NCBI GenBank assembly: GCA_020850355.1
Contig: JADZEX010000022.1
Coordinates: forward strand, 1-64,000
Length of the DNA stretch: 64,000 bases
Direction of reading: 5' to 3'
Origin: Fimbriimonadaceae bacterium
Lineage (GTDB): Bacteria > Armatimonadota > UBA10988
Under the pieces are notes generated by a model. That model was not told where the DNA came from and made no database searches. It worked only from the letters and a program-made list of their open reading frames with translations. Of the stretch, positions 1 to 64,000 are shown piece after piece (position 1 is the stretch's first letter; each line of letters opens with the position of its first letter). Made by a program: the position numbers and the translations under genes.

Positions 1-1
1 G

Positions 2-1249
2 CCGAGCACCCCCGCCGGCTTCGGCGGACAACTGGGGTACTATCGGGACCAGCGCGAGCGCCTCTATGTTCGGGCGAGGCACTATCGGCCGGGGCGGGGG
101 AGGTGGATGTCGAGGGATCCGCTGGGCGACGGCGCGGGCTGGGCGGCGATGGTCTATGTGCGCAACAACCCGCTGCAGTTTGTGGACCCGACGGGGTTGA
201 TGGAGTTGGACTGCGAGCAGTATCGAGCGGAGGCGCTCCTCTGCCGCCAACCGGCCCACTTCGTCCAGAACCGCTCCCACTGTGACCGGCTGCGCGTTGC
301 TTGTCCGCACATCTACTCGTCCGGACAAGCCCTCACGTTGCAGCCTGCTCCGTACGGCGGACAAGCCAGCATAAGGGAGCCAAGTCGAGCATCGCTGTTC
401 GCCAGGCCACTCACGCCGTCGAGCACCTCGATTCCTCTAGGCTATGGCACTGCGTTGGGCTACGACACTGCATGTGGCAAGTTCCGGTTCCTTGAATACG
501 AGGACCTGTGGCCGACGGCGCCTACGCTCAAAGAGACCTTGTGGCCAGTATATGGTTCGCTACGAATGGCCGACTATCACCTGAGTCGCGGTCACTATGG
601 CCGTAGCATCTTCTGGACAGGGATGGGAATGCTCGGTTTTGGTGGCGCAAGGGCTTTGCTATCAGTTGGCTGGAAGGCCGGGCGCAGTACATTGTGGGGC
701 GTTCCGACTGCCGTGACGGAAGAACTGGCCGAAGCTCGCGTACGCGCCGTGACCGCGAACACCGCCAAGCACTTCACACTTGAAGAGAGCCTGGGAGGCA
801 TCCGCCACACGAGCCGCCAAGGGTCACAGTGGGGTATCTTCATAACCACTAGCGAGCGTGCATCGGGGCGCTTCGTGGGTGCCAGGGGCTCGGACGCCGT
901 AGTGGTGCTACACGGCGAGCTGGGCCACCTATTTGCGAAGCCTCCACGATGGGGACTTGCTTCCTCGTTAAGATACTTGTCAGGGGCTGCCTCCACGCCA
1001 TTGTGGTCGGTTGTGTACCGCAGCACCAGTGGGATCACTGAGCGCACATTATTTGCCGAGGTGAGTCACTTCGCCAAAGGAGAGATCTTCCGGCAGGGCG
1101 TGTTCCGGCAGGCAACTGAGGTGGAGTATGGCAAGTACTTGCTGCACCAGTGGCTGTTGGACTATGGCCTGGACTCGCTAATTTACAGTGGCTGCAAAGC
1201 GGTTGGCTGGGGTAAGGAGTATGATCCGCTGTTGTATCCTCCGTTCTAG
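2..1249 (+). CDS. RHS-repeat protein, C-terminal end with variable domain (5' truncated by window)
   Basis: The frame is open from the first bases, so the gene starts outside the window. About 415 residues are visible. The first ~66 are the conserved RHS-associated core: a YYRDQRERLYVRARHY stretch, an RWMSRDP motif, then NNPLQFVDPTGL with D62-P-T-G-L66. After this boundary RHS proteins carry an exchangeable C-terminal domain, usually a toxin in polymorphic toxin systems. Here it is about 350 residues and begins with a hydrophobic glycine-rich stretch around residues 195-225 that resembles the pre-toxin regions of such proteins. I do not recognise the final domain. GC falls after the core: 33 of 60 bases at 541-600 against 47 of 60 at 2281-2340. 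That fits acquisition of the tip from elsewhere. The membrane protein immediately downstream is the natural immunity candidate. The RHS assignment is firm; toxin activity is inference. Confidence 0.88.
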   Translation, partial: PSTPAGFGGQLGYYRDQRERLYVRARHYRPGRGRWMSRDPLGDGAGWAAMVYVRNNPLQFVDPTGLMELDCEQYRAEALLCRQPAHFVQNRSHCDRLRVACPHIYSSGQALTLQPAPYGGQASIREPSRASLFARPLTPSSTSIPLGYGTALGYDTACGKFRFLEYEDLWPTAPTLKETLWPVYGSLRMADYHLSRGHYGRSIFWTGMGMLGFGGARALLSVGWKAGRSTLWGVPTAVTEELAEARVRAVTANTAKHFTLEESLGGIRHTSRQGSQWGIFITTSERASGRFVGARGSDAVVVLHGELGHLFAKPPRWGLASSLRYLSGAASTPLWSVVYRSTSGITERTLFAEVSHFAKGEIFRQGVFRQATEVEYGKYLLHQWLLDYGLDSLIYSGCKAVGWGKEYDPLLYPPF

Positions 1250-1373
1250 CACGAAACGCCAGATGCATTGTGTGCTGCCGTGCTATGCGCTCTGATGCCG
1301 TAGGCGGTTACTTGTGTGGAGTCCGCCCAAGCACTCTGATGGCAGGCGCGCTCCCTACATGCGAAGGATGACG

Positions 1374-1835
1374 ATGTCATACCAGCCGGATGGAATCGAT
1401 CTTGACGGCGGCGCCGTCACAGGTCAACGGCGGTGGCTGCTCGGACTGCTTGCGATATACTGTGTCATAACAGGTGCGGCCCAGCTGGTTGCTCGCGACG
1501 ATCCAGGCTCCGCAGTTACCTTGCGCGGTATCTCTGGGGCGGTGTTTGTACCGTTGTCGCTGGTCCTTGTGCTTGGCATGAGGAGTCTCGCCACTGGGTT
1601 TGCTGCATTGTGTCTTCTCATTGCCATACCACTCGCCATTTCGGGTGCCGGGTGGCAGGTGGCTGCTCGCGGTTGGGGCGTGGCAGTATGGGCGGGCCTT
1701 GGCTGGCGAGCGATGTTCGGACCGGGTGACATGGTTCACGCGTGCTGGATTACTGCCATTATCGGTGGCTGGGGCTCTGCGGTTCTGGCTGCCCTCGCCG
1801 GGGCCATGGCGAGAATGCAGCGGGGTGGTCTGTGA
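1374..1835 (+). CDS. Small membrane protein, candidate immunity partner of the RHS tip
   Basis: A 153-residue protein with about four hydrophobic segments, near residues 20-39, 55-70, 72-92 and 122-148. No family was recognised. The ATG at 1374 is chosen because a GAAGGA Shine-Dalgarno-like sequence lies just before it; in-frame starts at 1314, 1359 and 1368 are possible. It follows the RHS gene by about 125 bases on the same strand and shares its lower GC, so both probably arrived together. In polymorphic toxin loci the gene right after the toxin tip normally encodes the immunity protein. Membrane immunity proteins are usual when the toxin acts on or from the membrane or periplasm. The role is inferred from position only. 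Confidence 0.6.
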   Translation: MSYQPDGIDLDGGAVTGQRRWLLGLLAIYCVITGAAQLVARDDPGSAVTLRGISGAVFVPLSLVLVLGMRSLATGFAALCLLIAIPLAISGAGWQVAARGWGVAVWAGLGWRAMFGPGDMVHACWITAIIGGWGSAVLAALAGAMARMQRGGL

Positions 1836-2168
1836 GCCGCACCAATCAGCTGCCAGGCCGGCGGCACGGCGACGTCTCAGCAGGCCGGGGCCGGGCTCGT
1901 GCGGCTGCTCGTCCCGGCGTTGGAGCGGGCGGTCGACGGCGCGGCGAGTCCGGAACTGACAGTCACGACGGAGCGGCTCGGCAGCCCCGGCAATCTGCTG
2001 GCGGTGACCGGTTCGGCGACGGTCTGGGAGTCCAGCGGGGGGGCCTGGATCCGGGCGGGGAGCGGTACGCCAGCGCTCCCGGCGCTGCTCCCGCCGCCGT
2101 ACCACGCCAGCAACCTGGCGGCCGTCCTGCCGCCGTCGGCCGGGACCGCACCCACCATGCGCCGGTGA
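1836..2168 (+). other. Open-frame scrap, possible remnant of a displaced gene
   Basis: After the stop at 1833-1835 the same frame stays open to 2168. It reads as a plausible high-GC coding stretch of about 100 residues, with ERAVDG, LTVTTERLG and LLAVTGSATVW segments, but has no convincing ribosome binding site. The only start is a GTG at 1899. GC returns to the local level within this stretch, roughly after 1870. It may be the tail of a gene cut by the RHS cassette, a small unrecognised gene, or non-coding. The 56 bases from 2169 to 2224 hold only the leader and ribosome binding site of the next gene. Confidence 0.3.
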
Positions 2169-2224
2169 GGCCCTGCTGAAGGTGTCGCGCGTTGGCGTCC
2201 GAACCTCGCGGCGGGAGCAGTGTG

Positions 2225-3301
2225 ATGGGCGAGCGGGTGCGCGTCGGGGTGGCCGGGCTGCGGCGGGGCCGCGGGCTGGCGGCGGTGCTGGCGCATCACC
2301 CGGCGGCCGAGCTGGTGGCCGTCGCCGATCCGGACGAGGCGACTCGGGCCGCGGCGGCCGCGGCGTACGGCGTGCCGCTGGCGCTGCCCGACTTCAGCGA
2401 CCTGCTGACCGCCGACCTCGACGCGGTCGTGATCGCCACCCCGGCGCCGCTGCACGCCGCCCAGGCGGTCGCCGCGCTGGACGCGGGGAAGCATGTGCTG
2501 AGCGAGGTGCCGGCCTGCTGGAGTGTGGCCGAGGCGCAGGCCCTGGTGGCGGCCGAAAGCCGCTCGGCCGCCAGTTACGCCTTCGCCGAGAACGTCAACT
2601 GGTTCCCGCGCACGCTGGCCTGGCAGGCGTACCTGGCCGACGGGCGGCTGGGCGAGCTGTTCTACGGCGAAGCCGAGTACGTCCACCACATCCCGAGCCT
2701 GCTGCGTGACGCCGCGGGGCAGCCGACCTGGCGCGCGACAATGCCGCCGATCCACTACTGCACCCACAGCCTGGGGCCCCTGCTGGCCTGGACCGGCACC
2801 CGCTGCGTCACGGCCACGGCCCTCCACACCGGGTCGCACACGCATCGTGAGCTGGGCAAGCTGGACGCCGAGGTGGCGCTTTTCCAGACCGCCACCGGCG
2901 GGGTGCTGAAGGTGCTCTGCGCCTTCGGCGCGCCGTGCGAACCGGGACGCCACTGGTACTGCCTGTACGGCACCGGCGGCATGTTGGAGTCCGGCCGCAC
3001 CGCCGACTCGCCCGACCGCGGCTATCTGGCCGGGCAGCCCGCGACGGCCGGCCCGGTCGCCAACCTGGTGCCGCCCCTGGAGCGCGTCGCCCCGCCCGAG
3101 GCGCAACTGGGTGGCCACGGCGACAGCGAGTGGTTGATGGTCGCCGACTGGCTGACCAGCCTGCTGCAGGGCACCCCACCGCCGTTGGATCTGCACGCTG
3201 CCCTGGACATGAGTCTACCGGGCCTGATCGCTCACCAATCGGCCTTGCAGGGCGGCGGCGCGCTGCCGATCCCCGATTCGCGCACCTGGAGCCAGCCATG
3301 A
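2225..3301 (+). CDS. Gfo/Idh/MocA family oxidoreductase
   Basis: A 358-residue predicted NAD(P)-dependent oxidoreductase. The N-terminus holds a Rossmann fold (VRVGVAGLRRGRG, residues 5-17, then the VAVADPD strand), and the C-terminal half is the alpha/beta substrate domain. The ATG at 2225 is preferred over an upstream TTG at 2192 because a GGGAG ribosome binding site sits about nine bases before it. The usual EKP motif that carries the catalytic lysine reads E94-V95-P96 here. Family members act on sugars and sugar derivatives. Its stop overlaps the next start (ATGA), so it is translationally coupled to the secreted LamG/glycosidase-like gene and probably handles a related sugar. The substrate cannot be told. 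Confidence 0.88.
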   Translation: MGERVRVGVAGLRRGRGLAAVLAHHPAAELVAVADPDEATRAAAAAAYGVPLALPDFSDLLTADLDAVVIATPAPLHAAQAVAALDAGKHVLSEVPACWSVAEAQALVAAESRSAASYAFAENVNWFPRTLAWQAYLADGRLGELFYGEAEYVHHIPSLLRDAAGQPTWRATMPPIHYCTHSLGPLLAWTGTRCVTATALHTGSHTHRELGKLDAEVALFQTATGGVLKVLCAFGAPCEPGRHWYCLYGTGGMLESGRTADSPDRGYLAGQPATAGPVANLVPPLERVAPPEAQLGGHGDSEWLMVADWLTSLLQGTPPPLDLHAALDMSLPGLIAHQSALQGGGALPIPDSRTWSQP

Positions 3302-6168
3302 CCCGCTTCGCCAGCCTCTTGCTGCTGACCGCCAGCCTCGCCGTTGCGGCGCCGCAGCCGACCTTCACCCTCGACTTCGAGAACGGTTTCGAGGCCCGCG
3401 GGCCGGCCGGCCGGTGGACCGCCACGCCCGAGGGCCAGCCGGCGCTGGCCGATGGCAAGTTCGGCAAGTGCTTGCGCAGCGGCGCGGCCACGGGCTACCT
3501 GCAGTTCCCCACGGCCGGCGTCGTGCGGCCGACCGCCGGGACGGTCGAGATGTGGGTCTGCCCGGTCGACTGGCAGGGCAACGAGGAGTTCTTCCACGCC
3601 TTCTTCGATGTCCGTGGCGAGGGCGCGCTGTACCTTTACAAGTACTACCAGGGCGGCCTGCTGATGCTCTCCTGCCCAACCGTCCAGGGCCCGTACCGCT
3701 CGGCGTCGGCCAGCATCACCGCCTGGAAGCCGGGCGAGTGGCACCACCTCGCTGGGACCTGGTCACCTTCGGAGCAGGTCGTCTATGTTGACGGTAAGCG
3801 GATTAGCGGGACCCAGCCGGCCCTGCCGAAGTCGCTCGGTGCGACCTTCACGTTGGGCGATCACCCCTGGCATATCCCGCGCCCGACCAGCTCGTTGATC
3901 GACAACATACGGATCTACGACCGGGCACTGTCCGCCGAGCACATCGCGGCGCACGCGACCGGCAACTACGACCTGACGGTGCCCTTCACGGCGCAGACCG
4001 CCAACCTCAGCCTGAGCATCGACCCGGCGACGCGGCAGATCAGCGTGCAAGTGGCCACCACCGCCGACCAGACGGCCGGCGCGAGCGTCGAGTTCGGCCT
4101 GCAACGCGGGACGCAGGCGCTGCTCACGCCGGTCACGCAGGCCCTCACCGACGGCGTGGCGCAGGCCGTCTTGACCGTGCCCGCGGTGCCGCCGGGCGAC
4201 CTCCAGGTGCAGGCCCGCCTGCGCGGCCCGGCCGGCGAGGTCGGGCTGCTCAGCCGGCTGCTGCGGACCCCCGACCCGGCCTGGTTCGGCCACGGGAGCG
4301 GGCGTGAAGACCGCGTCCTGCCGCCCTGGACCGCGCTGCAGAGCAGCGTTGACCCGGCCCCGCAGGTGTCCTGTTGGGGTCGCCGCTACGAGCTCGGCGG
4401 AGACGGACTGCCGACTCAGATCACCGCCGCCGGCGAGCCGCTGCTGGCGGCGCCGGTGCGGCTGGTGGCGACGGTCGGCGGGCGGCCGGTGACCTGGCAG
4501 CCCGGCGCGGTCCAGTTCGCCAAGCAGACCGCCACGCGCGCCGAGTGGACCGGCAGCAGCCGCGGCGGTGGGATCGAGCTGCGCACCAGCGCCTGGGCCG
4601 AGTACGACGGCCTGCTGGAGCTGAGCCTGGCGGTGACCCCGCCGCCGGGCCTCGAGACGCTGGCCCTGGAGCTGCCCCTGCGCCCCGACCGAGCGCTCTA
4701 CCGGCACCGCTGGACGCAGGAGTGGGCCGGTCTGGCCGGTGCGTTGCCGGCCGGCGACGGCGTCGTCGACAAGGCCCCGTTCCTGCCCTACGCCTGGCTC
4801 GGCGACCACGACCGCGGGCTGTTCTGGTTCTGCGAATCCGGCCGCTGGTGGCCGAACCACCTGGCCGCCAACGCCTGCGAGACGGTGCGCCGCGGCAACC
4901 AGGTGGTGCTGCGGTTCAACCTGCTGGCGAAGGGCCAGGCCCCGCCGCCGAACTGGGTCTACCGCTGCGGCCTGCAGGCGACGCCGGTCAAGGCCGTGCC
5001 GCGCGACTGGCGGCGGCATCGGATGGACCCGGCGCCGCGCGCCAATCTGCACATCTTGTGGCCGACCCCGCAGTCCGACTCGCTGACTTACTACGGCTAC
5101 CCGGAGGCGAGAGACCCCGCCAAGTTCGCCGCGCGGGTCAGCGCGCTGCAAGCCAAGGGGCTGCGGGTGATCCCCTACTCCTGCCTCAGCTTCTTCAGCG
5201 GCGCGGCGCCCGAGTGGCCGTGGTTCGAGACCGCCTGGAAGACCGGCAGCGGCGACAGCGGCTCGTCCGATGTGGCCGCCTACGGCGCGGTCTTCGAGAT
5301 GACCAACGTCACCTCATCCACCTACAGCGACTTCCTGATGGCGCGCAACCAGCAGTTCATGCGGCAGTACAAACTGGACGGCTACTACCACGACAACAGC
5401 CACCCCTACGCCCACACCAAGGAGGCTGCCGGCTGCGGCTGGCAGGACGCCGGTGGGGCGTGGCATCCGGACTACCCGATCCTGGCTTACCGCGATCTCT
5501 ACCGCCGGCTCTACGCGGTCGCCAAGACCGAGCGGCCCGACGCCTGGCTGATGGCCCATATGTCGGGCAAGGTCTGCATTCCGATGCTGGCCTACGAGGA
5601 CGCCATTCTGGACGGTGAGCACTTCCGCGGGCGGGTCCAGGACTGGTACGGCGAGCTGCTGCCGCTGGACACGCTGCGCGCCGAGTACCTCGGCCGGCAG
5701 TGGGGCGTGGCGCCCTACTTCCTGCCGGAGTTCAACCAGCAGTGGTCGGCCGTGCCCGAGCCGACCCGCGGGCTGTTGGGGCTGCTGCTGGCCCACGACA
5801 TTGGCGTCTGGCCGATCTGGTGCCACAAGGCGCCGGTCGACGAGCTGTTCGACGCGCTGGACGGCTTCGGTTACGTCGACGCCGACTTCCTGCCCTACTT
5901 CGACGCCGCCCCCGCCGCGCGCAGTGACCAGGCGCAGGTCGTCGCCAGCGCCTACCGCGTGCCCGGGCGGGCGCTGCTGGTGGTCGCCAACACCACCCGC
6001 GAGAGCCAGACCGCGACGATCACGCTCGACTCCGCCCAGCTCGGGGTGCCGCTGACCCGCCTGGTCGCCTGGCCCGGCGCGGCACCGCTCAGCGCACCGG
6101 GCGGCAAGCTGACCATCACGGTAGCGGGGCTGAGCTACCAACTGGTGTGGGTCGGCCCGCCGCGCTGA
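3298..6168 (+). CDS. Secreted LamG-domain protein with glycosidase-like C-terminal region
   Basis: A 956-residue protein with a Sec signal peptide (MTRFASLLLLTASLAVAA), so it is exported. Residues ~20-225 form a LamG/concanavalin-like jelly roll (FTLDFENGFEARG, then EMWVCPVDW, EWHHLAGTW, VYVDGKRI and IDNIRIYDRALS). A beta-rich middle follows. The last ~350 residues look like a TIM-barrel glycosidase related to the DUF6067/GH123-type proteins of planctomycetes and relatives: LHILWP, then LDGYYHDNSH with D694, and AILDGEHFRG with D772 and E774 as candidate acidic active-site residues. It starts at the ATGA overlap with the oxidoreductase upstream and is followed 85 bases later by another glycosidase-like gene. 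The LamG call is firm; substrate and catalysis are inferred. Confidence 0.82.
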   Translation: MTRFASLLLLTASLAVAAPQPTFTLDFENGFEARGPAGRWTATPEGQPALADGKFGKCLRSGAATGYLQFPTAGVVRPTAGTVEMWVCPVDWQGNEEFFHAFFDVRGEGALYLYKYYQGGLLMLSCPTVQGPYRSASASITAWKPGEWHHLAGTWSPSEQVVYVDGKRISGTQPALPKSLGATFTLGDHPWHIPRPTSSLIDNIRIYDRALSAEHIAAHATGNYDLTVPFTAQTANLSLSIDPATRQISVQVATTADQTAGASVEFGLQRGTQALLTPVTQALTDGVAQAVLTVPAVPPGDLQVQARLRGPAGEVGLLSRLLRTPDPAWFGHGSGREDRVLPPWTALQSSVDPAPQVSCWGRRYELGGDGLPTQITAAGEPLLAAPVRLVATVGGRPVTWQPGAVQFAKQTATRAEWTGSSRGGGIELRTSAWAEYDGLLELSLAVTPPPGLETLALELPLRPDRALYRHRWTQEWAGLAGALPAGDGVVDKAPFLPYAWLGDHDRGLFWFCESGRWWPNHLAANACETVRRGNQVVLRFNLLAKGQAPPPNWVYRCGLQATPVKAVPRDWRRHRMDPAPRANLHILWPTPQSDSLTYYGYPEARDPAKFAARVSALQAKGLRVIPYSCLSFFSGAAPEWPWFETAWKTGSGDSGSSDVAAYGAVFEMTNVTSSTYSDFLMARNQQFMRQYKLDGYYHDNSHPYAHTKEAAGCGWQDAGGAWHPDYPILAYRDLYRRLYAVAKTERPDAWLMAHMSGKVCIPMLAYEDAILDGEHFRGRVQDWYGELLPLDTLRAEYLGRQWGVAPYFLPEFNQQWSAVPEPTRGLLGLLLAHDIGVWPIWCHKAPVDELFDALDGFGYVDADFLPYFDAAPAARSDQAQVVASAYRVPGRALLVVANTTRESQTATITLDSAQLGVPLTRLVAWPGAAPLSAPGGKLTITVAGLSYQLVWVGPPR

Positions 6169-6253
6169 CGGGCCGGCCGGCCACGCCCCGCAGTGGACAG
6201 CGAACGCCGCCGCGGGGTACCATCGCCGGGTCGGGCCCGCTCTGGAGCACGCC

Positions 6254-9200
6254 ATGATCGCACGTCGTCTGCTGCTCGCCCTGCTCGCCCTGCCGGCGCT
6301 CGCCAGCGCGCAGGTGCCGTGGCACGAGGGGTTGTTCCTGGACGGGGGCCAACCCTGGCGAGCCCGTGTCGGGGTGACGCTGACCAACCCTTCGGCGGCG
6401 GCGCTGGCGGGCTACCCGGTGACGCTGCGAGTCGGTACCGCGGCGGGGCAACTGCCCCTGGTTGGCGAGCAGGCGCGCGCCGTGCGGGTCTGCGACGACG
6501 CCGGGACCGAGCTGCTGTACGACCTGCGCGGCGCGGCCGGCGCGCGGCTGAGCGATGGCCCGCTACCCGCCGGCGCGGCGCTGACGGTGCCGCTGACCGC
6601 CGCGGCGGGGGCCAGCCAGCGGCTCTGGGTTTACTACGATCATCCGGGCACCTGGCTCGTGCCCGACCACCTGCGCGCGGCGCGTGGGGCGCTCAACGGC
6701 TCGTTTGAGAGCGGCGCCACCGCGCCCGACGAGTGGAGTCTGGAAGGCAGCGCGGGCGGCAGCGCGCTGAGCTGGTCGACCGACCGGCCCCACAGCGGGC
6801 AGCGCTGCGTCAAGTGTGTCGTCCAGCCGGGCACGCCGCCGACCTGGGTGGCCGCCCGGCAGCGCAATCTGCTGCTGCTGCCGGGCCGTCGTTACAAGCT
6901 GACGGCCTGGGTCCGCGGCGAGAACGTCCAGGGCAGCGTCGGCTGGTACCTGCACGTCGCCACGCCCGACAACCCGATGAAGCTCGGCCCGATCGTCCGC
7001 GCGCCCGAGGGCACCTTCGATTGGACGCAGGTCAGCTTCGAGTTCACCGCGCCGGACGACGTGGTCGGCCTGAGTCACGGCACCGTGCTATACGGCACGG
7101 GCACCGCCTGGTTCGACGACGTCAGCCTGAGCGGCGGCGATCAGGTCGAGGCGGTGACACAGATCGCGGCGCCGGAACGGCTGAAGCTGGCAGCCCAGAC
7201 GGTCCAGGGCGGCGTCGCGGCCGGCTGGGCGCGGGCCCTGGTGAGCGTGCCGAACCCCGGGCCGGCGCGGGCCGGGGTGCTGGTGCAGGTGCCGCTGAAC
7301 GAGCTGCGGGCGCGCTTGCGGGCGCCCTACCGGGTCGACGACCTGTTGCTCCGCGGCGCCGACGGAGTTGTCCGGGCGGCGCTGGTGCTGCCCGCGCAGG
7401 TGCTCTTCATCGCCGACCTGCCCGCCGCGACGACCGCGGCCTTTGCGCTGGATGTGCCGCAGATCGCCGCCGCCAGCCGGCCGGCCTTGCGCTGGGATGA
7501 CCTGGTCAACCACCCGGCCAACCTGGCGCGCAACCCGTCCTTCGAGCAGGGCGACGCTTTGCCGGCCGAGTGGCCCGGCGCGCCCGAGGGCGGGCCGGTA
7601 CCGGACCTGCAGATGCGCCGCACGGCGGGCGGGCCGGTCGGACAATGGTGTGTCGAAACGGTGGTCCCGCCGGCCGCGCCGTTGCGCTGGGTCGGCTGGC
7701 GCCAGAAGGCCCCGGTCGAGGCGGGCCGCAGCTACTTCTTCGGCGCGCAAGTCCGCACGGTCGCCGTCACCGACGGCGCGGTGACGCTGCACGGGCACTT
7801 CCACAACGCCGCGGGCGAGCTGACCGACAGCAAGTTCTGGAGCGTCGGCGGGCAGATCGCCGGGACCACCGGCTGGCAGACCGTCAGCAGCGCGGTGACG
7901 ATGGGTCCGCAGACCCGCGAGTTTGAGCTGCACCTGACGATGAACGCCCGCGGCATGCTGCAACACGACGGTGTGCTGTTGCTGCCGCTGGTCGCCGGGA
8001 CGCTCGGCACCACGGCGGTCGGCGGGACGGATCCCCCGCTGGCGGTGTGGAGTGTCGACCCGCTGCTGAAGGTGTTCCGCGAGACGCCGCCCGCGGCCAC
8101 CCCGGCGGCGCTCACCGCGCGCTGCGGGCGAGGCGAAGAAGAGACCGTGCAGCTCGCCGTGCGGACCACCGCCGACTCCCGGCTGACCGTCGCGGTCTCG
8201 CCGCTGCGCCAGGGCCGCACGACGCTGCCAGCGGTGCGCCTCGAGCGGGTCGGCTTCGTGCCCTGCCTGCAGCCGTCGGGCTACTTCCAGTCGCAGGCCC
8301 AGCCCTGGGAGCGCCAGAAGGTTGCAGCGGCCGGCCGCACCGATGGCTGGCGCGGCTGGTGGCCCGACTACCTGGCGCCGCTGAGCGGCCCGTTGGAGAT
8401 CGGCGCCGGGCAGACGCAGCCGGTCTGGCTGACCATCCGCGTCCCGCGTGATGGCGCGGCCGGGCTGTTCAGTGGCGAGGTCAGCGTGACCGCCAACGGC
8501 CGCACCGTGGTGTTGCCGTTGCGGGTGCAGGTCTGGAAGCAGCAGTTACCCGTCCGTCCCAGCCTGCAGGCGGTGTTGGACGTCCGCAACGGCACCGGCA
8601 ACGCCGACCTGCGCAGCCAGGCCGATCACGAGCGCTGGTGGCGCTTCATGGCGCAGCGGCGGGTCAGTTGCGACAGCGTCCGGCCCGACGTCAACGTGCG
8701 CTGGGTCGATGGCCAGGTGGTCTTGGACACCGCCGCCTTCGACCGCGCCGCGGCGCTCTGCTACGACGAGCTGCAGATGAGTGGCGGCTACCTGCCCGGC
8801 AACCTCTACGCCTGCGGCTGGGCCCACCCGCCCCGCGACATCTGCGGCTTCAAGTTCGGGCAGCCCGCCTGGAACACCGCCTACCAGGCGGCGGTGCGGG
8901 CGCTCTGGGCGCATGTCAAAGCCAAGGGCTGGTCCGACCGGCTGTCGCTGTATGTCTCCGACGAGCCGCACTACGACCACCCGGAGGTGGTCGACTGGCT
9001 GGGCCAGGTGATCGACCAGATCCGCGCCGCGGCGCCGGACCTGCCGGTCTACAGCAGCACCTGGGGCCATGTGCCGGCCTGGGACGGGCGGCTGAACCAC
9101 TGGGGCATCGGCCAGTACGGCGTTTTCCCAACCGCGGAGCTGGCCCGCCGGCGCGCCGCTGGCGACAAGGTCTGGTTCACCTGCGACGGGCAGATGGAGA

Positions 9201-9670
9201 TCGACACGCCCTACAACGCCACCGAGCGGATGCTGCCCTATTACTGCTTCAACCATGACGTCAGCGGCTGGGAGTTCTGGGGCATCTCCTGGTACACCTA
9301 CGACCCCTTCCAGTTCGGCTGGCACCAGTTCATCCACCAGAGCTCCGCGCCCGGTGAGTCGAGCTGGGTGCGGTACCCCAACGGCGACGGCTACCTGGCC
9401 TATCCGGGCGGCCCGCTGGGTCTGCCCGGCCCGCTGTCGACCGTCCGGCTGGAGCAGGCCCGCGAGGGGATCGAGGATTACGAGCGGCTGCTCGCCCTGC
9501 GCCGCCTGGCCGACCGGCCCGCGGCCGCCGCGCTGCTGGCCGAAGTCCGCGCGCTGACCCCAATCCCCAATGCCGGCGGCTACCGCTCGACCGACATTCT
9601 GCCCGACCCCGACAAGCTGACGAATCTGCGCGACCGGATCGGCAATCTGCTGGACCAGCTCGGCGGCTGA
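6254..9670 (+). CDS. Secreted GH123/DUF4091-like glycoside hydrolase with two CBM-like modules
   Basis: A 1138-residue exported protein; residues 1-20 are a signal peptide ending ALASA. Two jelly-roll modules of the carbohydrate-binding CBM4/9 type begin at N148-G-S-F-E152 and N427-P-S-F-E431. The C-terminal third matches the DUF4091 catalytic domain of family GH123. It has LYVSDEPHYDHPEVV with the adjacent acid pair D903-E904, the expected position of the Asp-Glu pair in substrate-assisted catalysis on N-acetylgalactosamine. GWEFWGISWYTYDP follows, and then the characteristic LEQAREGIEDYERL helix. Known GH123 enzymes are beta-N-acetylgalactosaminidases. The neighbouring sulfatases and lyase would suit attack on sulfated amino-sugar glycans. 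No terminator was seen; the 57 bases after it contain only the next leader. Confidence 0.87.
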   Translation: MIARRLLLALLALPALASAQVPWHEGLFLDGGQPWRARVGVTLTNPSAAALAGYPVTLRVGTAAGQLPLVGEQARAVRVCDDAGTELLYDLRGAAGARLSDGPLPAGAALTVPLTAAAGASQRLWVYYDHPGTWLVPDHLRAARGALNGSFESGATAPDEWSLEGSAGGSALSWSTDRPHSGQRCVKCVVQPGTPPTWVAARQRNLLLLPGRRYKLTAWVRGENVQGSVGWYLHVATPDNPMKLGPIVRAPEGTFDWTQVSFEFTAPDDVVGLSHGTVLYGTGTAWFDDVSLSGGDQVEAVTQIAAPERLKLAAQTVQGGVAAGWARALVSVPNPGPARAGVLVQVPLNELRARLRAPYRVDDLLLRGADGVVRAALVLPAQVLFIADLPAATTAAFALDVPQIAAASRPALRWDDLVNHPANLARNPSFEQGDALPAEWPGAPEGGPVPDLQMRRTAGGPVGQWCVETVVPPAAPLRWVGWRQKAPVEAGRSYFFGAQVRTVAVTDGAVTLHGHFHNAAGELTDSKFWSVGGQIAGTTGWQTVSSAVTMGPQTREFELHLTMNARGMLQHDGVLLLPLVAGTLGTTAVGGTDPPLAVWSVDPLLKVFRETPPAATPAALTARCGRGEEETVQLAVRTTADSRLTVAVSPLRQGRTTLPAVRLERVGFVPCLQPSGYFQSQAQPWERQKVAAAGRTDGWRGWWPDYLAPLSGPLEIGAGQTQPVWLTIRVPRDGAAGLFSGEVSVTANGRTVVLPLRVQVWKQQLPVRPSLQAVLDVRNGTGNADLRSQADHERWWRFMAQRRVSCDSVRPDVNVRWVDGQVVLDTAAFDRAAALCYDELQMSGGYLPGNLYACGWAHPPRDICGFKFGQPAWNTAYQAAVRALWAHVKAKGWSDRLSLYVSDEPHYDHPEVVDWLGQVIDQIRAAAPDLPVYSSTWGHVPAWDGRLNHWGIGQYGVFPTAELARRRAAGDKVWFTCDGQMEIDTPYNATERMLPYYCFNHDVSGWEFWGISWYTYDPFQFGWHQFIHQSSAPGESSWVRYPNGDGYLAYPGGPLGLPGPLSTVRLEQAREGIEDYERLLALRRLADRPAAAALLAEVRALTPIPNAGGYRSTDILPDPDKLTNLRDRIGNLLDQLGG

Positions 9671-9727
9671 GCGACCCCCACCTCGACAGCGGCGACGACC
9701 TCTGCTAGGCTCAGCCGCCGGAGAGCT

Positions 9728-10810
9728 GTGGTGTCCGAGTCCGTCGCTGCTGCGCTGCAACCGTACCTCGACCGCCAGGCGCTGGCCGGGGCGATCACCC
9801 TGGTCGCCGACCGCGACGGCGTGCGGCACCACGCCGCCCACGGGTGGGCCGACCAACCGGCCGGCCGCCCGCTGCAGCCGGACGACCTGATCTGGATCGC
9901 CTCACAGACCAAGGCGATCAACGCCGCCGCGGTGCTGCTGCTGGTCGACGAGGGTCGCCTCTCGCCCGACGACGCGCTGGAGCAGCACCTGCCGGAGTTC
10001 CGCGGGCAACTGGTGGTGGTCGAGCGCGACGAGCAGCACCTGCTGCTGCGTCCGCCTGCCGCGCCGATCACCGTCCGCCAGGCGCTCAGCCACACCAGCG
10101 GCCTGCCCTTCAGCTCGCCGGCCGAGCAGCCCACCCTCGACGCGCTGCCGCTCGACGTGGCCACCCGCACCTACGCCGCGCTGCACCTCGACTCTGAGCC
10201 GGGCACCCGCTACCAGTACTCCAACGCCGGCACCAACGCCGCGGCCCGGCTGATCGAGGTCCTGACCGGCCAGCGCTACGAGCACTTTCTGCAGGAACGG
10301 CTGCTGAACCCGCTGGGGATGCACCAGACAACCTTCTGGCCGTCGCCCGAACAGCTCACCCGCCTGGCGGCGATCCACCGCCCGAACGCCGCGGGCGACG
10401 GCCTCGAGACCGCGCCGTTCCATCTTCTGAGCTACCCGCTGGACGACCGCGTGCGGCGGTACGCGATGCCGGCCGGCGGCCTCTTCGCGACCGCCAGCGA
10501 CATCGCCCGGTTTGCCCGGATGGTGCTCCGCGGTGGCGAACTGGACGGCCGGCGCTACCTCAGCGAAGCGGCGGTGGAGCTGATGACGACCCGCCAGACC
10601 GCCAGCGACCTGCCCGAATGCTACGGCCTCGGCTGGAGCGTCGGCCCGGAGACCGCCAGCCACGGCGGCGCCTGCGGCAGTTACCATGCGGTCGACTGGC
10701 GCCACGGCCTGGTGCTGGTCTACCACATCCAGCACAGCGGCTGGCTGCACGACGGCCCCGAAGCCGGCGGCGCCTTCGGCCAGGCGGCGCGAGCGGCCTA
10801 TGGCGGCTGA
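9728..10810 (+). CDS. Serine hydrolase of the class C beta-lactamase / penicillin-binding family
   Basis: A 360-residue protein with the three family signatures: S59-Q-T-K62 (nucleophile and general base), Y164-S-N166, and H312-G-G in place of the KTG box. The H-x-G form is usual in esterase-type members (EstB, D-aminopeptidase-like). No clear signal peptide is visible, so it may be cytoplasmic. The start is a GTG at 9728, or the adjacent GTG at 9731, after a GGAGAG ribosome binding site. It lies downstream of the glycosidase genes, 57 bases away, and may or may not share their transcript. Substrate unknown; candidates are peptides, esters or cell-wall pieces. Confidence 0.88.
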   Translation: MVSESVAAALQPYLDRQALAGAITLVADRDGVRHHAAHGWADQPAGRPLQPDDLIWIASQTKAINAAAVLLLVDEGRLSPDDALEQHLPEFRGQLVVVERDEQHLLLRPPAAPITVRQALSHTSGLPFSSPAEQPTLDALPLDVATRTYAALHLDSEPGTRYQYSNAGTNAAARLIEVLTGQRYEHFLQERLLNPLGMHQTTFWPSPEQLTRLAAIHRPNAAGDGLETAPFHLLSYPLDDRVRRYAMPAGGLFATASDIARFARMVLRGGELDGRRYLSEAAVELMTTRQTASDLPECYGLGWSVGPETASHGGACGSYHAVDWRHGLVLVYHIQHSGWLHDGPEAGGAFGQAARAAYGG

Positions 10811-10835
10811 AGCTGCCAGTCGCACCGGGCAAGAC

Positions 10836-10864
10836 TTGCGAATGCAGCCCTTTGGATCTAATAT
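10836..10864 (+). promoter_or_regulatory. Sigma-70-type promoter of the AbiE operon
   Basis: TTGCGA at 10836-10841 and TAATAT at 10859-10864 are separated by 17 bases, a good -35/-10 pair. They sit in a conspicuously AT-rich island just ahead of the toxin-antitoxin genes. The -10 overlaps the first bases of the inverted repeat at 10862-10882, so a protein bound there would block the promoter. Confidence 0.6.
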
Positions 10865-10882
10865 GTCATCAGTTATGACATA
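10862..10882. promoter_or_regulatory. Inverted-repeat operator before abiEi
   Basis: TATGTCAT and ATGACATA form a perfect 8-base inverted repeat around a 5-base spacer (CAGTT). It ends four bases before the first ATG of the antitoxin gene and begins inside the -10 box. AbiEi antitoxins are known to repress their own operons by binding inverted repeats in the promoter. This element has the right place and symmetry. Confidence 0.6.
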
Positions 10883-10886
10883 GTAG

Positions 10887-11510
10887 ATGCATATCATGGT
10901 ACCGATTGGCAGCAAGCTGGAACAGGCCCGGCACCTCGCCACTGAGCGCGGCATCCTGCGCCCGCGCGATCTGGTCGCGCACGGCCTGCCGGCGGCCTAC
11001 ATCCGCGACCTCCAGGACGAAGGCCTGGTGGAGCGAGTGCGCCGGGGTGTTTACCTCCACCCCGACGCCGACCTCACCATCCACGAGTCCCTGCTCGAAG
11101 TCGCCGTCCGCGTGCCCAGTGGCGTGATCTGCCTGGCCTCGGCGCTGCGCTTCCACGGCCTCGGCACCCAGGATCCGGCGCGCGTCTGGCTGGCGCTGCC
11201 GCGTGGGGCGCGCACCCCGGCCAAGGATCTGCGGCTCCAGGTCGTGCGCCTCTCGCCGGCGCCGTTCGCGGCGGGGGTCAAGGAGCACCCCATCGCGGGC
11301 GTCGAGCTGCGCGTCTACGGCGTGGCCAAGACCGTCGCCGACTGCTTCAAGTTCCGCAGCAAGGTCGGTCTCGACGTGGCGCTCGAAGCGCTGCGGGAGG
11401 GCTGGCGCGAGCGCCGGTTCAGCCTGGACGAACTGTGGCGCTACGCCGAACTGAACCGCGTGGCGCGGGTCATGCAGCCCTACCTGGAGATGCTGACGTG
11501 CGGGATCTGA
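10887..11510 (+). CDS. abiEi: AbiEi-family antitoxin of a type IV toxin-antitoxin system
   Basis: A 207-residue protein. The N-terminal ~60 residues form a winged-helix DNA-binding domain (LATERGILRPRDLVAHGLP, then LVERVRRGVYLHP). The remainder is the AbiEi C-terminal domain (VICLASALRFHGLGTQ, VKTVADCFKFRSKVGLDVA-like segment). In type IV systems this protein counteracts the AbiEii nucleotidyltransferase without forming a stable complex and also represses the operon. The start may be ATG 10887 or ATG 10896. Neither has a clear ribosome binding site, and the promoter position implies a very short leader. It overlaps the toxin gene by 13 bases, the usual coupled arrangement. The locus may act in abortive infection against phage. 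Confidence 0.9.
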   Translation: MHIMVPIGSKLEQARHLATERGILRPRDLVAHGLPAAYIRDLQDEGLVERVRRGVYLHPDADLTIHESLLEVAVRVPSGVICLASALRFHGLGTQDPARVWLALPRGARTPAKDLRLQVVRLSPAPFAAGVKEHPIAGVELRVYGVAKTVADCFKFRSKVGLDVALEALREGWRERRFSLDELWRYAELNRVARVMQPYLEMLTCGI

Positions 11511-12406
11511 CCAACCTGGCGGCGTCGGTCAAGGCGCGCCTGCGCAACCGGATGCGGGAGACCGGCGAGAGCCTCGACCACCTGCTGACCCGCTTCGCCA
11601 TCGAGCGGCTGCTGTACCGGCTCAGCCGGTCGCCCCACGCCGAGAGCTTCATCCTCAAGGGCGCGACGCTGTTCCGCCTGTGGCAGGAATCGCCACACCG
11701 GCCCACGCGGGACTTGGACCTGCTCGGCTGCGGCGCCGACGAGGCCGAGCGCATCCAGCGCATCTTCGCTGACCTGTGCGCCGTCGAGGTCGCGCCTGAC
11801 GGCCTGGACTTCCGACCGGAGAGCGTCAGCGTCGAGCCCATCCGCGAGGGGTCTCTGTACCACGGCCAGCGGGTGAAGCTGGTGGCCTTGCTGGAGCGCA
11901 CCCGCGTCGATCTGCAGGTGGACATCGGCTTCGGAGACGCGGTGACCCCACCGCCGGAGATGGTGGACTTCCCGGTGCTGCTCGACTTCCCGGCGCCGCG
12001 GCTGCGCGCCTACCGGCGTGAGACCGTCGTGGCTGAGAAGCTCCACGCGCTGGTCGAACACGGTCTGGCCAGCGGTCGAGTGAAGGACCTGGTGGACCTC
12101 TGGGAGCTGGCGCGACGGTGTGCGTTTGACGGCCAGGTCCTTGCGCAGACCGTGGCCACGACCTTCGCCCGCCGCGGCAGCGAGCTGCCCGAGGAGCCTG
12201 TGGCGTTGACCGCGGTGTTCAGCGACAGCCCGCTGCAACAGCAGCTCTGGACGGCGTTCCTGCGGCGCACGGAGATGTCCGCGGCGCCGCCGCCGCTGGC
12301 TAACGTCATCGACTTCCTCCGTGGTTTTCTGCTGCCTTTGGTCACCGCAGCCCGCCGTGGCGAGGGCCTGGCGGCGGCCTGGCCGCCGGGCGGACCCTGG
12401 CGATAG
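11498..12406 (+). CDS. abiEii: AbiEii-family nucleotidyltransferase toxin
   Basis: A 302-residue nucleotidyltransferase-fold protein. The signature K54-G55-A-T-L-F followed by T70-R-D72-L-D74-L corresponds to the G-(x)n-T-x-D-x-D active site of the AbiEii/DUF1814 family, the toxin of type IV systems. MenA-type relatives modify tRNA ends. Translation starts at GTG 11498 inside the antitoxin gene; a longer upstream frame merely runs through the antitoxin coding region. A later YRRETVVAEKLHALVEHG helix is the typical conserved E-K motif of the family. It ends 37 bases before the convergent PDZ gene, with no obvious terminator. Confidence 0.9.
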   Translation: MRDLTNLAASVKARLRNRMRETGESLDHLLTRFAIERLLYRLSRSPHAESFILKGATLFRLWQESPHRPTRDLDLLGCGADEAERIQRIFADLCAVEVAPDGLDFRPESVSVEPIREGSLYHGQRVKLVALLERTRVDLQVDIGFGDAVTPPPEMVDFPVLLDFPAPRLRAYRRETVVAEKLHALVEHGLASGRVKDLVDLWELARRCAFDGQVLAQTVATTFARRGSELPEEPVALTAVFSDSPLQQQLWTAFLRRTEMSAAPPPLANVIDFLRGFLLPLVTAARRGEGLAAAWPPGGPWR

Positions 12407-12443
12407 TCGGAGGGAGTGGCCCGCCGCGGTGTCACCGGGCGGC

Positions 12444-14189
12444 CTACGGTGTGTGAGCGGGCGTCGGTGGCGCCGTCGACTCGCCGTCGAGCGGGACGCG
12501 CACGGTGGCGGTCTGGCCGCCGCGGCGGAAGGTGACTGGCACCGCCTCGCCCGGGGCGTGGCGCAGCAGCACGCGTGGCAACATCGGTGGCGGCAGGGCG
12601 TCGATGCTGAGCACCTCGTCGCCCACCCGCAGCCCACTGCCGGCGGCGCGGCTCTTCGGGAGCACCGCCCGCACGAACCAGCGCGCCGCCGCCTGCGGTT
12701 TGGCGCGGCGCGGTTCGAGGAGGGCACCGAAGGCGGCCTGTGGGGCGTCGGCAGCCACCGGCAGCACCGCCGCGATGAAGCTGCCCTCCGACGTTGCGCT
12801 GGTCCGCCGATAGACCAGCTTGAAGGCCAGCGCGACAGCCGTGCTGCTGGGGCTCACGCCGGCGCTGAAAGTCCAGCGCCAGAAGACCCCTGGCGGGCCG
12901 TCGCGCCGTTCTTCGAGCTGTGCCTCGCGGTCGGCCAGGGTGCGGACCGGGCGCCCGGCCTGGTCGAGACCGGCGACGAAGGTCAGCCCGGCGATGGTGG
13001 TGCCGGCCGGGCCGCGACCGGTCAGCGTCAGCGTCAGCCGATCCTCGCGCGGCCGGTTGCCCTCCACGGCGTGGAACACGCCACTCGGGAACGGCTCGTC
13101 GGCCTGCCGGTTCCAGCGTTTGCTGGCGCCGGTCTTGCCGGGCAGTTCGAGCCCGCGGAAGACCACGAAGGCGGTGTCGCGGACATGCTTCTCGGCGCGC
13201 ACCTGGAGGCTCAGCGACTCGATCTCGCTCGGTCGCCGGCCGACATCGAGCCAGACCAGGCCGGCGGTCTGCTGCACCGGGTCCAGCCGTTCGCCATGAC
13301 TGGTGACGGCTTCGACCACTTCGACGCGCCACTGCCCCGGCTGCTCGCCGCTGCGGCGGTCGACCACGTCGAAGTCGGCGATCAGGCAGGTCGGAGCTTG
13401 CGGCGGCGCCGTGCCGAGGGCGGTCATGCGGGTCAGCGTAACCTCATCGACCGGTCGCACCTGCCACAACCGCAGGTCGGCCAGGCGGTCGCCGACCTGC
13501 AACGGATAGCGCTGCGCGGCGGCCCAGGCCTGCGGCCGGGCCGCCGGGCCGTCGATGCCAAAGGTGACTGGGTGACCGCTGACCTGCACACTGCACAGCA
13601 GCCGCTCGGCGGTGCGGTCGAAGTTGGTCAGGGCGACCCACCCGAGGGTGGCGCGGCCCCAGGGCTGGCTGCCGCAGCGCAGCGGGTTGCCGGGCCCGCC
13701 GCGGCGCCACTGCCGTTGCAGCTCGTCGGTCACCGTCAGCTCACCCAGCGTGGCCCGCGGCTGACCGATCCAGAGCCACAGCACCAGGCTGTCGGCCGGC
13801 ACCTCGGCGGTGCCGCTGATCGCGACATCGCCGATCCGGCGGCGGAGCAGCCCTTGCAGCAGGCGTCGGCCGGCGTTGTCGGGGGGCTGATACTGAAACT
13901 GGTGCTGCGGCCCGCGGGAGACCGCCAGCAGGCGCACTGGCAGGCCGGCGGCGGTCTGCTGCTGCCCCAACGCCGGCGGCGGCGCGTTGAGGCTGCCGTA
14001 GAGCGCCAGCAATGCCAGCAGCGCCGCCAGCAGCAGCGCACTGCCCGCCACGGCGCGCCAGCGACGCCGCAGGCTGCGTGGGGCGGCCGGGGCCGGGGAC
14101 GCTGCCGGCGGTGCGGCAAGACCGGTGCGCAGACGCTCCAGGCGCTGCTGCACTGGCGAAGGGGGCGGGGCCGCGGGGCGCTGACGCAT
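12444..14189 (-). CDS. Single-pass membrane protein with C-terminal PDZ domain
   Basis: A 581-residue protein. A proline- and arginine-rich N-terminus of ~45 residues precedes one membrane helix (residues ~47-66, SALLLAALLALLALYG), placing the bulk in the periplasm. The long middle is beta-rich and not recognised. Residues ~495-570 form a PDZ fold, with AAGSGLRVGDEVLSIDALPPP matching the GLxxGDxIxxIng core and PVTFRRGGQTATVRVPL the final strand. No protease catalytic residues were seen, so it is a PDZ adaptor or binding protein rather than a DegP/CtpA enzyme. It is convergent with the AbiE operon and about 30 bases downstream of the YdeI-like gene. Confidence 0.75.
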   Translation of the reverse strand: MRQRPAAPPPSPVQQRLERLRTGLAAPPAASPAPAAPRSLRRRWRAVAGSALLLAALLALLALYGSLNAPPPALGQQQTAAGLPVRLLAVSRGPQHQFQYQPPDNAGRRLLQGLLRRRIGDVAISGTAEVPADSLVLWLWIGQPRATLGELTVTDELQRQWRRGGPGNPLRCGSQPWGRATLGWVALTNFDRTAERLLCSVQVSGHPVTFGIDGPAARPQAWAAAQRYPLQVGDRLADLRLWQVRPVDEVTLTRMTALGTAPPQAPTCLIADFDVVDRRSGEQPGQWRVEVVEAVTSHGERLDPVQQTAGLVWLDVGRRPSEIESLSLQVRAEKHVRDTAFVVFRGLELPGKTGASKRWNRQADEPFPSGVFHAVEGNRPREDRLTLTLTGRGPAGTTIAGLTFVAGLDQAGRPVRTLADREAQLEERRDGPPGVFWRWTFSAGVSPSSTAVALAFKLVYRRTSATSEGSFIAAVLPVAADAPQAAFGALLEPRRAKPQAAARWFVRAVLPKSRAAGSGLRVGDEVLSIDALPPPMLPRVLLRHAPGEAVPVTFRRGGQTATVRVPLDGESTAPPTPAHTP

Positions 14190-14221
14190 GGTCAGAGTCT
14201 AGCGCCGGCCCGCGCTCAGCG

Positions 14222-14671
14222 TCAACCGCCAGCCAGCCGGGCGGCGCAGGCCGCGATGCGCTGCAACCGGGTCTGCGGCCGGCGGGCCGACTCGATCGAG
14301 CGCAGCCAGGCGCGCCGGTGCGAGTAGGCCAGGCCGTCGAAGCTCTCGCGGCAGCCCGCCGCGGCGAGCGCGGCAGCGAGGTCGGCCGGCAGCAGCAGCT
14401 CCGGCGGCGCCGCGGCCACCTCCCACTCGATGGTCACGGTGTCCCCGACGCGAACGCCCGCGGCCTGTTGCAGCTCCTGGTTGACGAACACGAAGTGCCG
14501 GCCGTCGCCCTGCGGGTTGCTGGCGGTGGCGAAGGGCGACCCGTTGAGCTGACCAGCCAGTCGCACGCGGGCCCGCTGGCCGACTTCGTCATTGGTCAGG
14601 TAGAAGCCCATCTCGCTGCGGCCCATCCCGGCCGCCCGCTCGTAGGGCACCAGCTCGCAGACCTTGGTCAT
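14222..14671 (-). CDS. YdeI/OmpD-associated (OmdA) family protein with DUF1905-like N-terminus
   Basis: A 149-residue protein. Residues ~25-85 look like the DUF1905 beta domain (VFVNQELQQAAGVRVGDTVTIEWE). The last ~60 carry the OmdA signature: SFDGLAYSHRRAWLRSIESA followed by RRPQTRLQRIA. The ATG at 14671 follows a strong GGGAGG ribosome binding site; an upstream frame extension is ignored for that reason. Members have been linked to antimicrobial-peptide and bacteriocin resistance, but the biochemical role is unclear. It lies between the sulfatase operon and the PDZ gene on the same strand. Confidence 0.82.
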   Translation of the reverse strand: MTKVCELVPYERAAGMGRSEMGFYLTNDEVGQRARVRLAGQLNGSPFATASNPQGDGRHFVFVNQELQQAAGVRVGDTVTIEWEVAAAPPELLLPADLAAALAAAGCRESFDGLAYSHRRAWLRSIESARRPQTRLQRIAACAARLAGG

Positions 14672-14705
14672 CGCCCGCCTCCCGCAGCGTAACCTGCCGC
14701 CAGCC

Positions 14706-16013
14706 CTACGGCGCGGCCAGGAACTCCCGCAACTGGGCGCTGTAGTAGGGGTTCGGCACCATGCCCTGCAGCAGCGGATCGGCCGTCTCACGCATCCAGT
14801 CGCGCAGTTGCCGGCGCAACGTGGCGAGGGTTGCGGCGTGGGCCGGGTCGGTCGCCAGGTTCTGCTCTTCGCCAGGATCGGCGCTCAGGTCGTACAGTTC
14901 CTCGACACCGCGCCGCAGCCAGGGGGTCCGCCAGTAGTGGCGGTTGGTCATCGTCGCCAGCCGCAGGTCCTGGAAGATGTTGACCTCGAAGTGGCGCAGG
15001 TACTTCCAGCGGCTCGTCCGCAGGCAGCGCGTCGGGTCGTAGCTGTCGTGGTAGGTCTTCTCGGCGAAGACCGCCTCGCGCCCGCCGGTCGCGGCGCCCT
15101 GCAGCAGCGGCAGGAAGCTGCGCCCGGCCAACTCCGCCGGCCGCGGCAGGCCGGCCGCCTCCAGCAACGTCGGCAGCAGGTCGACATTGCTGAGAAGCTG
15201 CGGCAGGCGACGTCCGCCGGTCCAGCCACCGCCCGGCCAGCGCAGCAACAGCAGGGTCTCGAGGCCCGGGTCGTAGAAGGTGCCCTTGGCCCGTGGGAAG
15301 TCGACGCCGTGGTCGGTGGTGAAGGCGACCACGGTCTGGTCAAGCACGCCGCGCGCCCGCAGCACCGCCAGCACCCGGCCGAGCTGCTCGTCGAGCCGGC
15401 GCACGGCGCCCTGCAGGGCGGCGACTTCCTGCCGCACCGCGGGCAGATCGTGCAGGTAGGGCGGCTGCCAGAGCCCGCGCGAGTCATCGGGCGGCGTGTC
15501 GTTGGCGGCCCAGTCGCGGTGGGTCTCGTGACAGCCCAGTTGCAGGTAGAACGGTCGCGCGGGGTCGCGGGCGGCCAGCCAGGCGTCCAGTTCACCCGGC
15601 GCGTCGCGCAGGTCACCTCCGCCGTTGAACCAGCCGCCGCGACCATTCAGGGAGTGCTCGAAGCCGACTCGCTGCCACTCGCGGACCTCGTGCTCGAAGC
15701 CGCACAGCACGCTCTCGTAACCGGCCTGCCCAAAGTGGCGCGCGGCGTGGGTTACCGTCGGCGCGAAGTCCCAGCCGCCGAGGTGGTCACTGGTCAGGCC
15801 GAGCACCCCGGTCTGGTGCGGGTAGAGCCCGCTGCAGATGGCCGCCCGGCTGGGGGAGCAGAGCGGGCAGGTCGCGAAGTACTGCTCGGCGACGACGCCC
15901 TCGGCCGCCAACCGGTCGCAGGCGGGGGTCGCCACGGTCTGGTAGCCGTACGGTCCCACGAAGCGGCCGGTGTCGTGGGTCGTCCAGAGCAAGACGTTGG
16001 GCGCAGCAGCCAC
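14706..16013 (-). CDS. Type I sulfatase, apparently without export signal
   Basis: A 435-residue alkaline-phosphatase-superfamily sulfatase. C52-S-P-S-R56 is the formylglycine motif, in which the cysteine becomes the catalytic aldehyde. The metal-binding start NVLLWTTHDTG (residues 6-16) and FTTDHGVDFPRAKG in the C-terminal half complete the active site. The start is GTG at 16013, placed by an AGGAG site eight bases upstream. No signal peptide follows, so the enzyme appears cytoplasmic, unlike its partner upstream. It lies 14 bases after the second sulfatase gene in the same operon. Substrate unknown. No formylglycine-generating enzyme or anaerobic maturase gene is visible in the window. Confidence 0.9.
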   Translation of the reverse strand: MAAAPNVLLWTTHDTGRFVGPYGYQTVATPACDRLAAEGVVAEQYFATCPLCSPSRAAICSGLYPHQTGVLGLTSDHLGGWDFAPTVTHAARHFGQAGYESVLCGFEHEVREWQRVGFEHSLNGRGGWFNGGGDLRDAPGELDAWLAARDPARPFYLQLGCHETHRDWAANDTPPDDSRGLWQPPYLHDLPAVRQEVAALQGAVRRLDEQLGRVLAVLRARGVLDQTVVAFTTDHGVDFPRAKGTFYDPGLETLLLLRWPGGGWTGGRRLPQLLSNVDLLPTLLEAAGLPRPAELAGRSFLPLLQGAATGGREAVFAEKTYHDSYDPTRCLRTSRWKYLRHFEVNIFQDLRLATMTNRHYWRTPWLRRGVEELYDLSADPGEEQNLATDPAHAATLATLRRQLRDWMRETADPLLQGMVPNPYYSAQLREFLAAP

Positions 16014-16027
16014 GGCGCGTGCTCCTC

Positions 16028-17455
16028 TCAGGCCGGTCGCGCGGCGCGCCAGCCGGCGGCGTGGATCCCGTCGAGGGCCGTCCGCACCGTCGCCAGCGCC
16101 GGGTCGGCGGCCCGGTTGACCTGCTCGCCGGGGTCCTGCTGGTGGTCGTACAGCTCGGCCGCCAGCAGCGTTCCGTCGCGCTCCTGCCAGCGGGTGTAAC
16201 GGTACCGCGCCGTGCGCAGCGAGTAGCCCATGCGCGGCCCGCGCGGGTACTGGCTGAAGGCCGCCTGCTTCCAGGCGCGCTGCGGGCGCTCCAACAGCGG
16301 CAGCAGGCTGTTGCCCTCGAGATGCTCCGGCAGCGGCAGCCCGGCCGCCTCGCAGAGCGTCGGGTAGAGGTCCACGAACTCCGTCAGCGCAGTGGTCGAG
16401 CCGCCGCGGGTGGATTGCCCGGGCAGCCGCAGCAGCAGCGGTGCATGCACCGCGCACTCGAAGTTGGCGTGCTTGCACCAGAGGCCGTGCTCGCCGAGGT
16501 TCCAGCCGTGGTCGCCCCACAGCACGACGGCCGTGCGGTCGGCCAGCCCGGTCTGCCGCAACGCCGCCAGCACCCGACCGATCTGCGAGTCGACGTAGCT
16601 GGTGGCAGCGTAGTAGCCGTGGATCACCTCACGGGCCAGCTCGTCGGGCAGCGGGCCATCTTTCGGGATCCCGTGGTACTGCCGCAACTCACCCCAGGTG
16701 TGCAGCGCCACGGGCGGGCAGTCGCGCGGCGCGAAGGGGTGATCGGCGAGATCGATCTGCTCGCGCCGGTAGAGCTCCCAGTAGCGCCGCGGCGCGCAGA
16801 ACGGCAGATGCGGCTTGGCGAACCCGCCGGCCAGGAAGAACGGCTGATCGCGCAACCGCTGCAGGTCGGCGATCAACTGGTTGGCGATCTGCCCGTCGGG
16901 GTAGGCCTCATCGGGCACGTCGGCGGCCTCGGCGAAAGGCCCGACACCCTTGGCTTGCCCCTGTGCCCGAGCCTGCGCCGCTGGGCTGAGGTAGCCGCGG
17001 CCCTGCCAGGTCCCGCTGGGGCTCCAGGGCGGCTCGCTCCAGCCGGGCGGGTCGTCGCGCAGGCCGTGGTGGTAGACCTTGCCGCGGCTGAGGGTGGTGT
17101 AGCCGGCCTGCCGGAAGTGCTGCGGCAGAGTCAACACGTCGGGCAGCGTGCGGCGGAGCGGGGTCTCGAGGTCGTAGATCCGCGTCGTGTCGGGCCGGCA
17201 GCCGCTCAGCACGCTGGCCCGCGACGGCGCGCAGACGGCCTGCTGACAGTAAGCGCGGTCGAAGCGGAAGCCCTCGGCCGCGAGCTGGTCGATCTGCGGC
17301 GTGCGCATCTGCCGGTGGCCGTAACAGCCGAGCTGCGGGCGGAGGTCGTCGACCACCAGAAACAGCACGTTGGTGCGGCGCTGCTGCGCCCGGACCGCCG
17401 GCGCCAGGCAGGCCGCGGCGCCGGTGGCCAGAAAGGTGCGTCGAGAGAGCGACAT
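16028..17455 (-). CDS. Iduronate-2-sulfatase-like sulfatase with Tat signal
   Basis: A 475-residue sulfatase. The N-terminus SRRTFLATGAAA is a twin-arginine signal (residues 4-23), so it is exported folded. NVLFLVVDDLRPQLGCYG (residues 29-46) supplies metal ligands, C75-A-P-S-R79 is the formylglycine site, and RPDTTRIYDLETP is typical of iduronate-2-sulfatase-type proteins. VVLWGDHGWNLGEHG supplies the C-terminal metal ligands. Iduronate-2-sulfatases remove the 2-O-sulfate of uronic acids in heparan or dermatan sulfate; bacterial homologues act on varied sulfated polysaccharides. It is the first of a two-sulfatase operon with the gene at 14706-16013. Confidence 0.92.
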   Translation of the reverse strand: MSLSRRTFLATGAAACLAPAVRAQQRRTNVLFLVVDDLRPQLGCYGHRQMRTPQIDQLAAEGFRFDRAYCQQAVCAPSRASVLSGCRPDTTRIYDLETPLRRTLPDVLTLPQHFRQAGYTTLSRGKVYHHGLRDDPPGWSEPPWSPSGTWQGRGYLSPAAQARAQGQAKGVGPFAEAADVPDEAYPDGQIANQLIADLQRLRDQPFFLAGGFAKPHLPFCAPRRYWELYRREQIDLADHPFAPRDCPPVALHTWGELRQYHGIPKDGPLPDELAREVIHGYYAATSYVDSQIGRVLAALRQTGLADRTAVVLWGDHGWNLGEHGLWCKHANFECAVHAPLLLRLPGQSTRGGSTTALTEFVDLYPTLCEAAGLPLPEHLEGNSLLPLLERPQRAWKQAAFSQYPRGPRMGYSLRTARYRYTRWQERDGTLLAAELYDHQQDPGEQVNRAADPALATVRTALDGIHAAGWRAARPA

Positions 17456-17506
17456 CGCGGGCTCCGTCGGCCGGCCTGTTCGCCGCCGGCGCGGCGGCTC
17501 CTGCGG

Positions 17507-19615
17507 CTACTCGGTCGCCGGGCGGGCCAGCCGCAGGGCGGGATCGGGCACGATGCAGGCAGCGCTCCAGCTCGGCAGCGGCGGCGGCGTGCCCCCGGCC
17601 AACGCTGCTTGCCAGGCGGCGTCGTCCGACAGGGCCGGCGGGTCGTGGCGCACTTCCAGATAACTCAGCGCGGCGCCCGTGGCCAGGTGGAAGCGGCCGC
17701 TGTCGGGCACCACCACCAGCAGGCGCAGCACCGGGCCGACGCCGACCAGCAGCGGACCGCTGCCCGGACGCCAGACCCGCGGCACGGCCTGCTCGGCGGC
17801 GGGGGCGGTGGTGTCGCGGCCGCGGGTCAGCCAGTGCAGGCGATGTCCCCAGAGCGCCAGCTCGGCCCGCTCGGCGACGGTCGGACTGTCGTTCCGCAGC
17901 TCGCGCTCGGCGACCCGCTGCAGGAGCTGCATCTGCTGCTGAAAGACGCTGTGCGCCTCGCTCAGGTCGGGCGTGATCAGCCCGAGCTCGCCCAACCCGG
18001 CGGTGCTCCGCCGCGACAGCCAGAGCAGGCGGCTGTAAACCTCGGGCGTCGGTTCGACCCAGACCACCGGCGGCCTGGCCGGCGGCGCCGGCTCGCTGCG
18101 CGGTTCGGGCGGGCCGGCGGGTCGCAGACTGCTGCTGCGGTGGCGCGCCGCGGCCCACACCGCCAGGCTGGTCAGCAGCGTGTGCCGCGCCCAGGCGCCG
18201 TTGCGCTGGAACATCGGCAGGCCCTCGGGCTGGGCCGCCTGCGGCACCGCCGCCCAGAGCGGCGCCCAGGCCAGGTCAGCCCGCCAGAACCCCGGGTCCA
18301 GCCCCGAGAGGCGGCGGCGCAGCTCGTCCAGCCCGTGGCGCCCCTGCTCGGCCGGCCGCAGTGTCTCGGCTAGCGGGTTGCCGAGCGCCGCGAAGAGGTT
18401 GAGCGGCACGGCGCCCAGCTCGGCGCGAGCCAACGCGTCGCGGTCCCAGGTGCGGCCGTCGGGAGCCAGCCGCAGCACCAGCCGACTCGGCGCCCCGTCG
18501 GCCGGGCTGGCCGGCAGCAGATCGGGTGGCAGGGCCGTGCCGAGCGCCGTGCGGAAGCGTTCGAGGCGAGTCTGGTCGGTCAGCCCGCGCAAGGTCGGCG
18601 TCGGGGTGTAGACCTCCCGCAGCGCGGTCACGGCATCCGCCAGACTGAGTCCGGCGCCGCCATCTAGAAAGCGCAGCGTGTCGTAGAGGGCCTCGGCCTG
18701 GGGCAGCGGAGCGCCCGGCTCGGCCGCCGCGGCGAGCGCCAGCAGGGCGGCCTGACGCACCGCCGGCCAGTGCGTCGTCAGCCCGCCGCTGCGACCCAGC
18801 TCCAGGGCCAGCGGCGCCGCGGCGTACCAGCGGCGCGCCAGCTCCGCCCCGGCCAGCGAGCCGGCCGTGGCGGGCGGGGTGAACTGGCGATAGTCGAGCG
18901 GGTAGTCCAGCAAGCCGCCGGTCTCGATTCCCGCGCCGCGGGTGATCCGCTGGCGCTCGCCGGTGGCCAGTTCGGCGGCGCCGGCCTCGACCTGCACGGT
19001 GAGCCCCAACAGCCCGGCAGCGACCGCGAACCAGGCGGTGTTGCGGCGCGCCGCGGCGACCCAATCGGGGTTGGCCAACTGCGTCTGCTGCTGCTGCGAG
19101 CGCTCCAGCAGCGCCAGCGTGACGCTCCGCAAGAGCGCCGGCAGACTCTCGCCGAGGACCCGCCGGCGCGTGTCGGCGGTCAGGCCCTCGAAGGCCCACA
19201 ACGCGCTGTCGGCCGTGATCAACAGCGGCTGCCCGTCGGCCAGGGCGTCGCGGTAGAGCTCGTCGAGCTGCGCCGCCGGCGAGGGCAGCGCGACGAACCC
19301 GACAGCGGCCAGGCGGGCCTTGGCCGCGGCTGGCAGGCGCTGCTGTTTGAGGTTGACCACCTCCCGCAGGTCGGGCTTGAGGCGGTACTCGGGCACCACC
19401 GCGCGCGCCGCCGCGGGGGAGTAGGCCGGCCCGGCGAAGACCGCCCCGGCGGACGGCGTGGCCAGGTTGCGAGCGTCGTCGGCGCCGGGCTCGCGAGGAC
19501 TGGCTGGCGCAGGCGGCGCGGGCGGGGCCGGCGCGCGACAGGCGGTCAGCAGGCCGGCGACCAGCAGCACCGCTGGCCGCCGGATCCGGCGGTGCCGCCG
19601 CTGCTGCTGGTTCAT
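17507..19615 (-). CDS. DUF3160-family lipoprotein
   Basis: A 702-residue protein with a lipoprotein signal ending L23-T-A-C26, so Cys26 should be lipidated and the protein anchored in a membrane. The body matches DUF3160, a family of unknown function found in archaea and diverse bacteria: LLITADSALWAFEGL, LLDYPLDYRQFTPP, a tryptophan-rich MFQRNGAWARHTLLTSLAVWAAARH block, and YSRLLWLSRRST-LGELGLI. The ATG at 19615 follows an AGGAG site. It is transcribed divergently from the DNA methylase with only 49 bases between the start codons. About 50 bases separate its end from the sulfatase operon, so it could lead that transcript. Confidence 0.8.
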   Translation of the reverse strand: MNQQQRRHRRIRRPAVLLVAGLLTACRAPAPPAPPAPASPREPGADDARNLATPSAGAVFAGPAYSPAAARAVVPEYRLKPDLREVVNLKQQRLPAAAKARLAAVGFVALPSPAAQLDELYRDALADGQPLLITADSALWAFEGLTADTRRRVLGESLPALLRSVTLALLERSQQQQTQLANPDWVAAARRNTAWFAVAAGLLGLTVQVEAGAAELATGERQRITRGAGIETGGLLDYPLDYRQFTPPATAGSLAGAELARRWYAAAPLALELGRSGGLTTHWPAVRQAALLALAAAAEPGAPLPQAEALYDTLRFLDGGAGLSLADAVTALREVYTPTPTLRGLTDQTRLERFRTALGTALPPDLLPASPADGAPSRLVLRLAPDGRTWDRDALARAELGAVPLNLFAALGNPLAETLRPAEQGRHGLDELRRRLSGLDPGFWRADLAWAPLWAAVPQAAQPEGLPMFQRNGAWARHTLLTSLAVWAAARHRSSSLRPAGPPEPRSEPAPPARPPVVWVEPTPEVYSRLLWLSRRSTAGLGELGLITPDLSEAHSVFQQQMQLLQRVAERELRNDSPTVAERAELALWGHRLHWLTRGRDTTAPAAEQAVPRVWRPGSGPLLVGVGPVLRLLVVVPDSGRFHLATGAALSYLEVRHDPPALSDDAAWQAALAGGTPPPLPSWSAACIVPDPALRLARPATE

Positions 19616-19664
19616 CCGCAACTCCTGACCGGGGCGGTTGTCGGGTTGGGAGGAGACCCGTACC

Positions 19665-21758
19665 TTGCCCGCGGCCGACCGCCTGGTGCAGCGCCTGTTC
19701 GCCACCGAGGGCTTGCTCCCCTCTCGGCCGTGTCCCGCCGCCACCCCCCTGGCGGCGTTGGCGGCCGCCGGCTGGCAAGACCTGCGGCGCCAGCCGCTGT
19801 TGCCGCTGCGCGATGCCGGCGGCCGCATCGTGGCGGTCGCCGCGTTCGACGATCCCGCCGCCGCGGTCAATCTGTGGGCCGCCCTGCGCCAGGCGCTGCG
19901 AACGCACGAGGTGCGCTGGGGCCTCTTCTGGAGCCGCGCCGGCTGGTGGCTGCAGGACCGCGACAGTGGCTGGCTGGCCGCCGAGCCGTGCCCCGGCAAC
20001 GCCCTGCCAGGCCCCCACGCCTGCCTCCCTGGCGGCCTGCTCGACCTCGCCGCGGCCGCGGCGCAGCAGGCCGCGCAAGGCCGCCTGAGCAGCGCCCAGC
20101 GCGCCGCCGTGGCGGCCGGCAACCAGCGGCTGGCCGACCACCCCGACCCGGCCGCCGCGTGGCCCGCGGTGGCGGCCGATCTGACCATCGCGGCGGACCT
20201 CCCGCCGCTCGACCGGGTGCAGCTCTTCGAGCATCTACTCGGCCAGCGCTGGACGCCGGCCGGCCTGCAGCGCGACGTCACGGCGCGGCGCGGCCAGGGC
20301 AGCTTTTTCACGCCGCCCGAGCTGGCCGCGGCGCTGGTCGAGGCGACGCTGGCCCCGTTGCTGCAGGCCGCGCGGCGCGACCTGCTGCGCCGCCGGGCCC
20401 TGGGCGAGCTCGACGCCGCGCGACTGCGGCAGCCGTTCCTGGAGCTGCGCCTGCTAGACCCGGCCGCCGGCGGCGGGACCTTTCTGCTGGCCGCCGCCGA
20501 GGCCGTGCTCGGCTCCCTGCTGACCGCCCCACAGCGCACCCGGCCGGCCGACGCGTTCCTGGAAATCGCGACCCTCCGGCGGGCGGTGCTGGAGCAGTGC
20601 GTGGTCGGCGTCGAGGCCCAGCCCGCCGCGGCCCGCGTGGCCACCGCCGTGCTCCAGGCGGCCGGGGCGCGCACCCCGCAGATCCACTGTGGCGACTTGC
20701 TGCAGGCGCTGCCAGCGGGCTGCCCGACGCCCCACGCGGTGGTCGGCAATCCGCCCTACCTGAGCGTCAAACGGGGCTGGCTGAGCCCCGTCGCGGCGCC
20801 GCTACGGCGGCGCTTCCAACTGGCCCGCGGACAGTGGGACAGTTACATGCTGTTTGTCGAGCGCGCCCTGGCCCTGCTGCCTCGCGGCGGGCGCCTGGGC
20901 TTCGTGCTGCCACGGCCGGTGTTGGCGAATGAGCAAGCCGCTCCGCTACGCCGGCTGCTTTTCCACCACGGTGGGATCGACACCGTGATCGACCTCGGGC
21001 TGGCCTTCCGCGGGACCGCGGTCGAGACGGTCGGCCTGCTGGCGGTGGCCGGCGAGCCGCCGGACGAGGTGCGCCTGGCGACCTGGCGAGACGGCCAGGT
21101 GGTTTCCCGCGGCAGCGTACCGAGCGCCTGGATCCGCCGCGGTCCGGCCTGCCGCGTGCCGCTGGAGGTGGCCGCCGCCGACCGCGCCCTGCTGGCGCAG
21201 ATGGAGCTCGCCCCGGCCCGCCTGGGCGACCTCGTGACGCTGCGCCGCGGGCTCGAGCTGGGGCAGCACCATCCCGCCATCCTGCCGTTGCCCCAACGCG
21301 GTGCCGTGCCGCTGTTGCGCGGTCGCGATGTCGCAGCCGGCCGCTGTCAGGTCCGCCGGTGGCTCGACCCGACCGCACTGCTGGCCTCCGAGCGCAAGGC
21401 CGCGCCGCTGTTCGCCGGGCCGAAGCTGCTCCTGCGGCGCGTCGCCCCGCGCCCGATCGCTGCGCTCGACAGCACCGATAGCTGGTTTCTGAACACCCTC
21501 TACGTGCTGCAGCCGCGCTCCGCCGAGGTCCCTTTGGGCTGGCTGCTGACGGTCCTCAACTCGGCCCTGGCCGCGCGCTGGTTCGCGGTTGGCTACGGCG
21601 CCGACGAGCGGATCTTCCCGTACCTGCGGCAGAGCCAGTTGGTCGAACTGCCGGTGCCGCTGGAGCCGCTGCCGGGCGGCCCGGCCGAGGACCGCGTGCG
21701 CCACGCCTACGGTCTGCCGGTCGAGGTCACGGCGCCGCCGGTGGCGCTGGTGGGGTGA
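19665..21758 (+). CDS. N6-adenine DNA methylase, Eco57I/TaqI type, no endonuclease seen
   Basis: About 697 residues. Motif I reads D265-P-A-A-G-G-G271 (S-adenosylmethionine binding) and motif IV reads N362-P-P-Y365, the gamma-class adenine methylase active site. A TaqI-like target-recognition region follows (LGDLVTLRRGLELGQ, VPLLRGRDV, YVLQPRSAEVPLGWLLTVLNS). The proposed start is TTG 19665, eight to nine bases after a GGAGGAG site; a TTG at 19638 is possible. The N-terminal ~200 residues are unassigned and could hold a nuclease as in type IIG enzymes, but no PD-(D/E)XK motif was evident. No neighbouring restriction gene is present. Its last 32 bases overlap the convergent CorC-like gene tail to tail. 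Confidence 0.87.
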   Translation: MPAADRLVQRLFATEGLLPSRPCPAATPLAALAAAGWQDLRRQPLLPLRDAGGRIVAVAAFDDPAAAVNLWAALRQALRTHEVRWGLFWSRAGWWLQDRDSGWLAAEPCPGNALPGPHACLPGGLLDLAAAAAQQAAQGRLSSAQRAAVAAGNQRLADHPDPAAAWPAVAADLTIAADLPPLDRVQLFEHLLGQRWTPAGLQRDVTARRGQGSFFTPPELAAALVEATLAPLLQAARRDLLRRRALGELDAARLRQPFLELRLLDPAAGGGTFLLAAAEAVLGSLLTAPQRTRPADAFLEIATLRRAVLEQCVVGVEAQPAAARVATAVLQAAGARTPQIHCGDLLQALPAGCPTPHAVVGNPPYLSVKRGWLSPVAAPLRRRFQLARGQWDSYMLFVERALALLPRGGRLGFVLPRPVLANEQAAPLRRLLFHHGGIDTVIDLGLAFRGTAVETVGLLAVAGEPPDEVRLATWRDGQVVSRGSVPSAWIRRGPACRVPLEVAAADRALLAQMELAPARLGDLVTLRRGLELGQHHPAILPLPQRGAVPLLRGRDVAAGRCQVRRWLDPTALLASERKAAPLFAGPKLLLRRVAPRPIAALDSTDSWFLNTLYVLQPRSAEVPLGWLLTVLNSALAARWFAVGYGADERIFPYLRQSQLVELPVPLEPLPGGPAEDRVRHAYGLPVEVTAPPVALVG

Positions 21759-23031
21759 CCAGCAGGCGGTCGATCCGGCGGCCGTCCATGTCGACCACCT
21801 CGAAGCTGTAGCCCTCGTACTCCACCTGGTCAGCCACCCGGGGGAGGCGGCCGAGGCGGTGCAGGAAGAAGCCGGCGACCGTCACGTACTCGTCCTCCGC
21901 CGGCAGCTCCGCCAGGTCCAGCAGCGCCTTGAAGTCGGCCACCGGCAGCAGGCCGTCGATCAGCCAGGAGCCATCGGGCCGCTTCACCGCGGACTCCTCG
22001 AGCGGCTCGCCGTGGTGCGGAATCTCGCCGAGCAGCTTCTCGAGCACGTCGTCGAGCGTCACCACGCCGGCCACCCCGCCGTACTCGTCCACCACCACCG
22101 CCAGGTGGCTGCGCTCCTCGCGGAAGATGTCCAGCAGCTTCTGCACGCGCGTGCCCTCCGGCACCACCACCGGGTCGTGCCGCAGCGCCAGCAGGTCGAG
22201 CGCGCCGCCGCCCAGCGTCTGGGCCAGAATCTCTCGCGCCTCGACGATCCCGGCGATGCCGTCGAGGCTGCCGCGGGCGATCGGGAAGCGGCCGTGGTGG
22301 CTGCTGGTGAGCGTGGCGATCTGCCCGGCGACCGGCGCCTCGAGGTCGATCCAAACCACCTCGGTGCGTGGCGTCATCAGCGTCTCGACCGCCCGGTCGC
22401 TGAGCCGCACGGCGCTCTGCAGCAGGTCTTCCTCGGCGGCGCTGAAGACCCCGGCTTCGGCGGCCTGGCCAATCAGCACCTGGATCTCTTCTTCCGTCAC
22501 CGGCGAGTCGCTCTGGGCACGCACGCCGAGCAGCCGCACCACCAGGTTGGTGGAGGCAGCCAGCAAGCTGACCAGCGGGCGGGTGCAGTTGGCCAGCCAC
22601 TGCATCGGCCCGGCCACGACGCAGGCAATGCGCTCGGCGTAGTGCAGCCCGAGCCGTTTCGGGACCAGCTCGCCGATCACCAGCGAGAGGTAGCTGATCC
22701 CCCCCAGCGCCACCACCCGCGCCGCGGTGTCGGCCCAGTCGCCGAGCCAGTGCAGCTGCTGGAACCAGCCCTGCAGGTCCTTGGTCAGTGCCCCTTCGCC
22801 AAAGGCGCCCGAGACAATCGCCACGATGGTGATCCCGACCTGGGTCGAGGCGAGGAAGCTGAGCGGCGAGCCCGCCAGGGTCAGCGCCGCCTGGGCCTGC
22901 CGGCTTCCCTCGTTGGCGAGTTGCTGCAGGCGCGCCTTGCGCGCCGAGACGACGGCGATCTCGGACATCGCGAAGAGGCTGTTGGCGAGCAGCAGCGCGA
23001 GCAGGATCAGGACGTGCCAGAGCGGGTCCAT
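21727..23031 (-). CDS. CNNM / HlyC-CorC family membrane protein with CBS domains
   Basis: A 434-residue protein. Residues 1-~180 form the CNNM (DUF21) membrane domain (LLLANSLFAMSEIAVVSARK, STQVGITIVAIVSG, IGELVPKRLGL). Two CBS domains follow (~200-325; VETLMTPRTEVVWIDLE and LAVVVDEYGGVAGVVTLDDVLE). The C-terminal ~85 residues are the CorC_HlyC transporter-associated domain. Members are linked to magnesium or cobalt transport or its regulation; the hemolysin label is historical. The gene starts six bases after the end of the heparinase-like gene, so they probably share a transcript. The 3' end overlaps the methylase gene by 32 bases. Confidence 0.93.
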   Translation of the reverse strand: MDPLWHVLILLALLLANSLFAMSEIAVVSARKARLQQLANEGSRQAQAALTLAGSPLSFLASTQVGITIVAIVSGAFGEGALTKDLQGWFQQLHWLGDWADTAARVVALGGISYLSLVIGELVPKRLGLHYAERIACVVAGPMQWLANCTRPLVSLLAASTNLVVRLLGVRAQSDSPVTEEEIQVLIGQAAEAGVFSAAEEDLLQSAVRLSDRAVETLMTPRTEVVWIDLEAPVAGQIATLTSSHHGRFPIARGSLDGIAGIVEAREILAQTLGGGALDLLALRHDPVVVPEGTRVQKLLDIFREERSHLAVVVDEYGGVAGVVTLDDVLEKLLGEIPHHGEPLEESAVKRPDGSWLIDGLLPVADFKALLDLAELPAEDEYVTVAGFFLHRLGRLPRVADQVEYEGYSFEVVDMDGRRIDRLLVTPPAPPAAP

Positions 23032-23037
23032 ACAGGC

Positions 23038-26000
23038 TCAGCCTTCCGGAATCAGGGCCAGCCAATCGAGGTTCAGGCCGCGCCCATCGACATTTTCGAG
23101 GCGTAGCGTGACCGCCTGGCCGTCGGACGCCAGCCCACCCGGCGGGGCCCAGGCGACGGTCCGCCAGTCGTCCCGCTCGCCGGACCAGCCGCCGCTGCCA
23201 GGCACCGCCAGGGCGGCCGCCCCGGCCACCGGCTGGCCATTCCAGTGGACCGCGCGCAGCGCCTCGGGCTCGGGGTGGCAGGCCCGCAGCAGCAACCGCC
23301 AGCGGCCGGCCGGCGGGGTCAGCCGCCACTCCAGCCAGTGCCCGGCCTGGTCCCAATGCAGGAAGCTCCGGCCGACGGCGCCGACCTTGGCGGCGCTCAC
23401 CTCGACCGTGCCGCCGCCCTGGGCCGTGAACTCCTCGGCCTGCACCACCACCGCACCCGCGGGCAGCGGGCCGACGAAAGCGCTGGAGCGCCCGCTGGCG
23501 GCCGGCCCAGGGGGCGGCGGCGCAGCGATCTCAAAGCGCGGTCCGCCCGGCTCCCGGGGCGGCTCGACCGGCGCTGGCGCGGTGAGCTGCTCCTGCACGG
23601 CAGCACCCGGCGCGGCAATCCAGGCAGCCCGCCGCGGGGCCGTGGCGCGCAGCAGGTCGCGGCCGTCCCACTGCAGCGTCTGCCCCCCGTAGAGCTGCCA
23701 GGTCAGCGCGCCGCCCTCGGCCCGCACCACCGCGACACGGGCGTCGCTGGCCAGCGGCCCGGCGGTCCGTAGCGCCGGCTCGCCCGGTTGCAGCAGCCAG
23801 GTATCGACAAAGGTCCGCCCGCGGTCGACGATGGTCGCCGCGAACGCCGTGGCCGGCGGCGGGCAGGGCAGCCGGCGGAGCGTCACCTGGGCCGGCGGCG
23901 TGCCCGGCGGCGTCGGGTAGAGCAGGGTCGTGAACCCCGCCGGCACGGCGCCCGTCAGGCTGAACTGCGCCACGTCGACCGGGGTCTGCTGGTACCAGGC
24001 GTAGCTGACAGCCCCCGGCACCACCGCCGCCTGCAGGCCCGCCGCCGGGAGCGGCGCCAGGACCAGGCTGGCCTGATCGGCGCCGGCGAAGGTGAACTGC
24101 CCGTCACGCACCGTCGCCTTGACGGACTCGTGGCCGTGCCAGCGTTGGTCCAGGCGGTGGCTGCCCGTGCCGTCGAGCGCATCGTGGACCAGCCAGTAGC
24201 CCGGTCCGGCGGCCCCCGGCTGGCGGAACACCAGAGTCCGCTGAAAGCGCAGCGGCTCACTGTTGTCGGTCAGACCCCAGAACGCGTCGCCGGCCTCGCA
24301 GGAGACCCACCAGGAGTCCAGCGGGTCGCGCCGCTTCTGCGTGCGCTGATCGACCAGCACGGTGTTGTGACCCTTGGTCTCGAAGAACGGCGCCCGCGCC
24401 GGCCAACTGTAGGCGTGGCGGCCGGTGTCGACCAGCAGGTTGGTGCCGTACGCGCTGACGCTGAGGTGCCCCATGTCCTCGTGACAGTGGCCCAGGAAGC
24501 CGCCCCAGTCGAGCAGGCTCCAGAGCGCCTGGGGATCGCCCCAGGCCGACCGTGAGATGTACAGGCCGGCCGCCTGGAAGCCGTAGGAGCGGTACACCGG
24601 GGCCTGGCCGGCGGTGCCGTTGGTGCGGAGCCAACGCATGTCGGCGCGCCGGAACATCTGCCAGCCGCGGTCGAGCATCCCCAACACGCTCATCGGGTCG
24701 GCGTCGCCGGTCTGCTCCATCCGCCGGTCGGGCCGGCTGCCGTAGAGGTACAGCTCGTGCATCTGCTCCAGCTTGGCGACGAACTGCTCCCGCCCGGGGA
24801 TCGGGTACTCGTTGTAGAGGCCCAGCAGCACGGGTTGCAGGAAGCAGTCGAGGGTCATCGCATGGTAGCCCGGCGAGCGCTCGACATGCACGCCATCGGC
24901 CAGCACCTGCAGCTCCAGCTCGTGCTGCAGCCGGCGGTAGCCCTCTTCGCGCCAGGCCGCGGCCTCCTGAAACTCGGGGAAGATCACCCCCAGCTCGACC
25001 AGTCCGCGGGCTTCGGCGACCACCCAGTTGCCCTGGTTGGCGTGGTTGGCCATCAGAAACCGCCCGTGCTCGCGCAGCGCGGCGAGATAGCAGAACAGCG
25101 CGTCGGGGGTCCAGGCGGGCGAGGTCCGGGTACGCAGCCAGGCGTCGATCCAGGAGCTGTAGATGCGGATCGTGGTGTTGAGGGTGCTCCACGACCAGCG
25201 CCGCCGGCTGGCGTCCCAGCGCTCGACGGGGTTGTCCTGCGCCCAATCGAAGAGCTGCCGCACCAGCTCGGTGGCGTACGCGTCGCGCCCGGTGCGGCGG
25301 TAGGCGCCGGCCAGGGTGCTCCAGTGGAAGTGCCGGTGGACCCGGGTTGGCCACTCGATGTCCACGCCCGGGAAGACGGTCCAGTCGAAGGCCGGCCCGA
25401 GGTCCTGCGTCGGCTCGGGCGACATCGTGAACTGGTGCGCCAGCAACGCGTCGGCCGCGCTGTCGCGCAGATCGCTGACCGGCGGCTGCTGTGGGCTGTC
25501 CCAGCGGCCGTACCAGCTCGGTTTGGTGCGGGCGCGGTAGTAGTCCAGCAGCGCGGCCCGCGCTTCCGGCCAGGCGGCCCGGGCGGCCGCCGCCGCGACC
25601 GGCTGGAGGCCGGGGTGGGTCAGGTCCAGGCCGGCGAACAGCGCGGCATCGTCCAGGAAGACCGTCCGCCACCAGGGCGCCGCCTGGTCCAGGAACGGCA
25701 GGTCGGCCTCCAGTTGGCGCACCGCGTCGGAGACCGTCGCCGGGGCCGTCGGCGGCATCGCGCCAGCGGTCTCGATGGCCTGCGTGAGGCGGCCGAAGGG
25801 GTCGAAGAACTGATTGCGCTGCGCCAGTGGCAGCAACTGCGCGCGCAGTTCGCGGAGGCCGGGCAACAGCTCCTGGGCCAGCGCCAGGCGGTCCTCCCAA
25901 GGTTGCTCGGCGGCCGGGGCGTCGTCCAACCGGACCCCAGTCAGGTGGAGTTGCAGCGTCGGGTCCAGGTCGTGCGCCCAGTTGGCACTCCAGAAGACGT

Positions 26001-26397
26001 TGCCGACCTGGTCCCAGCCGCGCGGGAAGCGGGTCTTGGCAAACCGCGCCAGCGGCAGGTGGAAGGCCCGCCAGCCGCGGAAGTTGCAGCGCACGGTGGC
26101 GGCGAAGTAGTCGATGCCGTCCTGAGCGGCGTCCTCACTGCTGACCACCAGGGTCAGCGTGGTGTTGGTCGGCGCGGCGCAGTGGACCGCGAAGCGCGCG
26201 GTCTGGAAGGGCGTCCAGTCGGCCGGCGCGTCTTGACACAGCGCCGTCGGGTTGGCCACCGGGTCGGGCCAGGCCAGGCTGGGGGCGCCAGCGCGCGGCA
26301 GCGCCGGGTCGGGTTGCAGCACCGTCCAGCGCGCCAGGGTGGTCGGCGCGGCATGAGCCGGCCCCAGCAGCAGCAACAGCCAGCCGCACCGCAGCAT
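23038..26397 (-). CDS. Secreted heparinase II/III-like polysaccharide lyase
   Basis: A 1119-residue exported protein with a short signal peptide (MLRCGWLLLLLGPAHA). An alpha-helical toroid domain (~300-560) precedes the heparinase II/III-like beta domain. The latter carries the conserved H639-E-D641 in GHCHEDMGHLSVSAYG followed by LLVDTGRHAYS. YHAMTLDCFLQPVLLGLYNEYP is the matching toroid segment. About 170 C-terminal residues look like a carbohydrate-binding module. Enzymes of this group cleave uronic-acid polysaccharides by beta-elimination, which fits the sulfatases nearby. The start is ATG 26397, eight bases after GGGAG; a GTG nine bases upstream lies too close to that site. The gene is divergent from the histidine kinase at 26651. 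Confidence 0.85.
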   Translation of the reverse strand: MLRCGWLLLLLGPAHAAPTTLARWTVLQPDPALPRAGAPSLAWPDPVANPTALCQDAPADWTPFQTARFAVHCAAPTNTTLTLVVSSEDAAQDGIDYFAATVRCNFRGWRAFHLPLARFAKTRFPRGWDQVGNVFWSANWAHDLDPTLQLHLTGVRLDDAPAAEQPWEDRLALAQELLPGLRELRAQLLPLAQRNQFFDPFGRLTQAIETAGAMPPTAPATVSDAVRQLEADLPFLDQAAPWWRTVFLDDAALFAGLDLTHPGLQPVAAAAARAAWPEARAALLDYYRARTKPSWYGRWDSPQQPPVSDLRDSAADALLAHQFTMSPEPTQDLGPAFDWTVFPGVDIEWPTRVHRHFHWSTLAGAYRRTGRDAYATELVRQLFDWAQDNPVERWDASRRRWSWSTLNTTIRIYSSWIDAWLRTRTSPAWTPDALFCYLAALREHGRFLMANHANQGNWVVAEARGLVELGVIFPEFQEAAAWREEGYRRLQHELELQVLADGVHVERSPGYHAMTLDCFLQPVLLGLYNEYPIPGREQFVAKLEQMHELYLYGSRPDRRMEQTGDADPMSVLGMLDRGWQMFRRADMRWLRTNGTAGQAPVYRSYGFQAAGLYISRSAWGDPQALWSLLDWGGFLGHCHEDMGHLSVSAYGTNLLVDTGRHAYSWPARAPFFETKGHNTVLVDQRTQKRRDPLDSWWVSCEAGDAFWGLTDNSEPLRFQRTLVFRQPGAAGPGYWLVHDALDGTGSHRLDQRWHGHESVKATVRDGQFTFAGADQASLVLAPLPAAGLQAAVVPGAVSYAWYQQTPVDVAQFSLTGAVPAGFTTLLYPTPPGTPPAQVTLRRLPCPPPATAFAATIVDRGRTFVDTWLLQPGEPALRTAGPLASDARVAVVRAEGGALTWQLYGGQTLQWDGRDLLRATAPRRAAWIAAPGAAVQEQLTAPAPVEPPREPGGPRFEIAAPPPPGPAASGRSSAFVGPLPAGAVVVQAEEFTAQGGGTVEVSAAKVGAVGRSFLHWDQAGHWLEWRLTPPAGRWRLLLRACHPEPEALRAVHWNGQPVAGAAALAVPGSGGWSGERDDWRTVAWAPPGGLASDGQAVTLRLENVDGRGLNLDWLALIPEG

Positions 26398-26572
26398 GAT
26401 CGGCACTCCCTCGCCACCTTGGTTCGCCGGCGGGGCGGCGAGTCCTGCCGGCCAGCCGAGGTGTCGGGTCCGCCCCGCGGTGGGTATGCCTCCTCTATGC
26501 GGCCCCGCCGAAGCGTGGTAACGAGCCGCCTCCGCGGCGCGATCACGGGCTGGTCAGGCCCGCCGGGGCGGC

Positions 26573-26602
26573 TTGACAGGCACCCTCGCCGCGGAGGATA
26601 AT
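26573..26602 (+). promoter_or_regulatory. Strong sigma-70 promoter ahead of the histidine kinase operon
   Basis: TTGACA (26573-26578) and GATAAT (26597-26602) lie 18 bases apart, a near-consensus pair and the best promoter in the window. Transcription would begin near 26609 and give a leader of about 40 bases. It supports the GTG start at 26651 rather than codons inside the promoter. The rest of the 253-base divergent spacer (26398-26650) shows GC-rich sequence without a recognised gene; the promoter of the heparinase-like gene must lie there too. Confidence 0.7.
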
Positions 26603-26650
26603 GGCGCGGCTCCTGGGGATGCCCAAGGCCGCGGAAAGGGAGCTCGGCCG

Positions 26651-28444
26651 GTGTTCAGCGAATCATCGATTCATTTCCTCCGCACTTATGCTTCCGACAT
26701 CATCAGCCGCTGGATGGAACTCTGCCGCACGGAGCTGACCGCCGACTTCCTGGCCGGAGCGGCCTTCGGCAGCAAGTCGCTGCCGCAGCTTCACGAGCAG
26801 ATTCTGGAAGCCTTCGAACAGCGGGTCTACCGCGAACTGAACCGCAGCATCGACGCCCTGATCCGGCATCCGGAGACCCCCAGCCCGCTCGATGTGAAGG
26901 TGCTCCTGGCCTGCTACACGAAGGCCGCCTTCGAGGTCTTCGAGCCGCGCGAGAGCAGTCTGCGCGATGCCAAGGCGATCCGCGCCGACCTGCCGCAGAT
27001 GGGCCGCGTGCTGAAGCAGGTCTACAGCGAGCGGCTCTGCCCGAAGCTGGTCGACATCGTCGCCAGCAGCCGCGACGACCTCCGCGAGCGCTGGCTGCGC
27101 GACCTGCCCACCGCGCGCATCTCAGACCACTTCTCAGTACTCTCCGAAGAAGACCGCGCGACCTTCGTCGACCAGACTCTGGAGCTGTACGAAGCGATTC
27201 TCCGCGGACGCGAACAAGACCTCGTGCCGCACCCCCACGACCCAAGCCAGGGCTGCGGCCTGCTGGAGTCCTGGATCCTGCGGCAGGTTGACTACTTCAA
27301 CCCCAAGGGCTTCACGCTGTTGGCGCTGCTGCGCGCGGTCGAGCATCTGCCGCTGCTGCTGGAGCCGCTGCTGTGGCGTGACACGGCGGGCGATGCCTGG
27401 ACCTACCGGGTCAGCCTGCTGCTGCTGGTGGACGCCCGCAACACCGTGGCGCACGCCCTCGCCGACGCCTACATGGACCGCTTCAGCCGCAACTTTTACG
27501 GCGAAGTGGGGATCATGCTGCACCGCATCAAGAACAAGCTGACCTCGGTCCCGACGACGATGCAGATGGTCCTGGCGGTGAGCGGCGACGACAAGTACGA
27601 GCAGCTCCTCGACCCGATGGTGGTGACTCTCGCCGAGGCCGCCCTGCTGGGCGACCACGACCGCCTGACGCAAGCCGTGGTTGAGGCCCAGCGCGGGCTG
27701 CTGGCGGCCCACGCCGCTGGCGCGGAGCTGGCCCCGGCCGTCGCCGAACTGCAGGCCGCCAACGCCGCGCTGGACGAGTTCACGGCCGAGCACGGCGCGA
27801 CCATCGACAACGTCAAAATGATGAAACTCGACGCCGGTGGGGTCGAGATGGTCCTCGAGATGCTCGAGATCGTGCTGGAGGGCGGCAAGCAGACCGAGGA
27901 GCTGACCAAAGACCTGCAGCTCCGCATGAACGAGATGTACGAGCGCGAACCCCCGAAGCGCGAGCTGATTCCGGTCAGCGAGCTGCTGGCCGCCGCGACC
28001 GCCGAAGCGGCCGTCGACGCGCGCGCCAAGGACATCCACTTCCTAATCGACGACCAGGCCGACAGCCTGCGGATCCTCGGCGTCCGCCGCGAGATCGGCC
28101 GGCCGTTCGTGCAGGTCATGGACAACGCCATCAAGTACACGCCGACCGGCGGCGACGTCACCGTGACGCTGCGGCCCGACGGCGGCGACCATGTGGTGTT
28201 TGCCTGCAAAGACAGCGGCATCGGCATTCCGCCGGGCGAGGAGGAGCTGGTCTTCTCCTTGTGCGAGCGCTGCTCCAATGCCAAGGACTTCGCCAACGGC
28301 ACCGGCACCGGCCTCTACCACGACCGCATCACCGTGATGCACCATAACGGCGAGATGTGGTGTGAATCCGGCGGCATCGGCAAGGGTACCACGATGTACA
28401 TCCGGCTGCCGCTGGTGAGGGAGACCGCCGCGGTCCCGGCGTAA
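26651..28444 (+). CDS. Cytoplasmic sensor histidine kinase
   Basis: A 597-residue protein without membrane segments. The phospho-acceptor region reads IMLHRIKNKLTSV, with H291. The ATPase domain shows the N box D491-N-A-I-K-Y, the G1 box D521-S-G-I-G, and the G2 box NGTGTGLY (549-556). The first ~280 residues are helical and match no sensor domain I can name. Start GTG 26651 is set by a GGGAG site eight bases upstream and the promoter at 26573. Ten bases separate it from the TPR gene, with which it must be co-transcribed. No response regulator is adjacent in this operon; the regulators at 33666-35998 are the nearest. Confidence 0.88.
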   Translation: MFSESSIHFLRTYASDIISRWMELCRTELTADFLAGAAFGSKSLPQLHEQILEAFEQRVYRELNRSIDALIRHPETPSPLDVKVLLACYTKAAFEVFEPRESSLRDAKAIRADLPQMGRVLKQVYSERLCPKLVDIVASSRDDLRERWLRDLPTARISDHFSVLSEEDRATFVDQTLELYEAILRGREQDLVPHPHDPSQGCGLLESWILRQVDYFNPKGFTLLALLRAVEHLPLLLEPLLWRDTAGDAWTYRVSLLLLVDARNTVAHALADAYMDRFSRNFYGEVGIMLHRIKNKLTSVPTTMQMVLAVSGDDKYEQLLDPMVVTLAEAALLGDHDRLTQAVVEAQRGLLAAHAAGAELAPAVAELQAANAALDEFTAEHGATIDNVKMMKLDAGGVEMVLEMLEIVLEGGKQTEELTKDLQLRMNEMYEREPPKRELIPVSELLAAATAEAAVDARAKDIHFLIDDQADSLRILGVRREIGRPFVQVMDNAIKYTPTGGDVTVTLRPDGGDHVVFACKDSGIGIPPGEEELVFSLCERCSNAKDFANGTGTGLYHDRITVMHHNGEMWCESGGIGKGTTMYIRLPLVRETAAVPA

Positions 28445-28454
28445 GGAGAACGAC

Positions 28455-31400
28455 ATGCGGCTGACGTGGTCCCGCGTCGGGTGGACCGCCAGCGTGCTGG
28501 TCCTGCTGCTCGGCGCCGCCGCGGCGCAGCAGAGCGCTACCCTTTACCAGTCCGCCGAGGCCGCTTTCGTCGACAAGCAGTACGACAAAGCGCTGACCAC
28601 TTTCAAGCAGTTCGTCGAACGCTACCCCGACGACCGGCTGGCCGCCCGCGCGTTGCACCGCATCGGCGAGTGCCACGGCGCGCAGCAGCGCTTCGAGGAA
28701 GCCGCCCTGGCTTTCCAGGTCTGCTACAAGCGCTACCCCGACGCCGCCGTCGCCGACAGCGCGATGTTCAACGAGGGGTTCTACTTCTTCAAAGCCCAGA
28801 AGTGGCAACCCGCCGCCTTCGCCTACTTCAACTACACCAAGAAGGGCACCAACACCGTCTACCGCGCCCAGGCCTGCTACTGGCGCGCCGAGGCCTATTA
28901 CCAGCTCGGCCGTTACGAAGACGCCGTCAAGTCGTACCAGGAGCTGCTGGCCTTGCCGGCCGAGAACCTGGCCGAGCCGACCGTCGCCGACCTGTTGCCC
29001 TACACCCGCTACTCCATCGCGGTCAGCCTGTTCGAGGCCAAGAAGTACCCGGAAGCGCTGGACGCGGCGAAGCAGGTGCTGGCGAAGCACCCGCAGCACC
29101 CGGTGGTGGCCGACGCGCTGTGGTACGGCGGGCAGGCGCTGCGGCAGGCGAAGCAGCTCAACGAGGCGGTCGCCTGGTTCCAGCGGCTGGTGGACGAGCA
29201 CGCCAAGTCGGCCCTGGCGCCCGACGCGCTGTACGCCATCGTCGAGATCGAGCAGGCCCGCGGGCGGCGCGAGGCCGCCCAGAAGGCTGCCGACCGGCTG
29301 GCCAAGGAGTACCCGGGGGCCGACGCGCAGAGCAAGAACGCCCGGCTGCGGATGGCCAACGAGCGGCTCACCGCGAAGGACTACGCCGCGGCGGCGAAGC
29401 TCTACCGCGAAGCCCTGGCCGGTGCCAGCGGCGACGCCGCGGCAGCCGCGCTGCACGGGCTGGCCGAGGCCAGCTTCGAGCTGCAGCAGTGGGACGAAGC
29501 GATCAGCGCCTACCGCAAGCTGATCGACCAGCACCCGCGCTACCAGACCGTCAACCGCGCCAAGCTGCGGCTGGGTGAGGCGCTGCTCCGGAAGGGCGAC
29601 CCGGCCGGTGCCGAGACGCTCTACCGCGACTACCTGAAGGGCACCCCGAGCGGCACCGACGCGGTCCTGGCGCGCTACAACCTGGCGCTGGCCGTGTTGC
29701 AGCAGGGCCGCAAGGACGACGCCATCGGTCTCTTTGGCGAGGTCGCCAACGCCGATCAGAAGGGCGATACCGGCGGGAGCGCGCTGCTCGAGGTCGGTCG
29801 CCTGCAACTGGAAGCCCGCCGCTTCGCCGAGTCGCGAGTCGCTTACCAGGAGTTCCTGCGGCGGCTGCCGACCCGCCCTGAGGCCGCCACGGCGCACTGG
29901 GGCAGCGGTGAAGCGAGCTACGGCCTGAAGGACTGGAACCGCGCCGCGACGGCCTACAAGGCGCTGGTCGACGGGTTCCCGAAGCATGCGCTGGTCGAAC
30001 GGGCCTACTACCGGCTGGTCGACGTCTACCGCGCGCTGGGCCAGATGGACACCGCCAACCAGTACAGCGCCAAGCTCAAGCAGCTCTTCCCGACCTCCAA
30101 GCTGACCGCCGCCACCGTCTTCGCCAGCGGCCGCGAGCGCTTCAAGGCCAAGGACTACAAGGGCGCGGTGACGGCCTTCGAGCAGTTTCTGAAGCAGTAC
30201 CCCGACCACGAGGACACCCCGGTCGCGAAGGCCAACCTGGCCGCCAGCCTGTACCTCGCCGACGGCCTGCCCGACCGCTGGAAGCGGGCCGCCCTGGCCT
30301 ATGCCGATCTCGCCAAGAACCACCCGACGGTGGCGCCCGACGCGCTCTTCTGGGCCGGCTCGGCCTGGACCGAGGCCGGCGACAGCGCCCAGGCCGCGAC
30401 CGCGCTGCGGGCCTTCGTGACGCAGCAGCCGACCAGCACCTACGCCGCGCGCGCCTGGCTGCTGCTGGGCAAGGCGCTCGCCGCGAAACAGCCCGACGAA
30501 GCCGTGAAGGCTTTCACAGCCTGCGCCGAAGCCGCCAAGGACGACCTGCCGTTGCGCAGCGAGGCCCGCAGTGAGGCCGCCTGGGCGTTGCTGGCCGCCG
30601 GTCGCGAGGAGGCCGCCTACACCGCCTTCGAGGCTCTGGTGGCCGACGACCCGACCGGCCGCTTTGCGCCCGAAGCGCGCTTCCACCTGGCCGGGCGGCT
30701 GCACCAGCAGAAGAAGTACGCCGAGGCGGTGACCGCCTACAGCGAATGGCTGAAGGCCTTCGGAACGCACAGCCTGCGGGCGCGCGTGTTCTACAACCTG
30801 GCCTTGGCGCAGGAGGCGCAGGGGCAGTTCGCCGGCGCCGCGCCGAACTACCAGCAGGCCGCCGGCCAGTTGCCAGTGGCCGACGACGACCTGAAGCAGC
30901 AAGCCGCCTACCGCCGGGGCTTCTGTCTCTTCAAGGCCGGTGACCCGGCCGCCGCGCTGACCGCCTTCGACGAGTTCGAGAAGGGCTGGCCGAAGAGCAA
31001 GCTCCGCGCCGAGGCGGCCTACTATCGGGGCCGCGCGCTGCTGGAGCAGGACAAGTGGGCCGAGGCCGCGACGGTCTTGCAGAACGCCATCAACGCCTGG
31101 CCGGACCATGTGCTGACCGCCTCGGCGCGGCTCAACCTGGGCCTGGCGTTGCAGAATCTGCAGAAGTACAGCGAGGCCGTGGCGGTCTACCAGGCCCTCC
31201 TGAAGCTGCCCGACCTGGCCGATGACCTGGTGGCGCAGGCGCAGGTCCACCTCGGGGAGTCGCTCTACGCCCAGAAGAAGCACGCCGAGGCGCTCGACGT
31301 CTTGCTGCGCGCGGAGCTGGGCAAGGTCGAGACCGTCCGCCCGGCGGCGCGCTACTGGGCGGCGATGTGCTACAACCAGCAGGGCGAGGTCGCCAAGGCA

Positions 31401-31490
31401 CGCGAGAAGCTGCAGGCCATCATCAACGACACGCCGCAGTCGGAGTGGGCCCAGAAGGCCAAGGCGGCGCTCAACCAGCCGGGCACCTGA
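28455..31490 (+). CDS. Exported TPR-repeat protein
   Basis: 1011 residues. A signal peptide (residues 1-~24, SVLVLLLGAAAA) is followed by about two dozen tetratricopeptide-like helix pairs that fill the rest of the chain. Recurrent units include ALTTFKQFVERYPDD, AVTAFEQFLKQYPDH and ALTAFDEFEKGWPKS, which resemble the repeats of YbgF/CpoB and BamD-type periplasmic scaffolds. It is probably a periplasmic protein-interaction platform. A clear AAGGAGA site precedes the ATG. It follows the histidine kinase by ten bases, and its TGA overlaps the next ATG by one base (TGATG), so the three genes form one operon. No enzymatic domain was seen. Confidence 0.88.
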   Translation: MRLTWSRVGWTASVLVLLLGAAAAQQSATLYQSAEAAFVDKQYDKALTTFKQFVERYPDDRLAARALHRIGECHGAQQRFEEAALAFQVCYKRYPDAAVADSAMFNEGFYFFKAQKWQPAAFAYFNYTKKGTNTVYRAQACYWRAEAYYQLGRYEDAVKSYQELLALPAENLAEPTVADLLPYTRYSIAVSLFEAKKYPEALDAAKQVLAKHPQHPVVADALWYGGQALRQAKQLNEAVAWFQRLVDEHAKSALAPDALYAIVEIEQARGRREAAQKAADRLAKEYPGADAQSKNARLRMANERLTAKDYAAAAKLYREALAGASGDAAAAALHGLAEASFELQQWDEAISAYRKLIDQHPRYQTVNRAKLRLGEALLRKGDPAGAETLYRDYLKGTPSGTDAVLARYNLALAVLQQGRKDDAIGLFGEVANADQKGDTGGSALLEVGRLQLEARRFAESRVAYQEFLRRLPTRPEAATAHWGSGEASYGLKDWNRAATAYKALVDGFPKHALVERAYYRLVDVYRALGQMDTANQYSAKLKQLFPTSKLTAATVFASGRERFKAKDYKGAVTAFEQFLKQYPDHEDTPVAKANLAASLYLADGLPDRWKRAALAYADLAKNHPTVAPDALFWAGSAWTEAGDSAQAATALRAFVTQQPTSTYAARAWLLLGKALAAKQPDEAVKAFTACAEAAKDDLPLRSEARSEAAWALLAAGREEAAYTAFEALVADDPTGRFAPEARFHLAGRLHQQKKYAEAVTAYSEWLKAFGTHSLRARVFYNLALAQEAQGQFAGAAPNYQQAAGQLPVADDDLKQQAAYRRGFCLFKAGDPAAALTAFDEFEKGWPKSKLRAEAAYYRGRALLEQDKWAEAATVLQNAINAWPDHVLTASARLNLGLALQNLQKYSEAVAVYQALLKLPDLADDLVAQAQVHLGESLYAQKKHAEALDVLLRAELGKVETVRPAARYWAAMCYNQQGEVAKAREKLQAIINDTPQSEWAQKAKAALNQPGT

Positions 31491-32530
31491 TGCGCCGCGC
31501 GCTGGCCCTGGCGGGCCTGCTGCTCTGGGGAGGTTCCGCGATGGCCGCGTCACGGTTGCAGGTCGACGACGTCCGGGTGCTGGTCAACGACGGCCTGCAC
31601 AACGCCTTCACCGATCTCTGTCGCTTCCGCGGGCAGCTCTACCTGACCTGGCGCGCCTGCCCCGACGGCCACATGCTGTTCACCAGCTCCCGCATCAAGG
31701 TGCTCCGCAGCGCCGACGAGGGGGCCACTTGGACGCTGGTGCATGAGTTCGGCGTGCCCGGCCGCGATGTCCGCGATCCGCATTTCCTGGTCTTCCGCGA
31801 CCAGCTCTTCGTCTACAGCGGCACCTGGCTGGTGCGGCCCGGGGCCACGCGCGACATCAACGAACACCTCGGCTACGCCGCGGTCACGGCCGACGGCACC
31901 ACCTGGCGGTCGCCGGTGCTGCTGGAAGGCACCTACGGCCACTACATCTGGCGGGCCGCCACGGACGGGCAACTGGCCTACCTGGTCGGCCGCCGGAAGC
32001 GCCACTTCGCGGCGACCGACGACACCGGCGACGGCGTGGCGATCACCGAGTCCGCCCTGCTGGTCAGCGACGATGGTCTGATCTGGCGACACCGCGGGCT
32101 GTTCCTGGCGGAATGGGGCGACGAGATCGCCTTCCAGTTCGCCCCCGGGGGCAGCCTGCTGGCCATCGCCCGCGGTGGTCAGGACCGCGTCGCCCAGGTG
32201 CTGCGGGCCGACGCGCCGTACCAGCAGTTCACGCAGGTCCCGCTGGACCGCCAGGTCGGCGGGCCGCTGCTCGCCCGCTGGGGTGACCATTGGCTCGTCG
32301 GGGGGCGGCAGCACCAGCCCGAGGGGCCGCGGATGGCGCTCTACGAGCTGCTCGGCGACACGCTGCAGCCGCTCGCCGAGTTCCCCAGCGGCGGCGACTG
32401 CTCCTACCCGGGCTTCGTCGCGCTCGACGCCCAACGCGGGCTGCTCAGCTACTACTCCAGCCATCAGGGCAGCGGCAAAGGCCTGGCGCCCTGCCACCTC
32501 TACCTGGCGCGCCTGCGCTGGGTCGACTGA
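31490..32530 (+). CDS. Exported sialidase/BNR-fold protein
   Basis: A 346-residue protein with a signal peptide (ALAGLLLWGGSAMA). Repeated segments such as VLRSADEGATWTLVHEF, AAVTADGTTWRSPVLLEG and LLVSDDGLIWRHRGLFL are BNR/Asp-box-like blades of a sialidase-type beta-propeller. The catalytic set of true sialidases (Arg triad, Tyr-Glu) cannot be confirmed by eye, so this may be a glycan-binding or non-sialidase member. Its ATG overlaps the TPR stop (TGATG), so it is translationally coupled to that gene. The oxidoreductase follows after 15 bases, consistent with a shared sugar-related role. Confidence 0.75.
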   Translation: MRRALALAGLLLWGGSAMAASRLQVDDVRVLVNDGLHNAFTDLCRFRGQLYLTWRACPDGHMLFTSSRIKVLRSADEGATWTLVHEFGVPGRDVRDPHFLVFRDQLFVYSGTWLVRPGATRDINEHLGYAAVTADGTTWRSPVLLEGTYGHYIWRAATDGQLAYLVGRRKRHFAATDDTGDGVAITESALLVSDDGLIWRHRGLFLAEWGDEIAFQFAPGGSLLAIARGGQDRVAQVLRADAPYQQFTQVPLDRQVGGPLLARWGDHWLVGGRQHQPEGPRMALYELLGDTLQPLAEFPSGGDCSYPGFVALDAQRGLLSYYSSHQGSGKGLAPCHLYLARLRWVD

Positions 32531-32545
32531 CGACCGGGGGGCGTG

Positions 32546-33658
32546 ATGCGTCTCGGCTTCCACGGCGAGCTGCGCGACGATCCAGTGGTGCGGGTCGGCT
32601 TCATCGGCTGCGGCAGCCACGCCTTTCGCAATATCTACCCGGCGCTGCAGTTCGTGCCGCTGGAGCTGGTGGCGGTCTGCGACCTGCAGCCCGACCGCGC
32701 CGCCGCCTTCGCCCGGCAGTTTGGCGCCGAGCGAGCGTACCACGACCACCGCGCGATGCTCGCCACGGAGGACCTCGACGCGGTGCTGATCGTCACCAAC
32801 TACGACGAAGCCGGGCGGCCGCGCTTCCCGGCGTTGGCCGCCGACTGCCTCCGTGCCGGGTGCCATGTCTGGATGGAGAAGCCCCCGGCCGCCAGCAGCG
32901 CCGAGCTGACCGCGCTGCAGGAGCTTAGCGCAGCGGTTGGCCGGCAGGTGATGGTCGGCCTCAAGAAGATGTTCGTCCCGGCCAACGAGCACGCCGCCTG
33001 GCTGCTGCAACAACCCGACTTCGGGCCGCCGCAGGTGGTCACGCTGATGTACCCACAGCACCTGCCGACGGTCGAGCAGTTCCGCGCCTGGCGTGACGAG
33101 CGCCAGCCGGTCGGCGCCGTGGTCGGCTTCCTCGACCACCTTTGTCACCCCGCCGCGCTGTTGGTCTACCTGCTCGGCCTGCCGCAGACGCTGTACTACG
33201 AGCGCAGCGCTGCCGGGGCCGGCGTGGCGGTCTTCAGCTTCGCCAGCGGCACGGTCGCCAGCCTGCATCTCAGTGGCGGCGCGCCGACCAACGGCGGGCT
33301 GGAGCAGACCGTGATCGTCGGTCGGGGGGGCCGCCGGATTGTGGTCAGCAACAACACCCGGGTCGAGTACCACCGCGATCCGCCGGGCCGGCCGGGCGAG
33401 GGGTATGGCTCGACCCCGAGTTTCTTCCGCGGCGCGCCGAGCGAGACCGCGGCGGTCTGGCAGCCGGAGTTCAGCCTCGGGCAGCTTTACAACAAAGGGC
33501 TCTTCCTGCTGGGCTACTACGGTGAGCTGCAGGAGTTCGCCACGGCTCTGTTGGAGCAGCGGCCGGTGGCCAAGGGAACGCTCACCCAGGCCTGGCAGGT
33601 GACCCGCCTGTTCGAGGCGTTCGCCGCCGGCCCGCGACAGGTGATCCCAATCGACTAG
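32546..33658 (+). CDS. Gfo/Idh/MocA family oxidoreductase
   Basis: About 370 residues. The N-terminal Rossmann motif GFIGCGSHAFRN (residues 18-29) and V43-A-V-C-D46 bind NAD(P). E111-K112-P113 is the intact EKP motif, in contrast to the E-V-P of the homologue at 2225-3301. The C-terminal part includes VGFLDHLCHPAALLVYLLG, a typical active-site helix with histidines. It is probably a sugar or inositol dehydrogenase of unknown substrate. The ATG at 32546 follows a G-run; GTG 32543 is an alternative. It ends the operon led by the histidine kinase and stops seven bases short of the convergent HDOD gene. Confidence 0.9.
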   Translation: MRLGFHGELRDDPVVRVGFIGCGSHAFRNIYPALQFVPLELVAVCDLQPDRAAAFARQFGAERAYHDHRAMLATEDLDAVLIVTNYDEAGRPRFPALAADCLRAGCHVWMEKPPAASSAELTALQELSAAVGRQVMVGLKKMFVPANEHAAWLLQQPDFGPPQVVTLMYPQHLPTVEQFRAWRDERQPVGAVVGFLDHLCHPAALLVYLLGLPQTLYYERSAAGAGVAVFSFASGTVASLHLSGGAPTNGGLEQTVIVGRGGRRIVVSNNTRVEYHRDPPGRPGEGYGSTPSFFRGAPSETAAVWQPEFSLGQLYNKGLFLLGYYGELQEFATALLEQRPVAKGTLTQAWQVTRLFEAFAAGPRQVIPID

Positions 33659-33665
33659 CGGGCAG

Positions 33666-34868
33666 TCAGGCGCCGCCGACGCGTTGCTCGGCGGCCGCCT
33701 GCCACTGCGGCAGGTCGTTGTCCAGCCCAAGCTGCGCCAACCAGGCGTCGTCGACGCGGCGGGTGTGGCGCGGCACCGGCAGCGCGCGGCGGTCGTTGTC
33801 GATCACATTGGCGACGTGGACCGCCACCAGCGGTTCGAACCCCGGCATCACGCTGTCGCGGGGCGTGTGGTGGAAGGCGACGGCCTCCACCACCGGGCTC
33901 GAGAGGCCCCAGAGCCCCAGCAGGTAGGCCCCGGCCTCGGCGTGCGTCGCGCCGAGCACCTCGCGCTCGGCGGTGATCACGTCGGTCGGCCGGCGCTGCA
34001 TCAGGTCCAGCACCTCGCCGTAGGCCTCCGGGGCGTTGGCCGCCAGGTAGAGTTTGCCGACGTCGTGCAGCAAGCCAGCCAGGAAGGCGTCCTCGCAGGT
34101 CTGCAGCTTCGACTTCGCCGCCTGCGCCACGGCCCGGGCCTGGAGCGCGACCGCGAGGCTGTGCTGCGCGACGAACTCGGCATCGAAGCCGGGCACATCG
34201 CCGACCCGAAACTGTGTGAAGACCTGCGCGCTGAGGACCAACTGGCGAATCGTCTCGAGCCCCAGCAACGCCACGGCCTGCTCGGCGGCCATCACGCGGT
34301 GGCGCAGGCCGAAGAACGGCGAGTTGACCCATTGCAGGATCTTGGCCGTCATGCCGGGGTCCTGTTCGATCACCCCCGCGACATCGGCGGCGTCCGAGTT
34401 CTCCTGGCGCAGCACATCCATCAGCTCCATGTAGAGCCGCGGCATCGCCGGCACCGCCTGCGCGCCGCCGACCAGCGCGCTGAGGCGGGGCGAGGCGTAC
34501 AGCTCCTGCAACGCCACGGTGCGCTGGATCACCGACCGCAGCACGTCCGGATCGCAGGGCTTCGCCAGAATCTGGTGGACGCGGCCGGAGACCGCAAACA
34601 GCCGGCGCGGGTCGGCGTGACCGGTCAGCACCATGCGGACAGTCTCGGGGTGCTGCTCGGAGGCCAGCCGCACCAGCTCGGCACCGTCCATCTGCGGCAT
34701 CATCATGTCGGTCACGAGGACCTGCGTCGGCGCAGCGGCGAGGGCGCTGAGGGCGTCCTCGCCGGTCTCGCAGAAGACCAGATCCCACTCGTCACGCCAC
34801 GACCGCAGCATCCGCCGAAGCCCGTGCAGGACGTTCGGTTCGTCGTCTACGAAAACAATGCGCTTCAC
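33666..34868 (-). CDS. Response regulator with HDOD output domain
   Basis: A 400-residue two-domain protein. Residues 1-~120 are a receiver domain with the acidic pair D8-D9, phospho-acceptor D54 (VTDMMMP) and K103-P104. Residues ~135-340 are an HDOD domain (YMELMDVLRQENSDAADVAGVIEQDPGMTAK-like opening, VNSPFFGLRHRV, LHDVGKLYLA), a metal-dependent-phosphohydrolase relative usually lacking complete HD catalysis. It starts at a GTG whose last two bases are shared with the TGA of the HD-GYP gene (GTGA overlap). It is the last gene of a kinase, HD-GYP, HDOD operon, so it likely receives phosphate from the kinase encoded at 35995-38277. Confidence 0.92.
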   Translation of the reverse strand: MKRIVFVDDEPNVLHGLRRMLRSWRDEWDLVFCETGEDALSALAAAPTQVLVTDMMMPQMDGAELVRLASEQHPETVRMVLTGHADPRRLFAVSGRVHQILAKPCDPDVLRSVIQRTVALQELYASPRLSALVGGAQAVPAMPRLYMELMDVLRQENSDAADVAGVIEQDPGMTAKILQWVNSPFFGLRHRVMAAEQAVALLGLETIRQLVLSAQVFTQFRVGDVPGFDAEFVAQHSLAVALQARAVAQAAKSKLQTCEDAFLAGLLHDVGKLYLAANAPEAYGEVLDLMQRRPTDVITAEREVLGATHAEAGAYLLGLWGLSSPVVEAVAFHHTPRDSVMPGFEPLVAVHVANVIDNDRRALPVPRHTRRVDDAWLAQLGLDNDLPQWQAAAEQRVGGA

Positions 34869-35998
34869 GTGACCGCGACCTCAAGCGGCGCCGATTCGCC
34901 GTCCGCATAGGTCATCCGAATCTCCCGGAACTCCTCCCGGATGCTCAGGAAAGCCGCAAACACCTCGGGGTCGAAGTGGCTCCCGGCGCCTTCCGACATG
35001 ATCCGGAAGACCTCGTCCTCCGGCAAGGCCGGCTTGTAGGGCCGCAGCGACGACAGCGCGTCGTAGACGTCGGCAACCGCCACCAGGCGCCCTTCGAGCG
35101 GAATCTCGGGCCCGGGCACGCGGTTTGGGTAGCCGCTCCCGTCCCAGCGCTCGTGGTGCGACAGGGCAATCACTGCCGAGCGCTCCAGCAGCGGGTTGTC
35201 GACGCCCAGCAGGGGCTGGCGATAGACGTCGCGGTAGACCTGTTCGCCAATCGACTCGCGGCGCAGGATCTCGGCGCCAATCGTGGTGTGGGTCTGCATC
35301 TGCGCGAACTCGGTCGAGGTCAGGCGACCCGGCTTCAGCAGAATCTCATCGGGAATACCGATCTTGCCAACGTCGTGCAGCGGACTGGTCAGGAACAGGT
35401 TGTCCTGCTCAGCAGCCGGCAACCCGAGCCGGGCCGCCAGCGCGCGGGTGTACAGCCCGACGCGCACGACGTGCAGCCCGGTGTCCTGGTCACGGTGCTC
35501 CGCGGCGTTGCCCAGGCGCCACAGGATGTCCAGCCGCGACGCCTCCAGATCGCGCGTGCGGTCGGCCACCAGCGACTCGAGGTGCAGGCTGTAGTGGCGC
35601 AGCTCGTCCTGCTGTTGCTTGATCCGCAGCGCGCTGCGCAGCCGGGCGATCAGGTCCGCCGGCTCGACCGGCTTGTTGAGCAGGTCGGTCGCGCCGAGGT
35701 CGAGCGCCCGCCGCTTCTGGTCGGACTCCTGGTTGCCCGTCAGCACGACAATCGGCACCTCGCGGCGGTCTGGCATCGCGCGCACGCGCTCAATCAGTTG
35801 GAAGCCGTCCAGGCCGGGCATCCGGATATCCGTCACGATGGTGTCGAAGCTCTCCACCGCAATCCGCGCCACCGCTTCCAGCGGGTCGTTGCAGGTGTGT
35901 ACCTCCCACTGGTCGCGGAACTCGCGCAGTGTTCGGCGCAAGGCGTCGGTGACGTTGGGCTCGTCGTCGATGAAGAGCAGTCGGAGGCGGTCGTTCAT
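34865..35998 (-). CDS. Response regulator with HD-GYP output domain
   Basis: 377 residues. The receiver domain has D11-D12, phospho-acceptor D57 (VTDIRMP) and K109-P110. A helical linker (~125-160) leads to a complete HD-GYP domain with H208-D209 in LHDVGKIGIPDEIL, then H281-H282, and G289-Y290-P291. HD-GYP proteins hydrolyse cyclic di-GMP, so phosphorylation probably changes its level. The gene overlaps the kinase upstream (ATGA) and the HDOD regulator downstream (GTGA), so the three proteins are likely made together. The catalytic signature is intact, unlike the HDOD neighbour. Confidence 0.94.
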   Translation of the reverse strand: MNDRLRLLFIDDEPNVTDALRRTLREFRDQWEVHTCNDPLEAVARIAVESFDTIVTDIRMPGLDGFQLIERVRAMPDRREVPIVVLTGNQESDQKRRALDLGATDLLNKPVEPADLIARLRSALRIKQQQDELRHYSLHLESLVADRTRDLEASRLDILWRLGNAAEHRDQDTGLHVVRVGLYTRALAARLGLPAAEQDNLFLTSPLHDVGKIGIPDEILLKPGRLTSTEFAQMQTHTTIGAEILRRESIGEQVYRDVYRQPLLGVDNPLLERSAVIALSHHERWDGSGYPNRVPGPEIPLEGRLVAVADVYDALSSLRPYKPALPEDEVFRIMSEGAGSHFDPEVFAAFLSIREEFREIRMTYADGESAPLEVAVT

Positions 35999-38277
35999 GC
36001 GGCGATCTCCGCGGTGGCCGGCGTTTCGGCCAATGGCAGACGGATCACAAAAGTCGTCCCGACATCGGGCGTGGTCCGGAAGTCAATGCTGCCGGCGTGC
36101 TTGTCGACCACCACCGAGCGGCTGATCGCCAGCCCTTGCCCCGTGCCGCGGCCGACTTCCTTGGTGGTGAAGAACGGGTCGAAGACCCGCGCCTGAATGT
36201 CCGGCGGAATGCCGCCACCGGTGTCGCTGATCTCGACCTCGGCCTGCTCGCCGACGCGGCGGGTGGCGATCTTGATCTGCCCCTTCGCACCGCTCCCGTC
36301 GACGCGGTCACCAATGGCCTGCGCGGCGTTGACGATCAGGTTCAGGAAGACCTGGTTGAGCTCGGCCGGCAGCGCCGGCACCGCGGGCAGGTCGGGCTCG
36401 TACTCGCAGGTCACCTCGGCGACGTACTTCCACTCGTTGCGGGCGACCGTCAAGGTGTTTTCGAGCAGGTGGTTGAGGTCCGTCGGCGACTTCGCCGCGC
36501 CACCGGGGTGCGCGAACTCCTTCATCGCCTTGACGATGGTCGCGATCCGCGAGACGCCTTCCATGGTCTGCCCGATGGCGTTCGGGATGTCCTCGCGCAG
36601 GAACTCCAGATCGGCACGTTGGACGGCCTGGTCGGCGGCCTGCATGGCCTCTTGGGGATCGTCCCCCGCCGCGACGGTCTGGTGGAGCCGCTCGAAGGCC
36701 CGCAAGACGTCGTTGACATCGTCGAACGACTCGCCGAGGAAGCGCACGTTGTCGCCGACGTACTGCGTCGGCGTGTTGATCTCGTGGGCGATGCCGGCCG
36801 CCAACTGGCCAATCGACTCCAGTCGCGAGGCCTGCAGCAGTTGCCGCTGCAGCGCGGTCTGGGCCGTGACATCCTGCCCCAGCAGGACCACCAGGTCGGT
36901 GTCCCGGACCGGGGCGACCACCAGATGCAGCACCAGGTTGCCGTCGTCGCGGCGGATCGGCAACTCGTCGATGCTGACCGCTTCACCGCGGGAGCGACAG
37001 GCTTCGACGGCGTCGCTGAGCAACTCCAGCTTCCAACCGAACGGCAGCTCCCACAGATCGAGTCCGGCGGCGAGCGGCACGGCACAGAGCAACTGCGAGT
37101 CCGCCGTCCACTCGACCAGCCGGTCGTCGGCATCGAGGGCCAGGTAGACCGCGCTCACCGCGTCGAGGGTTTCGAGCTTCGCCTCTTCCAGCCGCGCCGA
37201 GGTCCAGCGGCTGAACTCCAACTGGTCCAGCAGCTCGTTGACGGCGCAGGCCACCTCGGCAATCTCGTCGTCGCCCTGAACCGGCAGCCGCCGCTCGTCG
37301 CTGCCGTCGATCCGCCGCACCTCGTCGCGCAAGCTGGCCACCGGCCGCAGCACCAGGCGGTGCAACAGCCCGATCAGCGCCAGCATCAACAGGGCGCCCA
37401 GGCCGCCGGTGTTGACGCACTGCCAGGCCACCGCCCGCACGCCCTGCTGGTAGACAGTGCGGTCCTCGGCGGCGCGGATCGCCGCGATGGTCTGCTCGAA
37501 CGGGTCGTGGACCAACTGCCAGCCGTAGGACTGCTGGCGGTCCACGGTGGTCACCGCCTGCCCGGCCTCCAACGCGCGGGCCAGGTGTGGACCGAGGCGT
37601 TGCGCAGCGCGGTCCGGACTCCACAGCTCCAGGCGCAGTTGCGTCGCTGCCGACAGCTTCGCCAGGACCGCGGAGTTCAGGAAGCGGCCGACCACGAACA
37701 GGCCGTGGGACGGACCGTCGCCGCTGGATTGCCGAATCGGCAGGGCCGCCAGCAGCAACGGCCCCTGCGGCGTGGCGACCACGCCGCGCAGGCCGTTGGC
37801 GGTGTGCTGTTGCCACCTGGCGCGGTCACCGGGAAGCTGCCGCAGCCAGGCGGGGAAGGGTGGTCTGGTGCCGTCCGCTTGCTCGCGAGTCACGCCGAGC
37901 CGCAAGCGCAACTGCCGATCACCGATCCAAACCAGGTCCAACTCCAGATTGGCGACCGCGCTCGGCGGCAGGTCCTCGACGGCATAGTCGCCGGGATGGC
38001 CCGTGGCGACGTTGACGGTTTCGTCCCAGGTGGCGTAGTCCTTGGCCAACGCCGCCATGCTCGCCAGCTCGGTGTGGAGCGCGTTGGCGGCGCGGCTGGC
38101 GTTGCGACGCGCCGCGTGGCCTTCAACCGCCGCGAACTCTCGCAGCAGGGCGATGGAGGCCCACGTGCTCAGCGCCAGACCGCCGACCATCACGAAGGTC
38201 ACTACCACCAGCGCTCGACGTCCGATCGCCAACCGTCCGACTCCGACACCCCCGTGGGGATGCGCTAGAGGAGTCAT
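35995..38277 (-). CDS. Membrane sensor histidine kinase with CHASE4-like domain
   Basis: 760 residues. Membrane helices lie at ~20-43 and ~285-307. The periplasmic region between them includes LAKDYATWDETVNVATG, a CHASE4-type motif. HAMP (~308-355), a PAS-like region (~365-470) and HisKA follow, with H498 in LAAGIAHEINTPTQYVGDN. A HATPase domain with NLIVNAAQAIGDR, ISDTGGGIP and GRGTGQGLAIS completes the kinase. The IAHEINTPTQYV H-box is common in kinases that partner with HD-GYP or HDOD regulators. It overlaps the HD-GYP regulator by four bases and heads the operon. The 72-base spacer to thrC (38278-38349) shows no clear promoter pair. Confidence 0.92.
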   Translation of the reverse strand: MTPLAHPHGGVGVGRLAIGRRALVVVTFVMVGGLALSTWASIALLREFAAVEGHAARRNASRAANALHTELASMAALAKDYATWDETVNVATGHPGDYAVEDLPPSAVANLELDLVWIGDRQLRLRLGVTREQADGTRPPFPAWLRQLPGDRARWQQHTANGLRGVVATPQGPLLLAALPIRQSSGDGPSHGLFVVGRFLNSAVLAKLSAATQLRLELWSPDRAAQRLGPHLARALEAGQAVTTVDRQQSYGWQLVHDPFEQTIAAIRAAEDRTVYQQGVRAVAWQCVNTGGLGALLMLALIGLLHRLVLRPVASLRDEVRRIDGSDERRLPVQGDDEIAEVACAVNELLDQLEFSRWTSARLEEAKLETLDAVSAVYLALDADDRLVEWTADSQLLCAVPLAAGLDLWELPFGWKLELLSDAVEACRSRGEAVSIDELPIRRDDGNLVLHLVVAPVRDTDLVVLLGQDVTAQTALQRQLLQASRLESIGQLAAGIAHEINTPTQYVGDNVRFLGESFDDVNDVLRAFERLHQTVAAGDDPQEAMQAADQAVQRADLEFLREDIPNAIGQTMEGVSRIATIVKAMKEFAHPGGAAKSPTDLNHLLENTLTVARNEWKYVAEVTCEYEPDLPAVPALPAELNQVFLNLIVNAAQAIGDRVDGSGAKGQIKIATRRVGEQAEVEISDTGGGIPPDIQARVFDPFFTTKEVGRGTGQGLAISRSVVVDKHAGSIDFRTTPDVGTTFVIRLPLAETPATAEIAA

Positions 38278-38349
38278 CGGCCAGAATCGCCTGGCTTTAG
38301 GGGCAGATCGCCGGTTCGATGAACGTTGGCTGAATGTCGGTCAACACGC

Positions 38350-39732
38350 TCAGAGCAGGTCGTCGAGAGCGCGGCGCACGGCGGTGACGTCATTCGGCAG
38401 CGCCAGCGGCGGATTGGCGTGCTGCGGCTCGAACTCGGCCAGCGCGCGCTCGTGGTAGGCGACCTTCCACTCGGCGAACTTCAGCCCGTGCGCGGTTGAG
38501 ATCACCACGACGCGTTCGTGGGGCCGCACGGTCCCGGCGCGGACCAGCTTCACCAGCGCCGCGAGGGCCACGCCGGTGTGCGGATCGTTGAAGGTCCCGG
38601 CGCGGTCGGCCCAGGCGGCAGCGTCCGCCAGCTCCTGCTCACTGGCCTGCTCGACCACCCCGTCGTAAGCCTGTAGCGTGCGCACCGCGCGGTCGTAGCT
38701 GACCGGGTTGCCGATCCGGATCGCGCTGGCCGCCGTGGCCTGCGCCTCCTGCGGCCGAAACTCCCGATAGCCCGTCCGGTAGGCCTCGTAGAGCGGATTG
38801 GCCCGGGCCGCCTGGGCGACACAGATCCGCGGCCGGCGGTCCACCAGACCGAGCTCCAGCAGCAGGTCGAAACCGCGCCCCAGCGCGCTGACATTGCCGA
38901 GATTGCCGCCCGGAATCACGATCCAGTCGGGCACCTCCCAGTCGAACTGCTGGCAGATCTCGACGCTGATCGTCTTCTGCCCCTCGATCCGCAGGGAGTT
39001 GAGCGAGTTGGCGAGGTAGATCGTGCCGTCGGCGGTGACCTCCTGGACGATCCGCATGCAGCCGTCGAAGTCGGTGTCCAGCGCCAGGACCCGCGCGCCG
39101 TTGGCCACCGGCTGGATCAACTGCGCCAGGCTGACCTTGTGGTGCGGCAGGAAGACCACCGTCGGGATCCCGGCGGCCGCGCCGTAGGCCGCCAGCGCCG
39201 CCGAGGTGTCACCGGTCGAGGCGCAGGCGATCGCCCGGATCGGCTGCCCATCGGCCAGCATCTGCTTGACCTGCGAGACCAGCACGGTCATCCCGAGGTC
39301 CTTGAAGCTGCCGGTGTGGGTGTTGCCGCACTGCTTGATCCAGAGGTCGGACACCCCCAGCTCGCGGCCAAACCGCTCGGCCCAGAAGAGGTTGGTGCCA
39401 CCCTCGAAGCAGGACACCACGTTGGCGTCGTCGACGGCCGGGTTGACCCACTCCCGCTTGCCCCAGACGCCGGACCCGTAGGGCCAGACGGTGGACCCGT
39501 AGCGCTTCTCGAAGAGCTGCTGCCAGACCGCCGCGGGCGTCTCGCGCAGCGGCGCCAGGTCGTGCTGGACCTCCAACAGGCCGCCACAGCGGCGGCAGCG
39601 GTAGACCACCTCACCGAGCGGATAGCGCTCCGCCGCGCAGCCCGGCTGCGGACAGCCGAACCAGGCGGACAACCGCTCGCGGGGCGGCGCCCCGGCGGTG
39701 ATGGCCTGCCGTCGCGCGGTCGGATCCTGCAT
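38350..39732 (-). CDS. thrC: Threonine synthase
   Basis: A 460-residue pyridoxal-phosphate enzyme that converts O-phosphohomoserine to threonine. K144 in N137-T-H-T-G-S-F-K144-D-L-G is the cofactor lysine, [16 protein letters not shown] is the phosphate-binding loop and [14 protein letters not shown] is the conserved glycine loop. The N-terminus adds a zinc-ribbon-like set of cysteines (C27, C32, C46, C49), seen in a subset of longer threonine synthases. Start ATG 39732 has GGGGAG seven bases upstream. It follows metK by 72 bases that contain a strong hairpin. Confidence 0.95.
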
Positions 39733-39753
39733 CGCCCACTCCCCAAGACAGCC

Positions 39754-39781
39754 GCAGGGGCACGGCGAGCCGTGCCCCTGC
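39754..39781. repeat. Perfect hairpin between metK and thrC
   Basis: GCAGGGGCACGGC and its exact complement GCCGTGCCCCTGC flank two bases, giving a 12-base stem with a four-base loop. No T-run follows on either strand, so a classical Rho-independent terminator is unlikely. It lies 21 bases before the thrC start on the minus strand. It may be an mRNA processing or attenuation stem, or one copy of a dispersed palindrome; related arms occur at 44301 and 50217. Confidence 0.65.
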
Positions 39782-39804
39782 GCCGTGCTGGCTCGCGCCG
39801 GCAC

Positions 39805-40965
<1,161 letters not shown>

Positions 40966-40982
40966 GCGTCTTGGACTCCCTT

Positions 40983-41037
40983 GGGGTGGCTCACCCCGAC
41001 CTGCTGCTCCTCAGTCTACCGCCGGTCGGCCGACCGG
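40983..41037. promoter_or_regulatory. metK leader: short hairpin and 16-base palindrome
   Basis: GGGGTG (40983-40988) and CACCCC (40992-40997) form a six-base stem with a three-base loop just upstream of the metK ribosome binding site. At 41022-41037 CCGGTCGGCCGACCGG is a perfect 16-base palindrome. No SAM riboswitch consensus was recognised in the 177-base spacer between the metK and 41143 start codons. The palindrome could be a dimeric regulator site serving either divergent gene. A further CTTGAC/GTCAAG inverted repeat lies at 41105-41133. Confidence 0.4.
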
Positions 41038-41142
41038 TCAACGTGCAAACGGTGACGTTCCCCTACTGGTCCTCTCGCCACCGGGACCGGCCCGGCCCGG
41101 CCGGCTTGACGGGGGGCTCGGCGGGGCGTCAAGCTGCGACTT

Positions 41143-41985
41143 GTGGACACGGATCTCCAAGCCCTGGCGGCGGCCCAACAGAGCGGCTGGGCCGGACTCC
41201 GCAAGCAGCTCGCCGAGCCAAACGAGCTGTACGGCTGCCTGCCCGACATCCTCGGCTGCCTGATGGCCCTCGGCTGGGGCCTCGCGGCGCGTTACCTGGC
41301 CGACGGCGGCGCGGCAGCCGTGCTGCTCTGGTTCTTCCTGCTGCCGATCGGCGCGGCCGGTCTCGCTGGCGCCTACGGCGGCACCGACACCCTGCGCCGC
41401 TGGCCGATGGCCGCGGGCTGGGCCAGCGGCTATCTGCTGGCGGCCGGGCTCTGGGCCTTCCGTTACACGCCCGCCGCGCTGGCCTGGCCGCTGCTCGCCG
41501 GCTCGCTGCTGGTGCTGGCGCTGCAGGAACTGGCGGCCCGCCGGATCCGCAACGCGGCGTTGCGACACTGGCGCCTGCCGCCCAGCGTGCTGGAGATTCT
41601 GGACCAACTGCCGAAGCAAGTCGACGGCGCCCTGGAGCTGCGGCTGGACGCCGGGATCACCGCCTACCAGCGCCTGCTGACCATCCGCGAGGCCTTGCCG
41701 GTGGTCGGGGCGACCTTGGACGAGGGACTGCTGCCCGAGGCGGCGGCCACCTTGGAGAGCTTGCTGCGCCACGTGCTGGTGGCCACCGCCCTGCCGCGCG
41801 ACGCGGACGGGCCGGCCTACCCGGCGCTGGACGAGACCCTCAGCAGGCTACACGCCGCGGTCGACGCGGCGCTGCGGCTGGCCGGCAGCGAAGACGCCGA
41901 CGGCAGCGCGCTGGAGGCTCGGATCGCCGATGTCCACGACCTCGCCAGCGGGCTCGACGAGGTGCGGCGCGACGTGCCGGGCTGA
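41143..41985 (+). CDS. Membrane-anchored protein of unknown function
   Basis: 280 residues, start GTG. After a hydrophilic N-terminus of ~35 residues come three to four membrane helices (residues ~37-55, 58-78, 88-106, 109-127). A cytoplasmic or periplasmic helical region of ~150 residues follows, rich in Leu, Ala and Asp/Glu (LPPSVLEILDQLPKQVDGALE, LDETLSRLHAAVDAALRLAG), which may form coiled coils. I recognise no family. It is divergent from metK and ends six bases before the convergent URO-D-like gene. Confidence 0.6.
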   Translation: MDTDLQALAAAQQSGWAGLRKQLAEPNELYGCLPDILGCLMALGWGLAARYLADGGAAAVLLWFFLLPIGAAGLAGAYGGTDTLRRWPMAAGWASGYLLAAGLWAFRYTPAALAWPLLAGSLLVLALQELAARRIRNAALRHWRLPPSVLEILDQLPKQVDGALELRLDAGITAYQRLLTIREALPVVGATLDEGLLPEAAATLESLLRHVLVATALPRDADGPAYPALDETLSRLHAAVDAALRLAGSEDADGSALEARIADVHDLASGLDEVRRDVPG

Positions 41986-41991
41986 GACCGT

Positions 41992-43140
41992 TCAGGAGCC
42001 GTATTCGCGCCCAGCTTCGTACAGTGCCACGACGTTGGCCAGCGGAATCTCGGGCGCCAGGTTGTTGCCTTCGCGCAGGATGAACCGCCCGCCCTCGCGG
42101 ACCCCCGTCTCCAGAATCCGCCGCACCTCGGCCCGCACCTGCGCCGGCGTGGCGTGGCAGAGGAACGGCACCGCGGGGCCGCCCTGTAGTTGCACCGCCT
42201 CGCCCAGCTCGCGGCGGAGCCGGCCGTGATCGACCGGGAAGCCGGTGTCGAAGCTCTGGATGTTCAGCTCGTCGCGCAGCGTCACGAAGTGCTGCGTGGC
42301 ATCGCCGCAAAGGTGGATGCTGTTCGGCCCACCCTCGCTGAAAGCGGCGATCAGCTTGCGATGGTGCGGCAGCACCAGATCGCGGTACTGCGCCGGCGAG
42401 AGCAACTGCACGCTGTCGTCGGCAAAGCCCCAGCCTGGTGTCATGGCGGCGTGGCCGAACCGCTGGCGCAAGGCGCGAATCCGCACGATGGTTGCCTCGA
42501 CGATGTAGTCGAGCAGCTCGTAGGCATACTCCGGATCGGCCAGCAAGTCGGTAAAGAACTCCGTGGCCCCCCGGATGTTGCAGGCCACGGTGACCGGTCC
42601 GTCGGTCCCCAGGCCGGTCACCCCGGCCCCGACCAGCGGCACGCCGCGGTACTCGTAGCCCTTGGCGACCTGCTCCAGGAAGTAGTCGCGGTACTCGAAG
42701 GCGCGGGCCATCACGCCGCCGGTGAACGGGTCGGGGATGCCCTGATCAAACAGCAGCCGCTTCTGGTCGTCGCCCAGAATCGGGGTGGTGTCCGGGACCT
42801 GGTGGCGGTGAAAGCGCAGCGGGCAGCCGAACCAGGCGGCTTCGTAGGTGTTCTGGAAGTCGGTGTGGACGTGCCAGCCGGTCGGCAGCCCCATTTCGGC
42901 GTCGTGCGGCAGGTGGTGGCGGATCCAGCACTGGTGCTCCAACTGCCGCTGCAGCATCATCGCCGGGTCGCTGGTGTACTGCACGAAGTCGATGCCGTCG
43001 GGATTGGCGTCGGCGCGGTCCATCGTGTAGCGGACGTTGATACCGAAGATGATCGGCACTCGTGTCGGTTCGCCGCGGTGGTAAGCCGCCCACATCTCCT
43101 TGACTTCCGCGTTGTGCGCCTCGAAGTCGATTCCTGCCAT
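41992..43140 (-). CDS. Uroporphyrinogen decarboxylase (URO-D)-like protein
   Basis: 382 residues. The C-terminal half has the URO-D/methyltransferase TIM-barrel pattern: GWGFADDSVQLLSPAQYRDLVLPHHRKLI, then SIHLCGDATQHF and QSFDTGFPVDHGRLR. Members of this wider group include cobalamin-dependent methyltransferase partners such as MtaA/CmuA, not just haem biosynthesis HemE. Length and the divergent N-terminus favour a non-haem role here. The ATG at 43140 follows GGGAG at eight bases. A much longer open frame continues upstream but lacks family character. It ends next to the convergent gene at 41143-41985. Confidence 0.82.
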   Translation of the reverse strand: MAGIDFEAHNAEVKEMWAAYHRGEPTRVPIIFGINVRYTMDRADANPDGIDFVQYTSDPAMMLQRQLEHQCWIRHHLPHDAEMGLPTGWHVHTDFQNTYEAAWFGCPLRFHRHQVPDTTPILGDDQKRLLFDQGIPDPFTGGVMARAFEYRDYFLEQVAKGYEYRGVPLVGAGVTGLGTDGPVTVACNIRGATEFFTDLLADPEYAYELLDYIVEATIVRIRALRQRFGHAAMTPGWGFADDSVQLLSPAQYRDLVLPHHRKLIAAFSEGGPNSIHLCGDATQHFVTLRDELNIQSFDTGFPVDHGRLRRELGEAVQLQGGPAVPFLCHATPAQVRAEVRRILETGVREGGRFILREGNNLAPEIPLANVVALYEAGREYGS

Positions 43141-43162
43141 GCTGCCACTCCCAGCCGCGCCG

Positions 43163-43209
43163 GTGTTGCGCACGCCAGGGCGAATCCCTCCCGCGCGAGC
43201 TCGCAACAC
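43163..43209. repeat. 8-base inverted repeat in the 43141-43287 divergent spacer
   Basis: GTGTTGCG at 43163-43170 and CGCAACAC at 43202-43209 are exact complements 31 bases apart. They sit between the divergent starts of the URO-D-like gene (minus) and the small protein at 43288 (plus). It could be a looped operator pair or an mRNA stem; no promoter hexamers were clear around it. Confidence 0.35.
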
Positions 43210-43287
43210 AACCTTCACGTGGGAGTCCCCGACGCTGCGGTCTGACGTGCTAAGGTCGGCGCGGAGTAGGGACGGGGAGCCGCGACG

Positions 43288-43656
43288 ATGGCGATTCGAC
43301 ACCGTGTCGAGGTCGCTGGCGATTTGCTGTTGGTAACGGCCAGCGGCTACGATGAGTCCCTGGCCGAGGTGCAGGCCTACGGCCTGGCCGTGATCGAGGC
43401 CGCCCTGGCCCACGGCTGCCGCCGCGTGTTGTGTGACGAGCGGCAGTTGGAGTACCGGCTGGGCACCGTGGACACCTATCAGGCCGCGGCCTTCCTGGCT
43501 GAACAAGCCCCGGCGCTCGGCCGAGCCGCGCTGGTCTGCGCCCCGGAGTGCGCCCCGGACGCCGCCTTCTGGGAGACGGTGGCGGTCAACCGGGGGTTGC
43601 AGGTCCGCGCCTTCCAGAGCCTGACCGACGCCCAGGCGTGGATCGCCGAAGCTTGA
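43288..43656 (+). CDS. Small protein, possibly STAS/SpoIIAA-like
   Basis: 122 residues, soluble. The pattern of a short strand pair (VEVAGDLLLVTASG), a helix, a strand RRVLCDERQLEYRLG, a helix AAAFLAEQAPALGRAALVCAP and a final helix QSLTDAQAWIAEA resembles the SpoIIAA-like/STAS fold proteins of about this length. Identity is too low to be sure. The ATG is preceded by a GGGGAG site. It ends five bases before the convergent histidine phosphatase-like gene. Function unknown. Confidence 0.6.
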   Translation: MAIRHRVEVAGDLLLVTASGYDESLAEVQAYGLAVIEAALAHGCRRVLCDERQLEYRLGTVDTYQAAAFLAEQAPALGRAALVCAPECAPDAAFWETVAVNRGLQVRAFQSLTDAQAWIAEA

Positions 43657-43660
43657 TCCG

Positions 43661-44260
43661 TCAGTCGGCTGTCGCGGCGGTCGGTCGGTCCAGCACGGTG
43701 ACCGTCTCGGCCAGGAACGCGACCTTGCCCGGCGGCACCAGCATCACCGCGAAGGCGGGCTGGTCGAGCGCTTGCCACAGCTCCCAGGCCGGCCGGTTGG
43801 TGAAGGTGGCGAGCAGCAGGCTGATCACCCGACCGCCGGAGACCAGGCCGAGGTTGCCGGTGGGATAGCGCACCAGCGTCTCGCGCATCGCCGCGCCGAA
43901 GCGCTGCAACGCCGCACTGGCGGTCTCCTGCCCCAGCCGCAGCTCGCCCGGCTGCTCGAAGAAGGCCTGCAGGTCGTCGCGCCGGGCCGGGTCGTCCCAA
44001 TCGAGAGCCGCGTCGACCTGACTCTCCTGCAGCCCCGCGGCGGTCCCGACCGGGACCCGCAGCTCGGCGGCGAGCAGCCGGGCCGTCTGCTGGCTGGCTG
44101 GCTCGAGACTGCTGACGACAGCCTGCAACTCGCAGGGGCGGACCAGCTCGGCGAGCAGCCCGCAGCGGCGGCGACCTTCGAGGGAGAGCCCCCAGCGGTG
44201 AGCCGGCGAACCGGCCACGGCAGCGGGCAGCGCGTGGCGAATCAAGACGACCTGACGCAT
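43661..44260 (-). CDS. Histidine phosphatase superfamily protein lacking catalytic residues
   Basis: 199 residues with the fold of small histidine phosphatases. R8-H9 opens the usual RHG box (here R-H-A). The basic residue normally found in SSxEPKAxxTA is missing: residues 50-60 read SSLEPASQQTA. The second catalytic histidine is also missing: GLVSGGRVISL has G142 where VSHG/VTHG is expected. GLQES and the downstream ELWQALDQPAFAVM helix match the family. A pseudoenzyme or ligand-binding protein is therefore likely, although the nucleophile His9 remains. It lies about 80 bases downstream of the A-type carrier gene, on the same strand, with a strong hairpin between them. Confidence 0.8.
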   Translation of the reverse strand: MRQVVLIRHALPAAVAGSPAHRWGLSLEGRRRCGLLAELVRPCELQAVVSSLEPASQQTARLLAAELRVPVGTAAGLQESQVDAALDWDDPARRDDLQAFFEQPGELRLGQETASAALQRFGAAMRETLVRYPTGNLGLVSGGRVISLLLATFTNRPAWELWQALDQPAFAVMLVPPGKVAFLAETVTVLDRPTAATAD

Positions 44261-44300
44261 CGCCGAGGACCTCGCAGCAGGCGGACCAGCACCCGGTGGA

Positions 44301-44334
44301 GCCGTGCGCCGCCCAGCGTGGCGCGGCGCACGGC
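44301..44334. repeat. 12-base stem-loop after the iron-sulfur carrier gene
   Basis: GCCGTGCGCCGC (44301-44312) and GCGGCGCACGGC (44323-44334) are exact complements with a ten-base loop. On the minus strand it begins nine bases after the stop of the carrier gene and precedes the phosphatase-like gene by 40 bases. Without a T-run it is at best a weak intrinsic terminator; it may separate or stabilise the transcripts. Confidence 0.6.
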
Positions 44335-44342
44335 GTGGGGAG

Positions 44343-44720
44343 CTAGTACTTGGCGGAGCTGCAACTGCCGCAGGCACTGCCCTCACCCGTGCCGTCGGCA
44401 GCCTGGAAGCTGTGCCCGCAGCCACAGGTGCTGGCGGCGTTGGGATTGTTGACCTTGAAGCCGCCGCCCATCAGGGTGTCGACAAAGTCGATCTCAGAGC
44501 CGTCGAGGTATTGGATCGACTGCGGATCGACCAGCACCGTGACGCCGTGGGACTCGAACTTGAGGTCTTCGGCTTCGGGAGAGTTGTCGAGCGCCATGCC
44601 GTACTGGTAGCCGCTGCAGCCGCCGCCAGCAATCCAGATGCGCAGCCCGTGGTCAAGCTTCTCCTGCTTTTCGAGCAGCCCGGTCACTTCCTGCGCCGCG
44701 CGTTCGGTCAACGTCACCAT
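44343..44720 (-). CDS. A-type iron-sulfur carrier (IscA/ErpA/HesB family)
   Basis: 125 residues from ATG 44720; GTG 44723 is equally well placed after GAGGAG. The three cluster-binding cysteines of the family are present: C35 in GGGCSG and C99-x-C101 in CGCGHSF. It delivers Fe-S clusters to target enzymes. An unusual C-terminal tail adds C117 and C120 (ACGSCSSAKY) beyond the normal family end, giving a possible extra metal site. The sigma factor gene lies 43 bases away on the same strand, upstream. No other isc or suf gene is in the window. Confidence 0.92.
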   Translation of the reverse strand: MVTLTERAAQEVTGLLEKQEKLDHGLRIWIAGGGCSGYQYGMALDNSPEAEDLKFESHGVTVLVDPQSIQYLDGSEIDFVDTLMGGGFKVNNPNAASTCGCGHSFQAADGTGEGSACGSCSSAKY

Positions 44721-44763
44721 CACCCGGTTTCTCCTCACGCCGCCCGACGGCGGGGTGTTGTCC

Positions 44764-45690
44764 TCAGGCCACCGCCCAAGCCGCGGCGACCCGTTGCCTG
44801 GCCGGCCCGCCGTTGCGCAGTTTGTGCAACGCGGCGGTCTCGATCTCCTTGATGCGCTGCCGCGTCAGGTCGAAGTGGCGCCCGATCTCGTCGAGCGTCC
44901 GCTCCTGGCCATCTTCCAGCCCGAACCGCAGCCGCAGCACCAACTGCTCGCGTTCGGTGAGGCGCGCCATCGCCGTGCTCAGTTGGCTGCGCAGGCATGA
45001 CAGCAACGCTTCGCTGGCCGGCGACTCCTGGTCGTGGTCGGCGACCATTTCCAGCATCACCGTGTCGCCCTCCTCGCCGATCGGCTCGTCGAGGCTGAGC
45101 CAGTCCTGCGTCAGCCGGGTCAGCTCTTCGACCCGTTCGGTCTCCAGGTTCAGCTTCTGCCCCAGCTCTTCGGCGGTGGGCCGGCGGTGCAGCTCGTGGG
45201 TCAGCTCTTCGTTGGCCCGCCAGAGCCGCTTGGCCGCATTCGCGACGCGCTGCGGCACATGCACCAGCGGTCGCAGGTTCTGGATCGCCTGCAGCACATG
45301 CGCCCGAATCCAGATCGTCGCCACCGTGCTGAAGCGGCAGTTGCGGCGGTAATCGAACTTGTCGGCCGCTTGGATCAGACCCAGGAAGCCCTCCTGAATC
45401 AGGTCCTCCAGCGGCACGCCGCTATAGCGGTACTTGTTCACGACACTGAAGACCAGGCGGTGGTTGGCGTCGATCAGCGTCTGCCGCGCCACCTTGTCGC
45501 CGCGCTCGATGCGCTTCGCGAGCACGATCTCTTCTTCACGCGTCAGCAGCCGGCGCGGCTGTGACGAGCCGAGCACCTCCATCGAGTCGTCGTCGAAGAC
45601 ATCGCTCGACTCGAGGGTGTCGGTCTCTTCGCGTTCCTGGTCGTACATCTCGTCGGCGAGGCTAGCGTCCCATGCCATCAGTTCTCGCAT
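44764..45690 (-). CDS. Sigma-70 family RNA polymerase sigma factor (RpoD/RpoS-like)
   Basis: 308 residues. Region 1.2 (LLTREEEIVLAKRIERGD), region 2 (LIDANHRLVFSVVNKY, LEDLIQEGFLGLIQAADKFDYRR, CRFSTVATIWIRAHVLQAI), region 3 (RRPTAEELGQKLNLE) and region 4 (LTEREQLVLRLRFGLEDG, then the TLDEIGRHFDLTRQRIKEIE helix-turn-helix) are in order. Region 1.1 is absent and an acidic N-terminus replaces it. Changes at usually invariant positions (ATIWIRAHV for ATWWIRQAI; TRQRIKEIE for SREGIRQIE) suggest a group 2 alternative sigma rather than the primary factor. It may direct general stress or stationary-phase genes; targets are unknown. Confidence 0.93.
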   Translation of the reverse strand: MRELMAWDASLADEMYDQEREETDTLESSDVFDDDSMEVLGSSQPRRLLTREEEIVLAKRIERGDKVARQTLIDANHRLVFSVVNKYRYSGVPLEDLIQEGFLGLIQAADKFDYRRNCRFSTVATIWIRAHVLQAIQNLRPLVHVPQRVANAAKRLWRANEELTHELHRRPTAEELGQKLNLETERVEELTRLTQDWLSLDEPIGEEGDTVMLEMVADHDQESPASEALLSCLRSQLSTAMARLTEREQLVLRLRFGLEDGQERTLDEIGRHFDLTRQRIKEIETAALHKLRNGGPARQRVAAAWAVA

Positions 45691-45740
45691 CGCCGGGGCT
45701 CTCTTTCGCTGGTCGCCTATCTCTCTGGGAGGATCGTCTG

Positions 45741-45832
45741 TATTGTACCCGAATCGGTCCAGTTCGTTGCAGGTCGCGGATCCCTCCTCGGCCCGCCAGC
45801 TCGCTGGTCCGGGAGATACTTAACTCGGTTAA
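45741..45832. promoter_or_regulatory. Divergent regulatory spacer of the sigma factor gene
   Basis: The 197-base spacer 45691-45887 contains an AT-richer core. On the minus strand TACAAT at 45746-45741 is a plausible -10 box for the sigma gene, about 50 bases before its start, but only a weak -35 precedes it. A second minus-strand TACAAT is at 45840-45835. TTAAC-TCG-GTTAA at 45820-45832 is a perfect inverted repeat that could be an operator for either direction. Confidence 0.4.
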
Positions 45833-45887
45833 CGATTGTAGCTGATCCCGAGTTCCCGGAGTCTTGAGTCTCTGTTAAAGCGGTGCG

Positions 45888-46868
45888 ATGGGAGTCGACG
45901 CGGTCCGGCCGCTGCAACTGGGGTCGCTGCTGGCGCAGCCCGCCAGCGTGACGCGGGGCTGGTTGGCGGTCGGCGAAGACTGGCGGCGGCAGGAGCAGGC
46001 CGTGCCGGTGTCGGTGGTCTACGGCGCCGCGCCGGGGCCGACGCTCTACCTGCAGGCGCTCAGCGACGGCAACGAGCTGAACGGTCTGGCCGTCTGCCGT
46101 CGCGTGCTGGCGGCCCTCGACCCGGGGGCGCTGCGGGGCGCGCTGGTCGTCGTGCTGGTGGCCAACCCCGGCGCCTTCGCCGCTGGCGTGGCCGCCGATC
46201 CGCGCGATGAGCGCAAGCTCAACCGCTGCTTCCCCGGCCGCCTCGATGGCAGCAGCAGCGAGCGCCTGGCCTACCATTTGTTTCACGATCTGGTCCGACA
46301 TTGCGACCTGGCGATTGACCTGCATCAGAACGGTTCGACGCCGATGGTGCCTGAGGTGCGGGTCCGCACCGGGCGGCAGGGGCCGCGTCACGCGGAGTGC
46401 CTGGAGCTGGCGCTGGCCTTCGGGCTGCCGCAGATTCTGGACCAGCAGGGCCCCGCGGGGCAACTCGCCCGCTGCGCCCCGGCGCGGGGCATCCCGACGA
46501 TCGACCCCGAGCTGGGGGGCAACAGCGGGATCGACCCGCGCTGTGTCGATCTCGGGGTGCAGGGCGTCTGGAACGTCCTGGTGCATTACGGCCTGCTCAG
46601 CGGCCGACCGGTGTTGCCCGACCGCACCTTCATCGCCCGCCGGCTGCTGCCGTTGCTGGCCAGCGCTGGCGGCATCGTCGAGTTCGAGCGCGAACTCGGC
46701 GGGCGGGTCGTCGCGGGGGAGCTGGTGGCCACCGTGACCGACATCTTCGGGACGCAGCCGACGCCGATCCACGCCCCGGCCGATGGGCTGCTTTGGATGC
46801 AGCGGGAGCAGCCGCTGGTGGCGCGGGGCGACACCGTCGGAGCGTTGGGGATCGAAGACGACGACTGA
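45888..46868 (+). CDS. Succinylglutamate desuccinylase / aspartoacylase-like protein
   Basis: 326 residues of the M14-like AstE/AspA zinc-hydrolase fold. QALSDGNELNG contains the family G-x-E element (G61-N-E63), and D144-L-H146 supplies the second histidine ligand. ERKLNRCFPG matches the R-x-L-N-R-x-F-P-G substrate loop. Position 60 is Asp where the first zinc-binding histidine (HGxE) is normal, so metal binding may be altered. The C-terminal ~70 residues form the beta/lipoyl-like lobe. It is divergent from the sigma factor gene and ends directly against the convergent hydrolase gene, with no spacer. Substrate unknown. Confidence 0.82.
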   Translation: MGVDAVRPLQLGSLLAQPASVTRGWLAVGEDWRRQEQAVPVSVVYGAAPGPTLYLQALSDGNELNGLAVCRRVLAALDPGALRGALVVVLVANPGAFAAGVAADPRDERKLNRCFPGRLDGSSSERLAYHLFHDLVRHCDLAIDLHQNGSTPMVPEVRVRTGRQGPRHAECLELALAFGLPQILDQQGPAGQLARCAPARGIPTIDPELGGNSGIDPRCVDLGVQGVWNVLVHYGLLSGRPVLPDRTFIARRLLPLLASAGGIVEFERELGGRVVAGELVATVTDIFGTQPTPIHAPADGLLWMQREQPLVARGDTVGALGIEDDD

Positions 46869-47843
46869 TCAGCCCGCCGGTGCTGTCGCCGGCTCGGCGC
46901 GCAGCCAGCGGTTGAACCACTGCAGCACCTGCCGGCTGATCTGCTGCCGGACCTCGGGCGGCGCCCCGCCGAAACCATGGTCGGCGTCGGCCACGCGGTT
47001 GTACTCGTGGGTCACCCCCGCCGCCTGCAACGCCGCGACGAACAGGTCGCTCTGCCCCACCGGCACGGTGCGGTCGTTGCTGCCGTGCTGCAGCAGCACC
47101 GGCGGGTCGCTGGGGTCGAGGTAGGTCAGCGGGTTGGCCGCCTTCACCAACTCCGGGATCTCGGCCAGCGGCCGGCCGCCCAGCAACATGGCTTCGGGCG
47201 AGTTGGCCGCGCCGTGGTCGAACGCGCCTGGCGCGCCGATCATCTGCATGAAATCGGTCGGGCCGAACTGGTCGACCACACAGGTCACCGCCGAGGAGTG
47301 GCCGGGGTTGCCGCTCTCGCCCTCCAGCTCGGGCACGTTCCCAGTGGTGCCGACCATCGCCGCCAGGTGCCCGCCGGCCGAACTGCCCCAGACGCCGATA
47401 CGGTTCGGATCGAGCTGGTACTGCGCGGCCTTGGCCCGGATCCAGCGCACCGCCGCCTTGCAGTCGTGAATCTGCGCCGGCCAGATCGCCTCGCCGCTGA
47501 GGCGGTACTCGATGTTGACGCAGAAGAAGCCCTGGGCGGCCAGCGGGTAGTTGGTCGGCGTGTCGTAGGTGCCGGCGCGAAAGGCTCCGCCGTGGATGAA
47601 GATCACCACCGGCAGCAGCCCGGCGGGCTGCGGATCCGGCCGCTCGATGTTCAGCCGCAGCTCGCGGTCGCCGACCTTGCCAAAGACGACGTGCTTGACC
47701 TGCGCGACGCCCGGGGGCAGCGGCCGTGGCGGGGCCGCCTGTCCCGGTCTGGGGCCTGGCCCGCCGCCTTGCTGGGCCGCTAGCGGCCAGGCCAGCGCAG
47801 CCAGGCACGTCGTGACGACGATGGCAGTCTTGGTGGGGTACAT
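46869..47843 (-). CDS. Secreted alpha/beta hydrolase, esterase/lipase type
   Basis: 324 residues with a signal peptide (residues 1-~23, ending PLAAQ). The oxyanion motif H-G-G reads VVIFIHGGAFRAGTY, the nucleophile elbow is GSSAGGHLAAM, the acid lies in HGSNDRTVP and the histidine in ADADHGFGG, a full BD-FAE/esterase_lipase set. Such enzymes often deacetylate or cleave feruloyl-type esters on polysaccharides, which suits the glycan-degrading genes elsewhere. It is the last gene in the minus-strand run starting near 49087 and ends exactly at the stop of the convergent AstE-like gene. Confidence 0.9.
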   Translation of the reverse strand: MYPTKTAIVVTTCLAALAWPLAAQQGGGPGPRPGQAAPPRPLPPGVAQVKHVVFGKVGDRELRLNIERPDPQPAGLLPVVIFIHGGAFRAGTYDTPTNYPLAAQGFFCVNIEYRLSGEAIWPAQIHDCKAAVRWIRAKAAQYQLDPNRIGVWGSSAGGHLAAMVGTTGNVPELEGESGNPGHSSAVTCVVDQFGPTDFMQMIGAPGAFDHGAANSPEAMLLGGRPLAEIPELVKAANPLTYLDPSDPPVLLQHGSNDRTVPVGQSDLFVAALQAAGVTHEYNRVADADHGFGGAPPEVRQQISRQVLQWFNRWLRAEPATAPAG

Positions 47844-47862
47844 CAGCCGACTCCCTGGGTGC

Positions 47863-48390
47863 TCAGACGACGTCGCCGAACTCGCGTTCAGCGGCGGTGT
47901 TACAGCGCCGCATCAACCAGGCGTCCTCGCCGCTGAGGTAGTAGGCGGCCAGCCGATCGCGCCGTTCGAAACCGGCTTCCTGGTAGAGCTGCTCGGCGCC
48001 GTGGTTGCTGACCGCCACCTGCAGCCAGGTCTCGGCCAGACCCTGCCGCCCGGCCCAGGCCAGGGCCGCCTGCAGCAGCGCTCGCCCGAGCCCCTGCCGG
48101 CGGTCCGGCGGGCGGACGCCCAACGAGATGATCTCGGCGACGGCCTCCGGCGGGGCCAGCGTGACCGAGGTGTCGACGATGCAGTACCCCCGCAAGTCGC
48201 CCGGCGTCCCGCTGACCAGCAGCACCGCGCGCGGGTTGCAGAGGTAGCCGAGGAACCGGCCCAGGCCGTACGACTGCTGCGGGAAGCAGACCCGGTGCAG
48301 CCGGTAGAGGGCCCAGACTTCCCACCAGAGGGCGGGCCGGACCAACGGCCGGTCGGCGGGGCGCAGTGTCACCGTGCGTTCGGCAGCCAC
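47863..48390 (-). CDS. GNAT-family N-acetyltransferase
   Basis: 175 residues. The acetyl-CoA loop motif RRQGLGRALL (V-x-x-x-x-R-x-x-G-x-G/A) is preceded by the AEIISLGVRPPD strand, and VSNHGAEQLYQEAGFERRDR is the classical C-terminal GNAT segment, as in RimI-type enzymes. The likely start is GTG 48390, one base after the stop of the OmpR regulator upstream, so the two are translationally coupled. Substrate may be a protein N-terminus or a small amine. The 19 bases to the hydrolase gene leave little room for a separate promoter. Confidence 0.85.
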   Translation of the reverse strand: MAAERTVTLRPADRPLVRPALWWEVWALYRLHRVCFPQQSYGLGRFLGYLCNPRAVLLVSGTPGDLRGYCIVDTSVTLAPPEAVAEIISLGVRPPDRRQGLGRALLQAALAWAGRQGLAETWLQVAVSNHGAEQLYQEAGFERRDRLAAYYLSGEDAWLMRRCNTAAEREFGDVV

Positions 48391-48391
48391 G

Positions 48392-49087
48392 TCAGGCCGG
48401 CACCAGCTTGTAGCCCACCGAATGCACCGTTTGCAGCCGTCGCGGTCGTTTCGGGTCGTCCTCAATCTTCAGCCGCAGCCGGCGCACATGGACATCGATC
48501 CCGCGCGGCTGAATGAACTCCTTCTCGCCCCACACGACATCCAGCAACTGCTCCCTCGTGAGCACCCGGCCGGGCCGTTGCGCCAGGGTGTAGAGCAGCT
48601 CGAACTCCAGCCGTGTGCAGTCGATCACCTTGCCCTTGAGGGTCACCTGGTAGGCCCCCGGGTCGAGCACCAGGTCGCCCACGGCCAGTCGCGGTCCGGC
48701 CGAGACCGACTGGCTGGCGAAGCGCGCCCGGCGGAGCTGGGCCCGGATCCGGGCGATCAGCTCACCGGGGCTGAAGGGCTTCTCAACGTAGTCGTCGGCG
48801 CCGGAGTTGAGCCCGACAATCTTGTCGACCTCGCCGGTGCGGGCAGTCAGCACGATGATTGGCACCTGGCTGAACTCGCGGGTGCGGCGACAGACCTCGA
48901 GGCCGTCCATGATCGGCAGCATCAGGTCGAGGATCACCAGGTCAAGGGTCTCTGCCTTGATGGTCGCCATCGCCTGCGCGCCGTCGGTCGCCTGCAAGAC
49001 GTCGTAGCCCTCCGCGCCGAGCATGATCTTCAGCATGTCGACGATGTCCGGGTTGTCCTCGACGACCAGGATCCGGCCTTCCGCCAT
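48392..49087 (-). CDS. OmpR-family response regulator
   Basis: 231 residues. The receiver domain has E10-D11, phospho-acceptor D54 (VILDLMLP) and a VEKPF lysine; the winged-helix domain has DCTRLEFELLYTLAQRPGRVLTREQLLDVVWG and RGIDVHVRRLRLKIE-RLQTVHSVGYKL. It is a DNA-binding transcription regulator of a two-component system. ATG 49087 follows AAAGGG at eight bases; a GTG nine bases upstream is too close to that site. No partner kinase is adjacent, so it is an orphan. It precedes the GNAT gene by one base and follows purM by 24. Confidence 0.95.
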   Translation of the reverse strand: MAEGRILVVEDNPDIVDMLKIMLGAEGYDVLQATDGAQAMATIKAETLDLVILDLMLPIMDGLEVCRRTREFSQVPIIVLTARTGEVDKIVGLNSGADDYVEKPFSPGELIARIRAQLRRARFASQSVSAGPRLAVGDLVLDPGAYQVTLKGKVIDCTRLEFELLYTLAQRPGRVLTREQLLDVVWGEKEFIQPRGIDVHVRRLRLKIEDDPKRPRRLQTVHSVGYKLVPA

Positions 49088-49111
49088 CGCAGCCACCCTT
49101 TCTACGACGTC

Positions 49112-50134
49112 CTACCCCCCGCTCTCAATCCGCACGCCCTCCCCGGGCACGATTTCACCGACCACGACTCCCGCGACCGCGGCGGCCGCGTCCGCGGCCG
49201 CGGCGGCCGGCACCACCAGCAGCATCCCGAGCCCGCGGTTGAAGGTGCGATCCATCTCGTCGTCGGCGACCGCGCCGATCCGCTGCAGCAATCCGAAGAT
49301 GGGCGGCTCGGTCCAGGTCGCCCGCCGTAGCAACGCCCCGCAGCCGGCCGGCAGCACCCGCGGCAGGTTGTCGAGCAACCCGCCCCCGGTGATGTGCGCC
49401 GCGGCCTTGACCCAGCCGCGCTCGCGCAGGATGCGCAACTCGGGCAGATAGCAGCGGTGTTCGGCCAGCAGCACCTCACCCAGCGGGCCGGCCAGCTCGG
49501 GCAGCACGCTGTCGAGGCGGTGGCCGGCCAGCTCGAACAGCAGCCGGCGCGCCAGCGAGTAGCCGTTGGTGTGCAACCCGCAGCTCGGCAGCCCGACCAC
49601 CGCGTCACCGACCTGGACCGTGGCGCCGGTCAGCACCGCGCTGCGTTCGACGACCCCGACGATGCAGCCGGCCAGATCGAAGTCACCCGGTTGGTAGAGC
49701 CCCGGCATCTCGGCCAACTCGCCACCGATCAGCGCACAGCCGGCGGCGCGGCAGCCCTCCGCGAGGCCGGCGATCACCTCGGCGGCGACCTCCGGGGCGA
49801 GCTTGCCGGTGGCGTAGTAATCCAGAAAGAAGAGCGGCTCGGCGCCCATCACGGCGATGTCGTTGAGGCAGTGGTTGACAAGGTCGCGACCGACCCCACG
49901 GTACTGCTGCGCGGCGATCGCGACGTACAGCTTGGTGCCGACGCCATCGATGCTGCTGACCAGCAACGGCTCGCGGTAGCGCCTCACATCAAGGGCCCAG
50001 AGCCCCCCGAAGCTCCCGACGTCGGTCGCCACTTCCGGCCGGTAGGTGCTGCGACAGGAGTCTTTGATCAGCGCGATGGCGCGATCCTGAGCGTCGATAT
50101 CGACTCCGGCAGCGGCGTAGGTGGCGCGGCTCAT
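49112..50134 (-). CDS. purM: Phosphoribosylformylglycinamidine cyclo-ligase
   Basis: 340 residues. PurM closes the imidazole ring of AIR in purine synthesis using ATP. The start TYAAAGVDIDAQDRAI is the family's YxxAGVD opening. VSSIDGVGTKLYVA holds the nucleotide-binding Asp, HCLNDIAVMGAEPLFFLDYYA and CALIGGELAEMPGLY are hallmarks, and SCGLHTNGYSLAR and ITGGGLLDNLPRVLP complete it. The GGELAEMP loop has Leu where most members have Thr. It is divergent from the metal-efflux operon and upstream of the OmpR regulator on the same strand. Confidence 0.97.
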   Translation of the reverse strand: MSRATYAAAGVDIDAQDRAIALIKDSCRSTYRPEVATDVGSFGGLWALDVRRYREPLLVSSIDGVGTKLYVAIAAQQYRGVGRDLVNHCLNDIAVMGAEPLFFLDYYATGKLAPEVAAEVIAGLAEGCRAAGCALIGGELAEMPGLYQPGDFDLAGCIVGVVERSAVLTGATVQVGDAVVGLPSCGLHTNGYSLARRLLFELAGHRLDSVLPELAGPLGEVLLAEHRCYLPELRILRERGWVKAAAHITGGGLLDNLPRVLPAGCGALLRRATWTEPPIFGLLQRIGAVADDEMDRTFNRGLGMLLVVPAAAAADAAAAVAGVVVGEIVPGEGVRIESGG

Positions 50135-50216
50135 CGGTTCCTCGAAGCCGAGTGTAGCTTGCCGGCAAGACGCCTGTCAAGCCACGCCGCGCCGGGCCGC
50201 GCCGCCGGCGACCGGT

Positions 50217-50248
50217 CACGGCGCGGGTGTGCCCGCACCCGCGCCGTG
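50217..50248. repeat. 13-base stem-loop in the purM / metal-efflux spacer
   Basis: CACGGCGCGGGTG (50217-50229) and CACCCGCGCCGTG (50236-50248) are exact complements with a six-base loop. The 273-base spacer 50135-50407 is divergent, so this cannot terminate a gene inside the window. Its CACGGC/GCCGTG arms recall the hairpins at 39754 and 44301. It may be a dispersed palindrome or a regulatory site for the metal operon. The rest of the spacer is GC-rich without a recognised gene. Confidence 0.6.
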
Positions 50249-50407
50249 GTCGGCCGGGCCGCCCGGCCGGCCGTTCGGTTGCGCCGCCGGCCGGCGGTCC
50301 GCTCTCTCAGACGCGCCGCGCAGGACCGCCGGCAACCCGTCCATCCGCCCGCTGCAGTCGCCACGCCGGCAGTTGACAACGGCCCGGCCGGACGCTAGAC
50401 TGTCGCC

Positions 50408-50788
50408 ATGGTGGGAAGTCGAGCGCTCCGATGGTGCCGCAGATTGGCCGTGCTGGCCGTCTGGCTGGTGCTGGCAGGCGGTCATCGTGACTGCCTCTGC
50501 ACCGTGCTGCCCGATCCCCACGGCCACCGCTGCTCGCCGCACGACCACCTCGACCACTGCCACGACCAGCCCTGCGAAGCCCACTGTGGCGAGACCTGCT
50601 GCCAGGCCCTGGTGCGCCCGGTCGCCGCGGCCGCCGACGTGCTGGCAGCCCTGCCGGAGCCGCCGGCCCTGGCGCTGCCGACCGTGGCCACGCCGCTGAC
50701 GGCTCCGGCCGCCACGGGCTGGCGCCACCGCGCAGGCGGCCGCCAGCGCCTGCGCGCCCCACCACACCCCACCACGCCCGACTGCTGA
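50408..50788 (+). CDS. Small exported Cys/His-rich protein of the metal-efflux operon
   Basis: 126 residues. A signal sequence (residues 1-~24, RRLAVLAVWLVLAGG) is followed within 50 residues by a dense cluster of potential metal ligands: CLC, HGHRCSPHDHLDHCHD, then C-E-A-H-C-G-E-T-C-C. The C-terminal ~60 residues are Ala/Pro-rich with no structure evident. No family was recognised. It is the first gene before the CzcCBA-like pump, about 100 bases upstream of the outer-membrane factor, so a periplasmic metal-binding or metal-sensing role is a reasonable inference. Its coding status is supported by the ATG, the signal peptide and the operon context, but not by homology. Confidence 0.68.
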   Translation: MVGSRALRWCRRLAVLAVWLVLAGGHRDCLCTVLPDPHGHRCSPHDHLDHCHDQPCEAHCGETCCQALVRPVAAAADVLAALPEPPALALPTVATPLTAPAATGWRHRAGGRQRLRAPPHPTTPDC

Positions 50789-50885
50789 CGCCGGCGACGC
50801 TGCCCCCCGCTCGGACCGCTGCGGCTCGAGCCCGACCCAGCAGCGCGGCTCGCCGGCCCGATCACCGTTGGTGGGGAGCCCCCGA

Positions 50886-52232
50886 ATGGTACGACCTCGG
50901 CCGGCGCACGCCCGCGCTTGCGCGGCTTCACAATCCTCTTGGTTCGGCTGGTTGGCCGGCTGCCTGGCGGCCGCCGCGGCCCTGGCGGCTGATGCGCCGG
51001 CCCCGCTGGCGGAGCCGGACGTGGTGCAGCGGGTCTGGGCCACCGACCCGCGGGTGACCGCCGCCGACCGCGCCGTGCTGGCCGCCCGTGCCGCGGCGCG
51101 GGCGGTCGGGGCCTGGAGCGGACCGACCTTGACGGTGGCGGCGCTCTACACCGACCTGCGCGGACCAGACTACGAGGCCGAGCTCGGCCAGAACCTGTTC
51201 GACCCGCTGCGCGGCGCCGCGGTGCAGTCGGCCCGGGCGGCGCTGGCCGTCGCCGCGGGTGAGCGCCAGTTGACGGCCTGGGAGGTCGGTTGGGAGGCCC
51301 GCGAGACGTTCGCCGCGGTGGTCGCGGCCGACCGCGTGACCGAGGTCTGGCGGGCCGACCTGGCGCTCCTGGAGGCGCTGCGCAACGCCGCCCAGCGGGC
51401 CCGCGACATCGGTGAACGCCCCGGCATCGATGTCCAGCGGGCCGAGTTGGAGGTCAGCCGCGGAGCCCTCGCCCTGGCCGCGCAACTGGCCGGCCGGCAG
51501 CAGGCGGCCGTCGCGCTGGCCACCTTGCTGGGCGAGCCCCCCGACGCCGCGCTGGTCTGCCGCGCCAGCTCCTGGCCGTCGGAGGTGCCGCCGGTCGACG
51601 CGCTGCTGCGCCGCCTGCCGGACCATCCGCGCCTGCGGCTGGCCCGCCTGCAGGTCGCGCTGGCCGGTCGGCTGGTCGGCGCCAGCCGAGCGCAGCAGTG
51701 GCCCAGTCTGGAGCTGTCCGGGTTCCGCGAAGACCAGGAGCACGGCCTGCGGCTGTCGCTCAGCCTGCCGCTGTCACCCGCGCGCACTGCGGCCGAGGTC
51801 CGCGCGGCGCAAGCCGCCGGGGCCGTCGCCGCGGCGCAACAGGAGGCCGCGGAGCGGGCGGCCCGCAACAGCTTGCACCGCGCCCGCCTGGCGCTGGTCG
51901 CCGCGCTGGCCCAGCAGCGTCAGCAGAGCGAGACCGTGTTGGCGCGCTCGCAACGGCTGCTGGAGCTGGCCCAAGTGGGTTACGAGTTGGGCCAGGCGAC
52001 GCTGCTCGAAGTGCTCGACGCGAAGCGCCTGCTGACCGCCGCCCGGCTGGAACAGGCCGAGCTGGCGACGGCCGTGGCGACCGGCTGGCTGACGCTGCAG
52101 GCCGCTGCTGGCGAGTCGCCGGCCAGCGTGACCCTCGCCGCGCCGCCGCCGAACATGCCACCGCCGGTCCTCGGTCCGCCGTTGCCGACCGCCACCGTGC
52201 TGCCGACCGCTGGTCTGGGAGCCGCCCGATGA
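50886..52232 (+). CDS. TolC/CzcC-type outer-membrane efflux factor
   Basis: 448 residues with an N-terminal signal (residues ~15-36). The body is two copies of the outer-membrane-efflux repeat of long amphipathic helices: RAALAVAAGERQLTAWEVGWEAR and QLLELAQVGYELGQATLLEVLDAKR-like segments are diagnostic of CzcC/CusC-type proteins (YxxGxxxLLEVLDA). It forms the trimeric channel that the pump exports through. ATG 50886 follows GGGGAG by six bases. The stop overlaps the adaptor start (ATGA). The operon order outer factor, adaptor, pump is that of czcCBA. Confidence 0.9.
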   Translation: MVRPRPAHARACAASQSSWFGWLAGCLAAAAALAADAPAPLAEPDVVQRVWATDPRVTAADRAVLAARAAARAVGAWSGPTLTVAALYTDLRGPDYEAELGQNLFDPLRGAAVQSARAALAVAAGERQLTAWEVGWEARETFAAVVAADRVTEVWRADLALLEALRNAAQRARDIGERPGIDVQRAELEVSRGALALAAQLAGRQQAAVALATLLGEPPDAALVCRASSWPSEVPPVDALLRRLPDHPRLRLARLQVALAGRLVGASRAQQWPSLELSGFREDQEHGLRLSLSLPLSPARTAAEVRAAQAAGAVAAAQQEAAERAARNSLHRARLALVAALAQQRQQSETVLARSQRLLELAQVGYELGQATLLEVLDAKRLLTAARLEQAELATAVATGWLTLQAAAGESPASVTLAAPPPNMPPPVLGPPLPTATVLPTAGLGAAR

Positions 52233-54676
52233 ACTACCCCTGCCGCTACGCGCTGCTGCTGCTGGCCGCCCTCAGCAGCGCCCCCACCGCGCTCCGGGCG
52301 CAGCCGCCGGCCGACCACGCCGATCACCCGGCCGTCGCGGCCGACGGCCACGCCGAGCATTCCGAGCCCGCCGCGCACCACGAGGAGGCCGACCACGACT
52401 CAGCGCACCAGGCCGCGGCCAACGGCGGGCGGCCCGGGTGGCGCTGGCCGCTGGCCGGCGCACTCCTGTTGCTGGCGGCGGCCGCGCCGCCGCTGGCCGC
52501 CCGGCGGGCCCGGCCGACGGTCGGGCGCTGGGTCAGCGGTCTGGCGCTGCTGGCAACTGGCGGCGTGCTGTGGCTGGCGCCGCCGCCAGTCGACCCGGCC
52601 GAGCCCGCCGCCGCGGACGAGCATGCCGGCGAGGCCGCTGCCGAGAGCCCGTTCGTCGAGGTCGACCCGGCAGCGGTTGCCGCACTCGGACTGCGCACCG
52701 CGCTGGTGGCGCCGGCCGACCTCGTCACGACGCTCGCGGCGACTGGCCGCCTGCTGGCCCTGGAGTCCCACCAGGCCCACCTCGGCTCACGGGTGCCGGG
52801 CCGCCTGACCAGCGACACGGTGCGGGTTGGCGAACGTGTCGCCGCGGGCCAGGTGGTGGCCACGCTGGACAGCGTCGACGCCGCCCAGGCCGCGGCGGCC
52901 TGGCGTGAGGCCGGCGCGCAACTGGCCGCGGCGCAACGCAACCTGGCAGTGCGGCGGCGGCTGGTGGCCAGCGGGGCCCTGACCCAGGGACCGCTGGAGG
53001 AGGCGCGCCGGCAGTTGGCCGCGGCGCGCACCGAGCAGGCCAAGGCCGGCTCGGCGTTGGCCCAGGCGCGCAACGAACTGGACGCTGCGCGCGCCGAACA
53101 GGAGCGCACGACCCATCTGGCCGGCCGCGGCGCCTTCACCACGGCCGCCGAGGAAGAGGCTCGACAACGGTTCGCCGAGACCGAGCAGGCGCTCGCCGCG
53201 GCCCGCACCGCCGTCGCCGAAGCCGCCGCCGAGATCGGCGACGCGGAAGGCGAGGTGGCCCTGGCCCGCCAGAAGCTGGCCTCGGCGAGCGCGCTGGCCG
53301 AGCGCACCGGCCGGCTGGTGGCGACCGGCGAACTGGACCGGGCGCCGCTGGAACAGGCCCAGAACGCGCTCGCCGCGGCGCGCTCGCAGCAGCAGCAGAG
53401 CGCGGCGGCGCTGGACCAGGCGGAGCGCTCCGCGCAACGCGGCGAGGAGCTGTACCGCGCGGAGCTGCTGGCGTTGAACGACCTGGAAGCCCGCCGGGCG
53501 GCGCTTCGCGAGCGGCAGGCGCAGCACCAGGAAGCGACCGCGGCGGTTGCCACGGCGCAGACGGCGCTGCGGCGGCAGGAGCAGATCAGCCACGCCCAGA
53601 TGGCTGGCGGGCGGGCCCAGCAGGAGGCCGACAACAGCGTGGCCGAGGCGCGCCGGGAGCTGGCGGCTGCGGAAGCCCGCCTGGCCAAACGCCAGGCGCG
53701 CCAGGAGGTGGTCTCCGCGGCGCTGACCCCGGCCCAGGCGGCGGTCAACGCGGCCCGTGGCGCGATGCAGCGGGAGCAGGCCCTGGCCGGTGATGGCACC
53801 CGCGCCCAAAGCGCCTCAGCCGCCGCCCGGTTGCGGGTGCAGCAGGCCGAGCGGACCGTCGACGGCACGCAGGGCGAGGCCAGCGAGGCGGCCCGGCAGG
53901 TCGCCCTGGCGACCACCGCAGTGGCCCGCGAGCAGCGTCTCGCCCGCGAGCAGGTGCGCGGCCGCGAGCTGCTGCTGGACGCCGAGCAGCAGGTCCAGGC
54001 GGCCGGCATCGCGCAGCGCAACGCCGCCGAGATGCTCCAGATCCTGGGGGCCTCGACCGGCGCGGCGGCGCGCGGGGCCAGCCGGCTGCAGATCCCCATC
54101 CGCACCCCGCTGGCGGGCCTGGTGACCGCGCTGGAGGCGAGCGTCGGCGAGGCCGTCGGTGCCGAGCAGGACCTGCTGACAGTGGTCGATCTGAGCGAGC
54201 TGTACGTCGAGGCCGACGTGCCGGAGCGGGACCTGCCGCAGGTGGCCGAGGGGCAACTGGTGCGGGTCACGGTGCGGGCCTTCCCGGCCGAGACCTTCCT
54301 CGGCAGCGTGGTCAGCCTGAGTGGCCAGCTCGACCCGGAGACCCGCGCGGCGCACGTCCGGGCCCGCCTGCAGAACCCCGCCTGGCGGCTGCGTCCGGAG
54401 ATGTTTGCCGAAGTCGGCTTCGTCACGGCGCAAAGCGGCCGGGTGCTCCACGTGCCGGCCGAGGCGGTGCAGGAAGTGGAGGGCCGCGCCGTGGTCTTTG
54501 TGCAGCTCACCCCCTTGCGGTACGAGACCCGCCCCGTGACGCTCGGGCCGCGCAGCGCCCAGCGGGTCGCGGTGACGGCCGGGCTGCACGCCGGCGAGAA
54601 CGTCGTGATCGCCGGCAGCTACCTGCTGAAGTCGGAACGCCTGAAGGGCGAACTCGGCCACGGTCACGCGCACTGA
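52229..54676 (+). CDS. CzcB-like RND efflux adaptor with giant repeated helical hairpin
   Basis: 815 residues, about twice the ~400 of a usual RND adaptor. Order: signal peptide; a His/Glu-rich stretch (residues 29-60); two membrane helices (~73-91, ~100-116); the first lipoyl half (~178-215); helical coiled coil (~216-610); the second lipoyl half (~618-655); and the beta-barrel and membrane-proximal domains, ending HGHAH. The coil contains seven tip-like motifs (L/I-x3-G-x9-A). Their leading residues are L245, L297, L363, L408, I453, L519 and L571, so the spacings are 52, 66, 45, 45, 66 and 52. Normal adaptors have one such tip, which contacts the outer-membrane factor. The histidine stretches suggest metal binding. 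It is coupled to the czcC-like and czcA-like genes. Confidence 0.9.
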   Translation: MNYPCRYALLLLAALSSAPTALRAQPPADHADHPAVAADGHAEHSEPAAHHEEADHDSAHQAAANGGRPGWRWPLAGALLLLAAAAPPLAARRARPTVGRWVSGLALLATGGVLWLAPPPVDPAEPAAADEHAGEAAAESPFVEVDPAAVAALGLRTALVAPADLVTTLAATGRLLALESHQAHLGSRVPGRLTSDTVRVGERVAAGQVVATLDSVDAAQAAAAWREAGAQLAAAQRNLAVRRRLVASGALTQGPLEEARRQLAAARTEQAKAGSALAQARNELDAARAEQERTTHLAGRGAFTTAAEEEARQRFAETEQALAAARTAVAEAAAEIGDAEGEVALARQKLASASALAERTGRLVATGELDRAPLEQAQNALAAARSQQQQSAAALDQAERSAQRGEELYRAELLALNDLEARRAALRERQAQHQEATAAVATAQTALRRQEQISHAQMAGGRAQQEADNSVAEARRELAAAEARLAKRQARQEVVSAALTPAQAAVNAARGAMQREQALAGDGTRAQSASAAARLRVQQAERTVDGTQGEASEAARQVALATTAVAREQRLAREQVRGRELLLDAEQQVQAAGIAQRNAAEMLQILGASTGAAARGASRLQIPIRTPLAGLVTALEASVGEAVGAEQDLLTVVDLSELYVEADVPERDLPQVAEGQLVRVTVRAFPAETFLGSVVSLSGQLDPETRAAHVRARLQNPAWRLRPEMFAEVGFVTAQSGRVLHVPAEAVQEVEGRAVVFVQLTPLRYETRPVTLGPRSAQRVAVTAGLHAGENVVIAGSYLLKSERLKGELGHGHAH

Positions 54677-54694
54677 GCGCAGGAGGTCCCCGCG

Positions 54695-57600
54695 ATGATC
54701 GAGCGCTTGGTCCGCGCCGCCCTGGAGCAGCGCGGCGTGGTGCTGCTGGGCAGCGCCATGTTGGTGGCGCTGGGCCTGCTGGCTGCCAGTCGGCTGCCGC
54801 TGGATGCCGTCCCCGATGTCACCAACGTGCAGGTTCAGGTCAACACCGAGGTCGCCGGGATGGGGCCGGTGGAGGTCGAGAAGCTGGTCACCGTGCCGAT
54901 CGAGACGGCACTCTCCGGGCTGCCCGACGTCGCCGAGGTGCGGTCGCTCTCGAAGTACGGCCTGTCGCAGGTGACGGTGGTCTTCCACGACCAGGTCGAC
55001 ATCTACTTCGCCCGCCAGTTGGTCGGCGAACGGCTCCAGGCCGCACGGGAGGAGTTGCCTGGCCAGCTCGACCTGAACCCGACGATGAGCCCGGTCTCGA
55101 CCGGCCTCGGCGAGGTCTACCAGTACACCCTGGTGCGCGACCCGGCGGTGCCGCCGGCGGCGATGATCCGGGCGGTGCAGCGCCAGGTCGCCGGCTTCGA
55201 CCCGGGCCAGCCGGACGACCCGGCGACGCTCGAACTGGCCGAGCTGATGGCCCTCCGCGCGGTCCAGGACTGGATCGTCCGCCGGCAGTTGCTGCGCGTG
55301 CCCGGCGTGGCCGAGGTCAACGCCTTCGGCGGGCATGTCCGGCAGTACCAGGTCTGGCTCGACCCACAGCGACTGCTGGCTCATGACCTGACCATCGGCG
55401 ATGTCCTGGAGGCGCTCGAACGCAACAACGCGAACGCGGGCGGCGCCTACATCGAGAAGGGTGGCGAGGCGCAGGTGGTCCGCGGCATCGGGCTGGTGCA
55501 ACGGGTCGAGGATCTCGAGGCCATCGTCCTGCGGGCGGTCCACGGCACGCCGATCCACCTCCACGACGTGGCCACCGTGGTGTTCGACGGTGAAGTCCGG
55601 ATGGGCGCCACGACGCGCGACGGCGAGGGCGAGCAGGTCGCTGGGATCGTCATGACGCTGCTCGGGGCCAACGCCCGGACCACCGTCGCCGCCCTCAAGG
55701 AGCAACTGCGCGAGGTCGGCAAGTCGCTCCCGGCGGGCGTCCGGATTGAGCCCTACTACGACCGTCAGGAGTTGGTCGACCGGACCGTCCGGACCGCCTT
55801 CCGCAACCTTCTGGAGGGCGGCATTCTGGTGGTGGTGGTGCTCTACCTGGTGCTCGGCAGCCTCCGCGGCAGCCTGATTGTGGCGGCGGTGATCCCCCTG
55901 GCAATGCTCGGCGCCGTGGTGCTGATGGTGCAGGCCAAGATCAGTGGCAACCTGATGAGCCTCGGGGCGCTCGACTTCGGCATCCTGGTCGACGGCGCCG
56001 TGGTGGTGGTCGAGAATGCCCTCCGCCTGTTGCACCAGCCGGGCCCCCGCGACCGGCGGCAGACGGTGCTCGAGGCGACCCTCGAGGTGGCTCGGCCGGT
56101 GGCCTTCGGGATCACCATCATCCTGATCGTCTACCTGCCGATCCTGACCTTGCAGGGGGTCGAAGGCCGGCTCTTCAAGCCCCTCGCCTACACCGTGATG
56201 TTCGCCCTGGTGGGCGCCCTGCTGGTGACCCTGACGACCGTTCCGGTGCTCGCTTCGTACTACCTGCGGCGGTCGGCCGACGCTGGCCGACAGCACGCCG
56301 ACCCCGACGACCCGAGCGGCGAAGACACCCGCCTGGCGGCGGCGGTGCGGCGGGCCTACCGTCCCGCCCTGGCCGCCGCGTTGCGCCGGCCGCGGCCGGT
56401 GGTGGTGGCGGCCCTGGCGATCTTCGGCGCCAGCCTGGTGGTCTTCCCGCGCCTCGGCAGCGTCTTCATCCCGCGCCTCGACGAAGGCTCCTTCGCGCTG
56501 CAGATCATCCGCCTGCCGGCCACCTCGTTGACGCAGTCAGTGGCCATCGACCTGGTCGCGGAGCGGCTGATCAAGGAGCTGCCCGAGGTTCGCACGGTGG
56601 TCGCGCGGGCCGGCCGCGCCGAGATTGCGACCGACCCGATGGGACCCGAGATCAGCGACGTCTTCGTGATGCTGCAGCCGCCCGAGGAGTGGGCGCCGGG
56701 GGTCACCAAGGAGACGATCCGCGAGGCGATCGAACGCCAACTGGAACGCCTGCCCGGCATCAACGTCGGCTACGGCCAGCCGATTGAGCTGCGCGTCAAC
56801 GAGCTGATCTCCGGCGTCCGGAGCGATGTCGCGGTGAAGGTCTTCGGACCCGACTTCGAGGTTCTCGACCGGCTCAGCAACGAGCTGGCCGAGCTGCTGC
56901 GCGGCATCCGCGGCTGTCAGGACCTGCAGGTCGAGCAGACCGCCGGGCTGCCCGGGTTGGACATCAGCATCGACCGCGCGGCGCTGGCTCGGCACGGGCT
57001 GAACGTGGACGATGTCCGCCAACTGATCGAAGTCGGGATCGGCGGGGGCGCCGCCGGTGAAGTGCTGGAGGGCGACGCGCGCTACGCCATCGTGGCGCGG
57101 CTGCAGCCCTCGGCGCGTCGCGACGCCGCGGCGATCGGCGATTTGCTGCTGGCCTCACCGACCGGTGAACGGGTGCCGCTGCGCGATGTGGCGCGGCTGG
57201 AACGCCGCGAGGGGCCGGCCCAGATCAGTCGTGAAGAGGCCTCGCGCCGCAAGGTCGTCGAGTTCAACGTGCGTGGCCGCGACATTGGTTCGTTCGTCAG
57301 CGAGGCCCAGCGCCGGATCGACCAGTCCGTGGCGCTGCCGCCGGGCTACAGCCTGGACTGGGGCGGCCAGTTCGAGAACCTGCAGCGGGCCCGCGCCCGG
57401 CTGCTGGTGGTCGTGCCCGCCGCCCTGGGTCTGATCTTCGGGCTGCTCTACCTGAGCTTCGGCAACGTGCGGCAGGCGCTGCTGATCTTCGCCAATGTGC
57501 CGTTCGCGGTGTCCGGCGGGATCTTCGCGCTGTGGCTGCGTGGCCTGCCCTTCAGCATCTCCGCGGCGATTGGCTTCATCGCCCTGGCCGGCCTGGCGGT

Positions 57601-57913
57601 GCTCAATGGAGTGGTCATGATCAGCTACCTGAACGTCCTGCGCCAGCAGGGCCGGCCGCTCGAAGAGGCCGTCCGCCACGGCGCCGACGTGCGGCTGCGC
57701 CCGATTCTGATGACCGCCCTGACGGCGATGCTGGGCTTCCTGCCGATGGCAGTCTCGCACACGGCCGGGGCCGAGGTGCAGCGGCCGCTGGCGACGGTGG
57801 TGATCGGCGGCCTGGTGACCGCCACTTTGCTGACGCTGTTCGTGCTGCCCGTGCTGTACCGCGCCGCCGAGGCACGCTTCGGGCACGCCGCGGCCGAGCC
57901 CGGCGGAGGTTAG
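54695..57913 (+). CDS. Heavy-metal RND efflux pump, CzcA type
   Basis: A 1072-residue inner-membrane proton antiporter with 12 membrane helices in two repeats. TM4 carries L-D427-F-G-I-L-V-D433-G-A-V-V-V-V-E440-N. This D-x5-D-x6-E set equals CzcA D402/D408/E415 and marks the Zn/Co/Ni/Cd subgroup rather than the Cu/Ag CusA group. FPRLGSVFIPRLDEGSF and the GINVGYGQPIELRVNELISGVRSDVAVKVFG-type porter segments also match. AGGAGG eight bases upstream is the strongest ribosome binding site in the operon. The pump takes metal from periplasm or cytoplasm and passes it through the adaptor to the outer channel. Metal identity is inferred. Confidence 0.95.
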   Translation: MIERLVRAALEQRGVVLLGSAMLVALGLLAASRLPLDAVPDVTNVQVQVNTEVAGMGPVEVEKLVTVPIETALSGLPDVAEVRSLSKYGLSQVTVVFHDQVDIYFARQLVGERLQAAREELPGQLDLNPTMSPVSTGLGEVYQYTLVRDPAVPPAAMIRAVQRQVAGFDPGQPDDPATLELAELMALRAVQDWIVRRQLLRVPGVAEVNAFGGHVRQYQVWLDPQRLLAHDLTIGDVLEALERNNANAGGAYIEKGGEAQVVRGIGLVQRVEDLEAIVLRAVHGTPIHLHDVATVVFDGEVRMGATTRDGEGEQVAGIVMTLLGANARTTVAALKEQLREVGKSLPAGVRIEPYYDRQELVDRTVRTAFRNLLEGGILVVVVLYLVLGSLRGSLIVAAVIPLAMLGAVVLMVQAKISGNLMSLGALDFGILVDGAVVVVENALRLLHQPGPRDRRQTVLEATLEVARPVAFGITIILIVYLPILTLQGVEGRLFKPLAYTVMFALVGALLVTLTTVPVLASYYLRRSADAGRQHADPDDPSGEDTRLAAAVRRAYRPALAAALRRPRPVVVAALAIFGASLVVFPRLGSVFIPRLDEGSFALQIIRLPATSLTQSVAIDLVAERLIKELPEVRTVVARAGRAEIATDPMGPEISDVFVMLQPPEEWAPGVTKETIREAIERQLERLPGINVGYGQPIELRVNELISGVRSDVAVKVFGPDFEVLDRLSNELAELLRGIRGCQDLQVEQTAGLPGLDISIDRAALARHGLNVDDVRQLIEVGIGGGAAGEVLEGDARYAIVARLQPSARRDAAAIGDLLLASPTGERVPLRDVARLERREGPAQISREEASRRKVVEFNVRGRDIGSFVSEAQRRIDQSVALPPGYSLDWGGQFENLQRARARLLVVVPAALGLIFGLLYLSFGNVRQALLIFANVPFAVSGGIFALWLRGLPFSISAAIGFIALAGLAVLNGVVMISYLNVLRQQGRPLEEAVRHGADVRLRPILMTALTAMLGFLPMAVSHTAGAEVQRPLATVVIGGLVTATLLTLFVLPVLYRAAEARFGHAAAEPGGG

Positions 57914-57980
57914 TCGCAGCCCGCTGGCGCTTGTCGCCACTTCGGGGGATCGCTAAGATAGCGGCAGGAAGACGCTCACG

Positions 57981-59012
57981 ATGCTCAGCGATGGGATCAT
58001 CCGTACCCGCTGCTTCGCCCGCGCCGGGTTCATCGGCAACCCCTCCGATGGGTTCTACGGCCGGACCATCGCCGTGATTGTGCGGAACTGGTCGGCCAAG
58101 GTGACGCTCTGGGAGAGCCCCGAGCTGCACATTCAGGCCAACCCGCAGCACGACCCGCGGTCGTTCGAGTCGCTCAGCCAACTCCACCGCACGGCCCAGC
58201 GGGAGGGCTACTACGGCGGCATCCGGCTGCTCTACGCCACCTGCAAGCGGTTCTACGACCGCTGCCTGGAGCTGGGCCTGCTGCTACCGCAGCGCAACTT
58301 CACCATCCGCTACGACACCGACATCCCCCGGGGGATGGGCCTGGCCGGGTCCAGCGCCATCATCACCGCCACGCTGCGGGGGTTGATGGAGTTCTACGGC
58401 GTCACCGAAGAGCAGCTCCACAAGCCGCTGCTGCCGAACTTGGTGCTGAGCGTGGAGAGCCAGGAGCTGGAACTCACCGCCGGGCTGCAGGACCGGGTGA
58501 TCCAGGTCTACGGCGGCGCCGTCTACATGGACTTCGCCCGCGAGCGAATGCAGCGCGAAGGGCACGGGCTGTACGTTCCGATGGACCTCGACCTGTTCCC
58601 GCCGCTGTTCATCGCGATGCTCCGCGAGCCGACCGAGTCGAGCCGCATCCACAGCCCGGTGCGGCTGCGCTGGGAGCGCGGTGACCCGGAGGTGATTGAG
58701 GCCATGGAGACCTTCGCGGGCTACGCCGAGCAGTGCCGCGCGGCCTTGGAGCAAGGCGACTCTGGCGAGGTCGGGCGGCTGCTGAACGCCAACTTCGACC
58801 TGCGGCGACGGCTCTATGGCGACGAGGTGGTCGGGCTGCCGAACATCCGGATGATCGAACTGGCGCGGGCCCACGGCGCGGCCGCCAAGTTCCCGGGCTC
58901 GGGCGGCGCGATTGTCGGGATGTACGAGGATGACCGCCACTTCGACGAGCTGAGCGCCGCCTTCGCCGCGCATGGCTTTGAGATCCACAAAGCCCGGCTC
59001 CGCGAGGCCTGA
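57981..59012 (+). CDS. GHMP-family sugar kinase, glucuronokinase-like
   Basis: 343 residues. Motif 1 is FARAGFIGNPSDGFYGRTI (residues 12-30), whose GNPSD reading is typical of glucuronokinase and related heptose/uronate kinases. Motif 2, the ATP loop, is IPRGMGLAGSSAIITA (residues 115-130), and KFPGSGGAIVGMYEDD is motif 3. The product is probably a sugar-1-phosphate, such as glucuronate-1-phosphate, for nucleotide-sugar synthesis, or a fate for uronates released by the lyases; an L-fucose or heptose kinase is possible. The stop is two bases before the next TTG start, so it is coupled to the LptF/G-type gene. Confidence 0.85.
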   Translation: MLSDGIIRTRCFARAGFIGNPSDGFYGRTIAVIVRNWSAKVTLWESPELHIQANPQHDPRSFESLSQLHRTAQREGYYGGIRLLYATCKRFYDRCLELGLLLPQRNFTIRYDTDIPRGMGLAGSSAIITATLRGLMEFYGVTEEQLHKPLLPNLVLSVESQELELTAGLQDRVIQVYGGAVYMDFARERMQREGHGLYVPMDLDLFPPLFIAMLREPTESSRIHSPVRLRWERGDPEVIEAMETFAGYAEQCRAALEQGDSGEVGRLLNANFDLRRRLYGDEVVGLPNIRMIELARAHGAAAKFPGSGGAIVGMYEDDRHFDELSAAFAAHGFEIHKARLREA

Positions 59013-59014
59013 CC

Positions 59015-60094
59015 TTGCGCACGCTCAGCAGCTACCTGCTCGAAGAGATCACCGCGCCCTTCATCGTGGGGCTGCTGGTGATTCTGGTGATGCTGCTGGG
59101 TGACCAGCTCTACGAACTGCTGAACCTGCTGCTGGCGAAGGACGTGGCGCCGCTGACGGTCGTCCGGCTGCTGCTGTTCATCCTGCCCGACATGATGGTC
59201 GTGGCCTTCCCGCTGGCGACCATCCTGGCGGTCTCCCTGGCGCTTGACCGCCTGGTGCGCGAGCGCGAGTGGGACGCGATGCGGCTGGCCGGTTGCTCGT
59301 TGGGGCGCCTGCTGCTGCCGATCCACTGCTTCGGCCTGGTGGCCGGCGGTCTCGCCTGGTTCGTCTCCGAGCACCTCGCGCCGGCCGCCAAGCGGGAGTA
59401 CGTGGCGATCCACACGCGACTCGCGCTGGCCGATCCGACGGTGGTGATCCAGCCGCAGTCGTGGTTCCAGGCGCCCGGGCGCGACCGCTGGCTGTTCGTC
59501 GACCGGATCGCCGAAACCACCGGCGAGATGTTCGAGGTCGTCGTGTTCAGCGACCTGCAGGGCGACTATCCCTCGGCCCTGTTCGCCCGGCGGGCCCAGC
59601 GGGTTGGCGACAAGCTGGTGCTGCGCGAGGTGGTGCGTCACCTCTGGCGACCCGACGGCAGCCTGCAACGCGAGTCCGAAACGGCGGTCGCCGAGGTGCA
59701 GTTCGCCAGTCTGCTGCCGGAGAGCATCGGCACGCCGTCGACCGCCGGGGAACTCACCTCGGGGCAACTGCGTGAGATGATCCGCCAGTCGGCCGACCAG
59801 GGCGTCGCGCGCACCGACCAGGTGATCGACCTGCATCGCCGCTACGCCGCGCCGGTCGCCTGTTATCTGCTGGCGCTGCTCTGTGTGCCGCTCAACATCC
59901 TGCTCTCGCGGCGCGGCGGATTCATGGGCCTGCTGATCACCTCGGTGCTGGTGGTGGTCTACTTCCTGACCCACGAGATCGGCGTCACCCTGGCGCGCGA
60001 CGGCTTCCTGCAGCGGGTCCCGCTGCTGGGCGTCTGGCTCCAGAACCTGCTCTTCGGCGGTCTGGCGCTGTTGCTGCTACGCCGCTGTCGCTGA
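59015..60094 (+). CDS. LptF/LptG-family permease (YjgP/YjgQ)
   Basis: 359 residues. Six membrane helices lie in two groups of three (residues ~12-110 and ~270-355). The N-terminal SSYLLEEITAPFIVGLLVILVMLLGDQLYEL and the LVREREWDAMRLAGCSLGRLLLP loop are hallmarks of the LPS-export ABC permease. A periplasmic beta-jellyroll of ~150 residues lies between. It moves lipopolysaccharide, or an equivalent envelope lipid, to the outer membrane with LptB ATPase, which is not in the window. The start is TTG 59015, close behind the sugar kinase stop, with GAGG just upstream. A single LptF/G gene suggests either a homodimer or a partner encoded elsewhere. Confidence 0.93.
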   Translation: MRTLSSYLLEEITAPFIVGLLVILVMLLGDQLYELLNLLLAKDVAPLTVVRLLLFILPDMMVVAFPLATILAVSLALDRLVREREWDAMRLAGCSLGRLLLPIHCFGLVAGGLAWFVSEHLAPAAKREYVAIHTRLALADPTVVIQPQSWFQAPGRDRWLFVDRIAETTGEMFEVVVFSDLQGDYPSALFARRAQRVGDKLVLREVVRHLWRPDGSLQRESETAVAEVQFASLLPESIGTPSTAGELTSGQLREMIRQSADQGVARTDQVIDLHRRYAAPVACYLLALLCVPLNILLSRRGGFMGLLITSVLVVVYFLTHEIGVTLARDGFLQRVPLLGVWLQNLLFGGLALLLLRRCR

Positions 60095-60115
60095 GTCCGC
60101 CGGGCCGGCCGCCGC

Positions 60116-60496
60116 TCAGGCCGCCCGCGGGGTGCCGAGCACCTTGCCGACCGCGTCCAGCATCTGGACTCGGCTGAACGGTTTCGGCAGCGTCGCCGCT
60201 GCGCCCAGCTTGTCGGCGGTGTTGAGGTAGCCCAGCGAGCCGCTCCAGCCGCCGCCGGAGATCGCAATCACCGGCAAGTTGGGCTGGGTTCGACGCAGCG
60301 CGATGATCGTCTCGAGGCCCTCTTTGTTGGGCATCAGGATGTCGGTGATCACCAGATCGGCGCCCTCGGCAGCGAGTTGTCGCAGGCCGTCGTCCCCGTC
60401 TTCGGCCTCCACCACGTCGTAGCCAGCGTATTCCAACATCCGCCGCAGCATATCGCGGATCTGGCTGTCATCGTCGATCACCAGGATCCTCTTCAT
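60116..60496 (-). CDS. Single-domain response regulator (CheY-like)
   Basis: 126 residues, one receiver domain with acidic pocket D8-D9-D10, phospho-acceptor D52 (VITDILMP), S79 in the AISGGG switch position, and K104-P105. The short glycine-rich AISGGGWSGSLGYL loop is found in a common group of stand-alone regulators. With no output domain it must act by binding a partner or in a phosphorelay. The start ATG has GGAGAGG closely upstream. It is convergent with the LptF/G gene, 21 bases away, and 165 bases downstream of the PhyH gene. Confidence 0.93.
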   Translation of the reverse strand: MKRILVIDDDSQIRDMLRRMLEYAGYDVVEAEDGDDGLRQLAAEGADLVITDILMPNKEGLETIIALRRTQPNLPVIAISGGGWSGSLGYLNTADKLGAAATLPKPFSRVQMLDAVGKVLGTPRAA

Positions 60497-60584
60497 ACGA
60501 CCTCTCCACCGCAGGCGGCAGCCAGCGCCAGCTCCCCCGCTCGAACTCGGCGCGCGGTCCCGGCCTGCTGCTGAGTCATCGGAT

Positions 60585-60598
60585 CGCTGGCGCCAGCG
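60585..60598. repeat. 14-base perfect palindrome upstream of the CheY-like gene
   Basis: CGCTGGCGCCAGCG is self-complementary over 14 bases. It lies 89 bases before the start codon of the regulator gene, in the 165-base spacer 60497-60661, which otherwise shows no gene. It is a possible dimeric operator, but palindromes of this size occur by chance in GC-rich DNA. Confidence 0.3.
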
Positions 60599-60661
60599 TT
60601 TAGGCCGGCCGGCCATTCTCGCTTCACCTGACCGCGATCCTGCGTTCAGATCGCCCCGCCC

Positions 60662-61456
60662 TCAGCGCGCCTCGGTGCTGAACGGCGCCGCCGCGGCGCC
60701 CCGCGGGCGGCGACCCGCCACCAGCAGCCCCGGCCGGCCGAGACTCTGGCCGCCGATCTGCTCGTTGAGAGGATCGCGGTAGCCGACTCGGACCATCCGC
60801 CGCACGCGGTCGGTGGTGTTGACGTAGCTGCCGTGGACCGTGTAGATGTTGAAGAACACCACATCGCCCCGCCGCGCTGGCACCGGCGTGGTGTCGGCCA
60901 GGCGGTAACGGTCGGTCGGCAGGTGCGGCGTACACGGCCCGTCCGGCGTCTGCGTGACGTGCTCCAAGTGACCGGCGCGGTGCGAACCGGCCAGGAAGCG
61001 AATCTCGCCGTTGGCGTGCGCGGTGTCGTCGAGGTGGACCAGCACGTCGACGTAGCGCTCGTCGCGGTGCTGGTAGAACGGGCTGTCCTGGTGCAGCGGG
61101 AAGGGGTGCCCCGTCTCGGGCGGCTTGGCGTGCAGCGTCGAGTGGTGCAACTCGACGTTCTCGCCCAGCAACTGCGTCAGCGCGGCGACCAGCCGCGGGT
61201 GGGTCACGGCGTGCAACCACGACTGCGCATAGAACTGCAAGTCGTGGAGGTGGACCAGCTTCGACTGCTGCTCGGTGGCAGCGTCCATCAGCACCTGGCG
61301 CCAGGGCCCGGTCCAACCCATGTTCTCGACCGCCCAGCTCTCGATCAGCCAGCTCAGGTCGCGGTCCAGCGCGTCCATCTCGGCGGGGCTGTAGACTTCT
61401 GGCAAGTGCAGGTAGCCCTGTTCGTGGTAGAACGCCACCTGGTCGGCAGTGAGCAT
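60662..61456 (-). CDS. Phytanoyl-CoA dioxygenase (PhyH) family protein
   Basis: 264 residues, a non-haem Fe(II)/2-oxoglutarate oxygenase. The metal triad is H122-Q-D124 in FPLHQDSPFY and H208 in IYTVHGSYVNTT; R218 or R220 would bind 2-oxoglutarate. VDVLVHLDDTAHANGEIRFLAGSHRAG is the signature middle segment. Members in such lineages hydroxylate diverse small molecules, so the substrate is open. The ATG at 61456 follows GGAGGG. An open frame continues far upstream but runs antiparallel to nothing conserved and is not used. A 71-base spacer separates it from the EamA gene on the same strand. Confidence 0.88.
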   Translation of the reverse strand: MLTADQVAFYHEQGYLHLPEVYSPAEMDALDRDLSWLIESWAVENMGWTGPWRQVLMDAATEQQSKLVHLHDLQFYAQSWLHAVTHPRLVAALTQLLGENVELHHSTLHAKPPETGHPFPLHQDSPFYQHRDERYVDVLVHLDDTAHANGEIRFLAGSHRAGHLEHVTQTPDGPCTPHLPTDRYRLADTTPVPARRGDVVFFNIYTVHGSYVNTTDRVRRMVRVGYRDPLNEQIGGQSLGRPGLLVAGRRPRGAAAAPFSTEAR

Positions 61457-61527
61457 CCCGTGATCCCTCCCTCGGAGTCCCGAGTCGGCCTCACGGTGGG
61501 GCCGGCGGCCCGCTCTGTCAAGGCCGC

Positions 61528-62424
61528 TCAGCCCGCCCGGCTGGCCAGGGCGATCCCCAGCGCCACCAGCCCGACGCCGCCCAGGATCGGCCAGGTCAGC
61601 GGATCGCCCAGCAGCAGGTGGCACAGCAGCACCCCCCAGAGGGGCGTCGTGAACACATAGGCGGCGACCTGGCTGGCGCGGAAGCGTTGGAACAGCCAGG
61701 CGTTGGCCACGAAACAGAAGCCGGCGATCACCAGCCCCTGATAGAGCATCCCCGCCCAGTGGCGCGCGGCCAGCGGCTGCCAGGCCCCACTCTCGAGCGC
61801 GGCGCTGGCGACCGCGAAGATCGGCAGCGCCAGCAGGAACTGCCAGGCCAGGGTCCGCGCCGGCGGGACGTCCTGCACCACCAGCTTCAGCACCACCAGC
61901 CGCTCGCCCAGCAAGATCGCCGAAGCGAGCACGATGGCGTCGCCGAGGAGCGTGCCCGAAGAGTGCCAGAAGCCCTCGGAGAAGGTCAGCAGGATCCCGG
62001 CGAAGGCGGTCAGCAGGCCCAGCAGGCGCCGTCCCCGCAGCGGATCGCCGGCGATGTGAAGCGCCGCGAAGAGCGCCACGAAGAGCGGGTGGGCCGCCAG
62101 GAAGACGGTCCCACGGACCGCGCTGGTGTGCTGCTGACCGATGTTCAGCGCGGCGATCTGCAACAAGAAAAGGCTGCTCAGCTTGGTCAGCTTCCACAGC
62201 TCACCCGGTTGCGGGCGCAGCGAGACCCCTTGCAGCCAGGCCGTCGGCGCGACCACCAGCAGCGCCAGCAGGAAGCGCCCGCAGGCCGCGGCCAACGGCG
62301 GCACCGCCTCGACCGAGACCTTGATCGCGAGGTTGTTGCCCCCCCACAGCGCGTAGATCAGCAGCGCCACGGCGATGCCGGTGCGGTCGAGCGGCCGGTT
62401 CATCAAGGCGGCGCGATCGCTCAA
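61528..62424 (-). CDS. EamA/DMT-superfamily transporter
   Basis: 298 residues with ten membrane helices in two five-helix EamA repeats: LIYALWGGNNLAIKVSVEAVPPLA and FVANAWLFQRFRASQVAAYVFTTPLWGVLL are typical. Such proteins move metabolites or amino acids, usually outward. Start TTG 62424 has GGGAG about seven bases upstream and overlaps the rsgA stop (TTGA); ATG 62403 is an alternative. It is translationally coupled to rsgA on the same strand. Confidence 0.92.
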   Translation of the reverse strand: MSDRAALMNRPLDRTGIAVALLIYALWGGNNLAIKVSVEAVPPLAAACGRFLLALLVVAPTAWLQGVSLRPQPGELWKLTKLSSLFLLQIAALNIGQQHTSAVRGTVFLAAHPLFVALFAALHIAGDPLRGRRLLGLLTAFAGILLTFSEGFWHSSGTLLGDAIVLASAILLGERLVVLKLVVQDVPPARTLAWQFLLALPIFAVASAALESGAWQPLAARHWAGMLYQGLVIAGFCFVANAWLFQRFRASQVAAYVFTTPLWGVLLCHLLLGDPLTWPILGGVGLVALGIALASRAG

Positions 62425-63446
62425 GCGCCGCTCCCGCCGCGGAGTTCGGAGTAGAGGCGCAGGTAGCTCTCGTAGCGCGACGGCGCAACCCCGGCGCCGA
62501 CGGCCGCCCGGACCCGGCAGTCGGGCTCACTGCGGTGGGTGCAGTCGGCGAAGCGGCAGTCGGCGGCCAGCGGATCGAGCTCGGGAAACAGCTCGACCAG
62601 CTCCCGCGCCGCGACCGCCCCGGCGAGCAGCGCAATGGTCTTGACGCCCGGCGTGTCGGCCACCCAGCCGCCGCCGGCCAGCGGCAAGAGCCGGCTGTCG
62701 GTGGTGGTGTGGCGGCCCTTGCCAATCCCCATCACCTCGCCGGTGCGCAGCGCGTAGCCGGGGCTGATGCCGTTCAGCAGCGACGACTTGCCAACGCCGG
62801 ACGGCCCAATCACGACCGACACCCGCTGCGCCAACTGCGCCGCCAGCTCTGCCAACCCATGCCCGGCCGACGCGCTGGCTGTGACCACCGGCAGGCCCAG
62901 CGGACCGTACACGGCAGCGACCTGCGCGCGCACCGCCGCCGCGGTGTCGAGGTCGATCTTGTTGAGCACCAGCACCGCCGGCACGTCGCAGGCGGCCGCC
63001 ACGATCAGGAAGCGGTCGACCGTGTGCAGCCAAAAGTCGGGCTCGGCCACGCTGACCACCACGACCACCTGATCGAGATTGGCGGCGACCACTTGCGGCA
63101 GCTTGCCCGGCCGCCCGCGCGCCAACTGGTTGCGCCGCGGCAGGACCTCTTCCACCACCCCGCACTCCGGCTCGTCGAGGCTGCCCCGCAACAGCACCCG
63201 GTCGCCGACCACGAGGTGCTCCAGGCGCAGCGCGCTGTCCACCTTCAGCCGACCGCGCAGCCGACAGGCCAGCAGTCCGGCGGCGCACTGCACCTGCCAA
63301 CTGCCACCCTTGCCACTGCCGACCACCAGACCTTCGCTGGTCTGCGGCGTCAACCGGTCTGTCGTCGCTGCCTGCACCGTGCGCTTGCTCTGCGGTGGCC
63401 GCGCCACCCTAGCTTGCAGTACGCGCCAGGTGGCCGGTCGCGCCAC
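62421..63446 (-). CDS. rsgA: Ribosome small-subunit-dependent GTPase A
   Basis: 341 residues. An N-terminal OB fold (residues ~37-105) precedes the circularly permuted GTPase: G4 N162-K-I-D165, G1 G214-P-S-G-V-G-K-S221, G3 D264-T-P-G267. The zinc site is C297-x4-C302-x-H304-x5-C310, exactly the RsgA spacing. The protein helps mature the 30S subunit. The GTG start at 63446 has no strong ribosome binding site; a later in-frame GTG is possible. It overlaps the EamA gene start and lies 28 bases downstream of the kinase gene end on the same strand. Confidence 0.95.
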   Translation of the reverse strand: MARPATWRVLQARVARPPQSKRTVQAATTDRLTPQTSEGLVVGSGKGGSWQVQCAAGLLACRLRGRLKVDSALRLEHLVVGDRVLLRGSLDEPECGVVEEVLPRRNQLARGRPGKLPQVVAANLDQVVVVVSVAEPDFWLHTVDRFLIVAAACDVPAVLVLNKIDLDTAAAVRAQVAAVYGPLGLPVVTASASAGHGLAELAAQLAQRVSVVIGPSGVGKSSLLNGISPGYALRTGEVMGIGKGRHTTTDSRLLPLAGGGWVADTPGVKTIALLAGAVAARELVELFPELDPLAADCRFADCTHRSEPDCRVRAAVGAGVAPSRYESYLRLYSELRGGSGA

Positions 63447-63474
63447 GGGTCGCCGAAGTCCAGACCATCCGCGG

Positions 63475-64000
63475 TCACTCGCCGGCGACGCGGAGCAGGC
63501 CGCCGCGCAGGGTGTCCAGGGTCAGGGGCTTGCTGAGCACCAGGTCGACCCCCGGCGGGATCTCGTCGTCGGCGATCATCATGTCGCCGAAGCCGGTCAG
63601 CATGATCACGGCGGTGCCCGGCCAGAGGCGTGTGGCGACCGTGGCCACCTGGTCGCCATTCATGCCGGGCATCGCGCGGTCGGTCAACACCAGATCGTAG
63701 CGGCGCGAACGGAGCAGTTCGAGGGCCTGGCGACCGTTGCCCGCCAGGGTGACGCCATGGCCATCGGTCTCCAGGTACTCTTGGATGATCCGCCGGATGT
63801 GCGGCTCGTCGTCGACCGCCAGGACGCTGAGTTGGCGGTGTAGCGGCTCCGGGTTCGGCAGCGTGAGGTGGTCCCCGCCGCTGCCAGCCGCCGGGAGCAA
63901 CAAGCGGAAGGTGGTGCCGTGCATCCACTGGTTGGTCAGCTCAATCTGCCCGTGGTGGCGCTGCACGATGCCATAAACCATCGCCAGTCCGAGCCCGGTC
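63475..64000 (-). CDS. Hybrid histidine kinase, C-terminal part (cut by window end)
   Basis: The frame is open to the window edge, so the N-terminus lies beyond it. The visible 174 residues begin with the G2 box of the ATPase domain (T-G-L-G-L-A), continue through VYGIVQRHHGQIELTN and GTTFRLLLPA, and after a short linker enter a receiver domain with VDDEPHIRR, phospho-acceptor Asp in VLTDRAMPGMNG and SKPL. It is therefore a kinase fused to a receiver, a phosphorelay-type hybrid. The sensor part cannot be seen. It ends 28 bases before rsgA. Confidence 0.9.
   Translation of the reverse strand, partial: TGLGLAMVYGIVQRHHGQIELTNQWMHGTTFRLLLPAAGSGGDHLTLPNPEPLHRQLSVLAVDDEPHIRRIIQEYLETDGHGVTLAGNGRQALELLRSRRYDLVLTDRAMPGMNGDQVATVATRLWPGTAVIMLTGFGDMMIADDEIPPGVDLVLSKPLTLDTLRGGLLRVAGE

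Follow-up and report, generated by a model that had tools for sequence, protein, structure and literature searches.

The window, that is, the entire stretch of 64,000 nucleotides analyzed here, comes from a genome of the phylum Armatimonadota (denoted G000) and contains three consecutive genes, all on the forward (+) strand, in the order outer-membrane factor (OMF), periplasmic adaptor and pump. The first gene (50868..52232) encodes a CzcC-like OMF of 454 amino acids that matches PF02321 with 91.1 bits (cut-off 22), and the third (54695..57913) encodes a 1072-aa RND pump of the CusA/CzcA family (TIGR00914, 1216.3 bits; cut-off 701.45). Between them lies the gene for an 815-aa CzcB/CusB-type adaptor (52229..54676), hereinafter the query, which scores well above the cut-offs of both TIGR01730 (175.6 bits; cut-off 94.9) and PF16576, the HlyD_D23 family (107.6 bits; cut-off 30). 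The score of 129.7 bits against TIGR00999, the CzcB/NccB subfamily, is below the cut-off of 319.3, so the protein is classified as CzcB-like only. With the OMF and pump genes directly adjacent, the adaptor is part of a CzcCBA-type metal efflux pump.

The N-terminal region of the adaptor (residues 1-118; 52229..52582), as read off the sequence, contains a signal-like segment, a His-rich stretch and two hydrophobic segments (73-93 and 99-118), with a correspondingly tentative topology. The two lipoyl half-motifs (residues 188-215, 52790..52873, and residues 622-650, 54092..54178) were identified by pattern and profile, the second also by the HlyD_D23 match; in the query and in its homologues, they flank the helical domain, as expected of RND adaptors. 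The C-terminal part comprises the beta-barrel and membrane-proximal domains (residues 650-815; 54176..54673; TIGR01730 match over 544-801). The helical domain, put at about 400 residues by the initial annotation, indeed spans about 410 residues between the half-motifs. The query thus shares with CzcB/ZneB/CusB-type adaptors (TIGR01730) the lipoyl, barrel and membrane-proximal domains, the OMF-adaptor-RND gene order and a tip-type motif; however, the helical domain of ordinary, proteobacterial-type adaptors from outside the phylum (L065, L066, L068-L070) consists of only 78-84 residues and carries one such motif, whereas that of the query carries seven. The closest protein by both sequence and fold is ZneB (3LNN), and searches of the PDB by sequence and by fold returned only ordinary adaptors with short hairpins (ZneB, AcrA, CusB, MacA and EmrA).

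Tip-like motifs and their mirrored spacing

The seven tip-like copies, T1 to T7, start at residues 245 (T1, residues 245-259; 52961..53005), 297 (T2, 297-311; 53117..53161), 363 (T3, 363-377; 53315..53359), 408 (T4, 408-422; 53450..53494), 453 (T5, 453-467; 53585..53629), 519 (T6, 519-533; 53783..53827) and 571 (T7, 571-585; 53939..53983). All seven had originally been ascribed to the motif [LI]-x3-G-x9-A; the positions stand but the literal motif is present only at 245, 297, 363 and 519. At 408, 453 and 571, the Gly position is occupied by E, Q and Q, respectively, and site 408 also lacks the Ala at +14; conversely, the literal motif matches at 169 and 603 as well, both outside the helical domain. 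A position-specific profile (R at -4, L/I at 0, G/N at +4, S/T at +7, P/E at +10 and A at +14), which was built iteratively with homologues and the query as seeds, recovers precisely the seven positions, with scores of 16-34 compared to a 99th-percentile maximum of 5.4 for shuffled sequences; this profile was trained partly on these same proteins but not on the symmetry. After re-training, the copy at 408 falls below the threshold, and the rest of the query series is still palindromic; this central copy is the weakest-defined copy in the query. Each copy has the look of a turn, in that a helix C-cap (Gly) precedes an N-cap box. The RLS tip motif of adaptors, R-x3-L-x6-S (PMC3391258), is partly preserved in the central copy, with R404 and L408 present and A415 in place of the Ser that is found in the orthologues L005 and L006. 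A MacA variant with a Ser-to-Ala change in the RLS motif retains some activity.

The spacings between the copies, 52-66-45-45-66-52, form an exact palindrome about residue 408, as had been noticed from the sequence: every mirrored pair of positions (T3 and T5, T2 and T6, T1 and T7) sums to 816. A scan of genome contigs with the query alone yielded no relatives, and the homologues were collected by a whole-genome search. The motif positions are conserved among them to the extent that the complete spacing pattern of the query is kept in L005, a homologue with 57% identity, and in L006. More generally, the homologues carry 3, 5 or 7 copies, always an odd number, and nearly all spacings follow the form 45+7k. 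The three-copy proteins show the spacings 45-45, 59-59, 66-66, 73-73, 101-101 and 108-108; the five-copy proteins, 45-45-45-45, 52-45-45-52, 52-59-59-52, 70-45-45-71 and 38-82-80-38; and the seven-copy proteins, 45-52-45-45-52-45 in addition to the query pattern. Across these 13 distinct architectures, the two members of every mirrored pair of spacings (22 of 22) differ by no more than 2 residues; when the same spacings were shuffled 20,000 times, 3.9 pairs agreed on average and never more than 10. The possibility that motif matches and palindrome arose by chance in a low-complexity Ala/Glu/Arg coiled coil, which the biased composition and the presence of the literal motif at only 4 of the 7 sites might suggest, is negligible in view of the profile scores and the shuffling result, the homologue survey having already refuted it.

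The outer helices covary in the same manner: the distances from the lipoyl half-motif to the first copy and from the last copy to the lipoyl half-motif are (31, 47-55), (45, 61), (52, 69-71), (66, 82-85) and (87, 102-103). The proposition that the most canonical tip invariably lies in the central copy was rejected, given that it holds only for the three-copy proteins: the copy most similar to those of MacA and AcrA is the central one in 37 of 46 three-copy, 4 of 19 five-copy and 2 of 7 seven-copy proteins, and in the query, T3 outscores the central copy. Several series are off-palindrome, namely, L136 (80-52), L140 (73 only), L132 (146), L108 (45-45-71) and L034 (118); these appear to arise from copies that were overlooked or wrongly called, or from a contig that was cut short, and are compatible with a symmetric series.

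Fold of the helical domain

Mirrored equality of the spacings is what would be expected of an antiparallel hairpin whose two arms are broken at matching heights. The initial annotation had offered two readings, a single enormous hairpin with its tip at 408 and paired features on both arms, or a bundle of eight helices. The first is supported by the symmetry, by the 101- and 108-residue spacings, by a structural model of a homologue and by the scaling with TamB (see below). The AlphaFold2 model of the query itself (pTM 0.29, pLDDT 61.6; 6 sequences) is poor and too shallow to serve as evidence of geometry; it places helices at 218-250, 254-300, 303-365 and 371-455, with breaks of 2-6 residues at T1, T2, T3, T5 and T6 and none at 408 or 571. 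The three-copy homologue L038, modeled with 32 sequences of the 45-45 class, reaches a pLDDT of 85, with ten-residue helix blocks at pLDDT 80-97. Here, helices 117-170, 172-214, 220-260 and 262-314 are predicted, so that the flanking copies appear as one-residue interruptions (171 and 261) and the central copy as a five-residue turn (loop 215-219), the model having no other real turn. As modeled, L038 forms one hairpin with a joint in each arm, the two in register.

By extension from the predicted secondary structure of L038, the seven-copy query would be straight, with three pairs of joints. The helical domain of 410 residues would fold into one antiparallel coiled-coil hairpin, with arm 1 (residues 215-411; 52871..53461) and arm 2 (residues 419-620; 53483..54088) delimited by the half-motif lengths and, for arm 1, also by the low-confidence helix prediction. 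Each arm probably comprises about 200 residues, or about 30 nm at 1.48-1.5 A per residue. The true tip would correspond to T4, the profile match at the center of symmetry, and, around residues 412-418, would contact the outer-membrane channel in the manner of the AcrA and MacA tips. The other six motifs would constitute three in-register joints (T1/T7, T2/T6 and T3/T5) at which both arms are broken at the same height, presumably former or modified tip motifs held in register across the arms. Because the interruptions are paired at the same height, any lengthening would have to match on both arms, which would give rise to the palindrome; addition of two tip-containing units at once could account for the odd copy number and the 45-residue spacing.

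The alternative of an eight-helix up-down bundle, in which the chain reverses at all seven copies and, having passed through an even number of helices, ends up back at the lipoyl domain, draws on the turn-like appearance of the copies, on the consistently odd copy number and on the breaks in the poor query model. Yet it gives no reason for the palindromes; following a first helix of 31 residues, second helices of 101 or 108 residues would project well beyond the lipoyl domain; the L038 model turns only at its center; and the length of a bundle would not follow that of TamB. We regard this fold, and with it the second reading of the initial annotation, as very unlikely. A fold-back at the joints into a short, compact bundle, with the mirrored segments still paired, would account for both the palindromes and the turn-like motifs, and has a precedent in CusB of Escherichia coli, likewise a metal adaptor with a hairpin of more than two helices, which folds back to a short four-helix bundle (PMC4446572). 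Nevertheless, an alternating fold would put the central copy near the lipoyl domain in the three- and seven-copy proteins, and beyond it in those with 101-residue segments; the arm length correlates with TamB across genomes; and in the confident L038 model, the arms contain one-residue breaks and no 180-degree turns. Thus, the evidence favors an extended hairpin in the query, in contrast to CusB, and a fold-back of this kind seems improbable.

Taken together with the length comparisons described below, it appears likely that the query forms a hairpin of about 30 nm with in-register joints that is sized to a wide periplasm, where the width would be the cause of the length. The claim that neither architecture had been described is only partly correct. 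Adaptor hairpins are known to lengthen through heptads added to both helices (PMC4446572), and the fold-back of CusB is likewise known; neither the PDB nor the open-access literature searched yielded an adaptor of the size of the query that has repeated in-register joints. EmrA of Aquifex aeolicus (4TKO) also has a single extended antiparallel hairpin, of 127 A (PMC4158417), but this is less than half of the length predicted for the query, and no tip-like joints in the arms have been reported for EmrA.

Hairpin length and the cell envelope

Helical-domain length was measured as the distance between the automatically detected lipoyl half-motifs in 220 adaptors. The genome of the query represents the long extreme, with helical domains of 384, 402, 410 (the query), 444 and 445 residues in adaptors that belong to different subfamilies and have RND or ABC partners; those of genome G004 are 384, 401, 409 and 445 residues long. 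Elsewhere in the Armatimonadota, the lengths are 328-396 residues in taxon family f3 and 194-266 in f17. Genome identity explains 86% of the length variance (134 adaptors from 24 genomes; permutation p=5e-5), the partial R2 of taxon given subfamily is 0.91, and the length of an adaptor is predicted from the other subfamilies in the same genome with r=0.89. Moreover, the same total is arrived at with different architectures: 101-101 spacings and 45-45 spacings combined with long outer helices each amount to 280 residues in G216, and to 279 and 280 residues in G215. Helical-domain length is, therefore, nearly constant within a genome, across adaptor subfamilies.

As a proxy for the width of the envelope, we used the length of TamB, which reaches across the periplasm from one membrane to the other (PMC11341756). 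The TamB open frames comprise 2807-2910 aa in the family of the query (f1), 2237-2499 aa in f3, 1997-2261 aa in f14 and 1511-1538 aa in f17, and the median adaptor length correlates with TamB length across 22 genomes (Pearson 0.78, Spearman 0.82). The single genome G255, with a TamB of 2882 aa and adaptors of only 234-325 residues, is an unexplained outlier, without which the coefficients rise to 0.91 and 0.89, respectively. At the level of taxon families, which in these length comparisons are few (13-15) and related, r=0.61 (p=0.027, n=13), or 0.87 without f41. The OMF frames in the family of the query (489-564 aa) are within the range of other genomes, with no twofold change, which makes it unlikely that envelope proteins have become larger across the board.

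These observations suggest that arm length is adapted to the width of the cell envelope. The envelope would set the length, given that a pump has to cross a wide periplasm to reach the outer membrane, and this requirement would make the hairpin-bearing adaptors of one genome nearly equal in length. We lean, with some reservation, towards the broader view that the adaptor hairpins of Armatimonadota are rulers, such that all trans-envelope pumps of a genome, irrespective of their family, have been lengthened in mirrored steps, mostly heptads, along with the lipid bridge TamB, to the local width of the periplasm; no report of such length matching was found in the open-access literature. The competing explanation accepts the single long hairpin but holds that its length is inherited or neutral with respect to periplasm width, through shared ancestry or a general inflation of proteins. 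In its favor, related genomes share orthologues, the taxon families number only 13-15, and both G255 and the OmpM tethers of f3 (see below) do not fit; against it are the agreement of different subfamilies within one genome, the convergence of different architectures on the same total and the ordinary size of the OMFs. On balance, a neutral origin of the length appears rather unlikely, albeit worth keeping in mind. A general rule emerges that extends beyond one protein, namely, that tip-like joints are paired as mirror images, both arms lengthen equally, and length follows the genome rather than the pump. If periplasm width is indeed the cause, sequence data could serve to estimate the envelope geometry of uncultured diderm bacteria, and the extended hairpins would offer a natural length series for studying the fit of tripartite pumps and TamB-type lipid bridges to the gap that separates the membranes.

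A coiled coil with a length that matches an envelope distance is already known in SlpA/OmpM of Deinococcus and Terrabacteria, where a 28 nm stalk bridges a 30 nm gap between the outer membrane and the wall (PMC9388160); for the query, such a match is suggested through the TamB proxy. Unlike the adaptor, SlpA/OmpM is a trimeric tether between the outer membrane and the wall, with no part in a pump, and is not homologous to the query. The OmpM stalk was also considered as an independent ruler and was rejected in this capacity, as it fits f1 and f17 but fails in f3. Stalks of OmpM-type tethers reach only from the wall to the outer membrane; their estimated length is about 300 A in G000 and G004 and about 160 A in f17.

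Adaptor architecture

The 815-aa CzcB/CusB-type adaptor (window positions 52229-54676, plus strand) begins with a make-up that is unusual among RND adaptors: within residues 1-118 (52229-52582, plus strand), a segment resembling a signal sequence is combined with a His-rich stretch and a pair of hydrophobic segments. In a homologue from another genome (L006; G002:C518), the frame is broken near residue 705 and the rest continues in another frame, which reflects either an assembly error or a pseudogene. The adaptor at positions 624-3020 of L044 (genome G007), which belongs to a different subfamily, has arms of about 195 residues, each carrying about three repeats of 42-44 residues that differ in sequence from those of the 815-aa protein; these repeats are a second route to long adaptor arms. 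The genome that holds the window carries, along with giant-hairpin adaptors, a MacA-like adaptor of 319 aa (L004, L081; G000:C46:24939-25721) in which the hairpin is absent and the lipoyl halves are only 15 residues apart.

Upstream small gene

The gene for the CzcC-like outer-membrane factor (50868-52232, plus strand) is directly preceded by a 126-aa ORF (50408-50788, plus strand), possibly encoding a small secreted metal-binding protein, with a signal-like start and a His/Cys-dense stretch (HRDCLC...HDHLDHCHDQPCEAHCGETCC).

Outer membrane and its tethers

An LptF/LptG-like permease, recognized by sequence reading (59015-60094, plus strand), suggests that the host may possess an LPS-type outer membrane. 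OmpM-like SLH proteins, the putative outer-membrane-to-wall tethers, are encoded in this genome (L292) and in another genome of the same family (G004; L293). One stalk of the pair mixes approximately 48 collagen-like residues with coiled coil, and the other is coiled coil throughout (approximately 205 residues); despite this differing composition, the estimated stalk length is approximately 300 Å for both. The OmpM-like protein L280, from genome G255, contains approximately 130 collagen-like residues. The TamB protein of G255 consists of 2882 aa, yet the adaptor lengths in this genome are ordinary for the phylum.
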